Source of the DNA: Ectocarpus siliculosus
Taxonomy: Eukaryota; Sar; Phaeophyceae; Ectocarpales; Ectocarpaceae
Assembly (NCBI GenBank): GCA_000310025.1
Contig: FN649734.1
Coordinates: 5,946,021 to 6,010,020, forward strand
DNA: 64,000 bases
Direction: 5' to 3'
Within the stretch, counting starts at the first letter, position 1. Each line of letters starts with the position of its first letter. Of this stretch, positions 1 to 64,000 are shown one piece after another. Position numbers and translations under genes: made by a program. The notes under the pieces are model-generated. The model made no database searches and had not been told where the DNA came from. It saw only the letters and a list, made by a program, of their open reading frames with translations.

Positions 1-3000
1 AAATAACCAGAAGAGAGCAAGAAGAATAAGAACAACAACACGAGCCGCCACAGACGAAATCCCCGGAACTGCTGATCGTTCAAGGCAGCCAGTGGTGTGG
101 GTTACGGTTATGCACCAGCAGATTAGCAGATTGGGCCTGTGACGGTGCGTACAGCGGTGGATCGTGAATGGTATGGATCCAGATGTTGGGGCATTCTGAG
201 TCGCTGCAACCTTCGACATCAGTTCTGGGAGTGCCGATGCGCGTGTTGCTGCTCCATGATTCCTCTGCTGATGATTTGGACTGAAGCATCAATGGATTGA
301 CAGGCCACGATCAGTTCCGCTGTTGAACCAGCTTTTAACAAATACTTAACTGAATAAACGTGTAAAAAGCACTTTGCTGAATACACATGGGGAGACCGGC
401 CGTTTTTCTCTACTAATGAGTGCCCGATAGACGTGGAGAGACCGAACGTCCACTCTTTTTCGTTTCTCGGACGGTCGATGGCTTTCCCGTATGGGCTACC
501 TCTCCTTCTGAGAAAAACGTATGTGTCCGAGCAGGATGCACGGGTCTCTCTACAATATCATACTCATCCCCGAAAATGCAAAGTGGAAGCTGAGACCCGC
601 TAGGATCGTGCCTTGCCCGAGTATCGGACATGCCCGAAGACACGTTGATGATTTTAGCCTGCCCCGGGTGCACGGCTATTGCCATGAGATCCCCCGCAAT
701 GCCAGGGCGACGGGTGAGACTACGGTACATGTAAACACGTGTCGTATACACCTCTCCCCACTCTCAACACATTTTCTACGCAATGTGAACAAGGGCACGA
801 GGAAAAGCTTGTTTTAACGTTTGAACCGACTTCAATCAGGTCATTGGACTCCAATAACCCACCTTTCGAGTATGCTCAAGCGGTATGATGGGCAGGTTAG
901 TCTCAACACCGTACGTCAAAGTTCCCTCGTCGACTATGCGGGGATATTCGTCCGGACTACTTTCTAGTCATTTCTCGAGAGATACCTCTCTTTGCTATGC
1001 GAGTACTTGATCTTGATTGTCCTCTTTCGAGCACGTTTGTATGCATATGGCATCGTTGTAGTACCATCATGGCGTCTGTCTCCTCTCCATGACAGAGGGG
1101 TTTTCACATCGGCTCGGATAGACGTACGGCGAAGGCTCTCGGGGGCGAGTGTACCCTGTGTTCCTGTTCATTCTTGATTGTTTCGTTTCTCTTCTTACTA
1201 GACGTGTTTCCTTCTCCTGGGGAGTACGAATGAGCGACGTATGCGACAAATACCCACTTCTACCGTGCCATCTTCGGCAAGCCTTTCTTGCCGCCGGAAA
1301 CTGGATTGGAATCCCTATAGCCTATTTCTCTTTTTCGTGTGAACAGAATGATAGAACCGGAGACCGCGTCGGGGCCCATTTCCAACGCCTTCTTTCGGAT
1401 ATCTAGACCGTCGTTGAACATCAGGTCGAACACAACGAGACCACCTTCTTCGCTAGGTCACTCAAACCTCTTGGTCGCCTACTCTTTGTGCGCTAGATCT
1501 CCTATGGAAAATAAACCCCGCCAGAAACCATTGTGTAATCGACATCCTCCTCTTCCTTGTATGGTGTGCGGCATGGGTATGCAGGCGTTGATGTGACCGA
1601 AGAAATGGCCTCATGCCTTCGTGTTTAAGACCGAGGCGTTTGGAGGTTTCAAGCCTCGGTACTGGAGTTCCACCAACATGGCAAAAACGGTTGAAATCAA
1701 CCTTTGGAAGACCGCCTCCAGCAATCTTTGGTGAGTCAAGCTGGTATGAGTTCAAATAGCTATAATCGGATTCCGGGAGGCCTGATCCATGTTTCAAAAA
1801 GCCTTCTGGTCCCGCGAGACGGAGACCAGTACCCTTTGCGGGAAAGATGATCCGCCGCCGCGTCTACTTTCGTCTGCAAGGCGGAACGGTTATTGTCCGT
1901 CGTTGTTGACTGAAGTCCAACATCCACCGTCCTCTCCCAGCAAACCTGAGAAATCTACTCGCTTCCCCGAACATAGTTTTTTTTTTCCTGAGCCGGCAGC
2001 GGTGACCCCCCCTGAACCTGACAGGTAGCTTCCCTGGACAGTGGGAGGCGTTTCGCGGGAACGAGGCCTCCGATTGTTGTTGGGAATGCAGGGATCTTCT
2101 GCCAGAGACGAGATGTATTTATCTGGAGCCTTCTGTGTTTCTTCTCGTGTGGACTTGCGTCAGTATCTATCGTGCAGATGTAAGGCTGTTCAATTTATTT
2201 CTTCGGGAACAGAATCGCGTCTTGAGTGCGTCTAAGAAAACCTCTCGCGTTGACATCCTGCATGTGCAGAGCGGGAATTCCTTGCTTGAGCTCAATCAAG
2301 AATGAGGTTCAATTCAACCGTTTGATTTTCGCCCCCACCTTCAATCGCACATGGCCTCGGCACTTGACGGGCGGTTCGTGAGACAACCGTAGTTTTTTGT
2401 CGATGGCATGACTATTACTGCCAGGGACGTGCCCTGAGGCATGCTGTTTCCGTTTGCCGCGAATTAGTTGAAGGCCTGGTGCCGCCCCGAGACGCTGTTG
2501 GCGCGGCCTCATTTGTCTTCTGGCAAGGTCGACAACAGTAGACTACAGCAGTAGGCAACAAGTGCTTCGCGAATTCGAGGTCAACGCAAGATAACTTGGT
2601 ATGTCTACCATCGGGCAGAACGTGGCAAGTGGTCTCTTGACAGAGGGTACAACCGGCGTTTATATCCTTCATGAACGAGTACGTTTGAACGAAAAACATC
2701 TAAAAAATCACCGCGTTCTGCGTATATACATGTGGACCATCCAATGATATTGATGAAGTTTCTTCCTGGCCGACAATTACTTGAGATACTGATATGCTGT
2801 TTGTCGTCGATCCCCAGGTTGTGACCAGCACCTCTCTTTTGAAACAGCGCCCACAGTCTTCGTTGCAACGGATGTATGTGTAGACTATCTGTTTTCATGT
2901 CTTAGCGTTCGTTGCACACGTTGTAAGAGGCCTGCCACCGAAACAGAACGGTTCTTGAGAGATAGGCCGCAATATCCCTCTGCTCGCGAGTCATCGGAAA

Positions 3001-3680
3001 CTACAGTATATTACCATGTTTATTTGCAGTCTACACAGCTACCGCTTCGCTTTGTTTCGTCAATGCAGCGAAAGATGCCACAAAAATGTCGAGCATGCAC
3101 ACAAAAAAAACTTGCTACAAGCCTACAGTGTAGATTATTGAACTGAAGATGGACATGAATCAGATACATACCGGTGGCATCACTTGGAGAGAAAGTAGAA
3201 TCCCCACCGTGGGAATCACACACGTGGAAGTCACGCACGGCACATCACATCGATCAGCAGCCCGTGGATGGTGTCTCTTTTCGCCATGTCGTTCCTTGTT
3301 CGCCCGGTGTCGGGTAGCGGGTGCCTACCGTCAGAGGCTGTGGGCAGAAGGTTGATCAAGACCTTTGTTTATTAACGAGTGAACCGCAGGGTAAGAAACG
3401 CTGCACACCAGAAGGGGGTACGCCCTTCCAAGAAACATTCACCAACATGATATGTACACAAAACCCCGTAGATCTCCAAGATCCGTATCATCTACTTCTA
3501 TGTAGCGCCGAGTACACCCAACACCCGGTGCCTTCGCCTCTCTCTGTTCTGTCCTAAAGATAGGCCGAGGTGCAACAACGAATGGATTCCATGAAAGGCA
3601 TATTGAGATGGCATTGCGTGCGATTGTTATCATTTTGTCCGCGTGTTGCTTTTTCGCCCCCCGGCGTGCGATTTCTCCGA
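1..3680. other. Stretch without a recognisable gene
   Basis: Only short, mutually overlapping open frames are present (about 110 codons at most). None has a recognisable domain, convincing splice structure or codon periodicity visible by eye. No RNA gene, long repeat or transposon end was seen. It may be intergenic or intronic sequence of a gene extending to the left. Confidence 0.5.
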
Positions 3681-3689
3681 CCAGTGCAA

Positions 3690-3930
3690 CGCATTATTAG
3701 GGAACCTTTGCATTCCGGGACCTTTTCGCAAATAGTGCAAGGGGAACCTCTGCATTAGGGAACCTGACCCCCACCAACGTTGGGGGAACGCTGCATTAGG
3801 GAACCTCAACCTGAAGTTGGCAGGGGAACCACACCCACGCCAACAGTGCAAGGGGAACCTCTGCATTTGGGAGCCTCACCCCCACCAACGTTGCTGGAGG
3901 AACGCTGCATTGCTGTTGCTGTTGTGGAGA
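3690..3930. repeat. Degenerate GGGAACC-type short repeats
   Basis: The motif 'GGGGAACCTCTGCATTAGGG' and variants recur about every 40-70 bp, alternating with 'CCCCCACCAACGTTG' blocks. Related words (TTCCCTA...GTTGAATACGAAATC) occur directly left of the LTR element near 4130-4172 and again right of it near 18548-18578. The retrotransposon therefore appears to sit in or beside a local repeat family. No coding function is seen. Confidence 0.5.
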
Positions 3931-4180
3931 AAAGGACACGCACGCGCTGTGTGTAGCTCTTGATGTTGATCGATGAAAATTCTCGCACGGTGGTCAAGTG
4001 CCGCCCTCTCCGTAAAAACTGTGTGCGAGGGCAAGTTGGTGAGGGGCAGGGATATATCCCAGCCCCACTTACGGTTGGTTCTTGTACACTAAATGTAATG
4101 AACGAGCGGTCCCGTTTCCAGCTCTGGGGTGAGGTTCCCTACAATAATGCAGCGGAAGTTGAATACGAAATCGTATTTTA

Positions 4181-4472
4181 AAGGAGGTGAAGCCGTGGGC
4201 GGTAGCTTGCTCCTAGAGATAGATGAAGGTAGGTTCTGTCGTTGACACACTTGTCCACGACCACGTTGAGATGGGAAAGTTGCTTGTTATTGCTGAGAGA
4301 CGATCAGCAAGGGTCTGAGGTGAAGTGGGGATCCAACTTCACCTCAGGGGGTACGCAGACGAGACAAATCCTAAGAGGGTAGGTGTCTGAAGGGTATACC
4401 TCCTGGGACCGACCCACATCCTATCAACAACAAAATATACCCTATTTAAGCTAGCAGCCACACTCCTTAGCA
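4181..4472 (-). repeat. 3' LTR of the gypsy element
   Basis: Nearly identical to 18207-18498, with about four transition differences. In element sense it starts TGCTAAGG and the conventional CA end falls at 4188, but seven more bases (CCTCCTT) are shared by both copies. It contains a perfect 12-bp inverted repeat (4315-4326 and 4336-4347, 9-base loop) and an AT-rich TATA-like stretch (about 4429-4449). Confidence 0.9.
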
Positions 4473-4488
4473 CTAGCCCACCCTGAAT
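4473..4488 (-). other. Candidate polypurine tract
   Basis: Directly upstream of the 3' LTR in element sense the sequence reads CAGGGTGGGCTAG, which is moderately purine-rich. This is the expected plus-strand priming position of an LTR element. The match is weak. Confidence 0.35.
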
Positions 4489-5875
4489 ATCATATATGCA
4501 GATTCTATAATCAAATCAATGCTCAAATCCTAAAGGCTACAATAAAGATGTTAGCTGACGGTTGATGCTCATGAATCGAAGATATGACTCTTCACAAAAC
4601 ATCCAAAAGAAGGGTGAGTTGTAGAAATATCCCGAATCAACCCCCACACCATCATTGAGACGAAAGAAGGATCGGACGGTCACGAGACGACACATCGACA
4701 TCTCAATGACAACGCTCATACCAATGAAGGGATAAAGCCAAAAATATATATGTAGTGCTGCAGAGCACGCTATCCCCGACAGACGACGACGAGGGAAATA
4801 AAATCAGAACCGAAACGCCACACACCACTCTTTACGCGCATCCGCGCGTATGACAAACGGGAGGAATGAGGGTGACTACCCGAGAGAGTCCCAAAATACG
4901 GCAACAAAACTTAAAACCCAAGCAAATTTCCGAACGAATACGGCCTTTGATACTGGACGCGACGTAAAGGGAAAAAATCAACGCAATCTAGGAAAGCGTC
5001 AAGGAAGGGCAGGAGAAATGAACGACAGGCAAACACACTGAGAACTATTGCCAGCGTGTCAAGGAACCCAAACCGTATAGAGAGGCGGCCACGGCAAGAC
5101 GCCTGAGAAGCGATCTGACGAACCTCGCCCTGGCGCGCTGGCGATGCACAACACAGAAAAACAGAAACACCGAAAAGCCGCAGAGATACACACAACAACG
5201 CAACGACTCAAGGGCTCGACGATGATGAAGGCGTCGCCTGCATGTAGCGATGACGGAGACGAAGTAGAACGAAGAGTGGATGACGACGAAAGTCCACGGG
5301 AGAAGACGACGCAACGGGATGGTAGTCCGAAGTAATAGGCCTAGACGACACTTCTGCGGCACGGTGGAGCTAAAGGATAAAAAAATTAGTTGGCCAAAGA
5401 CGAACCAAGGGAACACGGGGAACTCGGTGTCCACCTGGTCAGAGGCAAGCTACACCGACGGAACTTGGGGAACTCTTTTTCCAAGTGTTCAGAGGTAAAC
5501 AACACCGACGAAACTTGGGGAACTCTTTTTCCAAGTATTCAGAGGGAAACAACACCGACGAAACTTGGGGAACTCCTTTTCCAAGTGTTCAGAGATAAAC
5601 CACACAGAGGAAACTTCGGAGGAAGCCCTTCAGAAAGACCAAATACGAACAGAACTGAAAACCGAGAGAGAACTTGCATCCAGGTCGCGGCAATTCACTG
5701 ATTCAGACGAATGCATGCAACAAGGAAGAAGAATCATTCGACACCGCGTGTCTTGAGACGGTGTTGGCCCTGCACCCAAACACAAAATAAACCAACAAGG
5801 AAATAGACAAAAAAAAAAAAAAAAAAAAAACAAACAGAACCCAAGATAGACCAACTCGTACATGAAACTACGACG
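4489..5875 (-). other. Untranslated 3' region of the retroelement
   Basis: This stretch lies between the end of the integrase frame and the 3' LTR. It holds the 50-bp tandem repeat (5451-5620) and a 22-base A tract (5809-5830, poly-T in element sense). No further coding domain is recognisable. Confidence 0.6.
5451..5620. repeat. 50-bp tandem repeat, about 3.4 copies
   Basis: The word 'AACTTGGGGAACTC' recurs at 5462, 5512 and 5562, giving an exact 50-bp period with 'TTTTTCCAAGTGTTCAGAG' in each unit. It lies between the integrase stop and the 3' LTR, in the untranslated region of the retroelement. Confidence 0.85.
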
Positions 5876-7138
5876 CTAAGAAGAAATGTTGGGAACAGCC
5901 GACGGTAAGGAGTCAGTGATGAGAGGAGTGCGACCCCGGGCGTCGCCCAGAGGGCGCGAGCGATGTTTTTCTGAACACCACGATCCACAGACGGCGTCCA
6001 CGGCGGTGGAGTAGAGGTGCGCAGGCACAGGGAGAACGCTGGGACCCGGGTCATCCAGAAATCGAACGATGTACGAGCCGTCCTGATGGGCACCAATACG
6101 TCCGGTCCACCACAATCCATCGCGGGCCTTGTACCATAGCCGCGCTCCCACCGGAAGGGGCGAAATGCTGAAGCGACGGAGCCAAGTCGCGTGAAGCACA
6201 AGATCAGCCCCAGGAGGCAAATAGCGTTCTCCACGATTCCGGGCTAGCTCTCGTTGTGCCGCGCGTGTCCGAGCCACTCGATACGTACGGTTTCCCTGCT
6301 TGCTTTGGCAGACCTCTCGAGACCAGTACAAGAGGATGTGTCGACGGAATTGATCGAGGTCGGACTCCCGTTCCCAGGAAGGAGTAGTCAGGCCTAGCCA
6401 ATGTGTCTGGTACAGGACAGCGAGAACGCCGCTACGGCCCCGCACCAGTTGATGTCCCGAAATGTAGTCGACCTCGAGGCGCCCGACAGGCACCGACACA
6501 TCATCTGCGGTGACGTGAAACGGTGGACATTTATCGCCGAAAGAGTGCAGGACATAACGCGAAAGCTCAGCGGGCAGAGATTGTGGCAGGTCGTCCGTCT
6601 CGTATGGATTGCGACAGGGCTTGCAACGAAGGACAGACACGCGACATCGAGCTGCTGGGCCGGAAAGATCGGAAGGCAGGTCCAGGTAGAGGAGTTTACG
6701 CGCCAACGGGCTTCCATCTGGGGTGGCGTCGGCCGAAGCGGGACCCACCGCAAGAACTTTGTCAGGCCCCGTCCAGGAAAGCGCGAATTTGGCCTTGAGC
6801 ACCTGTTGATCCGTGTCCTTCCGCACACCCTGTCGAATTGTAGCAGCCGTGTTGTAGGCCCAAGCCCACCCGCCAACAGTAAATTGCGGGAGCTTGTGGA
6901 TGGCGTCCAGCAGGGATGAATTACGGCGTTCGACTCGCGAAATCTTCAGGGCGTTGTACTCACGGACCAGGTCGTAGGCCCGGCGCTGGCGATCGACAGC
7001 CAAGTTGCAATACTCGAGTTGGTCGCGGGCCAAGCTTTGATGACCACCTACCGTGGGATGATCGAAAACCGAAAGCGGAAGCCGCGGAATGCGTCCTATG
7101 TGGATCTCGTTCGGCGCCAATCCAGTCGACTGGTTCAC
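5876..7138 (-). CDS. Integrase C-terminal part with chromodomain and Tudor-like module
   Basis: It is in the same frame as the integrase core and separated from it only by TAG 7181-7183. It starts with the end of the core (NQSTGLAPNEI), an alpha-helical stretch and a GPY/F-like segment (FALSWTGPDKVL). A chromodomain-like unit follows at about 6314-6493 (RLEVDYISGHQ, VLYQTHWLGL, SWERESDLDQF). A Tudor/Agenet-like beta-rich unit lies at about 6005-6157 (VGARLWYKARDGLWWTG, YIVRFLDD). Chromodomains of chromoviral integrases steer insertion by binding methylated histone tails. The Tudor-like unit could add a second chromatin contact (inference). Translation as a separate protein would need a start near 7138. 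It more likely depended on the upstream frame. Confidence 0.75.
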   Translation of the reverse strand: MNQSTGLAPNEIHIGRIPRLPLSVFDHPTVGGHQSLARDQLEYCNLAVDRQRRAYDLVREYNALKISRVERRNSSLLDAIHKLPQFTVGGWAWAYNTAATIRQGVRKDTDQQVLKAKFALSWTGPDKVLAVGPASADATPDGSPLARKLLYLDLPSDLSGPAARCRVSVLRCKPCRNPYETDDLPQSLPAELSRYVLHSFGDKCPPFHVTADDVSVPVGRLEVDYISGHQLVRGRSGVLAVLYQTHWLGLTTPSWERESDLDQFRRHILLYWSREVCQSKQGNRTYRVARTRAAQRELARNRGERYLPPGADLVLHATWLRRFSISPLPVGARLWYKARDGLWWTGRIGAHQDGSYIVRFLDDPGPSVLPVPAHLYSTAVDAVCGSWCSEKHRSRPLGDARGRTPLITDSLPSAVPNISS

Positions 7139-7180
7139 GGAATTGTTGTAGGCAAACTCAACGTGCGGGAGATGTACATC

Positions 7181-8920
7181 CTAATCGTTTTGCTGTTCGT
7201 TGACGACTACCGCAAGCATCTGAGCCATCGTGTGATTGACGCGCTCCGTGCCGCCGTTAGGTTGCGGGTGGTAGGAGCTGGTGGTGACCTTCTTAAATTT
7301 CATCACCTCGTAGATCGCCATGGAGAGCTTCGAGCAGAAATGCAGTCCATTGTCCGACAATAAGGTAGTCGGACATCCCCACTTGGTCATGTACTGGTTG
7401 ACGAAGATGTGAGCCGTCCCTTTCGCCGTAAATTCCGCCGCTGTAACCGCGAACATGTCGGCTCTCCGGCTGAAACGGTCTGTGAACAACAAAATGTAGG
7501 AGTTGCCCTTGGCAGTCACGGGCAGGGGTCCGAAGAAGTCGACGCCGACAACCGTACCAGGCCCCTGTGGGAATGGCATAGCGATGACGGGCCACCGAGC
7601 GGTTTGACGCGAAGTCTTGCGAGCTTGACACACCAAACACGCTCGAAGCCACCAGCGCACGGAACGATCCAGACCAATCCACCAGTAGAAACGCTCAAGC
7701 AGACGTTGTGTACGATGAACACCGAGATGGATGGACGCGGCGGTATGGCAGGCATGAAGGACCCACGAACGCATCAGCATGGGCACGTATACACGGGGCA
7801 CACCAGTATCCGGTAGACGAGTGGTCCTGCCGCCAGAGCGCCCGATCGGCGAAGGCGCCGATTTATGTACGAGGAGGGTGACCTTATCATCGGTCGTGTG
7901 CAGTCTGGTTTTCGCCGCCAACGCAAGTACATCGTCCAACCTAGGGGAGCGGAGCGGGGCACTAAGGGAGAGCAAGTCAGAAGGGGGTGGGGAGGGAGAG
8001 CCGCGAGACAGAAAACGCATAGCCACCGCGCATTCGCTCTCCCGCTGTTGCTCCCTAGCCCAATCCACCGTGCTGAAGCTCTGAACACAAGCTCGCAAGT
8101 GTGAGGGGTCCAAGTCAGTCGGCGCCAACCTAGAGTCAGGCGATCCCACGGAAGAGGCTGTAGAACGAGGAGCTTCAGCGACTGGGGAAGTTGCAGACAG
8201 CGGTGTCGCCCGCGAAGGAGGCATCGGGAGGGGCGAAGTCCCCGGCGAAACCTGCATAGAGGGCAAAACCGAGGATGCAGGGCGCTCCGATGCCGGCGGA
8301 GGCACCGGTGGCGCAGAGGCAGTCGACGAAAACGCCGACGTTGGCGTCTCGGATGGCGGCAGGAGGCGCGCGCCGGTTCGGATGGTCTTGTTTGTCGAGC
8401 GGAACCTGCTAGGACGACGGGCAGTTGACGATGCCCGAGGGACGATGGTAGCCCGCGGCTGGCGTCCGAAATAAGTGGGACCGGCGACGGTGCCTCCGGA
8501 AGCAGCGGTGGTCTTGGCCCGAGTCCGTGAAGAAATGAGCGGTCCCCGCTCCGGAAGCGGAGACAGGACGTGCACATATCTAGTCGCCACAGACGCGGCA
8601 GGAGATATCCCGCGGGACGTAGCTGGAGCCAAAGAGGAAACAGGCACCGGAGACCCGGGAACATGCGAGACCACGAAGACTCCCGAAGACCTCCGAGAAT
8701 CCTTGTAAGCAATCGGCGAGTCTGTTCTAACATCCAGCCGGGTCGGGTGATGACGGCGAAAATCCCCAAAATCGGAGGGCTGTAACGCTGGGGGTGAAAA
8801 GACTCCCGCCAAGCAGGGAGGGCGGAGCCCACCCAAACCTGACCTCCGGCGTAGACGACGAGTGATAGTTGAGTCCACAAGCCCGAATGAGGAAGACACC
8901 CGCTTGATCGACACCATCAA
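7181..8920 (-). pseudogene. Integrase N-terminal and catalytic core, broken by a TAG
   Basis: After a Ser/Pro-rich linker of about 350 residues comes an HHCC zinc-binding segment (HTAASIHLGVH...CLVCQARK), then the DDE core: VGVDFFGPLP (Asp), LLSDNGLHF (Asp) and NGGTERVNHT (Glu). The enzyme would insert the cDNA into host DNA. The frame stops at TAG 7181-7183, but the very next codons continue the conserved integrase motif (DVHLPHVEFAYNN). The stop most simply represents a mutated Trp (TGG). Entry from the RT frame needs a +1 shift within 8727-8923. Confidence 0.85.
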
Positions 8921-10682
8921 TGCAATCGGGGCCGGTTGTGTCCGTGTCTTGTGCTGGTAAAGGCAGGCGCGAAAGGAAATCCGCGTTGCCGTTTGCCGAA
9001 CCTTTCCGATATTTCAGGGTGTAGGTGAAGTTGGACAAGAATTCGAGCCATCGTTGCACCCTGGCGTTGTGTTCTCCAACCTTGCCAATGCTCTCTAAGG
9101 CTTTGTGGTCTGAATAGATGATGAACTTGGTTGACCACAAGTAACCCCGAAGGCGCTTAATGGCCCAAACAATGCCACCAGCTTCCAGATCCAGAACGGT
9201 CCAGTTCCGCTCCGCCGGAAGAGTAGCGCGGCTGATGTACACAATGGGTCTTACCGAGCCATCGAGTTGTTCCTGTTCCAGGGAGGCTCCAAAGCCGTCG
9301 ATGCACGCGTCGGAGCACAAACGGAGAGGGCGGCTGTTGTCCTCGACCGCAGCCCAATCCGGGAAGACCAAAATCGGGGGACGCGCGAGTTCGCTCAACA
9401 ACGTTTTGACAACCTTGACCATGCTCGGGGTGTACTTGAAGGGGACGCCTTGTTTGAGAAGAGAGTTGAGAGGCCGCACCTTGGTGGCGAGATTCTGAAG
9501 GAATTTCCGGTAGTAGCTGAGGCCACCGAGAAGGCCCCTAAGCTGCTTAACATTCGTCGGCGGCGGCATGTGCGTGAGCGCCCGAACCTTGACGCCATCA
9601 GGGCTAACACCGGCCGGGGAGATGGTGTGACCGAGGAAATTGGCGTGGGTGGCGCCGACACGAGCCTTCCCCGGAGACAGCTTGAGGTTGTACTGGCGCA
9701 GCCGTTTGAAAAACTCTATCATGTTGAGCACGTGTCCCAGAGGTTCCTCATCGAAACAGATAACATCATCCAGATATGCAAGCACACGCTCCAGACCGTG
9801 CACCACTCTGTTGATGACCTTGACGAACCAAGACGGGCTCGCGTTGGCTCCTTGCGGCATCCGAAGCCATTCGAACAATTGCGTGGGAGTGCAAAAGGCG
9901 GTGAGCGGGACAGTGTCTTCGTCACAAACGATCTGGTGGAAGGCCGAGTTGAGGTCGAAGATGGAGAACACTTTCCCGGTGTACAGAGAATCCAAGATAC
10001 CGTCCACCCGAGGGAGAGGTTGTCCATCCAAGTCCACCAGGGCGTTGAGACGCTTGTAGTTGACGGTGATGCGAACCGACCCGTCTTTCTTGGGGATGAC
10101 GACCAGAGGAGAAGCCCAGGGAGAAGTGGAATGCTGGATGAGCCCTGCCGCCAAATACTGGTCCAACACGGCATCCATTTTCTTCTGCATTAACGGGTTA
10201 ATACGATACGGGCGTGATGCGACGGGCTTCGTCCCGGCGGGGACAGAAAGAGTGAATGGCATGACGGTGCAGGAACCAAAATCGGTTTTCGAAGTAGAGA
10301 GCACGTCGGAATACTCAACAAGGGCGTCAGCCAAACGATCAATGGCCGCCGGCGTCCATCCCGGGTTGTGTAGATCGAAAGCGAGGTCGTGCATATGTGC
10401 GGGCAGCCTAGCCCACAAGCGCGGAAAGCTGGAGCGCTGTGCCTCGGAGAAACGGTCAAGTAGTTCTTGTGGAGGCGGCTTCGGAGGAGGCGGGGCGGAG
10501 GCTGGGTCCGGAGAGCGGCGAGTCCCGAACTTGGGGCCAACGGCGTTGACCCGATGTGGTGTGTGGAGGACGTGGGGCCGGTAGGAATCGAAGATGGTGC
10601 CGTCTTCAGGGTTTCTACCGGCACTCGTAATAGCGGCGCAGCAGACACTCCAAGAACGTCTCCCTGCTCCAATTCGGCACAA
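8727..10682 (-). CDS. pol: Reverse transcriptase and RNase H of the gypsy element
   Basis: An uninterrupted 651-codon frame. RT motifs in order are SPLVVIPKKDGSVR, IFDLNSAFHQI (first catalytic Asp), LRMPQGANASP, the catalytic YLDD box at about 9765-9776, and FLGHTISPAGV. The thumb/connection YYRKFLQNLA leads into RNase H with LRLCSDACIDGFGA (Asp), LDLEAGGIVWA (Glu), FIIYSDHKALE (Asp) and NGNADFLSRL (Asp). It reverse-transcribes element RNA and degrades the RNA strand. The first 45 codons or so overlap the protease frame, so the true entry point is a frame change near 10610. It ends by overlapping the integrase frame near 8727-8923. All catalytic residues appear intact. Confidence 0.9.
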   Translation of the reverse strand: MCRIGAGRRSWSVCCAAITSAGRNPEDGTIFDSYRPHVLHTPHRVNAVGPKFGTRRSPDPASAPPPPKPPPQELLDRFSEAQRSSFPRLWARLPAHMHDLAFDLHNPGWTPAAIDRLADALVEYSDVLSTSKTDFGSCTVMPFTLSVPAGTKPVASRPYRINPLMQKKMDAVLDQYLAAGLIQHSTSPWASPLVVIPKKDGSVRITVNYKRLNALVDLDGQPLPRVDGILDSLYTGKVFSIFDLNSAFHQIVCDEDTVPLTAFCTPTQLFEWLRMPQGANASPSWFVKVINRVVHGLERVLAYLDDVICFDEEPLGHVLNMIEFFKRLRQYNLKLSPGKARVGATHANFLGHTISPAGVSPDGVKVRALTHMPPPTNVKQLRGLLGGLSYYRKFLQNLATKVRPLNSLLKQGVPFKYTPSMVKVVKTLLSELARPPILVFPDWAAVEDNSRPLRLCSDACIDGFGASLEQEQLDGSVRPIVYISRATLPAERNWTVLDLEAGGIVWAIKRLRGYLWSTKFIIYSDHKALESIGKVGEHNARVQRWLEFLSNFTYTLKYRKGSANGNADFLSRLPLPAQDTDTTGPDCIDGVDQAGVFLIRACGLNYHSSSTPEVRFGWAPPSLLGGSLFTPSVTALRFWGFSPSSPDPAGC

Positions 10683-12958
10683 CCTGCAAGGGGAATACGC
10701 TGGAGACCATTGGAAACAAATGCATCGGGGGACGAAAGCGCACCCACTGCGGGTCGGAACGATACGAGATACTCGCCGATCAGCGCAGGCATGCCAGAAG
10801 AACGGACGAGGTCCACCTCAACCAGAGCAGGCTCCGATCCCAAGGAAATGCCCGAGCTCCCTGCATATTTTAGGTGAAACGAAGAGGCAGGAGCGTCGTC
10901 GTGTGTAGCGTAAACACAAGCGCCAGCGGTGAAACATGGAGAGAGCGTGAGCTCGCCCATAACCCGGCCGTCGGGTCCAGGGTGGGGGAGGGTGGTGAAC
11001 ACGCGAGAGTTGAACCGCACCCAGCTATCACGACCCAGAAGCACGGCGTGCCCCATGGCGGCATCTGGAACAACGCAGGCCCAGACCGCCAAAGAAGCGG
11101 TAGTTCGAGCTCCATAGAGAAAGTTAACGGTGAGACGAACTGACCGAGTGGTCATAAGGGCGGGTCCATCACCAAACCCACCCAAGCGACGAGAGGGCGA
11201 AACACGAACGCTGCCAGCTGTCAAGGCTCCAGCGGCGATCATGGCGGTGACCACGGAGTCGGACACAAAAGACGCAGGAGACCCAGAGTCCAGCAGTGCC
11301 ACTCGCGCGAGTTGAGAAGTGGCTGTAGGTCCTCCATGCAGCAGAACCCGGGTGGTGTAAGAGTCCGAGTCCAACAGGAGCGTGTCGCCGACCAGATCGG
11401 GCCCGTGTTCCAGAAGAGAAGGTTGGTCTGCACAAGCGGAGGTCGAGGCCACCAGATGAACACCAGGAGCATGGTCCCCCGGAGCGTCCAAATGGAGACA
11501 AGCTGGGTCTTCACCCCGGTCCTCCCGTGACGACGAACCGGCCGCAGTAGCAACCTCGTGGATGCGTCTACGGCCATGGGGAAGAGGCTGCGAAATGGGG
11601 GGGGTGGGAGAAGTGGAGGCGGGGAGAGCTTCGCCAGACAGGGGATGATCACGCAAAAGGCGCCGAACTTCCATCAAAGCTTTTCCCAACAAGTTTTTAC
11701 CGCTAGACGCCCACTTGGATGAAACGCTAGCCTCCGGAAAGCATGCAGACATGCCGATACCCCAAACACGATCAAAGGGGCTGGCTTCCGCAAGGAGGCG
11801 GGTACCCGTCTCCAGTAAATGTTGTTTCATGTCGTGGTTTTGAGCGAATTTGGCATACGACCCCGTAAGCACGATCTCTTCTCAACGACGCTCCCATTCA
11901 GCATAGTCAAAAGGACGTACGTTACGACCCAAGTACTTGTGTGTCTTAGGATCGGTTGCAGCCATGATTTTGTCATACGACGTCATATCCCCAAACAACT
12001 TCGCTTTTTCAGACATCATAAATTGCTCACCACATGAATAACGTACCCCCAGTACGTCAAAAGCCGAGGGAGTCCATTGCGAGAACACAGACGGAGGTTT
12101 CCAGAAGAGGAGGACGTCATCCGAAGCGTACTCGCATTTGTCATCAAACGGCGGGGCCGGTGCAGGGCGGAGGGGCAAAGAGCGGGCACCAGGCACAGGC
12201 GGGATTGGGCCAAGCGGACGGGTCCTCATCTCCGACGGGGAGGACCCAGAAAGCGAGGGAGGAGCGGGCGAAGTCGCTCCGGTCCATGATCCGGAGGGTG
12301 GCCTACGGGCGGCGGCTCCGGCGAGGTCAATGTTAGCAGAGGCCATTCGGCTATGAGAGACCTGTTCGTTAGGAGAAGTCTTTCCTGCGGCAGACGGATG
12401 TTTGTGAATGGACGCAGGGCGCTCTGGACTACTCCCCCGTGACAAAGGAACCGAACCTTCCACAGAACGGTGGGCACTACCATCCGATCCCGATGGCAGT
12501 GGTGCAGTCAGCACGTTGTGGGCAGCAGAGGAAGACGCATTCGTATCAGGTGCTGTCACACGGGGGCAGCGGACGGTCGAAGACAACGAAAGCTGCGAAA
12601 GAGAAGGAGAATCGACGGGGTCCCCGACGAGTGTAGAAGAAGGCTCGTGTGCTATCCGAGAAGAGGCCCGGCTGACAACACCAGGAGAGTCTTGGCGAAC
12701 AGTAGTAGACGAGGTTCTTGTTCCTTCTGTAACCCGAGACGGCGAGGTGAGCAGGGGTGAACCGCTCGACGTCTTACCTCCCTGTCGCCCACACCACAAA
12801 GGTGGTGCCGGAGTGGGTTTGTCACGTCCAATATCAGCAGACGATGAGGTGGGTGACGAGGAGGCGGGCCGAGAAACTAGATGTGATTTGTGGGCGCGGG
12901 GAGTATCCAAAGAAGTAGGCTGTACACGCACATCTTGGGAGACTCCAAAAGGGTGCAC
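10190..12958 (-). pseudogene. NADAR domain plus retropepsin-like protease
   Basis: One frame is interrupted once by TGA (11882-11884). From 12958 there is a Ser/Thr/Pro-rich linker, then a NADAR (DUF1768) domain at 12139-11642, then a second linker, then an aspartic protease. The protease signature is LLDSGSPASFVS (active-site DSG at about 11282-11290), with a later hydrophobic VLLGRDSW. The protease would cut the polyprotein, and the NADAR domain is described separately. The reading frame must shift by -1 between 10682 and 10190 to continue into reverse transcriptase, either by mutation or by programmed shifting. Confidence 0.8.
11642..12139 (-). other. NADAR (RibA/RibD-fused, DUF1768) domain inside the retroelement polyprotein
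   Basis: The translated segment has the family landmarks in order: LLFWKPPSVFSQW, YSCGEQFMMSEKAKLFGD, IMAATDP, LGRNVRPFD, W, then after a single in-frame TGA, EEIVLTGSYAKFAQN, LLETG, EASPFDRVWGIG and NLLGKALMEVR. This is an essentially complete domain of about 165 residues. NADAR proteins are implicated in NAD/ADP-ribose-linked chemistry, including N-glycosidic cleavage of riboflavin intermediates and removal of ADP-ribose from guanine. The domain is embedded between gag and protease in one frame, so it is part of the element and not a neighbouring gene. The TGA most simply replaces an Arg codon (CGA). Whether it is active cannot be told from sequence. Confidence 0.88.
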
Positions 12959-13006
12959 GGTGGTTGCTGTCGACGGTAGTACCGGCTGAACTCCGCCATC
13001 GACATG

Positions 13007-14125
13007 TCATTTCTTACCCTTCCAGCCCCTCTTAGCCGAAGTGGAAGTCTCCGACGAGGATTCCGTGTGTGAGGACTGTTTCATGTCCGATGTGTCAGAT
13101 GAACGGCGGGCGCGTCCCGAGGAGTGAGCACGGGGTGGGTTGCGTCCTGTAGGGCGTCTATACGAGGTCATGCGCTTTTTCCATCGACTCCAAAGTGTGG
13201 GATCTTTTTCCATGCAGAGCTTGATGTCATTGTTAAGCAGGTCTGTGGCGTTAATGGACCCACGAGTACAAGATTTGAAGGAGTGGTCTTCCCCTAAGCA
13301 GTTGAGGCACTTGCCCTTGTACAGCCGAAGCGCGTTGCGGCGGTCTTCAGCCGAGACCAAGGGGGTGAACAATGGCGGATCATTCTTGGTTAGAGCCATC
13401 TCACTAGCGACATTGTACACCTCTTGGAAGTGTCCTTGCAACGGCCAATTGCTGTAGTGCAACAGAAAAGGGTCCCGATCATCATTAGGTAGAGGGTCAA
13501 CACTCATCACCGCAGCCGAAGAACCTCGGCTCCACGAAGGGGTCACCGACGAACGCAACGCCGAAGAAGCTACAGCACGCGAAACAGCAGACGAACTCCT
13601 AGCATTCGTGGAAGACACCGAAAAAAAATCGTCCCCATGTACCGCCGGCGTGTGCGCGAATGCACGCTTGTCCAACACATCCCACATATCGTCCAAGCAC
13701 AAAGCATGTCGCCCAAAAGGGGCTTCCATGGAGAGCTGCTCATCCTTGTACACCTGTCCAGACACTACGGGAAACTGCTTCAACATGGAGTCTCGAACAG
13801 CTATCTGCACTTGCGCATCCGAAGGCTTGAACACGTGGTGAGAAACCATGACGGTCATGGCCAGAGCCTTATAGCGACGAATGTATTCTCCGTAAGTCTC
13901 GCCGGTGGACACGCCAAAACTACGAAGACGATCAATCCCCGAGCTCTTGTCTTGAGTGTCCCAGGCAGCCGCCAATTTCTGGATGAAGAACGCGTACGTC
14001 GAGGGCCCGGCCGGTTCCTTGCGCAGATGGTTTTCTACCTGTTGGAAAGTGGCATCAAGAAATTCCGTGGCACGGTTGGTGGTTTGACCTTCAACGACAG
14101 CAGCACGAACACGTTTGCGCAACAA
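13007..14125 (-). pseudogene. gag: Gag (capsid/nucleocapsid) with CCHC zinc knuckle
   Basis: The frame continues directly from the upstream region after an in-frame TGA (14144-14146). The N-terminal half has a retrotransposon-gag look (tandem helices, motifs such as QKLAAAWDTQ and YGEYIRRYKAL). A canonical knuckle CLNCLGEDHSFKSC (Cys-X2-Cys-X4-His-X4-Cys) lies at 13268-13309 and would bind genomic RNA. The C-terminus is Ser/Lys-rich and stops at TGA 13007-13009, after which the same frame stays open into the NADAR-bearing segment. Absent that stop, gag would be fused to everything downstream. Confidence 0.8.
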
Positions 14126-14143
14126 CGGAAGCCATCCTGCGAC

Positions 14144-16765
14144 TCAGGTTGAGGAAGTGAAAGTCTGCTTGCGTTTGACGTCGCTTTTGTTGAGGATCTC
14201 GGTGACCACGCCCTTGCAGCTAGACGCGAAACGAGCAAATTCATCGGGATCAAAACCAAGGGGCAAGCGTGTGACACTATCAAGTTGTTCCGGCTTCAGT
14301 TTGTCCATCTTGTCTTGAATGCGAATGGTGTCGGCCTCCGCTGCAGCGGCGTCCGCGGCGTCCAAAGCCTCCTGCCGCGCTCTCGCCCCCGTGGAAGACA
14401 AAGGCAAGCTAGCATCATCCGGAGGCAACGGCGATGTCGCGTGGGCCGGTGACGCGATGACGTGGCCGGTCGCCGAGCGAGGATCGATCAGGATAGACGT
14501 ACGCGGGAGGAGGGGGGGCACCACCAAAGGCTGTTGTGGCAGAGCTGGGGCGGTCGACGCTGATGGCACCACCAAAGGCTGTTGCGGCAGAGCTGGGGCG
14601 GTCGGCGCTGATGACGATGACACTGCCGTGGCCCTGGCAGCCGCCTCTTCATGACCCTCGTGCCCTGGACGAACTCCCGAGGAACTCGAAGCGTGGTCTT
14701 GCAGTGGTGCCAAATGCGCTCGTGACGAAAAAGGTGGGGCAGAAAATGGTATGCTAGGGGCGTTCGAGGGCACAGAAGGTGGTACATTCGAGTCGGCAGC
14801 AGCATCCACAAGTTGGCCAGGCGTTTGCGCGCGCAGGAGAGTGAGCACTTGTTCCAACAGCATTTCAGTACGGGAAGCCGAAGTCGAGGCGTGTGATGCA
14901 GCATTGCGCGGTGAACCAACCCGTTCGTCCAAAGGCAAGGAAGATGTGGGCTGATCTACCACGGTGTGTGTAGGGGCATGGCTTTTAACCGCGGCGGAAT
15001 GTTCACGAAGTTGCATGTTGGCAAGTTTGAACGCCAAGGTAGACACGGACGGCTGTCCTACAACAGCGGGGGGGCGCAAAACCAGTGGCGAAGAACAGAG
15101 GGAACCGTCTTCTGAAGCATTCTTGTGTTCCCCCAACAGCCCAGAACTACGAAAATCACGCCGATCATACTGCACTTGCCTGTGACCCCGACCTGACTTC
15201 CTTCTCCCTTTGCCACCTCGACCGCTGTCCGAGCTGGTCGCCCTGCTGTTGCCCCCGCTCCTCGTCTGGCTCCGGCTGCGGCTACGCCTACTCGAAGGCG
15301 TGTTGCTCCCGCGACGGTCGCTGCTCCGGCTGCGATCACGCCGAGAAGAAGGCGCGTGACGTTGCTGGCGGTCTGTGCTCCGGCTCCTGCTCCGACTCTG
15401 GCGGTGTCGACGCTTCGACGAAGATCTGGGAGGTTGGGTTCCCGCGTACCCCCGCTCACCATCTTCGACACCCCGCCCTCGCGAAGTGCGCTCGGTCGTC
15501 CCGCTCTTGGCTGTGGGAGCTTGATCACCCCAACGGTTCCTCCGGTTGGTGGAGGCAAGAGCCGCCGACCGACTGTAATCCTTGGTCCCTCCGGAAGCAT
15601 GGACACGGCTTGCAGAATCCTGCTGAGGGAGCTGCAGATCATGCTGGAAGTCTTCGTTGGTTGCAGTACGAGCAAGAGGCAATCTAATTCCCCCATTGTG
15701 TACCACCACCGCTGTTCCCTGGGGACCCTCGGTGAAAGAAGCCCTACGGAGAGCAGACACTAGCTGAAACACACTCTGTTGCAAGGACGGTTCAAGCTGG
15801 TCGAGGGGCTCGATACAAGGTGTGCAAAGCCAAGTCCAGTATAAGATTCGGGATAGCGGTCACGCACAATTTGTTGAAGGCCAGCCCACGCAAAAAAGGC
15901 ACCAGTTCGGGTCGGCATCATGGAAGGTGATCACTTGTGTAGGCGTGTAAAGGGGGCGGGACAGGAATGCTGTGTCCTTCGCGTGAAACCTGTACTCCGC
16001 GGCTTCATCGTCCGACGCGCCGTCGGCCTCCCCGGCCGGCCCATCCAGCGTCACAGAAAACTGGGGAGCAGCAGCCACTTCCGGTCCCGGGGCCGCCTGG
16101 GACGTGAGAGGGGGAATGACACGACGATGGGCGGGGGGCGAAGGCAAAGTTGAAGCTTGCGGGCGTTGCTCCAGGTCCTCCAGCCGTGATCGGAGCGCCC
16201 CCTCCTTCGCCCTAGCCGCTCGAACATACTCCTCTCGCGCCGCCAGTTCCGCTTTCTTCTGCGCAGCAGCCCGAGCAGCCTCGCGCTCCTCCTTCTGCTT
16301 CCTCGCAGCCTCCGCCAGAGCAGCCTCACGCTCGTCCTCCTGCTTCCTTGCAGCATCCGCCAGAGCAGCCTCACGCTCCTCCAGCAGCTTCCGCTCTTCC
16401 GCCGCCGCTACCTTGCTGGCCAGACCTCGGCACCACATCTCGGTCAATTCTTGATAAGCGATGAACTCATCTTGCGGCAAGTTCATCACTGTGGCTTCCT
16501 GAGGGAGCGAGAAAGGACGAACGCAAATGGGGGAACCGGGGGACAAACGAGCTGCCCTGACAACTTCGCGCAGGGAGATCGGTCCATCGTTGTAGGCCTG
16601 CTCCAGGCCCGCCGGATCCGCCGTGGCGATGTTGTCCCTCAGGTCATCAACTGTGGACGCGCCGGGTGCGGACGCGCTCTCGTCGCTCGTCCCGGCCACT
16701 GCAAACAAGCTCCGCGGTGGATGGCTCGTCCTCAGCCTCGTAGTCGAGGATTTCCTCATTTCCAT
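14144..16765 (-). pseudogene. Pre-gag region: Ala/Glu coiled coil and Arg/Ser-rich segment
   Basis: One continuous reading frame is interrupted by TGA at 15860-15862 and ends at TGA 14144-14146. The upstream part (16765-15860) holds a heptad-like run with repeated 'EEREAAL.DAARKQ' units (about 16240-16410), consistent with a coiled coil. The downstream part (15784-14144) holds a long Ser/Arg-rich stretch with many RSRS words (about 15290-15450), resembling SR-type RNA-binding tails, followed by Pro/Ser/Ala-rich spacers. These are plausible structural gag segments. No catalytic motif is visible. Confidence 0.6.
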
Positions 16766-17959
16766 CTATCAGTTCCACATGGCCGCGCGACATGTTGTTC
16801 TCTTCTTTCAAAAGGATAGGGCCAGAGGAAGGGTAGCTACTATCGATTTTAAAAAGTGCAGTACGGCCAGAAACAGCAGATGTGTCACCCCCAACCTCTG
16901 CTGCGGCATCAGAACCGATTGCAGCAGAAACAGTAAAGCTGGGCGCAATCGCGGTAGAGGCAAGCCGAGGTCCATGTGAAAAACGGAGATACCCACAGGA
17001 TAGCATACGCCCGGTGACAAAAGCTTGATGCACACGAGGTTGAAGCGGATCCAACCAAGCAGAAAAGGCGTCCAAAAGCACACCATGCCACGCATAGACA
17101 GCAGTGGAAGCTAGCACAAAGGGACCCGTATTATACGGAGACACGAGATTGTCCGACCAAAACACACGCAGAGCAGCACGGCGTTCCTCCGCAACTGGAG
17201 CCGAAGTGCGAGCAAAGACCGCTGTGGGTTTGCGCTGTTGAAAGGTTTCCAATCCAGCATCATAAAATTGCGTTCAACGCTGAACCACAATTCAAATGCC
17301 TTGAGGGTGAATGACTCTCCGAAAAAAAATTCCATGTGATCGCGAAAAATGGAGGGAAGGCTGGTGGGGCGGCTGGCACCCAATTTGTGTGCACACAACG
17401 CTCTCCACGTCGAAACAAGCGGAGTCAAATCGGAGAGCACCACAGGGAAACCCGCGGACATCGGCCGGTACGCCGGCATGAATGCAGTAGAGGTGGTAGC
17501 GGACGCGGGAAGCATGCTATCATCTCGAGTCCCACTACACAAAGGCAGCAACTCCGGTTGCTGCATGCAAAGCGTGTCCGCCACCGAAATAACTTCATGG
17601 ACCGCCGATGCAGACAAAATAGCTCGGGAGGGGCGGCGAACGTAGGAAAAATCACCTACAACATCGCGATGACCGCCGAGGCGCGTATCCTTCGCAACGT
17701 CCCAGTCCCGCGGACGCTTAGCAAACGCATCGCAAGCCAGCATCTCTACAGGAGAAGAAGCAGAGAAGGCTAAGTCTAGATTCTCGTGGGTGGTGAGACC
17801 AAATAACCAACAACCCAGTGATTGTGAAGAAAGCGTGACAACAACACACAGCAGTGTGGAGGCCGCGTCCAGCACCCGCTTACCGTGTAAAGCCGCTGAC
17901 GCCAAGTTTAAAGGAGGTGACGGCAGGAGCGAAGGTGTACCGATTCTGGTAAAAGTCAA
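16647..17959 (-). pseudogene. Unrecognised N-terminal coding region of the retroelement
   Basis: The first long frame (17959-17111) and a second frame (17252-16647) overlap and seem to be one protein split by a -1 shift near 17250. A +1 shift between 16765 and 16647 returns to the original frame. The protein has hydrophobic and aromatic segments (for example ...AFELWFSVERNFMMLDW) and an acidic end (DGNEEILDYEAEDEP). I recognise no domain. Its place ahead of gag suggests an accessory N-terminal extension, which Ty3/gypsy elements normally lack. The start is uncertain: the frame opens near 17959 on a TTG and no good ATG was identified. Confidence 0.55.
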
Positions 17960-18182
17960 TCGACGGATACCCTGCGAATCGGGTCCTCCTTAACACTCTC
18001 CACCCACAGAATTTACCCTCAACTGGGAACCTCTTGTGGCCAGGACGGGTAATTCGATGGAAGTGTCACAAGGTTCTTTATAGGATCGATTCCAAGAGGT
18101 GTTCTCAGGACTGACACACATTGTGTCCATGGGAAAATGTCCATGTCAGGAGAAAAAACGTGCACCCAAGGAGATTCGAACC

Positions 18183-18200
18183 AGTATCCAGCTGACGCCA
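18183..18200 (-). other. Candidate primer-binding site
   Basis: Six bases inside the 5' LTR, the element-sense strand reads TGGCGTCAGCTGG and onward. It starts with the TGG expected to pair with a tRNA CCA end. I could not match it to a specific tRNA, so the assignment rests on position and the TGG start only. Confidence 0.4.
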
Positions 18201-18206
18201 TATGCG

Positions 18207-18498
18207 AAGGAGGTGAAGCCGTGGGCGGTAGCTTGCTCCTAGAGATAGATGAAGGTAGGTTCTGTCGTTGACACACTTGTCCACGACCACGTTGAGATGG
18301 GAAAGTTGCTTGTTATTGCTGAGAGACGATCAGCAAGGGTCTGAGGTGAAGTGGGGATCCAACTTCACCTCAGGGGGTACGCAGACGAGACAAATCCTAA
18401 GAGGGTAGATGTCTGAAGGGTATACCTCCTGGGACCGACCCACATCCTATCAACAATAAAATATACCCTATTTAAGCTAGCAGCCACACCCCTTAACA
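18207..18498 (-). repeat. 5' LTR of the gypsy element
   Basis: Direct repeat of 4181-4472, beginning TGTTAAGG in element sense. It should carry the element promoter because all element frames read leftward from here. The same 12-bp inverted repeat is at 18341-18352 and 18362-18373. Confidence 0.9.
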
Positions 18499-19345
18499 GT
18501 ATCCCCCATTTGGGTGGGGCTCCCCTGCCAGTATATCAGGTTGAAGTTCCCTAGTGCTGTGGCTGTTGAATACGAAATCTGAAGTATCTCCGACCCAGGT
18601 GCGGAAATAAAATCATCGGTTGGTATTTCGTAGCGCTTTTTCAAGGCAACCCGGTGCCATCTCCCCGACTCCGGTGGCGGTGCGGAAATATTGCAATTTC
18701 ATTGATTTCGTAGCTCTTTCAAGGTACCCCGGTGCGATCTCTCCGACCGGTGCGATGCAAAGAAATACACACAGCAGCAGCGGGCTTACTATACAACTGC
18801 TGTATGCAATAATGGCCTAGACTATGGTGCTCGGCGGTGTTGTTTGCACGCACCCCCCACGGTGCCATCTCTCCGCCGCTTACGATAGTGTATCTACAAC
18901 CCTCCAGGTACTCGAGGTATACTGTACGTGTGTAGTGTCCATGTTTGTTTACCGTTGGTTGTTGCTGGCTGGCAGATCATCTCGGTTAGCAACAACAACG
19001 TACATTTGTTTACAGGGTTATAGGCGCCGTTGTACTGTATGTAGGAGCTTTAGCTTTCCACGCATCGCTCTTTTTCTTTTTCGTTTTCGTTTTTCGTTTT
19101 CTTTTCTCTTTTCTTCACATCCGTTCAACGTTGTTGATTTCTATTGACTTGCGGATCCCTTGGGGCCAGTTTGTTTGAGCGTACCTTTTTAGGGTAAGTT
19201 AGCCTGTGACCACGGGAATCGACCGCGTCATGTGCTCGATCAGTACGGACGTATGAAGGTATAGTCCACTGGGAAGAGAGAAATCGGAACGGTTTTTAAT
19301 GTGAAGACAACCACAACAACAACAACAACAATGTGTTAGCGAGTC
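18499..19345. repeat. Gene-free stretch with CCGGTGCCATCTCTCCGACC-type repeats
   Basis: Between the retroelement and the hAT element the words 'CGGTGCCATCTC.CCGAC' and 'TTTCGTAGC' recur (18621-18760, 18845-18870). The same CCGGTGCCA repeats reappear at 25613-25675 on the other side of the hAT element. A T/C-rich tract (19066-19130) and a (CAA)n run (19313-19330) are also present. No gene is seen. Confidence 0.5.
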
Positions 19346-19353
19346 GTCATGGG
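19346..19353 (+). repeat. 8-bp target-site duplication (left), GTCATGGG
   Basis: Identical to 25044-25051 on the other side of the hAT element and directly next to the TIR. Confidence 0.9.
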
Positions 19354-19376
19354 TTGGCCCGGCCTTCTAAGTCGCG
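19354..19376 (+). repeat. hAT terminal inverted repeat, left
   Basis: 23 bp, the exact reverse complement of 25021-25043. Further TCTTAG/CGTCTAA words follow inward and are likely subterminal transposase-binding motifs. Confidence 0.92.
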
Positions 19377-19725
19377 TCTTAGAAAACGTCTAACTCCGTT
19401 TCCACGGGAGAGGCACGTCTATCCCCCAATATGGCGACTAGGCACGTCGTACAGTCGTCTAACGCAATGGGGGATGCGACTGGGTTACTGTTAAGGAGCT
19501 GTCTCGACGACTTAACAGGACGTTAGACGCAGGGAAGGAGTAGCTCGCTCTCTTCCGCCTTCCGCCCTCCATCTCTTCTCTCTCCAACCCTCTCTCCCCT
19601 CCGTTCTCCGTAGAAGTACCTCCTACCAAAATGGAAGGAAGGATGTTTGCATGTTTGCACTCAAATTTTGAAAAATTTGCCCGCCGAAAATGTTCCGCGC
19701 TCCGGCCAAGGCCCTCACGCCTTGA

Positions 19726-22700
19726 CTCACGCCTCACGCCAACGCCGCCTCACACACTCCACACTCCACACTCCACACCTACTTTACGGCCCCCCGAGTC
19801 CCGAGTCCCGAGCCCCGTTATGTCTTTGACCCCACCAGCATCGGCTACAACGCCAATGGCGGCGGTGTCGCTTACTACCACGACACACAACGCGTCCGTC
19901 GGAACGGCCTCAAAACGGCCTCCACCCCCGTGTCCTTGGTCGGGACCAGCACATCTCCAGTCGTTGCTCCTGCTGCAGAGGAGGCTGCTGCTGGAGCTGC
20001 TGGTGCTGCTGCTCACCCAGTGCCTCCGGGAGGCACACAAGCACCAACATCTGGAGCGATGGACAAGTTTGTGCAGCCATATGTTCCAGGGAGTAATGAG
20101 GCTGCGCACATCTTCGTCTTGGCGAACAAGCCTGCAGCCGCTGCCGCCGGTCGCCAGCGGAGGAGTGTTGCTGCGGCTCCGGCCACGGGAGCAAGTGACA
20201 ACAGCACAGGCAAGCGATCTCGAGGGGTGAACGGACTTTCGTCCTCCAACCCGAAAACTATTTCGGCAAGCTCACGCTGCAGGACTTTTCCGGGTGAGGG
20301 CCTCGTCGTTTCCGCGGGCGCCCTCTATTGCGAACCGTGCGCCAAGCGCCTGGGGACTTGCCTCTCCACGATCAGGGCCCATTGTGGACTCCTGAAGGAC
20401 GGTAGTCACAAGGCGGAACCCAACCAGCACATGCAGAAGCTGGAGGTGCACTTGGCCGCAGAGTTCGAGGCGCCTAACAGGAAGACTCGCTTCACGCAGT
20501 ACTGCAACAAGAGGCGGGCCGTATACGGGAAGACCGTCGATCCCGAGGTCAACGACAAGCGCTGCAAGGTGATCAGAATATTTTTTTTCAATCGTCGACA
20601 TTCTCTTTATTTTGGAACAGCACAGAACGAGGTGAATTTTGCTCTGCATATCTTGATGTACTTCGCGACTAACCTTGTTTAGACCATGTTATCCTATATA
20701 AGTGAACAACGACCAAATTTCTTCATTGGTCAGCCATTATTGTGCGTACGCCAACAGCAGCAGCAGAGTAGTAGAGTGGACTTGCTGCAGTATTTCCCTT
20801 CAAGTCGTTTGCATACGGCTGTGTGAATTTTCCATACAAGTCGAGCCAGCAGCAGATAAGGGGGTTACTCTTTGGCCGGGCACACGGTTACGTAATGTGA
20901 TGATGATTCCTGAATTCTCCTTCGCTCGGGTTGTTTTTTCAATAAGAAGATTGGTTTGAAGTAGGCACCTGCTGTCCCCTATTGTTTTGCTCTGGTTCTA
21001 CCGTAATAGTTCCGCTTCTGGATCTGGTGCTTGCTCGGCCGCCTCACCTCCCATGTGCCTCACCCCCCACCTGTGCTTCTGTTATATTCCAGCTAATCAC
21101 TCAAGTCATGGGTGCCGGAATATCACTCTCCAAGCTTGACCCTCTCCGGAGCATGTTCACCAGCCTCGGAGCAGACATGGTGGGGTCATCGAAGTCGAAG
21201 GAGTACATCGGCTTCATCAACGAGGAGCAGATTCGCTCCATTCGTCAGGACATCCTTGGCAAGGACATCGGTATTGCCATCGATGGGACGCCTTTCAACG
21301 GCACGGTAAGGGAGGTCCACTTGCCGCATGCTACGAATCTGTGCACTTCCGTCGTGAGACTATTTTTTTTGCGCTGCTACACTCGTTGTGCCTCTTGGTC
21401 GTTCGGTTGTCTTTTGCGCACCCCCTCCGTCGATTTCCATTGTGCTTTTCGGATCATTCGCTTTATTTAATTCCTTGTGGCATCTGATGTTTGCGGGATT
21501 TCTTACTCGCTGTTGACCGTGAGCAAGACTGAGCTGTATGCAAGCCTATACACCCTCAACACTACGTTTCTTGCATCACTCTTCGGCGTCGAACCTCGTC
21601 CCCTTTTCCAGGAGACGTTCGGCGTGGTTGTTCGCGCCGTGGGAAAAGACCTCGCAGTCATAAAGCGCCTCGTCTCCCTTCGCATGCTGGAGAGCGCCAT
21701 GAACAACCGCAACATTGCCGCTGAGGTGATCGACGTCGTCAGAGACAGGCTGGATATCTCCGATCGGGTAAGTTCATTGGGCAGCCGTCAAAGTTATGCA
21801 TGTTGTTTGAGTGGGGAGATGAAAGCGTGTGTTGGCAACGCTTCGGGTGGTGACTGATACCCTCGCCCCCTTGTTGGTTTCGAAATCGTGAATGGTGTTC
21901 GCCCACCGCACTCATACTAATGCGCGAATGCGAACTCGTTCTCCCTCCCGGCCCCTCCTCCCCTGTTTGCGCCCAAACAGAACCTCGTGAAGAGTTTTCA
22001 GTTCGATGGCTGCGCCGCCAACCGCAAGGCTATGAGGGACGTGTTGCCCGGCTTCTTCTCGCAGGCCGTCTACATCGCATGCTGCAGCCACCTCATGGAC
22101 AACTCGGGTAAGTTTGTGTTTCCGTTCGCAGATAGTCGCGGGCCCCGTTTGTGTTGCGCGGGTTGTGGGCCATGGAGCTCTTGCTTCCTGTTGCTAGAGC
22201 AGCCGTCAGCAAATATTTCTCTCTTTTCCATCGGTTGGGACGTGTGGTCTTACCTCGTTATCTGCCTTCTCGAGATAGCACAACCTCTTGTACTGCAAGC
22301 TGTGATCGTGCACATTGTCTCCTACCGTTTACAGAACACAAGAGAGTTTCTGAATCGCTGACAATTCTAAACATGAACATAACCGCCATTTAATTCGGTT
22401 GTCTCCATATTTTCTTCATCGTGTCTCTTTCATTTTGGCAGGGAAGCAGATCGATGCGCCAAGGGCCAGTGATTTTATGCTCAAGACCAGCAGCGTGTTC
22501 AGCTACAGCTTCCACGCGAAGCGCGAGCTCGTGAACAGGGCAGGGAAGACGTGGCCGAGGTTTGTCAACCACCGGTGGGGTTCCAAGGCTGAGGTGTTCG
22601 AGTTCCTGAGCACCCAGCTGCCGGCCATCGAGGACTTCATCCGCACCTTCCGCAACTCCGACGGGAGGCGCAACAAGACATGCCAGGCGCTGCAGGTACA

Positions 22701-24076
22701 GCGCTTATGGAGTATGCTGATTGGAACCTTCGACTACGCCAGAGTTTTGTCTGCCATAATATCTTGCCTTGCCTCTCCTGTGTGCTTGACGTTCAGCGTC
22801 AACACTCAATGTGCTCCCTTTTGAAATGCGGTGCTAAACACCGTTGCTTCTCGGTTTCACGCGGCAGGACAAATACCTGGACAACGTCCACGAGCGCAGG
22901 TTTCTGCTCCTGGAGCTTGCCATGTACAGGGACGTCTTGTTGACGTTCAAGACAGCATGCTTGGCATTGGAGGGGGACGATGCCCTGGTGTTCAAGGTGA
23001 GGAACACGATTGTGTGGTTATGGAACTTGGGCGTGTATCTTGGTGCTGTTGATGCTCACCATTTAGATTTTCTTGTGTTTCCGAGGTGTACTTCAACATG
23101 CAGAGAGACCTCGACATCGTTGTGAGACAGTTCAACGTAAGCGCAGGCAACGGTGCTGCCATCATGTCTTCGCTGGCTGTGCCCAATTCGAAAAAGGTTC
23201 TTGACAATTGCATGCGGGCAACGGCATGCACCTGCTTCCTTGTTTGGCACACAACATCTCACAGCCAACGCTTGCAATTCCTTGTCGCACATTGTTGTTT
23301 GTCGACAGGCGTACGACATCATCCAGAAAGTGGTGACAACCCTGCGGCTGGACGACCTGAACGCCTACGTGTCCCTCCCCAACGTCGAAGCTCTGCTCCG
23401 AGGAAACCACGAGGGCACACCGGATGAGGCCACGTTAGCCTCTTTGCGCTCACACGTCACGGGCTGCCTCAAGGACATCCGCAGCTACTCAAGCAGCCAG
23501 TTCGGCGACGGCATGGAGGTCAAGTTCCGCCGCGAGCTTGACCTCTTCAAGGCCGCGCGGATCATCAACCACGTGCACGTCCGCCAGCAACCTCTCGACG
23601 ACATCGACCCCGAAGTGTTGAGCATCTTTCCTTTCATCAGTTCGGGCGACATCACCAACCTCCGCGCGGAGATGCCCGAGTACATGAACGCCGTCACCCG
23701 CGTGAGGTCGACGTACCCGGTGCGGAGTTTCTGGGTGGACAACGCGTCAACTCTTCCCGCGTGGTACGCTGTCGTGGAGAAGCTGTGGTTGGTGCAGCCT
23801 TCGTCAGCTATGATGGAACGTGTTTTCTCCGTCCTCAACAACGTGTTCGGAAAGCAGCAGCTATCTTGTCTGAACGACCTCGTGGAGACGACGGTCATGG
23901 TGCGGTTCAACGAGACTGACCGCACCAAGGGGTCGGCTGCCCAAGCTGCAGCCTTGGACGACGAGGAAGAACACGAGGGAGGGCCTGCCCAAGCTGCAGC
24001 CTTGGAGGACGAGGACGACGAGGATGAGGGCGACGAGGACGAGGACGAGGAAGACACCGGGAGCGGACAGGACTAA
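19726..24076 (+). CDS. hAT transposase (spliced, at least 8 exons)
   Basis: Exons: to 20568; 21093-21305; 21612-21767; 21981-22107; 22442-22695; 22868-22996; 23086-23196; 23309-24076 (TAA). Every intron is GT-AG and all phases agree, giving about 860 residues. Exon 1 has a BED-like zinc finger (YCEPC...IRAHC...H). Later exons give AIDGTP and FQFDGCAANRKAM (likely catalytic Asp residues), VNHRWGS (the RW motif) and the C-terminal LVQPSSAMMERVFSVLNN dimerisation block. An acidic Asp/Glu tail follows. It binds the TIRs and excises and reinserts the element. The start is unresolved: the frame is open from 19726 (PRYVFDPTSIGYNANGG...), and an in-frame ATG at 19690 is cut off by TGA at 19723, so a 5' exon or a mutation is possible. 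Confidence 0.87.
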
Positions 24077-24759
24077 AAGAAACACACAACAAGTCGTGTG
24101 TGTAGTTGTTTGACGTCACACCGACCGTCACAGGCCTTGGACATGACGCATTTTTCCTTGATGGTAGTCGGACGAAACATCGCGCTCTTACTGTTGGGTG
24201 TGGTGTGTGGTGTTCTCTTGGAGATCGTGCGTTTGATGTAGCAATTAGTTTTAAAATTGGTTGCAGATTTGCAGCGAAGGGGCTCAACCAGAGTACCATA
24301 TTATTGATGTTTTTCTTGCTTGCGTTGCAAATGGCAAATGGCATGCGTGCGCCTTGCTGGCACCCCCGGGTACCCACGTTACAGTAGAAAGTAGATATCT
24401 TGCAACGGCTCTGTGAACCAACGAACGCGTCTACTACTCTGTTGACTCAAGATAGAAATGAGCAAAAATAAACGTAAAACCTGGATCGTTTTTGGTACAG
24501 TAGTGTCGTACCAAGGGTATATATACCAAGATAACCAGAGGGTCTCTAGGAGTCTCACCTGCTTCAAATTTCTTCGATTACCCCCTGATGATATACCAAC
24601 CAAGCCATTGCAACGTGCAGTGGCGCGCTCTAGGTGGTGCATGGAATGGGGCGCAAAACCGATTTGGTCGGCATCAAGCACAACAACACCGCTTTGTGCT
24701 TTGTAGGACCTTGTGGCCTTGTTCTGTCGAACTGAGATGCATTTAAGCCGCGCTAAGAC

Positions 24760-25020
24760 GCAGTTTCGACGCGCAAAGACGTATTTTAGACGCGCTTAGA
24801 CGTATTTTAGACGCGCTTAAGCGAACACAAGACGTCCCAAGACGAATACAAGACGTGCTAAGACGAATACAAGACGTGCTAAGACGAATACAAGACGTGC
24901 TAAGACGAACCAGAGATGCGTTTAGACGTGTAAGATGCACTAAGACGAACCGAAAATTTTTTCGCCTGCGGCGGGCTAAGTACTCGCTCGTCTTAACAGT
25001 CCGACTAAGTCGGCGCTGCG
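24760..25020. repeat. hAT 3' subterminal repeats (AAGACG-rich)
   Basis: AAGACG occurs repeatedly. A perfect 21-bp unit GACGAATACAAGACGTGCTAA is tandemly repeated three times at 24841-24903, and related words (TTTTAGACGCGCTTA) lie around 24770-24820. Clustered short repeats inside the TIRs are the typical transposase-binding region of hAT elements. The left end has only scattered inverted versions (CGTCTAA at 19387 and beyond). Confidence 0.75.
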
Positions 25021-25043
25021 CGCGACTTAGAAGGCCGGGCCAA
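25021..25043 (-). repeat. hAT terminal inverted repeat, right
   Basis: Exact reverse complement of 19354-19376. Together with the bases just inside it (CTAAGTCG...CGACTTAG) it forms a small palindrome at the 3' end. Confidence 0.92.
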
Positions 25044-25051
25044 GTCATGGG
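25044..25051 (+). repeat. 8-bp target-site duplication (right), GTCATGGG
   Basis: Perfect copy of 19346-19353, marking the insertion point of the hAT element. Confidence 0.9.
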
Positions 25052-25230
25052 GTCTGAGTCCGAGTTTGGCTATAAGATACAGCATGGCGTGACAAGGATA
25101 ACAACACACGATGGTGGTTTCCATCTTCTGGGGTGTTCCGGTGCACACACACTACGGTTTCAGGAGTTCAGTTGTTGATCCCCGCTTTCGTTTCGCCGGT
25201 CTTCCTCTATAACTGCTGTATGAAAACGAC

Positions 25231-25262
<32 letters not shown>

Positions 25263-25880
25263 GAAGTAGACACACACTATAACACTCAAGTTGCCACACG
25301 CACTGCATTAGACCTACTGCTGTAGTAAAGGTTGGCTTGCAGTTGTGCTTGGTTGAGTGTACAGGGTTGGCAACTTCGTATGTGTACCAACAAATAAGAC
25401 ACATCTGACCACCCGAGTGCGACTGATTGGATCTTTTTGTATGCTTCGATGACACCGTCTCCAATCTCCAAGGTAAAAAAGAAGATAGCGAACATGCCTC
25501 TTTTTCCGATAGCGCACGAAAGAGCTAAATCTTGGACTCGTGGGTGGGTGAGATCGCGATCTCACCGACCCCGGTGTAAAAGTTCATGCATGTCGGGTTC
25601 TTGGTTTTATTTGCGCACCCCGGTGCCACCTCTCCGACCGGTGCCATCCCCCCGACCGGTGCCACCTCTCCGCCTGTTACGGTATCCTGAGAAACTGCTG
25701 GATTTGATACATAAAAGGGCGACGGATTGGGGCGTCGGAAGTGTTCAAGCCGCCCCCTCTCCCCCGCGTACCGCTCGTTCGTCGATTGGTTGAAACCTCA
25801 CCTGCGCAGCAGCCACGTTCGCACCATACATACCCACCCCCGCCATAGATATAGAATCATCCTCCGGCAATCCTGCAACG
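25052..25880. other. Gene-free stretch upstream of the SGNH-like gene
   Basis: It holds a (GCA)n microsatellite (25231-25261) and CCGGTGCCACCTCTCCGACC repeats (25613-25675). The promoter of the gene starting at 25881 should lie in its right part, but no clear TATA box or initiator is visible. Confidence 0.5.
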
Positions 25881-28880
25881 ATGCTCAATCGGAAGGTCGC
25901 CTTCCGATGTGCGGGAGCAGTGGTGGCTGCGACCGTCGTCTTGTTGTCTGCTGCGGAGCGCGCTATCACACAAGAAAGAGGCACCGCCGTTAGCCCGCTA
26001 TCGAGCTTGCTGCCTCCAGCAGCATCGTCATCGGAGTTGGATTCTGACCATCATGACGATGATGGGGAAAGCACGGAAGGGTGCGAGGCGCCTTACTACG
26101 CGATTGTGCCGGAGCGCAGGCACCGGGTGGAGGCGCCGTCTGAGGGCACCGTGGCAGGGAACGTTCGGGCGGTCTACGAAGACATGTCTGCAGGGATATT
26201 GGTGCGTTAGCTACTGCTTTGACTGCTGTATATTGCGGCAGCAGCAGCTGTGTTCTTGCAGCAAGCTGTGCATACCATGATGGTTGCACCTTATGGTCGA
26301 ATGACGGGCGGGTGTGTGCCAATTCGTCGGCCCGGACTGCCAAAGCGTTTCTTCCTTTCCTTGTTGGTCCGCGGTCGTTGGGGCTTTGCACGCCGTCATC
26401 GTCTATTGGCATGTACCGTAGCGGTGGTGCGGATGCTGGTATGTAGCAATGGCCACGAGATTTGCGTCGGTCCACGAAAAACAGCAACGGCTTCAAGTTG
26501 CAGTACCGTTGTTGGCTTGTCGCGAACTGCCGCACTGCTTTGCTGTACGACGGTGTCTTGCTGCATCCAACGTATGCTACATACAAACATGTGGGAGGTG
26601 TGCAGCACCCACTCCCTCTGTAGATGCATCGCGCGCAAGACAGAAAACAGCAGCAGGTATCTTGCGCTCGCACAGAATCAAACACCATGCAGGAGGAAGA
26701 AAGTTCTCATTTCCTGTCGGGCAAACATGGTGGTGTGTGTGTGTGATGTGGAAATCCCGAGAGAGAAGACGGGGCAACCTCCATGTACTGCTGTCTGCTG
26801 TACTGCTGTAGTATGCATGCTGGACATAAGAGAGCTCTTCGCTTTGGCACAAAAAGCGCCCAAGTAGGCAGTGGTGTCCAACTGCTGTGTGTCATAACTG
26901 GCACACCAGCACACCAGCGCACCAGCCTCGAACCTACAATAATAGCCAAGGCACCAACTTAGCATCTATGCGCCAGTGTTGTAAGCACTCGTCGGCAGAC
27001 TACAGCAGTACAGCAGTAGTCGCTGCTGTACCCAGCTACCGCCGAATGCGTCCTATTTAGCTGCACCAAGCTGCACCATTATTATTATTCTGCTGTGCTG
27101 TGCGCACCCCGAATATTAGCGTGCCCGCATGCGAAAAAAAAGAAAGAAACCTGGCGTGCGTACCTGCATGTACGCACAGCGCTCAGCGGTCACAGCGGCG
27201 GCGGGCGCATGCATACCGCAAAAAAAGGCTGCACAGCAGCAGTAAAAGACCGACAAATCTAGGTAGACCAAGAGATAAGCATTTTGTAATGTGTTTTGCC
27301 AATGTAAATGCGCAAGTGCTGTATGTAGTCTTAGATGCCGAAGGCGAGGAAACAGCAGCAGCAGCAGCGTCAAAATCGTTATTCTTGTGAAAATATGTTC
27401 CATCTCTTTGCGCAAGTTTAGGGAGACTACGAACCGCACCGCACCAACAAGGCGTACTTCCGTCGTGTACTCTGCAGCACTGCTGTAGGCTTACATGTAG
27501 GCTACATATGGCCGTGTAAATATTGAGTGGATTATTAGTGCAGAGAGTTTTTAGATGCCTGGACGGATTCTGTGGAAAAGTTTACTCTCGTTTATAGTAT
27601 ACAGCAGTATACAGGTCTAACTGCTTGCGTGCTCTGACATGTCCCCCTGCCCGCTACACACAAATAAATACAGGACGCACCCGCACTTGCGAACCCAGGA
27701 GTTAAAAGAGTTAAGAAATGAAGCCTTAAGAAGATCCATTTTTTATTTTTATTGAGCTCGGTGAAGAACCCCTCCTATACTAAAAGCTACAGTCTATATT
27801 GCGACCATTCGTAGCATGACCCCGGAACTAAGAACCCCAGCGGAACTAAGAACCACAGGAGGCTAAAAACATGGGGGGCAGAACGTGCTTTCCCGTACGT
27901 CGAACAACGAAACTGCTGTCGTTTGGGCGTCTTTACATTTTTGATAAGCTGCCCGGCTCTGTAGTCCAACTGACGCGGACGAAATCCTTGCGCCACAGGT
28001 TAACTACCCAAAGAGGGTACGTGTGCCCCCCTGTTCTGGCAAACCATTACCAAAGCGAACACGGCAACATATACGAAGTAGCGCTCAGTAGCACACCCCA
28101 CCCAAACATATATATAGGTAAATGAGAGTCGGCCATCAAGCAGTAAAATCTACCCACTTATTGGCAATGCTTGCCGTCTCGAGTCTGCCTCTGGCCATTT
28201 TCTACCTCTCTCGATTACCATGTCTTCCGCATTGCTGTACACGACAGTAGTTCTACTGACTGTAGAAGATAGTTCCGAGGCCAAGGACTGCCTGAAAAAC
28301 AACAAAGAAGTAGTATGAACATGTCAACAGACCCCTCCAACGGCGAAATAGGCAATTACTAAGTGAACTGTTTCAGACTCCCGACCACGTCCTACGTTTG
28401 AGTGTCAACATGCTTGTGTCTCGGGACAGAAACGATGGGGTGCCGAGTACGAAGACACGCTGTTCTCCGATGCCATGGCATGGGGGGCAGACGGGCGACA
28501 GGTGGTGAAGGACAAGATGCTTAACGCGGTGCTGGAGCAGGATAGTTTCGTGGCAGCTTTCACAGGCGAGAGATACAGGCCTGCTCATTAGACTATGTAG
28601 AGGGAGGGGGAGAGAAGGCGGGGGGGATAGACGGGCAGGCAGACAGACCGAGAGGCCCCCTGGGAGAGTGGGCTATAACAGTAGAAGAGCGGATAGCTTG
28701 GATGTTCAAGCTGCTGGCTCGCGGTCTCGAGTTTGTTTGGTCGTCGTGGCGACGTTGGTCTGATCGTGAGGTGCCTTGCTCTCTTCATTGTCAGATGCTC
28801 TACTAGTGATCCGTGAACAGAATCCCAGTAGCTTTTGCAGCAACATGCACGTCCAAGCTGGAATAATGGGAGACAGGAAT

Positions 28881-28921
<41 letters not shown>

Positions 28922-31900
28922 GGCGGAGCGTACCTTGTATGACACAAGACAACACACCCTCTGGACCAATTTTCAAAGCTCGATTACGTCACAACGAAGA
29001 GGATGCATTAATGAAACAATACATTTTCAGAAAGCTCTCGACGAGACTGCTTCAACGCCACCGTTTTCGGCGCTGTGGCTCTTTCTGCTGTTGAGAAATC
29101 GAGATTTGAAAATCGGTGCAGGGGGTGTGTTATCTTGTGTCATTTTCGGTAGTCGTTAATCTGCTTGCCTTGTCTGTCTCACCTACGACCTCTAAAAGGC
29201 TATAGGGGGGGGATGGTTCCCCCATGTTGCCGCGTACCATGTACTGTAGAGGGAATCCTTCGGTCTCGGTCGATGTTGTAACCGGTCCGCTTGACAAGCT
29301 GCCTTGTTTTGTCCCAGTTGGGCCCACGGGAACCTTGCTGTACAGGAGTCAGTAGCTTTAACGCGAACATCAGCAAACACGTGTTAAACAGTAGGAGAGT
29401 TGCTGTGCAGTCTACCGTATCAATGTCACGCTGGAGCGTCGCGTCTGACTTTCCATGGCACCCTGTGCCTGAACTGCACCTGGGCACTTCTCTGGCGACG
29501 TGTGTACAGGCAATTCCATTGCGGCCGGACACGACTGCCTGTACGAGCAAAGCTACCCCATTCTTCTCAATGCTACCATGGGCCGGCTGATGGCTGCTGC
29601 AGGAGTAGGGTGAGATTTCCAAACCAAGCTTGTTTTATGTGTGTTTTGAACGGAGTCTGTTATTGTACTCACTGGGTAGTGCAAGCTTCGCCGTGGCTTG
29701 TTTGTGATCGCCTTGCCTGTCTTGTGCGGCAAGAGCCATAGCGATACCAAAAGCATGGACGTTGATTTCTTATGGGTTGTCGTGTATGAAGAAACCGCAT
29801 TATGGCTTGGCCGCTACTGGTGATGTGGAATAAGGGTGTGATGCCTGTAGCTGAAGTCGCGCAGAATGTGCATGGTATGTGGTACATGGTGCATGTCGCT
29901 CGATTGAACAACAGCACCGTGCCAGTTCTTGTTCCCCCGAAAATATGTAAACAATCGAAACCAGCATGTAGATCTTCTTTTGTACCGCTTCCAATCCTAT
30001 CATCTCTCTGATCTGATAATCTTTCGTTCGAAGTTTCGCTTGACTTGGCCGTTGCCGATCTGCCTACCGATCCGTCTTTGCACCCACCCCAAAGGTACAC
30101 CGCCATCAACGTCGCCATGGGGAACACAAGGGCTGCGCCGTACAGCTACTGCGTCGACGCCCACGCTGGGTTGGATGCCGATATCGTGTCTTGGTCCTTC
30201 GTGAGTGCCATAATCAAGCAGAATACGCTTCGGAGCTCCACCACGCCATCTATCTAACGGACCATCCGTGCTTATTTCGTCATCCCACTCCTCGGCGGAC
30301 TCATTAGCACGTGCGGCTGGGAGAACGACCGGTCAACAACCGAACACAAATTACTTCTTCAGTTGACTCATCCGCCCCAAAGCTGCGCGTGCGGACGTGA
30401 GGACAAATTGCACGTTCACGGAACCCTGGTTATCACGACGCGGTTTGAAATCGAACGAAAGGGCTAAAGCCTCGCCGTATTTAATCGCCGTTCGGTGGGG
30501 GACAATAATCCCCTTGATGCCTTGTGGGCATGTCGTCCCACTAGTTTAGTCTAAACGCAGCATAAATTGGCTAAGCCTTTATGTTCAGATTTTCATAGTG
30601 CACAACCAAGAGCTCCTTCTCTATGCTCATCGTTCGCCGCTTTCGAAACGACCCCTCGAAATGATCCCAGAGTGCGTGCAACCCGATTCTCGCCCTTTTT
30701 TTTCCGCTTCACGGTTTTGCTGGGTTTTGCCCAAGAACATGTGACCCTACTCCGGTACTGGCGTTCGGAATGAACACACACGCATCATTCTACGCCGTTG
30801 CTATCCGCAAACGTTGTCACCCTCTTCCCAATCGTGGTGCTTCCTCTTTGCACCAGTCGATGTTGAGGGCATCGAAGGCGTAGGGATCATCATCCAAACC
30901 GCTATGTTGCGCTCCCCGCGATCGCTGTTCAGAGCACAAACACGCTACGCTTTGCCCGGGACATTGCCCGACCACCGCCGTGCGTCTTGACCCTTTTTGT
31001 GGATCCATATCTAGGGTATGGAAATTGCCACGTTACCCTGCGAGGAAGCGGCTGCCGCCGTAGAGCTCTTCGTAAGATCTTCGCTAGTCCTTCCCAGGAG
31101 GCCAGCGATTCTAGTGCTCGACGCACAGGCTGACCAAGGCGCCAAGGGCCGACTAGAGCTGCTGAAACACAGAAACCGAAGGTGCGGGTGAATAGAAACG
31201 CGGGCTATCACGCGAAACCGTCGGACGCCCGCGGGCGGGAGAATCTCCCGAGAGGGAAATCGTGCCGGATTGTCAACGATCGTCGGTACGGACAACAGCA
31301 GACGTGTCGTCGGGGGGTTGGTTGCATGAGCGACAGCACTCGTCGCACGGGAGTTTTTCCGCCCCAAACCTAGTCGTCGCGTTCTTTGCTTACCCGCGGC
31401 ACGGAGGAAAGGTCCTGGTCCTCGCCTCGCTGAACGTGGACGTTTATGTCCTGTTAGGCGTTCTTGTGTGTGCGCGGCAATGCGGTTTGGTTCCGGGTTT
31501 CAAGGGCGACCCGCCTCGGTTCAGTCCGCGAATTTCCTCGACAACCTTCCACGTGCGTAGCTTGTAGATAAATCAATAAGATCTGCACACCCTGTGCAAC
31601 TGCAGCTATTAACTAAGTTACAACCAGTTGCGCACGAGCCCCGAAGAGTAGTGTCCACAGATAAAACTGTCGTGCACAATTCGGAACCCGTAGTCGTCTC
31701 CAGGCAGCTATTTGCGCACGATCCTGGAAGATTTGTTATCCGTGACGGCGTGTTGCGTTAGGTCGGAACGGCTTCCCGAAGATGCTTGCCTCGCTTGGTT
31801 TGTGCCTGAAGGTGTCATGTGCGTTGTTTCCGCGACCGTTCAATGCCCTCCAAAGGTTTCTGGGCTACTGCAACGGGCCAAAGCGCAACCTCATGGAAGC

Positions 31901-34900
31901 GTACCGTGACTTCGGAGTCCACAACATCTTCGCCAGTTCCCTGATTTTGGAGCACGCCGCCGGAGACGAGCGGTTCGCACACGAAATCCTCTACGCGGCC
32001 GGAAAGCACTACCCCAGGCCAATGAAGTGGGTACTCCGTGACGTGCGGTCTGTGAAGCGAACCGTAGACGATGTTGGAACCATCCCATCGGTGCCAACGA
32101 CGAAAGACGAGCGTTTTTTTTTGTGAACCATGGCCGGTTTGCCTCGGGTGACGAGGTTTTGGCGGTATCCCTTTCGGGGGATAGGGGTAGACACTCGTTA
32201 TCAATGGTTTCTGGGCGAGCACCACGTCACCGCTTCACCTCTTGCGTCCTTTTGACCAAACGCGACGTGTACGCAGGTGGCATCCCGCGCCGGCTGGGCA
32301 CGAACTCGTGGCAGACATGCTCTTCATGCACTACGGCAAGCTGTTCCTTGAGGCCATCGACCTTCTCGAGCAAGCGTCGCCTGGCCTGACCGCGGCTGAG
32401 CTCCGAGATAAAAACGAGCAGCCAGGACAACAGCCGCAACAAGAGGGATCTCGAGAAAACGACGGTAGAGGCAGCAGCGACCACGGGACCATTTCGATGG
32501 AAGCACTTCGAGAAGCTGTGGGCTTGGCGAGGGACAATCCGAACGTGAGAGGATAACAACATGCCGTCCTAGATGAGAGCAATTGCAATTGCCTGATGAG
32601 ACACACGACAAGAATGAGTGTGACATGTGTATATTTTCTGATTACTCTGACAGAGAAGAGAGCCTCCGATTCCCTGTGCAGGCAGGCAGCAGCCAGCATT
32701 TTTATTTGCACAGTGCGAAAGGCCTCCTGTGTTCGGACGCGACATCAACAGTTCAGAGAGACGCGCGTTGTGCCCCCGGTGAAGATCGAACGAGCAAAGT
32801 AAAGCGATACTGCATGCTTTTAGGGGTGGAGCACTGAGGGTTGGAGGTGTCCTGCACAAACCCAAGAATACCTATAATTGTTAGAGGTTATTACTTGATG
32901 CACTTGTGCCTACGGTTTTTTTTCTTCCTCTCAATTGTTTTTTTTGTTTTCTTCCCCCGCGCTTTGGGGCTGACGTATCCTTGGTCTAATGAGATGAGTC
33001 TTCCCCTTCTCCCAGAACCCAATACTGCTGTGCATGTGTCGTCTCTTGCAGAAAGTCTGAAAGAATCCCGTTACTGACTTACTTGAACTAGAAAATTTTC
33101 TGGGCATGTTGATGGACTACGGTTTGGGGTATGTGTGTAGGCTCATTTCTGTCTTAGCGCCATCTTCATGGGAAACAAGTACACACACTGGCGGCATCCT
33201 CCCACCGTTCGTTGTCGTATCCCCTGCAGATGGGGTTTCGTTTCGTTTCGTTTATGCGCAGAAAAAAATGGAGGTATGAGCAATGGCAACTGCTACCACG
33301 TTGCTCCCCTTTGTTCCACACGCCACCCTCGAGGTCCCTCAGTGTAACGGCGTTTCTTCAAGTGTTGGCATCGAATTATCGTGCACAGCAGCAAATGTCT
33401 CGACACAGATGGTCCCACTCGGCTTTTTCCCTCTGGAGCGGTTTCGCCTCAGCTTTCCTTTCGCTTCCAGCCCCCGTCCTCCCAACCTGCCTCACGCCCC
33501 CTTCTTCCGTGACAATCAACGCCTGCACCCCACAGGTGTTCGTCAGACGCCCGGACGGCAAGCCCAGGCGGGGAGGCGGAGAGGGTGAAGAACCTCCGAT
33601 AAGACCTCCGCCAACTGAATGTTCTTACATGGCTGGGGGGCGAGGACGCGGAGTGCTGCCACCGGCGGAGTGGTGCTCCGGGGCTCACTGTCAGGGGGCC
33701 GGCAACTATAGGTAGGTACAAACAGGGTAGGTCGCCTAGATTCTCATTTTCCACGCCTGTATCCGGACCCTCGATGCAGCCGGGTACGGTATGGCGTCTG
33801 CAGGTAGACGAGGCCGGCGTTACGTATTTACCTTGTGGTACAAAACAGTGAGATGGGTCAGCTGTCTCTGGTGCATGTTTTTGGAGGGATACAACTGTGC
33901 TGCTGCGGGATGGTATGTTTGGCGGTGCGGGTGCTCACTTTCCGTTCAATGGCGGTTAAATGGCGGGAAACGGTAAAAACGGTTGGACATCGATCACTCG
34001 CGTAGAAACCGGCCCCGACCCCTTTGATGAGCGATATGTTTTGAAACAATAGATCGCCAAGGAGAAGGCAGAGCACGATGCACCGAGAACTACGCATGCA
34101 TGGAAAGCAGACACCCAAGCGTCATCATCGTCGTCGTCGATAGCGGCATCGTCGTCGTCGTCTGTGCGTTTCGCAACAAGTGCTGTTTTATGCAATTTTT
34201 TTTTTTCTGTGGATCTGGTGCCTGATTGGGGTAGTCGAGACTGTCGATTTGCGTTCCACACGCGATGGTGGTGGCAGGTTGATGCGGTGGTCGATACCCT
34301 TTTGAGTTGTCAAAACAAAGCGCTTCCGCCCTGACCTTTCTATTGGACATGGCAGACGGCCACGGCCCGCCACAGCAGTACCCCAAACAATTTTCGCTTG
34401 TCCGTGCCCCGCTGCGCCTTGATTGTTGTACATAGATGTGCCAACACCTACTACCCGTTGGAGGGAAACCAAGGATCTAGGCTCCTGGACATGGTCGTGT
34501 CTGATTCCGATGGCGAGGGGGAGGGGGGGGGCGAAAACGGTGACCCTGGAAACCCGGTAGGTCTATTCAGTCGTGACGAGGAGAAGCTGAGGGCGTCTCC
34601 TTCCGAAGGACGCTGGGCGGTGACACTCAACGAGGTGAAGGCGGAACGTAAACCCTCCACGTGTATTGACAACGGATGCATTGAGCAGGGCAAGAGGATG
34701 TTGGTGTTGTGGAGCGCTCGGTGCGCGGGTACCGTACGCACGTGAAAGCGTATCGGCCGTCCTTGTTGATTTGTCTTTCTCGGACAACAATGGAAACAGA
34801 CGATATTGCGCACATTATCTGCCATGCAAAGCTGGTGCTACAGCGCAAATTTTTTGTCTGGGACAGAGAGTTGACCGAGTACAGCGTGACTGGTACGTCT

Positions 34901-35735
34901 TTCTCGGGAAAAGGACTTTCGACGACATGTAGATGTATGCAAATGTTGACTTTCTCCCGCCTTATCCTCGACCGTAATCGTCACGTTAGGGTTGCGCTCC
35001 GAGATTGATCCAAGCTCAAGACACGCGAATACAGTCTCAATGTTATGCTTTTCTCGCAACAATGCATCAATGTCTACTTTATAGGTCTCACGCCCAGCGA
35101 TCAACTACATGATGTACGGACGGGCACCCGAAGGCTATCACAAGCCGATAGACGTCAAGTGGGTGCTCGTGGGGGACGCAGATTCCGGGCCAATCGAGTT
35201 CGAGTTCTTCACGGGGGGTGTTCCTTTCGACGAGGCGATAGATAGGACGACCACGGCAAGGGCGGCGGCGGCGGCGGCGGCGGCGGCGGTTGTGGTGGCA
35301 ACAGGGGTCCAAGGAGTGGAAGGGGCGGCTATGCATGGTCTAGAAGCAGCGGGAGAGTACCCTGAGGCGGCCGCTGGCGCGACAGCCGTGGCGCCCGTGG
35401 GAGGGCAAGCGGGAGTGCTACCGCTAGGGCCCGTGGAGGCAGCGGCCGCAGCGGCCGCAGCGGCGCTGGCTGGGACGAAGGGGGTGGACTCCCGCGTGGT
35501 GGTGTGCAAGCCCGACTTCATCGACCGCGTTGGTTTCGCGGACCCGGGGGGGGTGGTGTTCAGCATAGACGGCGTGGAGACGTCCGTGGTGCCCGCGGAG
35601 GAAGACGGGTTGATGACCAAGTCGTGCTCCCTGCTCGCGGCGGAGGTAGGGCCTGGCCGCCACCGGCTGAAGGTTGTGCCGCTCAAGCGAGGGGAACCCT
35701 TTGTGGCGATTTCTCATGTCATTTATCCGGCGTGA
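25881..35735 (+). CDS. Secreted or Golgi-type SGNH/GDSL-hydrolase-like protein (10 exons)
   Basis: Exons: 25881-26201; 28430-28565; 29510-29609; 30095-30200; 31015-31181; 31856-32047; 32277-32544; 33536-33711; 34436 to about 34703; 35085-35735 (TGA). All junction phases agree, giving about 790 residues. The N-terminus has a hydrophobic signal or anchor segment (AGAVVAATVVLLSAA). SGNH-type landmarks are FTGNSIAAGHD (Ser block), VAMGNTRAAPYSY (Gly block), DADIVSWSF, RPAILVLDAQAD, and WHPAPAGHELVADML (catalytic-His block). The C-terminal exon has alanine runs (from GCG repeats, 35259-35288) and a beta-rich end (DRVGFADPGGVVFSIDG). It probably hydrolyses an ester on a glycan or lipid in the secretory pathway. 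The substrate is unknown. Intron 2 uses a GC donor (28566). The end of exon 9 is uncertain: 34556 (GTAGGT) also keeps phase. Confidence 0.72.
28887..28919. repeat. (GA)n microsatellite
   Basis: About 16 GA dinucleotides lie in intron 2 of the SGNH-like gene. Confidence 0.9.
33283..33530. repeat. Dispersed repeat in intron 7, also at 51586-51840
   Basis: The two stretches share ordered words (CTGCCACGTTG, TTGTTCCAC, GGCGTTTCTTC, GTGTTGGCATCGA, CGTGCACAGC, GGTTTGCCTCA) over about 250 bp with moderate divergence. In this gene the repeat ends just before the acceptor of exon 8. Confidence 0.5.
35259..35290 (+). repeat. GCG triplet run coding for polyalanine
   Basis: About ten GCG triplets lie in the last exon of the SGNH-like gene and encode an Ala9 run. 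A second alanine run follows near 35440-35466. This is a likely site of length variation. Confidence 0.85.
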
Positions 35736-38190
35736 AAATGGTGTTGTTTTGTGCGGTGGTTGGTTCCGTGACTTAAATACATATATATATATGTGTGTGT
35801 GTGTTTTATTTACATGTGTCGTTTAATGAAAAAAGGGGACGTATTTTTTATTCGAGGGAGGAAACGAAGAGTTGGTCGCTTTTGGTCGCGATACCTCAGG
35901 TTGGGTGGTGTGGCAGTGGCAGTCGTCCTTTGTGGTTGAGGTGACCAGTGTCGCCCCCGCCTCCATGCTGCGAGGAAGATGGACTGCCACCACTTGCCTT
36001 GCGATTGTGGTCCAATTGTGGAACAAAATACTGAGCGAGTCGCTGCCTGTGTTGCATGCACCCAACTCTCAACGCGATATTCGTGGTACGGACTGCAATG
36101 CCGGCGCCAGGTTTTACTGTATCTCATCTGGGATTCCCTGTGTGACGGGGAGTTAGCATGTGGCTTTGTTGTTGTTCGTGTTGCTGTTGCTGCTGCTCTT
36201 GGTGGTGGTGGCGTTGATGAGGTGAGGTTTTCACCCTGTGTACAGGATAACATTTCTTTCTTCGGCGGGTGGTGGTATTCCGTGGGCGCAACATATTATT
36301 AGACGTGCTAGGGTCCTCAACGTTAATAATTGCGGGGTACGTATATCGTACGCGCCGGTCTGACCTTTTTTATTGGTACGTCAGAATTTGTTATGTGATC
36401 ATGTGGTGGCACACGGCCTGCTAGTTCCGATTGTGGCTTGCTTGCGTCATTGCGCGGTACCCTGAGCTTGGATTTCGAGCTGTGCGCACACACCTCTCTG
36501 TCGCCTTCGAGGCGACTAGAGAGGTATGTGTTTGTTGGTTGTGCTATCTGGTAAATTGTGATTTTGTTATCGAAATCTAGCTGACGTTTCGTTCTGCTTC
36601 GTTCCATGACGTTTTTTAGGTATAACCGTAGACAAACATAGCAATATTTTTTCGCCCGCCGCACGATCGGCAGTAACCTATGACCTACACCGGGGATATG
36701 GTGCCTTTCCCACACCTCCATGTGTGGCTCTGGACTCTGGTCGTATGATGATGTTGTTGTGTGTTTTAGTTTTAGGGTTATCGTTTTTGGTGATGTTTGT
36801 TGGCTTGTCGACATGGTGCGAGTAGAGATCGACAAACAGGGTTCTTTTTTTTTGTGTTGGTCTCTCTTCTCTTCTCGCCCATGTTGAGCTACGGGAAACA
36901 CTCCTGTGCGTGTTGTGGCGACTTGTTTCATAATTTTTGCATGTGTGTTCGCTTTGTTGTAGGAGGTACCATAGTCAAAACTCCTTCGTGTCTCGTGAAC
37001 ACGTATGTATCGAGTAGAACCATTGTTTCCCCCCGACCGATTCGGAACAAATAGAAACACCATTCCGTGCCGCACAATGAACGGTCGTGTAGAGTCGTAC
37101 CCGGGTAGACAAACCAAAAATGAAAGAGACAGGCCGCACAAGGGGAGAAAAAATAGTGTGTGTTGTGTGTTCCTCTTGTCATAATAACTGATAAGCATGC
37201 GAATTTACGTGTGGTGGTTTTCTGGGAGCATTTGCTTGGTGACGCTATGAGTGGCGGGAGACCTTTCACATCCAAGTAAATAAAAGTAAGTACGGAAGGC
37301 GACAGACCGGCAGGCAGCGGAATCCTGTGTTGGCGAACTGCTGGTTTCGCGTCTGGGGCGAGTCTGGAATGATCCTCTGTCGTCGGGGTTTCTTTCGGAA
37401 CAAAGCTCCTTTTTTCATGGGCTGGACGTTGGATGCGATCGATCGGTAGGAGCGCTTTCTTTGAGGGTGTAGTGTGGTGGTGGGAAACAATTGTATCCAC
37501 TTTCCTCCCGGCAGAGCCTAACAAGGAGGCGTTTGGTTATCGTATCAAAGGACGTAGTAGCCGTTCTGGTGACGATCAATGTTGATCTCGTATACCGGTG
37601 GCACATGACTAGCATAGCATGGGTGCTGTCGGTGAATACGACTGACTGCCCGGGTTGGGTGGAAAATGTGTCTCCCTGAAACAAACCATTCGTTTGCGCG
37701 CTTGTTTCGTTTGGATTGCACGGCTACGGAAGTAGGGGCAGTAGTCAAACTCGCGATTGCGTCGTGCACAAATATCTTCGTTTGTTTCCCCGCAGAGCAC
37801 GGCGCATGGTGTGCGTCGAAATGATCAATGATCACAGCATGGCGGACGTCTTCAAAGCCTTGTTTGCGATACTCGTAACATTTTCTTTTTGGTGCTTCCG
37901 GTTAAGAAGTACCTGGGAGATGCCCGGGGATACCCCGTCATGAAATTATTTTTGCTGCATTTTCTTGCTACTGCATGGGGGGGGGGGGGGGGGGGTCCGG
38001 TGCACACTGCTTCGTTTTCCTCGTCAGCAGTAAAGGTGAATTTTTCTCTGTTCCCGAAGAATTATAATATATATAGGGGTGTTTGATTTAATTAATTGTT
38101 TTTGGGTTTGGGGAGTACATATGAAGGCAAGATCACCGCACGGGGAAGGTGGGACGGAAAAAACAAACCAGTCCCTGTCCCTCCAATTCC
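35736..38190. other. Mostly gene-free stretch
   Basis: After the SGNH-like gene there is a (TA)n(TG)n run (35780-35804), a hairpin (36489-36530), an unexplained minus-strand open frame (36323-37198) and an 18-base G tract near 37978-37995. No recognisable protein domain or RNA gene was seen. Confidence 0.5.
36323..37198 (-). CDS. Unexplained 291-codon open frame
   Basis: This frame is open for 291 codons in an otherwise gene-free region. The product is rich in Arg, Lys, His, Ser and Thr. Its N-terminus is hydrophobic (TLFFLPLCGLSLSFLVCL), which could act as a signal or membrane segment, and the rest is basic and low in complexity. I recognise no domain. A second overlapping minus frame (37524-36928) is also open, which weakens the case for either. 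It may be chance or a decayed mobile-element gene. Confidence 0.25.
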   Translation of the reverse strand: MLISYYDKRNTQHTLFFLPLCGLSLSFLVCLPGYDSTRPFIVRHGMVFLFVPNRSGGNNGSTRYIRVHETRRSFDYGTSYNKANTHAKIMKQVATTRTGVFPVAQHGREEKRDQHKKKEPCLSISTRTMSTSQQTSPKTITLKLKHTTTSSYDQSPEPHMEVWERHHIPGVGHRLLPIVRRAKKYCYVCLRLYLKNVMERSRTKRQLDFDNKITIYQIAQPTNTYLSSRLEGDREVCAHSSKSKLRVPRNDASKPQSELAGRVPPHDHITNSDVPIKKVRPARTIYVPRNY

Positions 38191-39120
38191 ACCATTTTCG
38201 AGCCGTCCGATCTGCTGAAATGCGGCACTTCAGGATGGGTCCGAGCTGCCATGAAACGTGGCCCACGAAGGCGCCTTGCTTTTCCCTCTCGGCCGTGCTT
38301 CCACTAGACCACTACTGTAGAAACCTGTTCGCTTTGGGCGTGGTGCTCAACAAATGTCATGCTGGCGGTTGACGGCACTCTTCCAGAATTGAGCTGCTGC
38401 TGAAGACCGCCTCTTACTTGGCGGGAAATCAAAACGCAACATTTCATTTGACCAAACACTCACATCACGAGCTTAAGCGATTCGAGATCCTCACGGAGAG
38501 CGCACAAGACAAGGATCCTGGTGTTAGGGGTTCACCAATCCGAGGTCACGCAGAATGATTAGGGTTCCCCCCCCTCGAGACCCGCTACCACCTTAGCTGC
38601 GTTGCTTGCCTTCGATTGTTGGCGAGAAGAGTGCTAGCACGCTTCCCTCAAAGTATTACACGAACTAGCGCTTTCCACGACCAGGGTCGGAAGTGAGAGA
38701 AAAACTCTATTTTGCAAGGAAAGCTCGCTAACGCCGGGATTCGAACCCATGACCTGGGTGCTAGAGGGTTGCGACGATACCAAATAGACTACCGGGGCGA
38801 CCGGCTCATGCTAACATCGAAAAAAAAAAAGGACCGAAGGATGCCAAGACTCAGGGTAGGGGTGCATCAATCAACAATCAACAGAGCTCGCACCAGGAAA
38901 CCACTTAAAAACACAAGGCCTACAATTGGGGACTGCCCACGCCCTCCTCTGTCCACGAGCCTCGTGGTGGTGTGGACGCTGTGGTGACGAGAAACATCCG
39001 TTGCGTTCTGTTCACCTCTAAGCTCTTGATCACCTCCTTGAGCTGGTCGTAGTAAAAAACCCTTCCAAAGGGTTAGGCTTCATCTGGGAAGGGGGACGAG
39101 AAAACCATTTACTTGAACGT
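38190..39120 (-). pseudogene. Decayed 3' end of the left ROCO copy
   Basis: 39040-39118 resembles the last coding exon of the intact ROCO gene at 52900-53015 (shared CTCTTGATCACCTCCTT, CCCTTCCAAAGGG, TTGAACGTGTG), but frameshifts and stops destroy the frame. 38200-38420 likewise matches the 3' flank at 51880-52215. The matches show that the segmental duplication extends past the gene. Confidence 0.65.
38600..38830 (-). repeat. tRNA-derived SINE, truncated and diverged copy
   Basis: The tRNA-like head is at 38730-38802 with a B-box-type GGATTCGAACC (reverse strand) and the CGGTCGCCCCGG start word. The body fades out near 38600. This is the most diverged of the four copies in the window. Confidence 0.7.
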
Positions 39121-40344
39121 GTGATATGTATACAGTCGTACGTCGCGAATATAGGCAGGCGTGGAATGGCGTGATGGCGTCCATCCTCGGGTCCTGCTAT
39201 TGGTTGGCACCCGAGGATGTTTGTGTATGGAGCTGTCGTGTGCTTGCGATTACTCATTCCCCCTTGATGTTAACCCTAACCCCGGCAGCAAGAATTCTTT
39301 GCAGGCACTGCTACTGGCTCTCCTTGCCATCAGCCGCCTGGATTTCGGGTGGAGTGGTTGCCAGTTACCGTCGATGACTTCCGGGACCTATACGTAGTCA
39401 CCCATGCTGCAATACTGTACGATTGGACACCCCTCACGAAAAACACCACACCCAGCGACACGCTTGTCAACATCGTTATCGCCGGGGTTGGTTTCGTGTG
39501 TCGTATACGGTAGGTCGGGATACAAAACCCTCCACAACAAGGAGAGGGGTAGCCCGGGTCTCGTCAGAAACCTGCTTCCTCTACCCCCCCTCCCCCCACG
39601 CCGCCCCCCCCGGTGTTTGCCATCGGGGTTTGGGTTTTCGTCGCTTGGCAACGACGTTGTAAAACAAGCCCCCCACTCGGTGTTTGCCATCGGGATTGGG
39701 TTTTCGTCGATTGGCAACGACGTTATTAAACAAGCCAATTCACTTCGTGAACTCGGCAACCAGGTTACCGTCTTTTTTTTTTTACCTCTGGTTTTTTTTT
39801 TGGCGGTAACCATAATGGTGGTCGAGTAGATCATGTTGTGCGGGGTGGAGAAACCTCACTCCGCGCAACGGGGGATGATCGCACCACGTTGTGTTAAAAT
39901 GGTCAAGCATCCTCGAGGCAGTTACACAGTGCTTACAACTGTCTCTGGAAGTGAAAGCACCAGAAAATAAATTAAGTCATACGTAGCTGTCATCCGTACG
40001 CAAGGAAGTAAGCACAAGATGCCGAACACCCTTAGCAGAATGGCAGCTCACCCTTCATGCGACTCGCCAAATACCTCACGGCGCTTCGCGCTTGGTGATG
40101 TGAGAGCCTGGTCCGGTGAGAACCCGGCGTGCTCCGTCCCGGCTTTGTAGGGATGCGAGGTCAATGGTCAAACGACTACGGCATGCACGACTATGAGTAC
40201 ACCCCCCCCCCCCCACTCCCCCTCCGCCGTGCGAGATAGGTCCGGCAAACTGCAATAATTGAACTTAATGGCTAATGAAGGAGGGTGAGCAAAAACGAAA
40301 AAGTGAAGAACGGAACGGGAAATCCCAATACAACGACGAAGGTA

Positions 40345-40425
40345 TGGGAGCAGGGGACTCGAACTCGAAACTGGATCGCTTTACGACTCGGCCCTGTCAC
40401 GCGAGCTACCACGCCACACTTTCGC
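40345..40425 (-). repeat. tRNA-like sequence of a different family
   Basis: The reverse strand shows a D-arm-like TGGCGTGGTAGCTCG and a B box GAGTTCGAGTCCC at suitable spacing. The two acceptor halves do not pair, so it is probably a tRNA-derived repeat or pseudogene and not a working tRNA. Confidence 0.45.
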
Positions 40426-40649
40426 AAGCTCGCGGGTTTGTACACCGACGAAGCTTTCGTGTGTCTCGCGCCATAGCAAAAAATGAGCGATTCCAACGCA
40501 AAAGGACACTCATGTGTGTGTGTTTGAATGGGTAGAGAGAGAGAGAGGGAATCGGAGTTCTAGGCACGTTGTTAGGCTTGAGAGGACGACTGAGAGGGCG
40601 AGGAAAACGTGTTCATGCCATTCGACCAAAAAACACAAGAATACGAACC

Positions 40650-43600
40650 TTAGTCGGCGCCCCCGGACCGTGCTAAGCCCTCGTGGAAGCTGATAATCTG
40701 GAACCAGCCGCCTTGTATCACTTGCCACGGAGGATTGGTCCATTTGTTGTTGTACAGCTGGATATCCGTAAGCCAAGGCTTTGCGTTAAACGTTTCCGCC
40801 GTCACTCTGGATATATCTGCACAATCGATCGTCCACACAGCGCTGCATAGTGACTTGTAGCGGTTCGATTATCGCGAATCGCGACTGGAATAACGAAAAA
40901 GGGCTGACACCTATTCGTATGATGCGTTCACCAAGCCAATGCAGGAGAAGTACAACAAACACCGCCTCCGTCGGCATCCCACTGTCGTTTTCACACCTAG
41001 GCACGGGGACGTGGAGCATATTTCTGCGTCGAGCCCGTTATCGAGATCACAACAACAAGCACTCGTTGAAGGTTGACACTAGAGTCACAGCAAGCCCAAC
41101 GTCATCACGACCATGCCATAATTTGTAGCAGCTGGGCGAACGCAACGCAAACGTGTTCACCAGTTTGCAACAAGGACAGAACGACACGCATGCCGCGGTG
41201 TGTTCGAGCACGGTACCCGGAATGATCATATACCCCAAGTTTAAGGGTGAGATTGCGCTTCGTGACCAACTGCTTTGCGTTGAACAACCAAAACACGACG
41301 CTTGCGTAGCTTCATGCATGTGTACATAGGCCGGTCGCCCCGGTGGTCTAGTTCGTATCCTCGAAACATTTTAGAGGCCAGGTCAGGGGTTCGAAACCCG
41401 GCGTAAGCGGACTTTAACTTTTCTTGCAAAGTGAGTTTTCCTCTCGCTTCCGCTCCTGGCCTAGTGGATAGCGCTAGTTCGTGTGTACACAGAGGGACGA
41501 GAGTGCTGAACTCTTCTCGCATTAAAAACCGAAGGCAAAGTACCGCAGGAGGGGAGGGAAGAGAGGGGCTCTTCTGTGTGACCACGGGTTGGAGTAAACG
41601 GCACTAGTGCTGTGAGCGTTGATATGAAGTGAAGACAAAAAAAAAAAAAAAGTCATCAACAGTGATGGTATTGTCCTTTCACCCACGCAGTAGACGATGC
41701 TGTGTTTGCTCGGCGGTGCATCCCGCGGAAAGATTTCGGTGTTGTTGCAGCTTAATATTTCGTATTGTAACCATTGGCAGAAACCGCTCCTGCGTTGGAC
41801 GAACATACAGCGCTAAGCGAAACAGGGACAAAATCAAACAACGGTCCAGGAGTGTTGACACGAAACCCATAGAAATACACCGTGTGGACGTGTTGGCCAC
41901 ACTCCTTCCTTTTCGATGACACATTTTCTTGCGCATGAAACCACACAACTCTCTCGAATTAGCATCACCAGCAAGCGTGCGTCTGGTCTCAACCATCATG
42001 AACGAAAACAGGCAATAGTGGTAAAGAAGCCCAGGAGCGGCGGAATACAACACGGTTACCTCGGCCTCCGAAGTGTGCAGTACAAACCAACTGCCGCACT
42101 CGATCTTGGGCATGCAGCCTGGCTGTGTTGCGTGTATGACTGAATCCGTCTCCTACAAAAGTTTGCTGTGCTGCTCTGTCTCTGTGTTTTGTCGATGCCC
42201 TCGTACATAATTATCGTCCTCGTAGCGTTCGTTCCGAAGCCTACGCTAGGGATACCGTGTAGGGATGACAGTGGGCACCACAAGGTTAGGGCTGTTTTGC
42301 TTCCAACTTCCAAATTTCGAAGTTTCGACTTGCCGGATTTCCAAACATTTTCAAAATGTTTTGTGCAATTTTTTCGGTGCCAGCAATTTCCGAAGATCCA
42401 AATTTTTCAAAAACCATCAAAAACAGCAAGGATGGTATCCAAGCGTTGCTCAGCCTCTTGGGTCTTGACAAAACGCGGGCGCACGGTTAATACCCTTGTA
42501 GGCACGGTGCAAAACACCTGGTCTTTGAACAAGCTTCGTCCAAAGAGCGAAGTGGCAATAGATATGTCTCTGCGCCATGTGCCGACCCCATTCCTTCCAA
42601 AAAGTATCCGGTCAACACCATCTCGCTGGTGTACGTCTGCTGACTCACCGGTGAGCTGGTTCTCGTGCAGATGAAGCAACTTCAGTGCCCGGGGGTACGC
42701 TAGCTCTGGTGGGAGGGAACCTGCGATGTGGACATGGCGAAAACAATGCCAAACGGCGATGAAAAAATGGTGAACTGAGCCCCACAGAGGGCAATCGAAA
42801 ACGGGTTCGACCAACACGCGGTAGTTTCATTGGTCCATAGTCGCTACTGTTGCTTGTCCTTGTCGAGGACGCACTACGTTCTGGCCTCAGAGGAAACAAG
42901 GCTGAACGACTTCACATGGCTCGGACGGGGATGCTGCACGGATCCCTCCTTCGCACGAGCGAATGGGACAAATGTTCATAAACGCACAGACCAGATCGAA
43001 CACCTCTGGCCACCTACAGTAGTATAACTCATTCACCGTAGGTCTGCGGGAATAAACTGAACCTGTAACCAATCCAACACTGAGTGGTGCTTTGTAAAAA
43101 AAAAAAATGGTTCGCTCCAACGGTGGGAGAAATCCTCATTATTCCAGCGCGAGTCTGCCACTACAGGCCATAAATTTCGGGCAAACCTCATGACAGCGCA
43201 ACCAACCACGAAGTCCTTAGAGGAGCGCACCTATCTGCTATGCATACGCCGACTCTATACCGCCGGGGCTAGGCGACATCGGAGCTACCCAACACCTCAA
43301 TCTGTGGGTGGACCAGGTGACCGATGAGTTTAAGCCCACTGAGAGAACAGCAACAAGCCAGACTCGTTCCACATTTCCCGGGTAATGCCTGCAAAGGTAA
43401 CACGTCCGTACATCCCTCCGTCGACATATTCCTCTCCGGGACTTCTTGAAGAGAAACACTGCTGTAATGCCATGACTTACCCTCTGCGACAATCGACCAA
43501 TTCAAGTCGCATCTGTGCTCTGGCACGACACCCACTGCACAAAGATGTGCATAGGCGCAATCATTCTACCCCCCCTCACCGGTAAGCTCGTTCCTGCTGA

Positions 43601-46545
43601 TCCAAACGCGCTCAAGCTTGGTCATATCTCCGAGTTGCTTGGGGATGGTTTCTGGAAATACGTAATCGGGGCAACAGCACAAGACAAAAATATGAACATA
43701 CCCGAAATGAAACAAGTAATGGCAGAGGCAAGACGTCTCAAAAATAAAAATAGCACATACCCCGTCCTCGCGTTGGAAGATCAGCGTTGACGGAGATCGA
43801 CAGCAACCCGAGAACAGTGTGCCTCCGACCATCACCTGTAAGCTTGTTGTTGTTGAGGCCAAGCTCCTTCAACTCGCCGAGAGCTCCCAGCGTTTCGGGG
43901 ATAGGACCTGCACGAGCACCATACCGGCAAGCACAATACACGATGAAACGGGATGTGGCTGATCTGCTAGAACATCCATCGCCTGCACGTTGGCGAGTCT
44001 CGAGTCGTGCAAGTCAGGAGAGGTGTCAACGCCAAATTGAAGGACACCAAACGCCAAAACAAGATCATGTTGCTCACCGTCAAGCTGGTTGTCTCCGAGA
44101 TGAAGCATCTGCAGATGGCTGAGATCCCCTAGCTCCTTGGGGATGAAGCCTACAATAAATTTAAGCCGAGAGAGAGTTTGAACGGTGTTTGGGGTTCAAC
44201 AATAGCTCTAGGCGCTTGTGGGTGCTTCTCCCTACAGTGCGAAGTAGTCACGTAAAACACGAGACTCAGCTTGTTTGGAACTCATGTTCGGCGTCGAGCG
44301 CTACAAACGATCCACGTACTTGAGCCTGTAAAGCTATGGACCGCCTCCTTTCACGGAGTCGGCGAGTTGCCATCCCCGCGCCGAATTACCCAGCATCATA
44401 TTTTGAGGTGCAGTCGTGTCGTTCGGGCTGTGCCGAGTGAAACGAGGAAACGACGACAAAAAATATAACAAAAAAAAACAAAACAGTGCATCATACAGTA
44501 TCATGCGTGAGAGTGTTCGCGCTACCCCGTGCGAAATGGTGGGAAATCGTTGACCTGTACTCCGGAGTACGTCATTGCAAGCTACACTAGTCCCGACAAA
44601 GAGAGTCCGAATCGCCTCGCCTCGCCTCGCCGTGCACCCCGTACGAAAATATCGCCGTATCCCCGCTTCTCCCAAATCGGTCTGTCTACTCAACAATCGA
44701 TCGCACAGAGGGCTAGAAAACCTATCAGATGGTAATCAGTATCACGCGGTGCCCTGAGTTGGTGCGAGCGGGGGGCTAACCCCAACCCTACGAAAAACTT
44801 GGTGCCGTTTCCGCACCGGAGTCTCTGGCTGCTCATGGGAAATGTCACGCGACACTCCGCGAAAAATAAGCAGGCAGCTGCAAATCGACTTCTGGTTCCA
44901 AATACATACATGACCGTGATGGTGTGGTGCGAATTCAGCGATCTTGGCAGTACACTGCTATTCACGGTGTCGGCGTTGCAAAAACATTTCTGCCCTCGCA
45001 AGATAGGTACTGTTTTTAGTGGATCTATTCTGCATTTCCAGAGAAAAAGGCTCCGCCCGCGCGGAGTGGAGCAGACGTAAAAGCAACCATATTGATGTCG
45101 GTGGAGTAAAAAAATCACTCATAGTGCACTCTTGCCTGTCAGTCTGTTGAGACTAAGCGCTAGCTTCTCCAGCTTGGCGAGGGCGCCCAGCTTCGTCGGA
45201 ATGGAACCTGCACAAGACGATAACAATAATTACGGTTAGACCTGAAACATTTCGCCATTGTTTGAAAGCGTGCTTCTCCTAGACGTGGGTACACAGTAGG
45301 ACGTGACATCGTCAACTGTTGACCGAGAAAAACTACACGGTCCGGCCAACACACCCATCCCACGTAATGCATCTTACCAGTAAGCCGATTGTTGAACAGC
45401 AGAAGCTTTTCCAGGTTGGTGAGACTTCCCAGCTGCTCCGGGATGGGTCCTGCACAAGTAGCCAGAGATTGAAATTGTCATGATTCCAGGTATGCTAGGT
45501 AAGCTGTAGGGCATACATGTACAACCGCCTACGCGGAAATGGAACGGTGTGAGCGGGACAGGTGCTCCGGGAAACATTGAGAAAATCAACGCCCGTAGTA
45601 GTTCAGCATCGTACCTTCTAGCCAGTTGTTGTGCAGCGAAAGCATCTCAAGGTGGCGTAGAGCCCCCAACTCCTCGGGGATGTGCCCTGCACAAGCAGCA
45701 CCGCGGAAAGCATCAAATAAGACTTGGAGAGCATCCCGTCTCACCACCAAACGCGTGGTGGCATGCAGGTTGGCGTAAAACCGCGGATATACGACGCAAC
45801 TCACCGCTCAGCCAGTTCGCGTTGAGAGCCAAGTGCTGCAAAGCGCCTAGATTGCCCAGCTGCGGTGGTAGAGAACCTGTGGTAGAGGTTCGCACAAGGT
45901 CGTGGGCGGTTGACGAGTAGGTTAACAGGCCGAAATCCCCCGCGGTTTAGGCTTGTCGTACATGTGTCCAGCTAATCCCTACCAAGAGTTCGCGAGACAA
46001 CAAAAATTCTAGAACCCTTCGGTTCTGCCTTGAAACTACGACTACCGGCATTGAAAGAGAGTTCTCGTCCATACAGTTCGCAGCCGACATACTTCACACA
46101 GCGGCGTGGCGAAATACTCCATGGTCTGCTCCACTAGGAGTGCAGCAGCATGGTAGAAAACACGTGCAACTGGTGTTTAGGAGTAGAGGCCAATCGATAA
46201 CTACGTCTATGTTTGAAGCTTCCAGGGAGCTTGCCACGTCATGAAACGGTCACTTTCTGTCGACGAATGCTCGGGAAATATCAAGCTAACAACCGCCAGA
46301 GAGAGAGAGAGAGAGAGAGCGCGAAACCATGAAAATCTCTGCAAACGTACAACGCCAACGCCAGTTGTACCTTGGAGGTTGTTGTTGTACAACGACAACT
46401 TAACCACGCGGCCTTCGGCGTTCACGTCCACCCCGTACCATGTCCCCAGCCCCTCACTTGTGCCCCAGTTGTCACTTTTCCTCCACTCAGCCCCGCGGGT
46501 CGCCTGAAATAGGGCAATCAGAGCGTTACGATCCGTCGATGCCAT
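40650..46545 (-). CDS. LRR protein derived from a ROCO gene by loss of the GTPase/COR core
   Basis: Exons (5' to 3'): 46545-46371; LRR cassettes 45876-45805, 45686-45615, 45449-45378, 45207-45136, 44149-44078, 43907-43836, 43651-43580, 42720-42649; last exon 40816-40650. All introns are phase 1. Each cassette is exactly 72 bp and encodes one 24-residue LRR (for example PIPEQLGSLTNLEKLLLFNN). The N-terminus (MASTDRNALIALF...WYGVDVN) is typical of algal LRR-ROCO proteins. The last exon has the Roc linker (NPPWQVIQGGWFQIISFHEG) and then hits TAA where the intact copy runs into the P-loop. The spliced frame totals 306 codons with no internal stop. Exon 45207-45136 uses a GC donor. An upstream in-frame ATG at 46641 would add a hydrophobic leader (FVLTIWVCWLF), possibly a signal peptide. 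It could act as a receptor or decoy without GTPase, or be inert. Confidence 0.75.
41327..41652 (+). repeat. tRNA-derived SINE, full-length copy
   Basis: The head has an A box TGGTCTAGTTCG (41344-41355) and a B box GGTTCGAAACC (41389-41399). The body carries a second D-arm-like word TGGCCTAGTGGATAGCGC (41457-41474), and the tail ends in a run of about 16 A. It lies inside the intron before the Roc-linker exon of the left ROCO copy and is absent at the matching place in the right copy. Confidence 0.85.
46291..46322. repeat. (GA)n microsatellite
   Basis: A short GA run in the first intron of the left LRR gene. Confidence 0.85.
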
Positions 46546-47717
46546 TTCAAATTGGGCCTGAGGGGTTTCGCAGAGGGACGGAGAAAACAGCCAACATACC
46601 CAAATGGTGAGAACGAAGCTCTTGTCAGACGAAACGGCCATGAAATATCGTGAACGTGCGATGAATTCGATTGTTCCACTTGATACCAGGGTTGTCGCAT
46701 AGGGTTGCGAACAAAAACAACCGAAAAACGACTATCTCGGTTTTCGCAGATGGGTTGGAGTTATCTTGCCGCAGAGGGGCGCGACAACATGAAAAAAAAT
46801 AACACAACCGGGCAAGAGGTTGCGTGCTGTCACAAGTGGGTCCCGGGGGACATCTGGAACGGCAACGGCTTGTGTGTCTCGTGGTGTGTCATGGGGGCTC
46901 TACTATTGGGGGTATTGCACATGCAGTCAAGTACAAGGAAAAAATGGAGGAAACACGTGATTGATTGAATCCGTGCGCACGAAAGAGGCACACACACGTG
47001 TTGCCTGAAAAACTTTGACACAAGGGTGGAAAGCAAACAATTATTCTTACGTTCTTACGGGTAATCGTGTCCGTCTTTGGTGTGTGCATACTGTCACTAC
47101 TATGCATCGCAAATCAATTCTACCTAGGCCATGGTCGTATTCAGGGAATGAATCTGCTCCCTAGTGGTAACTGCCGATGATTGACAGCTGCCCGCATCTC
47201 CACCTCTCGGTCCGTGCGAAACGAAGGCTCTACAGCTCTGCCTGTCATTTCCCAACATCTTGGTCAACGCAGCGATGATAGCTCTAGCCTGAGATATTTA
47301 GACAATTTGGTGCCAGGCTTGGAGGGTCCTTTTTATGGAACCCTCAACAAGCTAGCAAAAGCCCCATCGGACTAAGACAAGTTTGCAGCATCTCGTTCCG
47401 ACATGCGTACATCCTGTCAAGCTTGAGGACGGTTGGACTCTATTGACAATTAGCGCACTGGGAATAGGGTTGTCGCACACGGGTGCCACGACCTCGGGCA
47501 ATGCAACGTCCGGGCGTGCGATCGAGTGCCATTATAGGCACCGCTATATAGCGACCCATTACAGGAACCGCTAGATAGCGACAAATTGCGGAGGTTTCCA
47601 TCGTGCTCTACTGCAGGCTGGTTATGGTGTCGCGTGGCAATACAAACGTGGAACCGGTCAAGGGATCTCTCCTCAATCCACACCTGCATGCCGCAGCCAT
47701 CATGACCCAACCAACCG
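46546..47717. other. Stretch without a recognised gene
   Basis: It lies upstream of the left LRR gene, so its left part should hold that gene's promoter. A short imperfect repeat (CCGCTATATAGCGACCCATTACAGGAACCGCTAGATAGCGAC) lies at 47540-47582. Nothing else is recognised. Confidence 0.45.
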
Positions 47718-48040
47718 TTTTTTTTTCTCTTCAAATCAGCGCTCACTGCACTAGTGCCGTTTACTCTAACCCGTGGTCACACAGAAGGACCCATGTCTAC
47801 CCTCCCTTCTGCGGTACGTTGCCTTCGATTTTTAATGCGAGAAGAGTTCAGCACTCTCTTCCCTCTGTGTACACACGAACTAGCGCTACCCACCAGGCCA
47901 GGAGCGGAAGCGAGATAAAAAATCACTTCGCAAGAAAAGCTCGCTTTCGCCGGGATTCGAACCCCTGAACTCGCCTCTAGAAGGTTTCGAGGATACCAAC
48001 TAGACCACATACCAACTAGACCACCTGGGCGACCGGCTAC
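47718..48040 (-). repeat. tRNA-derived SINE, full-length copy
   Basis: Same family as 41327-41652 in the opposite orientation, with a poly-T (A-tail) start at 47721. The tRNA-like head carries an internal 16-bp tandem duplication of ATACCAACTAGACCAC (about 47994-48025). Confidence 0.85.
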
Positions 48041-48336
48041 GGACAGAAAATAAGCAAAAGACAGGGAAGCAAGGCAGCGACCAAGGAAAAGGACTGGTAG
48101 ACAAATTGATACCACGTCCCGCAGGCAACTACGTCAATGTACTCTTCGTTCATGGCACCTCAAACACAAAATCTCTACAACTAAACTTTTCTACTCTGGT
48201 CATGCCTCGCTGCACATTCGTTTTATACTGTAGCGCCAATATGTACTCGTCGCTAGACGTTTTGTTTCAGGGTCTGAAGACAAAGAATTTCGATGTTAAG
48301 AAATTTTCAAGGGTTTACTCGGTAACGGTTTTTTCG

Positions 48337-48740
48337 GCGGACAGGTGTTCGGCGGTAATGCCATTTGGCGGCAAACGTATTGGCGGTGGGCGGTAACGCG
48401 TTTTTCGGCGGTAACGACTTTGGCGGAGGCGGTAACACCAAATATTGGCGGTAATCTTTTGGCGGTATTGCCATACGGCGGTAATTGTTTTGGCGGCAGG
48501 CGGTAATACGATTTGCGGCGGTAACGACTACATGTCGGAGGCGGTAACACATAATTTTGGCGGTAATCTTTCGGCGGCAACGCCTACGGCGGTAATAGTT
48601 TTGGCGGTAGGTGGTAACGCGTTTTTTGGCTGTAGCGAATTTGGCGGAGCCGGTAAAACAAAAAAATGGCGGTAAAACGGCGGATAACCGGGACCGCCCA
48701 CCACGGCGGTAACTTCACGGCGGTAATGATTGCCATTGCC
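48337..48740. repeat. GGCGGTAA-rich array with about 110-bp higher-order units
   Basis: GGCGGTAA or a close variant occurs about twenty times in 400 bp. Longer units start at 48382 (GGCGGTGGGCGGTAACGCG), 48492 (GGCGGCAGGCGGTAATACG) and 48603 (GGCGGTAGGTGGTAACGCG), giving a period of 110-111 bp. The minus-strand open frame through it (repeated LPPK words) reflects the repeat and not a gene. The function is unknown. Confidence 0.8.
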
Positions 48741-49026
48741 GTATAGTCACAACTTCAAGCGACACCAAACAAGGCGGCAACTGCGGTGCTAAGTTACCGC
48801 GCCCGAACAGACTGCAAACCACTTTTCCGAAGATTGACCATGTACTTCCGCCATTGTTTGTGTTGTCGTTTTCACCAGCGACTTTTATGCAGTATTGTGA
48901 AGGCGTTGCCAAGTCTGTAACCGTTAGGTGATGATAGCTTGGGTGTCTGTGTGGATAATAAGATGTGTTTGCCTACATTACGTCACATCACATGCCAGCT
49001 ACTTTTGTAGCTACAGATGAAGAAAT
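48741..49026. other. Short gene-free spacer
   Basis: Between the GGCGGTAA array and the inverted repeat. Nothing recognisable is seen. Confidence 0.4.
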
Positions 49027-49458
49027 AGCTGTACAACGACTGCAGTGACAGTGCAGTTGCCTCGACAGGTTATGGGCCTCGAGGGTATCAAAACGCAGGA
49101 TGAACCCTCGCACACTGCCCTGCGTGTCTGCAAAGGACCGACGCTCGGATGGCCGAACAGTCAAAACGGTCATGGACTCTTCCAACTGCTGCTCGCCCGT
49201 CATAGTAGTCCCGCCGCCCTCGGGAATGGCCGTCAGCAAGAAGCCGTACTGCTCGGCGGCGTCGTGCTCTCGTCGAACGAGGAGCCGCCGGCCTTCGAGC
49301 ACCTCGTCCTTCATGACGCCAATGACCAAGTACGCATCCTCCGGATGCCTCCGCCGGAGGAAGGCCGTGCCGCTCGAGTAGCCTTGCCGATCGAGTGCCA
49401 GGCAAAGAGACTCTATTTCAAAGGCTGACATACACGACATGAACCCGGCGATCTCCAT
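48988..49458 (-). CDS. Unknown protein encoded by the left arm of the inverted repeat
   Basis: A 156-codon frame. The sequence looks like a folded protein segment (SLCLALDRQGYSSGTAFLRR, VIGVMKDEVLEGRRLLVRRE, GFLLTAIPEGGGTTM). I recognise no family. The equivalent frame in the right arm (plus strand, from 49439) matches nearly residue for residue, then frameshifts after about 120 codons. Conservation of the frame in one arm suggests it was once coding, perhaps as part of the nearby copia-like element. Confidence 0.4.
   Translation of the reverse strand: MEIAGFMSCMSAFEIESLCLALDRQGYSSGTAFLRRRHPEDAYLVIGVMKDEVLEGRRLLVRREHDAAEQYGFLLTAIPEGGGTTMTGEQQLEESMTVLTVRPSERRSFADTQGSVRGFILRFDTLEAHNLSRQLHCHCSRCTAISSSVATKVAGM
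49027..49424 (+). repeat. Left arm of a large inverted repeat
   Basis: About 397 bp, nearly the exact reverse complement of 49521-49916. Only scattered substitutions and one or two small indels are visible, with a 96-bp spacer. A transcript through both arms would form a long hairpin. Confidence 0.9.
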
Positions 49459-49520
49459 TGCAAACGTTGGCTACAAATCGACGGCCGCCGACCCAGGCAA
49501 GTACCTCCAGGCCATTCTCC

Positions 49521-49916
49521 CCTTTGAAATGGAGTCGTTGAGCCTGGCACTCGATCGGCAAGGCTACTCGAGCGGCACGGCCTTCCTCCGGCGGAGGCAT
49601 CCGGAGGATGTATACTTGTTCATTGGCGTTATGAAGGACGAGGTGCTCGAAGGCCGGCGGCTCCTCGTTCGACGAGAGCACGACGCCGCCGAGCAGTACG
49701 GCTCCTTGCTGACGGCCATTCCCGAGGGCGGCGGGACTACTATGGCGGGCGAGCAGCAGTTGGAAGAGTCCATGACCGTTTTGACTGTTGGCCATCCGAG
49801 CGTCGGTCCTTTGCACACAGGCAGGGCCGTGTGCGAGGGTTCATCCTGTGTTTTGATACCCTCGAGGCCCATAACCTGTCGAGGCAACTGCACTGTGTCA
49901 CTCGTTGTTCACAGCT
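49521..49916 (-). repeat. Right arm of the large inverted repeat
   Basis: Reverse complement of 49027-49424. It carries the same unknown ORF but with a small deletion near 49790 that shifts the frame, so this copy is the degraded one. It is directly followed by a copia integrase fragment. Confidence 0.9.
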
Positions 49917-49944
49917 ATGTCTTCATCTTCAGGGGGATGCCCTA

Positions 49945-50364
49945 CCGCATGCGAGACTTGTTGTCGTCCGTGAACATTGCGATAGGCTGACATCCGCTGT
50001 ACGATGGCACGCCATGTTTCCCCCACATATCGAGATGCATAAACATCATTCGCGTCGGTGAATGGGCGCGGCCAACCGGGGGGTGACTTTTCTTCTTGCT
50101 TTTAGATACATCGCACACTACGCAGTCACCTGGTTCAATGTTGGTGGTGAACTTGATGCCGGTGCCCTCCTTATCCAAGAGCTGCTTCAGGGCACGCGCA
50201 TTGCAATGTCCCATCCTCCGGTGCCAGACACCAGCATCGGTATCGGCACGAAACACTAGCGGAGAACTAGGCAGGACAAGATTCAAGTTGCCTCGACACT
50301 GGGCACTGCTGTGTACCCCCGGGCACCCTTCCAACTTAGCTTTGTTCGAACCGGGAACTACAAC
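49945..50364 (-). pseudogene. Ty1/copia-type integrase fragment
   Basis: The translation shows a GAG-pre-integrase signature (VWHRRMGHCNARALKQLLDK), a CxxC zinc word (CVVCDVSKSKKK), HLDMWGKHG (an Asp region) and AMFTDDNKSRM. These are landmarks of copia integrase N-terminal and core segments. Only about 135 residues remain and the frame then ends, so it is a fragment. A SINE insertion (50410-50728) bounds it on the upstream side. Confidence 0.75.
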
Positions 50365-50375
50365 ATGTTGTATTA

Positions 50376-50409
50376 TGTATGTATGTAGGTATGTAGGTAT
50401 GTATGTATG
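50376..50409. repeat. (GTAT)n microsatellite
   Basis: Repeated GTAT/GTAG tetranucleotides next to the poly-T end of the neighbouring SINE. Confidence 0.85.
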
Positions 50410-50728
50410 TTTTTTTTTTTTTTTTGTCTTCACTTCAAATCAGCGCTCACAGCACTATTTTAGTGCCGTTTACTCCAACCCGTGGTCACACAGAAGAGCC
50501 CCTCCCTACCCTCCCCTCCTGCGGTACTTCGCCTTCGATTTTAATGCGAGAAGAGTTCAGCACTCTCTTCCCTCTGTGTACACACGAACTAGCGCTATCC
50601 ACTAGACCAGGAGCGGAAGCGAGAGAAAAACTCACTTCCCAAGAAAACCTCGCTTACGCCGGGATTCGAACCCCTGACTTGACCTCTGGAAGGTTTCCCG
50701 GATACCAACTAGACCACCGGGGCGACAG
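50410..50728 (-). repeat. tRNA-derived SINE, full-length copy
   Basis: Same family as 41327-41652 and 47718-48040. It starts with a poly-T tract (A-tail) and ends in the tRNA-like head (GGATTCGAACC as reverse B box, CCACCGGGGCGAC). It is close to the consensus, so relatively young. Confidence 0.88.
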
Positions 50729-51815
50729 GACCATGTATGTGACTCACCGAGAGAGAACTGCGAGAGCGGTGTGACGTACAGTTGTATCATGCGACGTCAA
50801 AAGGTGATAAGATGATGCCAGCATCCCCTTCCACCGCGGCCACCAAAAACTCTTCAAGCCCAGAGCCCGTGCACTCTCTACCCATTGATCTCGTCCCCGT
50901 TCCGTCTCTTTTGGGCCAGCTCTCAGCCTCTACTGCTGTCTTGCCAGCTCGCTGTGTGCAACAGCAAAGGCCGTCTCACCCAACAAATGCGGGGGGATTT
51001 ACATTCCCATCTGCGGGTCCCCTTGGTTGGCGTTTGAGCACCCCATCACACCTCTCTCCTATCTCCCAGGGTACGTGCGTGTGTGGAAACGGGCGGAAGC
51101 GCGGGGTGGTTGCTACTTGTGCTGGGTGCATGGCGCTGTCGTAGTTTATTGTGGAATGCTGAGGAGTTTATTCCGTTTGCACACCTCCTTTTCACTACAC
51201 AGCAGCAGAAATCAAAATCCCTCCGCAAACAGGAGTGGCGGACTGGTACTCGGTACCGAGGTTCTTCGAGGTTTCGTCGCGGCAATCGACAAAAGGGCTG
51301 ACAAAGCAGAGCGCACGCCCCCCACCGGAGGTCACTCTGTTTCCTGTCCAACTCAACAACAATACCACATCAACAGAATTGTGCAACATATTTTCCTCAT
51401 TTCTCTCTGAACCAAATTCCACATTGTGTGTGGTTGTAGACTCACTTACGTCTACAGCAGCAAGCAGTGAACGCGCTTCTGTTACCTTGCTACAGCAGTT
51501 GTTCTCTGCTGCTACCGCCGTAGCACAGGTCACAGGGAGGGTGTCGGTTCCATCTAAAAAGAGAAAGAAGGTACAAACAAGGCAACTGACTGCTGCCACG
51601 TTGTTCCCCCTTGTTCCACGGGCCACCACCACGGGCCACCACCACCGTCGAGGCTCCTCGGCAGAAAAGCGTTTCTTCGAGTTGAGTGTTGGCATCGACA
51701 TGTCGTGCACAGCGCTTGAAATATGTTCCCATAAGCAAGGAGGGCGCAAGGGCCGACAGAGTATGGTATTAGATTTTTTCCTTTGAAGCGGTTTGCCTCA
51801 ACTTTTCCCCCTCCC
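50729..51815. other. Stretch with weak coding potential only
   Basis: A plus-strand open frame of 183 codons (51235-51786, Ser/Thr-rich, with SVPSKKRKKVQTR resembling a basic nuclear signal) is present, but no domain or splice partner is recognised. Its second half overlaps the dispersed repeat shared with 33283-33530, so it is probably not a gene. Confidence 0.35.
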
Positions 51816-52177
51816 ACCCCCAACCTCCCTCGCTGCTAGCATTACAGTAAACACACCAACCCCACCATGTTTGAGCCGTCCGAACTGCTGACGAAATGCT
51901 TCTTCTCTGCCACGCCTCAATTAGTCCACTACTGCTGTAGATGTTAAACCCCGTTCGCTTTGGAGGTGGTGCTCAACAAATGTTGGCGGTATGAGTACAC
52001 CCACCCCCAACCTCCCTCGCTGCTAGCATTACAGTAAACACACCAACCCCACCATGTTTGAGCCGTCCGAACTGCTGACGAAATGCTTCTTCTCTGCCAC
52101 GCCTCCATTAGTCCACTACTGCTGTAGATGTTAAACCCCGTTCGCTTTGGAGGTGGTGCTCAACAAATGTTGGCGGT
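51816..52177. repeat. 187-bp tandem duplication
   Basis: The block from CACCCCCAACCTCCCTCGCT to TGTTGGCGGT occurs twice in a row (about 51816-51990 and 52003-52177, offset 187 bp). I see only one difference in the core (CTCAATTAG versus CTCCATTAG). The duplication is very recent. It lies in the 3' flank of the intact ROCO gene, and a single diverged copy is at 38200-38370. Confidence 0.88.
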
Positions 52178-52774
52178 TAGCTACACGTTTCTAGAATCGA
52201 GCTGCTGCTGAATACTGCCTCTCATATGGCGGAAAATCAAAACGTAGTAAGTAACCAGAACACGACATGACGTGCTTCAAGAACGTCGAGATGCTGACGG
52301 GGGCGCACAAGGATCCTTGTGTACCCCCTCTCGACAACAACTACTACCAGATGCTTCCCACTCCTTGACCAGTAGCTCGGCACATCGTGTTCACCGAGGG
52401 GTGCGTAAAAAAAACAGCAATTTTTTGGCGTAATTCCGACGCATCACGTACTTGACCGCTAACAACATCTGGTACCGGACTCTCTTCAAACCTGCACCGA
52501 TTGCGAAGGGTCTCCTTTCGAAAAAAGCCTCCCGGTTGAAACGGCCCTAACCAAATACGAAGTACATTCGTACCGTAGCAAACACATGAACCACAAAAAA
52601 ATTATAGTCCCACGCTCGCACCAGGAGTTCACCTCCAAAAACGATACCACAATTCTCCCAACAAACCCATCGATAGGCTGTCCTGGCGAAGCCCCACAAA
52701 GCGGGCGACATGCTCCAAGAATGAAGCATTTTCCAACTTGGTGAACCTTCAGGTACCGTGGCGCCAACTCGACG

Positions 52775-55700
52775 CTACCTTTCACCAACGAACTGGTCGA
52801 TGTTTCGGTTCCTGACCCATGCCCACTCCACGCCATGCCCGCGCCTGTCCACGATATTCATGGTGGTGTCGAAGCTGGGGTAACGAGAACCATCTCTCTG
52901 CGTTCTGTCCACCTCGAAGCTCTTGATCACCTCCTTTAGCTTGTCGTAGTCAAACCCTTCCAAAGGGATAAGCTTCACCGGGGGACGGGGGGCAAGGAAG
53001 CCGTTCGCTTGAACGTGTGACAATACAGCAAATGGCGTGTACGTAGGTAAAAATGAGGGGTCCTGCGCATGGCACGGAGAGTATGTAAACGTAAACGCAT
53101 AGAAAGGGGTCTGACTTCTCGCGCCAACGATGAAAATGAGCACGTCGAAATCACAGGAAACGGCTGCGGTGTGTGAACGGGACAGAGACGGAGAGGGACG
53201 GAGGGAGAGAGAGAATCAGGACTCTAGGCAGCGTTGTGAGGGCTTGAGAGAGCGGGTGAGAGGACTAGAAAAATAATTTCTTGCCATTTGTGGAAATAAG
53301 TGCAGAGTCGGATATCGAGCATCTAATATCCCGATATGCGATGGAAATAATGAGACAATCAGAAAGGCGGCCATGAGCGCAGAGAGAGGTCAGTGAATGT
53401 ACCCATCTCGATTGAGGGAGACACAGACATGCACACAACTCATCAGCACATACGGTAAGAGAGGTACCAAGAGCGAGCGATTTCTGCTCACGGAGGGGAG
53501 AGCAAACGAAGAATTAACTACACCCGATGGCTAAAAACGTTCCATGGTGGGATGTGAGAGGGGGAATCTGGCGCTGAACATTTCCTTGTATAAGCAGGGC
53601 CTGTGTCTTGGTAGTATACCTGGTAGTGACCCGAAAGCAACAAAGCCTTCGCGAAACATCATGTGCAAGATCGAGGGCAAGCGACACACAACACACAAGA
53701 TGAGAAATGCACACGTATGCAGGAATCCACCACAGTAGTCGACCCTCAAGACTCTGCCTGATGCACCAGCCATTTCTGGCAGGACCCAAAGCAACTTACC
53801 GTACGCGCCAAACCTAGCCTCACCGTTTGCATTCCGTCACCGCGTACACCAGCGTGGGGTAGCCGTTCCGACGGCCCACTGTTCTGAAGCCTGTCCAGCC
53901 TATTGCCGGCCTTGCTCGTCGTCCCCTCGATGCCCGCGGACAGCGCGTCCTCTACGAACGCGGACATGTCCTCTGATGTCCCGAACGCCGCCTCGAATGT
54001 GTCGGTAGACACTGCCAGACCGGTGCACACCTTCAACGCGATCGAAGCGAGGGCCAGTCCAATCTTCGCGGCCGGTGCCGCTTTCCTTACCCAATCTAAA
54101 AACTCCTTCACCTGGCCATTCGAATACAGCAGAGGGGCGGGGGGCATCGGCTGCAGAATATGTGGTGCGGGACGGCGCTTCACCGCACACACCACACACA
54201 TGACGGAAATCAGACGTACCCTACAGCTGGCACTCGGAAATGCTAACCCGGCCCTGCCGAAAAAGGCCGCGGTTCGTGATCGAGCCACCGTTTATCACCG
54301 CATATATAGCAAGCAGATGAGTTTCTGTAGGCGCACTTCGATGTTTGGACAACGCATACCAAGGATGATTGGGTGTGGTCCGTGCCTACCTCTTCGGGTT
54401 CCAATTAGGATGCATCGCCTCTGTATCAAGGTCTCTGAATTGAAGGCTTCTGTCGATACAGAATACACCAGGGACTTCAGGGGTGACAATGGACTCGGGT
54501 GAGTGGTAGGAGTATTTTCGACAAAGGGCACACGCTCCCTCTTGAGTCCCTCGCTCTTTCAAGTCATGCCTAACGAACTCAGCGGCCAGTTGTCTTTCCT
54601 CTCGTTATTGCTACGCTGCTGACGTGGACGGCGAAGCGCACACCTCCAGGATGAACACACACACGCGTACCGCAGTGACCCGAAGAACGCAGGTAACAAC
54701 GGTTTTGTTGCCAGAGATAGGACGATTCAAATACTCAACGCTGCCAGTCTCTGGCCTGCTCACCTCGTACCCTTGACCATCGGGCCCACACTCGGCCAGG
54801 CTCTTGTCTTGGCCACAGAGGAAGAATAGGCGGAGTTCTCGCGTCACGAGCCCCCTAAGCTGGGGCTTATTCAAGCCGAGGATGCTGGTCTTCCGGTTGG
54901 GGTTCTTCGCGTCCTTCGCGGGGCTCTTGGACGCGCACCACTCCTTTAGTGCGGTCGACCACTTTTCGAAAGATCTATCGCTCTCCGAGAGGCGCGTGTC
55001 CCGGGCGGGGAGCACGCACACAAAGCGGGGGATTGGCCACCTGAGTAATTCAATTCCGTCAGTACACCAACGAGAATAAGCGTTGCCCAGGACTCACCGC
55101 CCCATCGGGAACGTGTGACCAGTGTTCCCCAATGGCGGTGATTCGGGTACCATAGGAGATGAGCTTGTCTACATAACCTAGAAATGTTTCTTGGTGGGCA
55201 ACAGCTCACCCGAGAGTGCTCGTGAGTGAGAAACATTCACGTAACCAAACACTGCTGTTGGGGATGCTCACCGCAAAATGGCCACTTCCCGCGCCACGCC
55301 AACCAGGATGTCCCTCTCTGTCGGTCTCAGCCCAGCAACCGCCGCGTTCGACAGGTTTGCCTGGACGACTTGTTCCACGCCGGCCACAACCTTCATGGTC
55401 GTCTCGTTCAGCTTGCGGTTGACGTCTAGCTGCATGTCTGAGCACAAGCTACTGAGCCTCTTCGCCAGAGCCCCGTCGATGAGTTTCGGGATGAGCGTGT
55501 TGGATTCCGCAAGACCGTCGCCTGGACTGCTGGAGGGTTCCAGGATCTTTCTGAGGACGGCCTCCAGGTTTGGTTCCAGCTGCACCAGCCCGAGAAGGCG
55601 AACAAGGGGAACGGAGAACACCGGTAAGGCAAAATCTCGCTCTTGGTTGCTCCATTTTCCAAGCAAGGTTTCCTACAGAGGACATGGTCTGCTAAAAGCA

Positions 55701-58700
55701 CTCAGACGATCTGCCGCGCGACAACGAGACCAATTTTGGGTGCCTCCAATACACGCGCTGAATGGGATGGACGTGATTCGAAAGCACCCGTGGAGAACAC
55801 CATACGTCATCGGTGATACACGCTATGATACCAGCGAACGCTCGGAGAATGTACCAGACCAAGCGTCTACTTCGCCGTACCTCTTCGACCAAGTCTCCCC
55901 GAAGCGCGGCCCGGGTATCCTGCCAGGCTTCTCTCCCCTTCTTAAAGGTGGGCTTAGTCTCAGGGTCGAAGTCCAGCCCTGGGTACCGCTGTTCCAGAAG
56001 ACGTACCACAAGATTTTTAATGCCAAAACCAGTGGCGTACACGTCCTTTTCGGCACCTCCGGCAATGTTCACCTCGACTACACGTTGGGACGGAGCACAA
56101 GTCTCCCCGAGGCGCACAAGGATCTCCTGCCCTGCCGTCATGAACGCCACCCCTCGGTGCCAGGAAACGTGAAACACGAAGTCTCCGGAAATCCCGCCGT
56201 CCCTACGTTTCAATTCGCCGAGAAATTGTGGGATGATTCCCGGCGGGACATAGCCGGCCTCGATATTGATGACGAACTGCATCCGGGTACCTTGAGATAC
56301 TGCATTCTCCAGCTCCGCGAGGGAGGCACAAGCAACGCTGGCTGGGAGTCGAGCGGGTACCATGAACTCTCCTTCCTCAAGGACCCCATTCTTTTCGCAC
56401 GGGAACATAGCGTCGTGCAGAGCCATCGTATCGACCAGGCGGTCGAACACTTCCTCGTCCTGGACCGCCTTTACCTCCCGCCACAGAAAACGAAGGTACT
56501 CCTTCGTGAGCATCCCCGTTATGACGAAGCGCCTACGCGCAAGGACAGGGCACCGTGCTGGTAAGTGTTAGCCGGGAAAAGCCCTAAGTCCGATATACTT
56601 CGCTTCAAAAGCACATGTTGTTTGTTCTTGCATGGAACCGATTCCACGCTGTGTGACTACGATACCTGTGGTTGTCGATATCTCTGTGCCAAAAGCTACG
56701 GCAGGCAGGTAGGATCTAGCTCTATCCAATTCGACAGGCACACCGACCAACAATGTCCAACCTGTGGATGCCGATGAGCCTGTTGAACTTGACGCCGCGG
56801 TCGTGGCAGTACGTCTTCAGCTGCTCAACCCACCACTTAGCCTGAGCATTCCAGCGATAGCGTGGGGGATACGTGTACCCGTTGAGAGCCATGGGAAAAA
56901 AATCGGGGAACTTCCCCATAGTTGCCTGTTTCTTGGCTACTGCTGTTGGCCGCTTGATGTGGTCCGGGGGGGGGGATCGGCAGCGTGGGATGTCTAATGA
57001 TGTAACCAATGCATTCGTCCGCTACTTGAAGGAACCTATCGACACGCTTCCGTGGGGTGAGTACGGGACTCTCACTCGGCATTTTGGGTCGGACGAACTT
57101 CAACGTGTTTTGGACGAGCTTTAAACGTGTTTGGACGAGCTTTAACATGTTTGGACGAGCTTATAACGTGTTTGTGCTCGTCGACGGGGGCTAGGACGAG
57201 GAATAGAACCTCCCAACACTTGGTTTTGCCATTTTGAAGCCCGCATTAGGCATGCCGGCCCTTCACCCCTTTTCCTCAGTTTCACGGGCGATGACGCCTC
57301 TACGTGCCACTCTGGCGGCGAAGTGGCAGTCTGACCCAGGGAGGGGTTAATCTCCCCTGGCTGCTCATGAGCTGGACTTCTGTGGGGTCAACGCTTACAA
57401 CAACACAACGGCTTCAACGTCGTGGTTGTTGTTGCTTCTTCACATAAACTTGTGCCATTTGCTAATCCCAAGATCTAGCAAAGACTCGGCGTGGTCACAA
57501 AAATGCTAGAGGCGTGAGAAGATCGATAGGACACTCACACAGTGCAAGAAAAGGGTACACAAGCCCGAAGAGGTACACCTACGCAGTCTTCAAGTACGTT
57601 TGCGTGCCCAAAACTGAGCTACATGTCCGCACACTACGCTCGACCTCAGCAGCATCGTGGGAAAGATAAACAAAGCTCGCCTGCTTTGGATCTGCCAGGC
57701 GATGGTCCAGGAGCTCTCGCAGCAACTCATTGATCCAGGCAACGTTTAGGTGGACCAGGCCACACGCCGCCAGGACTGATCCACCCATCTGCCGCAGCTT
57801 GAGCGCCGCCTGTTTAATTTCACGCATTGATCCAGCCCGGCGAGGGTATGTATGCACGGAAAATCAGAAGCACTTTGTTTGGTGCAGCGATCGGTCCATC
57901 CCGTTCGTGCGCATTATTCGGAAAATACATCAAAAACTCAGGCTGAACATTTCACACGTTTCGGCGGAACGTTGTCTTGCCGCTCTCTAGTTCGTCCGTA
58001 CTCCATTGCTCGTCCCTTCCTGACTACCTGACCACGAAACCTGCCTCAGACGAGCACTGCTCCACGGGCAAGCAACACCTATCCAACGACGTATGGTCGT
58101 GCCGCAGGAGGGATAACCCTCGGCAAGACTTGGCGTCCTTTTCGATCGCAGGAGCATCCCACGAGGATATTCCTGGGTCAGTCGTGAACTCCTTTTTGAT
58201 CGCACATACAAGCGGCGCGTGAGTGGCGTCTTCCAGACGGAAATGTGTACCTCAGGTATGGTTTAGGCACAATTGACGCCTGAAGACCCAAGCATGGACA
58301 CCACTGTGTGCGCGAGAACTGGACTTTGGTACTTCAAGAGCGCCCCACCGTACCTGGAAGAGGCGTGAGGAATCCTGCTTGAGTTGTTGGCTGTCTGGGC
58401 CTTTGGCCTTCAGCTCCGCCACTGATTCGCCATCCACACCCCACCACGCTTCGAACGCCGCTTCCCGGGTCACAAACTCGCGCTTCTCGCGCCCTTCGAC
58501 CGGGGCAAGAGGACCGTCCAGTCGCACCGCTTTCTGGGGGTCTGCTCCCTCGCGCAACGCATCCATGACGGCCCACACCCTCCTCCAGGACTTGGGGACC
58601 GTCTGATGGATGTCCGGGAACAGGGACGCCTCGTTGGCGATCTCCCAGATCTTTCTCCCAAGAACCGAAAGGTCCTCCAAACTGCGGCCGGAGCCCAAGA

Positions 58701-61700
58701 TGAAGCCGCACAGCTGGAGCGTGGGCGGAGGTGCTGCTGCGTGATCCGCCGGGTATCCTGTCGTTGAACCACTTGCCAGGGGACCACATCGGTCTTGTGG
58801 CGTCTGCTTGGCTTTCTCGGCCTGTCGCTGAGCAGTCTGCCACTCCTGACATGGCAGCGATGAGATGGGGGAGGCGCAGGGGGCGTACTCTTCTGTTTTG
58901 CATGCTTAGCGGTTAGACCATTGACTACGCGTCCTCGAGAGGACGGAGTATTGTTCCCACAGCACCGATCACCAATGGCCAATCGTTCCTTTTTACTATG
59001 CCAAAGGTGCTCGAAAACGTCCTCCGTAATCTATCTATCCGATCGATACCACTTCCCGCTTTTTCAACCCACTTCCTATGCCCCAGTGCAGCTATCGTCT
59101 TCTCCCGGCTATTCCATGCCTCAAACATCTCCATGTACCCTCCTTCTACTTTTCCCAGCTTCGTCATGTACACTTCCCTCTCCTTGGTGTACAACCGACA
59201 TTCCGTAACTATTATACATGAACACGGTCTTTGCACTCGGAGTTCCAATCACTTTTGGACTTGTCGTCTCCATCGTCGACCTTCCAAAATCTTCATCTAC
59301 GTTCTCGAACGCCAATGTCCCTGGTCCTGAATTTGACCTTCAGCGTTGTCCCCGCACCCGTTGGACCTTGCAAGCACTCCGTGAACCCTATTCCTTCTTT
59401 CAGCATTCCGTACACTTCTAGACACTCCTTATCCTTGGTTTCTTTGGTTAGATGCTGTTCTTCTCTTTTGGCAAAAGCAGAAGATGTCTTCTCCTTGAAC
59501 CTCTCCAGACCTTCCGTTTCCAGCGTATCACCTTCGTCAATTTCGAACCCCTTCCATACGTTATCCACAACCTTGACCCACCCCGTGGGTTGCTACCTTG
59601 GACATGTGTGCATTCCACGAGATATGTGTACTGATCCACTACTGCAAGCCCCTCGATCCCCCACTCGTCCGTCTGTACTCCAGTGGTTTCTTCCTGTCCT
59701 CGTTGCATACAGATTCATCATTGTTTCTCCTTCACAATTCAACTTGCCAGCGGTGTCGTGTCACAGGCACACAATTCGTCCGATGATGTCCGTCACCATC
59801 TGCACCAAAGCGCGAAATCCCACCTCGCGTTTCTCCTTCAAGTGATCGTTTATCGCTGCCTCTAGCTTGCTCAAGGCGGCCGCCGAGCGCTCGCGGTTAT
59901 CACCAAAAGCGTCTGCGTGTGTAGCCACGACCAGGACAACGCTTCCGGGTACCCGGCAAAGCAATGAGTCCAGCCACACGTAGACTGTGTCCCCCGTCGA
60001 GGAAGGGTCACACACGAACTTGTGGAGGTCCACGACGAGCACGTGCAATGACCCTGAGGTCAGAAATAGCTGGAAACAAGGGAGAGGGGATATTGAAGCG
60101 ATGGTGATGCAAGGTGTGGGGTGCCAATGTGACCATTCGCAAGTAGCTGTAGACAGGGAAAATGGTTTCGCATCTGCAATGCTCTCCACAATATAAGGAG
60201 AGCCAGACTCAGGGATAGCGACGCGTGGACACATGTCAACCTGACAAGTGGATTTGCGGCATGTCCGCCGTCTCGAACCTGGTGGGTGGAGTAGTAGTCA
60301 TCATGGCCCGCGAAGTCCCAGATAACCACCTCAACCGCGGGGTCGAAGTTTGGCGTCCATGGGTTGATGTGTACGTCGACACCACGAGTCCTGGGTGGCG
60401 GAACTTTTGCGAGTTTTCCGTCCAGCAGGCCCCTTGTCAGAGTGGTCTTGCCGGCGTGCACCGCACCAACGAGCACCACCTTTAGACTTGGTACAACAGC
60501 GACACCCCCGGACTGTGCCAACCCCTCGTAGAAGCTGATGACCTGGTACCAGCCGCCTTGGATCACTTGCCACGGAGGATTTTTCCACCGGTTGAGTTCT
60601 AGCTTGATATCCCTAAGCCAAGGTTTTGCGTTGAACGTTTCCGCCGTCGCTCTGGGTATATCTGCACAATCGATCGTCAAACATGGCGCTGCTTAGCAGC
60701 TTGTCGAGGTTCCGTGTTCGCGAGTCAGGAGTACATTTCGAGCGTCTGGAACAAGTTTAAAGGGGGCGGCGCCTGTTCATATGATGAGGTCACCGGACGA
60801 GTACATCAAATACGTTCTGCCCGCGCACCTCACTGTCGTCGTCACACCTAGACAATGGGACGCAGCCCATACTTCACTGACATCACACCAACAAGCACGT
60901 TGAAGGCCGGCACTAGAGTCACCGCAAGCCCACTGTAGTCACGACAATGTTTCAGGCAGCAGCAGTTGGACAAACGCAACGCATTTGCGTTCACCAGTAC
61001 GCAGTAAAGACAGGCAGACATCCATGCTGCAAGCGTGTTCGAGCGCGGCACCCGGTATGATTCTATACCGCGAGGATAAAATTGCTCCCCGGGAACCAAT
61101 CTCTTTGATCAACAAAACACGAGGTTTACGTAGCCGCGAATTGTCATAAAACAATTCTGGTAGTGTCTTTTTGCCCAAGCAGGAGACGGGGCTACGGTTG
61201 CTCGGTCGTGCCGCCCAACGATTCTGCAGTTTCTCATTTTGTGTTCTACCCATCAAAGGATCCACTCGTGGACTGGATGAACCTAAAGCACAGGACAGAA
61301 TCAAACAACGGTCCCATATGATGCTGACATGAAACCAATAGAAACTGATCGTGTGGACGTGTTAGCGCACACCTTCCTTTTCGGCGACACCTTGTCGTAA
61401 GCGTGTAATACTGTCTTGGAAATATCATCACCAGCAAGCGTACCTCTGGTCTCGACCATCGTAAACGAAAACAGACTGTAGTCGTAGTCGCAAAAGAAGC
61501 CCAGGAGCGTCGGAATACAAAACACAGTGAACTCGCATTCGATTCGTGCAGTATAAACCAACAGCCACATTCGATCTTGGACATTCAGCCTGGCTCGGTC
61601 GTGTGTCGTGCATGACAAAATTGGTCTCCAAAAATGTTTCGCGCACTTCTGCTGTCTCTCTGCTTTGTCAATGTTCACAAACAAAATATATCGCCCTGGT

Positions 61701-64000
61701 AGCGTTATGTAGTTCCGTAGCTCCCGGTAGGGATACCGTTTAGAACTGTAGTAAATGTGCGCCCACGTGGTAGCAGAAAATATCGTATACAAGCCGATGG
61801 CCACTTGCTGTAGACAAGTTTCATTGCGCCGGACGCACATGGTCAATAGTAGAGAAAGAGGGGAACGTCCGAGCATTTCCTGCAGCAGTGCGCCTCATCA
61901 AAAACAGCAAGGATGGTTTCAAAGCTTTACTCAGCCTCTTGAATCTTACCAAAACACTGTCGCACGGTAAGTACCCTTGTAGTCACGGTGCACTGATCTT
62001 TGATGAGGTTCACTCGAAAGGGCAAAAAAGTGGCGATTGATATGTCTCTACACCATGGGCCTCCAAATATCCTGGCAAATTCCAAACCGGTTGTGTACGT
62101 CTGCTTACTCACCGGTCAGCTGGTTTTCCTGGACATGTAGCAACCTCAGTGCCCGGGGGGCTGCAAGCTGGGGTGGGAGGGAACCTGTGATGTGAACGTG
62201 GCAAAACATTGCCAAAAGACGATGAAAAAGTGTTGAAGTGAGTTCCACAGCAGGCAACACAAAACGCGTGCCACCCGCACGAGGTAGTTCCATTTGAGCC
62301 ACATCCCCCACTACTGTTGCTTTTCCAGGACGCACTACGTCCTGGCGTCAGTGGATAATAAGAAGGCTGAACGACTACCCATGGCTGCGACGGGGATGCT
62401 GCACGGATCCCTATGATACTTTGCACGAACGAATGGAGCAAACACTCATGGACGCACAGACCAGATCGAACACCTCTGGCCACCTAGTATAGCCCGTTCG
62501 CCACAGTGGGAACACACTCACACCTAAATATTTTACCAATCCAACACTGCTTGGTGATTTGTAAATAAAAACAAAAACAATATATCGGTTCGCTCCAACG
62601 GGGGCGAAACCCTCACCATGCCAGCGCCAGTCTGTCACTCCAGGCTTGGTGGGAAAAAATGCCACAAATCTCGAGCAAGTCAAACGACAGCGCCACCAAC
62701 CATGCCATCCCTAGAGGAGCGCGCCAATCTCTTACGCCAACTCTATACCACCGGGGCTAGGTGACATCGGAACTACCCAACACCTCAATCTGTGGGGGGA
62801 CCAGGTGACGGATGAGTTCAAGCCCACTGAAAAAAAAGTAACCAAGACAGAAGTTCCACATTTCCTGGAATATGAGTACGTCCGCATCTCCGTCCGTCGG
62901 CAAATTCCTCTTCGGGACTTCTTGAAGAGGAACACTACTGTAATGCCACCACTTTGCTCTGCGAAAATCGACGAATTCAAATCGCATCTGTGCTCAGGCC
63001 GGACACACACTGCACAAACACAAGCGCAATATTTGTACCGTCCCTTACCGGTGAGCTTGTTCGTGTTGATCCAAACGCGCTCAAGCTTGGTCATATCTCC
63101 GAGTTGCTTGGGTATTGTTCCTGGGCATAATCGGGGCAGCAGCGAAACATAACAACATGACCACCTCCAAAACATTGATGGCAGAGGTCTCACGAACAAA
63201 GCTTGTAACCAGCCCACACGTCGGAAGATGATGAATGACGGAGATCGACAGCCACACGGGTAATGTGTGCCTCCCCCCTCACCGCTGAGTTTGTTGTTGC
63301 TGAGCCCAAGTTCCTTCAACTCGCCAAGAGCTCCCAGCGCTCCGGGGATGGGCCCTGCACGAGCAACATACCGGCAAACTCAACACACGATTGACATGGC
63401 AGTAACTGATCTGCTACATAGATTACGCACCGCCTGCACGTTGGGGAGTTTCGTGTTTGACAAGTCAGGAGAAGCGTGCAAGTTATTTTAGCGAATGACG
63501 TTGGGGAGTTTCGTGTTTGACAAGTCAGGAGAAGCGTGCAAGTTATTGTAGCGAATGTCACCAGAAGACCCCGAAAGATGATCTCGCTCACCGTCAAGAA
63601 GGTTAACACCGAGATGAAGCACCTGCAGCTTGCTGAGACCCCCTAGCTCACCCCGGATGGAACCTGTACATGTAAAACCCGAGACGAGGTTTACGCGGTG
63701 GTTGCGGGCCTTCAACGACAGCTCTAGGCGCTTGTGAGGGATTCTCCCTCACATCCCAGCGCACTTCGGAATGACGCTTATGGTACACGACGCTCAGATT
63801 CTTGGGGCTCGAGCCCAAAGTCGTGCGCGGCAAAAAATCCACTATACCGGTGCCTGTAAAGCTATGGGTCGCTTGCTTTCACAGGGTCAGCGAGGTTTCT
63901 TCCCCACGCAAAATGAACCACAGAGCTGTTTGTCACTACACTGGCGCCGATCGAGCGGGCTTGACCCGGCTGGCCGCCAATACTGTATGGGAGTGCCTTC
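52775..64000 (-). CDS. LRR-ROCO GTPase (5' end outside the window)
   Basis: Exons (5' to 3'): LRR cassettes 63663-63592, 63354-63283, 63120-63049, 62184-62113 (72 bp each, phase 1); Roc 60661-60279 and 60069-59824; COR and C-terminal part 58845-58354, 57809-57638, 56557-55806, 55672-55272, 55040-54764, 54150-53800; last 53062-52775. All phases agree and no stop interrupts the spliced frame. The Roc domain shows G1 VGAVHAGKTTL (about 60439-60471), G3 WDFAGHDDYY and G4 THAD. The COR region has VHLNVAWINELLRELLDHRLADP and GMLTKEYLRFLWREV. ROCO proteins couple Roc GTPase to COR dimerisation. In brown algae LRR-ROCO genes are candidate immune receptors. Further LRR exons and the start codon lie beyond 64000. 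Confidence 0.85.
56760..57180 (-). pseudogene. Unknown coding-like fragment and short tandem repeats in a ROCO intron
   Basis: Two minus frames joined across a G tract (about 56967-56975) read RVDRFLQVADECIGYIIRHP and then MALNGYTYPPRYRWNAQAKW...DRGVKFNRLIGIHR. They look protein-like, but the flanking exons join in phase without them. The start is preceded by about three copies of an ACGTGTTTGGACGAGCTTTAA unit (57101-57175). It is probably a transposon or captured gene fragment of unknown origin. Confidence 0.35.
58950..59740 (-). pseudogene. LINE-like retrotransposon 3' remnant in a ROCO intron
   Basis: Broken minus-strand frames lie inside the intron between the second Roc exon and the first COR exon. 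They read EGLAVVDQYTYLVECTHVQG, then a Cys-poor basic segment, then a charged C-terminus (REVYMTKLGKVEGGYMEMFE). The order resembles the post-RT end of non-LTR elements (the VDxYxYLG word). No RT catalytic box is present in the window, so the assignment is tentative. Confidence 0.4.
63438..63557. repeat. 60-bp tandem duplication in an LRR intron
   Basis: ACGTTGGGGAGTTTCGTGTT through GCGAATG is repeated twice with one difference (TTATTTTAG versus TTATTGTAG). It lies in the intron between the first two visible LRR cassettes of the right ROCO gene. Confidence 0.88.

Follow-up and report, generated by a model that had tools for sequence, protein, structure and literature searches.

Introduction

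Does a retrotransposon that carries an ADP-ribose-removing domain in its polyprotein keep that domain for use, and if so, on what would it act? The question is raised by a locus of the brown alga Ectocarpus siliculosus, analysed here in a stretch of 64,000 nt of contig FN649734.1 (the window, whose numbering is used throughout). The original prediction, made from the letters of the window, placed a NADAR domain at 11642..12139 within a Ty3/gypsy-like gag-pol polyprotein. NADARs are described as stripping ADP-ribose from guanine in DNA and RNA (PMC11543638, PMC11833690).

A NADAR-bearing Gypsy lineage is already known from Ectocarpus: Dinatale et al. (2025, Genome Biol 26:320, PMC12477816) describe a lineage with a YbiA-family NADAR, exemplified by Gypsy-12_Ec32, whose NADAR has almost exclusively bacterial blastp matches. 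That source reports LTR elements of 3.9–14.5 kb and a putative C-terminal chromodomain in Gypsy-12_Ec32, and suggests a NADAR role in the processing of RNA intermediates. It was the sole relevant report found in the literature on the NADAR domain together with retrotransposons, Gypsy elements or brown algae. In its main text the terms readthrough, stop codon, frameshift and pseudoknot have no occurrence, and we found there no test of selection or of catalytic residues. The additions made here, not seen in the text of that source, are a conserved UGA between gag and pol, a sister element that lacks the NADAR, dN/dS estimates and an analysis of the ADP-ribose pocket.

Results

A degraded Ty3/gypsy-type element with a NADAR domain on the Pol side of a stop codon

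The domain belongs to a 14.3-kb LTR element on the minus strand, where it is flanked by a CCHC Gag on one side and an aspartic protease on the other. The element is bounded by a direct repeat of 299 nt that is 98% identical, with its two copies 14,026 apart: the 5' LTR (18207..18505, −), with a TG start at about 18497, and the 3' LTR (4181..4479, −). The aligned LTR core holds four substitutions and leaves the outermost bases unresolved, and a possible 4-nt target-site duplication, ATAC, appears only under a generous reading of the LTR ends. Along the minus strand the order is 5' LTR, upstream region, Gag, TGA, NADAR, protease motif, RT, RNase H, integrase, C-terminal stretch and 3' LTR. The region between the 5' LTR and Gag gave no Pfam match in the two frames scanned. 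The C-terminal part of Gag (13010..14563, −) is homologous to the Gag of a relative, L031 (96% over residues 2–520), and holds the CCHC zinc knuckle CLNCLGEDHSFKSC (13268..13309, −). On the Pol side, the protease motif LLDSGSPASFVS (11261..11296, −) was recognized by eye, with no Pfam protease match. RT and RNase H (8760..10562, −; PF00078, PF17917 and PF17919) are frame-shifted relative to the NADAR-protease frame and include the RT catalytic motif YLDDVICF (9753..9776, −). The integrase region (7184..8821, −) matches Integrase_H2C2 (PF17921, 1.4e-13) and, at 8.7e-7 and 29.6 bits, rve (PF00665), which is under its cut-off of 32.6; its frame ends at a TAG (7181-7183). The C-terminal part of Pol (5918..7180, −) contains a chromodomain-like stretch at about 6437-6481, and the Chromo profile reaches 13.2 bits in the relative L033, below its cut-off of 25.1. 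The tail of Pol (5918-6400, −; LWYKARDGLWWTGRI...YIVRFLDD) gave no Pfam match but looks Tudor/Agenet-like. The order PR-RT-RH-IN, with the protease assigned by eye and followed by RVT_1, RNase H, H2C2 and rve, is of the Ty3/gypsy type.

Outside the element, a two-copy 61-nt direct repeat (89%; 3727-3787 and 3838-3898) lies just beyond the 3' LTR. Further away are a hAT-family transposase C-terminal dimerisation region (23141-24073, +; PF05699, 3.1e-5) and a Roc GTPase domain (60063-60692, −; PF08477, 1.5e-8), the latter with a nearby LRR-like frame below cut-off. LRR motifs of this kind are typical of brown algae.

The NADAR domain itself (PF08719) was found by hmmscan at 11651..12112 (−), inside the interval originally proposed, and is split by an in-frame TGA (11882-11884) with matches on both sides (3.2e-15 over profile positions 2–87 and 4.2e-22 over 91–163). 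In the unbroken copy L033 the same profile matches at full length (155.4 bits over 1–163, over the curated cut-off), and the plus strand across the region shows stops and nothing NADAR-like. A chance match is excluded by these E-values together with 150 homologous matches in the genome.

The window copy is dead and cannot make a whole NADAR domain. The TGA within its NADAR stands where 42 of 44 aligned rows have Arg; a second TGA in Gag (14144-14146) is a nonsense codon at a position that is Trp in L031; the TAG that ends the integrase frame is Trp in both L031 and L033; and the coding sequence moves to another frame at about 10.54 kb and again at about 8.8 kb. The original prediction had the CCHC Gag, the NADAR and the protease in one frame, which is true, but that frame is not continuous, since a TGA at 13007..13009 (−) parts Gag from NADAR-Pol. 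Likewise, the domain is indeed built into a Ty3/gypsy-type element, but it sits on the Pol side of the stop and is not simply fused to Gag.

The NADAR marks a single clade of elements

The whole-genome search covered 189 Mb in 492 contigs, and 150 of 230 NADAR candidates were scored. All 150 exceed the Pfam cut-off, and 21 of them have an internal stop. Unbroken copies of the NADAR element are present elsewhere in the genome: 24 of the 150 lack a stop and lie in open frames of at least 2,000 aa, although two of these frames, at more than 6,000 aa, look like artefacts and another, that of L170, contains a compensated frameshift. For the matches G000:C3:3913787-3914242 and G000:C489:435177-435536 the open frames measure 10,887 and 6,365 aa and possibly run through N.

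The association was also followed from the RT and RNase H domains. Sixty-four RT relatives were scored as loci (788 candidates; 68 matches, less four that were second pieces of a locus counted before), and 59 of them carry a NADAR, 56 by coordinates, mostly at about 1.1 kb upstream of RT, and three with shifted frames on inspection of the upstream DNA. In the remaining five, homology to the element is lost, or the contig ends, before the NADAR would be reached. For RNase H, 150 of 383 candidates were scored. In the top 73 rows, which represent other Ty3/gypsy groups, no scored NADAR match falls in the 6 kb upstream; of the other 77 rows, 59 have an upstream match, mostly at 2.3 kb. This NADAR-rich block includes 18 rows without a scored NADAR, and 11 of these 18 were inspected as DNA. 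The inspected rows comprise two broken NADARs (L125, L137), one contig edge (L123), four that lose element homology before the NADAR (L124, L131, L132, L136), three members of other groups (L133–L135) and one sister element (L130). In the RT tree (35 rows), a branch supported at 96/99 sets apart the 17 rows with a NADAR together with three truncated copies; beyond these and the sister, 14 rows lack a NADAR, as judged from coordinates for 11 of them and from tblastn against the kilobases upstream for L133–L135. The expectation that related copies carry the domain is thus borne out by the 150 scored matches and the RT relatives. The further statement that Ty3/gypsy elements do not normally carry a NADAR holds for the other groups in this genome, but the Ectocarpus lineage described in PMC12477816 is a published exception.

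The sister element, L130/L162 (G000:C11:1451300-1457502), has a Gag that is open to a TAG, after which the same frame stays open for another stretch; relative to this stretch its protease-RT frame is shifted. No NADAR match occurs in the roughly 1 kb between its gag stop and protease. The simplest history would be a single gain of the NADAR after the split from this sister.

The NADAR groups with bacterial homologues

Where did the domain come from? In a NADAR tree of 88 rows, the twelve element NADARs are set apart by a branch (99/85), and their sisters are NADARs from two Myxococcota MAGs and one Planctomycetota MAG (99/93). The only eukaryotic NADAR in the tree besides those of the elements is 8bau, and an intermediate eukaryotic donor may have been involved. 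Families F1 and F3, and F5 and F5b, are grouped alike in the NADAR and RT trees; the join of F2 with F4 is strong in the RT tree and only 81/0 in the NADAR tree. Neither the searches nor the NADAR tree group viral NADARs with those of the elements, and the viral contigs, searched for RT, gave 14 pattern matches, none of them a relative. Contamination was considered as the source of the sister bacterial NADARs and rejected: in L050–L052 the NADAR lies in separate frames of 187–235 codons from stop to stop. Inspected by eye, the flanks of L050–L052 showed no retroelement.

A conserved in-frame UGA separates gag from pol, with readthrough predicted

The stop between gag and pol is not peculiar to the window. 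With the identity of the stop left open in the search, the gag/pol junction was located in 26 of 30 fetched relatives, and it is TGA in 26 of 26, a count in which four copies supplied the pattern of their own family, as did L013 through its second fetch, L032. In each of the five families the letter after the codon is C; the junction of the sister reads TAG-G. The conserved in-frame UGA at the gag/pol junction is solid; the pseudoknot and the readthrough are predictions.

In F1–F4 and in the sister, a stem starts 8 nt past the stop, and a second stem pairs the loop with the 3' side. In the window, this predicted stimulatory RNA (8-nt spacer, stem 1, loop and stem 2) occupies 12932..13006 (−) and is weak in both the window copy and its own family. 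The pseudoknot was scored against dinucleotide shuffles in one or two copies per family. With a spacer of 8 alone, the number of shuffles out of 300 that were as good was 0 for F2, 0 for F3, 1 for F4, 1 for the sister, 7 for F1 (L022, unbroken) and 20 for the window. With a spacer of 8 or 9, it was, out of 1000, 0 for F3, 1 for F2, 4 for F5 (L030, spacer 9), 6 for F4, 7 for the sister, 48 for F1 (L022) and 91 for the window. F5 has no stem at spacer 8, and in L033, an F5 copy with an open Pol of 2,477 aa, no such pseudoknot was found (all 1000 shuffles did as well). Families differ by compensating changes in stem 1, whose first pair is T-A or C-G and whose third is G-C or A-T. The sister has a similar junction without a NADAR, with a TAG gag stop, an 8-nt spacer and an 8-bp stem. 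Since the NADAR comes after this conserved UGA, in the Pol part, and most families have a predicted pseudoknot at the junction, it is probably made only by readthrough.

The element lineage keeps its NADAR under purifying selection

After the exclusion of stop-bearing rows, dN/dS between subfamilies F5 and F5b is 0.065–0.103 for the NADAR in five pairs, at a dS near saturation (1.8–2.6); most other between-family pairs are saturated outright. The same pairs give 0.071–0.097 for the protease part (two pairs of 400 codons and three of 36–98) and 0.102–0.129 for the linker (computable in three of the five). Because dS is near saturation, the counts by codon position are the safer evidence, and in the first F5–F5b pair they are 29/22/79. 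Amino-acid identity in these pairs is 0.76–0.79 for the NADAR, 0.55–0.59 for the linker that follows it, and from 0.68 (long pairs) to 0.80 (short pairs) for the protease part. The NADAR is conserved like the protease, and not clearly more. Within-family values (0.14–0.60) come from very few substitutions and were not used.

Two comparisons gave values near 1, F3–F3b (1.10) and F5–F5c (1.07), and both were traced to compensated frameshifts in the NADARs of L169 (G000:C46:325697-327706) and L170 (G000:C89:160021-162030), where the frame stays open. Dead copies such as these are expected. The lineage itself keeps the NADAR under purifying selection, as had been anticipated, with dN/dS well below 1, and a neutral passenger is ruled out by these values. 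None of the three outcomes that the original prediction named as fatal to itself, namely the lack of a NADAR match, a one-off insertion or a dN/dS near 1, was found.

The ADP-ribose pocket is that of the YbiA subfamily

Residues were compared in 44 rows (46 full-length rows minus L169 and L170) representing 41 distinct copies, three of which had been fetched twice; three of the 41, including the window copy, have a stop. In the Phytophthora nicotianae NADAR, 11 side chains are named around the bound ADP-ribose in PMC11543638. We took 8bau as this protein by numbering, all 11 named residues fitting at offset 2. Nine of the 11 are kept in 42–44 of the 44 element rows; of the two exceptions, Y84 is Phe in all rows and D86 varies. 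The equivalents of E43 and E125 are present in all 44 rows, and that of K50 in 43. K75, kept in all 44, makes no ligand contact itself, and its counterpart in the E. coli C7 NADAR, K115, is reported to be needed against DarT1 in cells (PMC11543638). The YbiA subfamily is described as marked by a catalytic-centre Glu (E125) in place of Asp or His (PMC11543638, PMC11125620), and Glu at this position in all 44 rows assigns the element NADAR to it. The pocket is strictly conserved over five families.

A host writer of the modification was sought in the same genome. Six-frame searches, in which exon-split genes may be missed, found no DarT (PF14487) and no TIR_2, and the genome search returned four short matches for PARP and one for Macro. 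On these grounds, we know of no host guanine ADP-ribosyltransferase.

Discussion

What would the element do with such an enzyme? Ribosomes would read through the UGA that closes gag, in most families with the aid of the predicted downstream pseudoknot, to give a NADAR-PR-RT-RH-IN product. The NADAR would then be a scarce enzyme that enters the particle along with RT and integrase, and there or in the nucleus it could hydrolyse ADP-ribose off guanine in RNA or cDNA of the element and reverse damage or marking by the host. The logic would be comparable to that of the dUTPase domains of some retroviral polyproteins. Our best inference is that the NADAR hydrolyses guanine-linked ADP-ribose on the RNA or cDNA of the element. 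The full account, in which a degraded Ty3/gypsy-type copy represents a lineage that gained a YbiA-subfamily NADAR once in its N-terminal Pol, keeps it under purifying selection, expresses it by readthrough and uses it for guanine-ADP-ribose hydrolysis on its own RNA or cDNA, seems to us evenly balanced between right and wrong. Counting against it are the negative DarT and TIR_2 searches with only short PARP and Macro matches, the compensated frameshifts of L169 and L170, the near-saturated dS, the uneven fit of the pseudoknot among copies and the failure of the comparable Tca2 junction in yeast (PMC2194720). More tentatively, and on balance against our expectation, the NADAR may be a packaged counter-defence and repair enzyme that clears guanine-ADP-ribose from the element's own RNA or nascent cDNA, which would imply an undiscovered algal nucleic-acid ADP-ribosylation system that restricts retroelements.

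An alternative that we consider unlikely is that the NADAR acts on small molecules, such as NAD-derived signals, ADP-ribose derivatives or riboflavin-pathway intermediates, and blunts NAD-dependent host defence or silencing instead of acting on element nucleic acid. The conserved ADP-ribose pocket is compatible with such substrates; PMC9503650 proposes that viral NADARs, chiefly those of phages, act on soluble ADP-ribose derivatives, and describes NADARs as acting on riboflavin intermediates. However, the same source argues that the polyprotein NADARs of eukaryotic RNA viruses target mainly macromolecular conjugates, a minor Pol-side product would suggest action within the particle and not throughout the cell, and the TIR_2 search of the genome was negative.

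It is very unlikely that the NADAR serves for binding, recognizing ADP-ribosylated chromatin or nucleic acid and, jointly with the chromodomain-like stretch at the C-terminus, guiding the integration complex. Its position in Pol would suit this role, and PMC12477816 reports domains that read chromatin in each of the four Gypsy lineages of Ectocarpus, but the conservation of the E43, K50 and E125 equivalents goes beyond what simple binding would need, and a domain that precedes the protease would probably be cleaved off the integrase. Still less probable is that the NADAR serves the polyprotein as structure or spacer and is not used as an enzyme: L169 and L170 keep their frame open with part of the NADAR destroyed, as a spacer might allow, yet the low dN/dS between F5 and F5b, the strict conservation of the pocket over five families and the lower identity of the adjoining linker all speak against this. 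The dead window copy, with its stop within the NADAR, would fit a host or bacterial NADAR gene that entered a dead element a single time and had no selected role, but this reading is refuted by the 150 scored matches, by the presence of the domain in several subfamilies and in 59 of 64 RT relatives, by its restriction to one clade and by purifying selection.

If the preferred reading, reversal of ADP-ribosylation on the element's nucleic acids, is true, eukaryotic cells would use base ADP-ribosylation against retroelements, in parallel to bacteria, which use DarT against phages. The element would then be a natural probe for the host writer. Selection and pocket evidence together turn a catalogue note into a direct biochemical prediction.

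Comparison with known systems

At the enzyme level, the closest likeness is to the P. nicotianae NADAR, described as an orphan YbiA-subfamily guanine-ADP-ribose hydrolase outside any retroelement polyprotein (PMC11543638); the two share a profile match (E 1e-27), nine of the 11 pocket side chains and the YbiA-type Glu. DarT1-NADAR toxin-antitoxin pairs differ in having Asp in place of this Glu, and they include a DarT partner, whereas none was found in the six-frame search of the whole genome.

The junction resembles two described cases. Murine leukaemia virus (MuLV) has gag-UAG-pol with an 8-nt spacer and a pseudoknot (PMC4178896); the in-frame stop is common to both, as are, in most families of the element, the spacer and a predicted pseudoknot, but the element has UGA-C in place of UAG, and not every copy or family fits. 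Tca2 shares an in-frame UGA between gag and pol, an 8-nt spacer and a pseudoknot (again predicted in the element), and its similar UGA-pseudoknot layout is reported to have failed to give readthrough in yeast (PMC2194720).

Other polyprotein or retrotransposon NADARs can be compared by description. Positive-strand RNA virus polyproteins with a NADAR, proposed to remove host ADP-ribose marks (PMC9503650), also join the domain to a polymerase, but these viruses do not use reverse transcription. The NADARs in ORF1 of Tx1 LINEs of Crassostrea gigas, described as divergent (PMC12477816), are likewise retrotransposon-borne, but in a non-LTR element and in ORF1 instead of Pol. The closest described system is the published Ectocarpus NADAR-Gypsy lineage, to one of whose named families the window element may belong: there, as here, the members of a single RT lineage have the NADAR as the N-terminal part of Pol.
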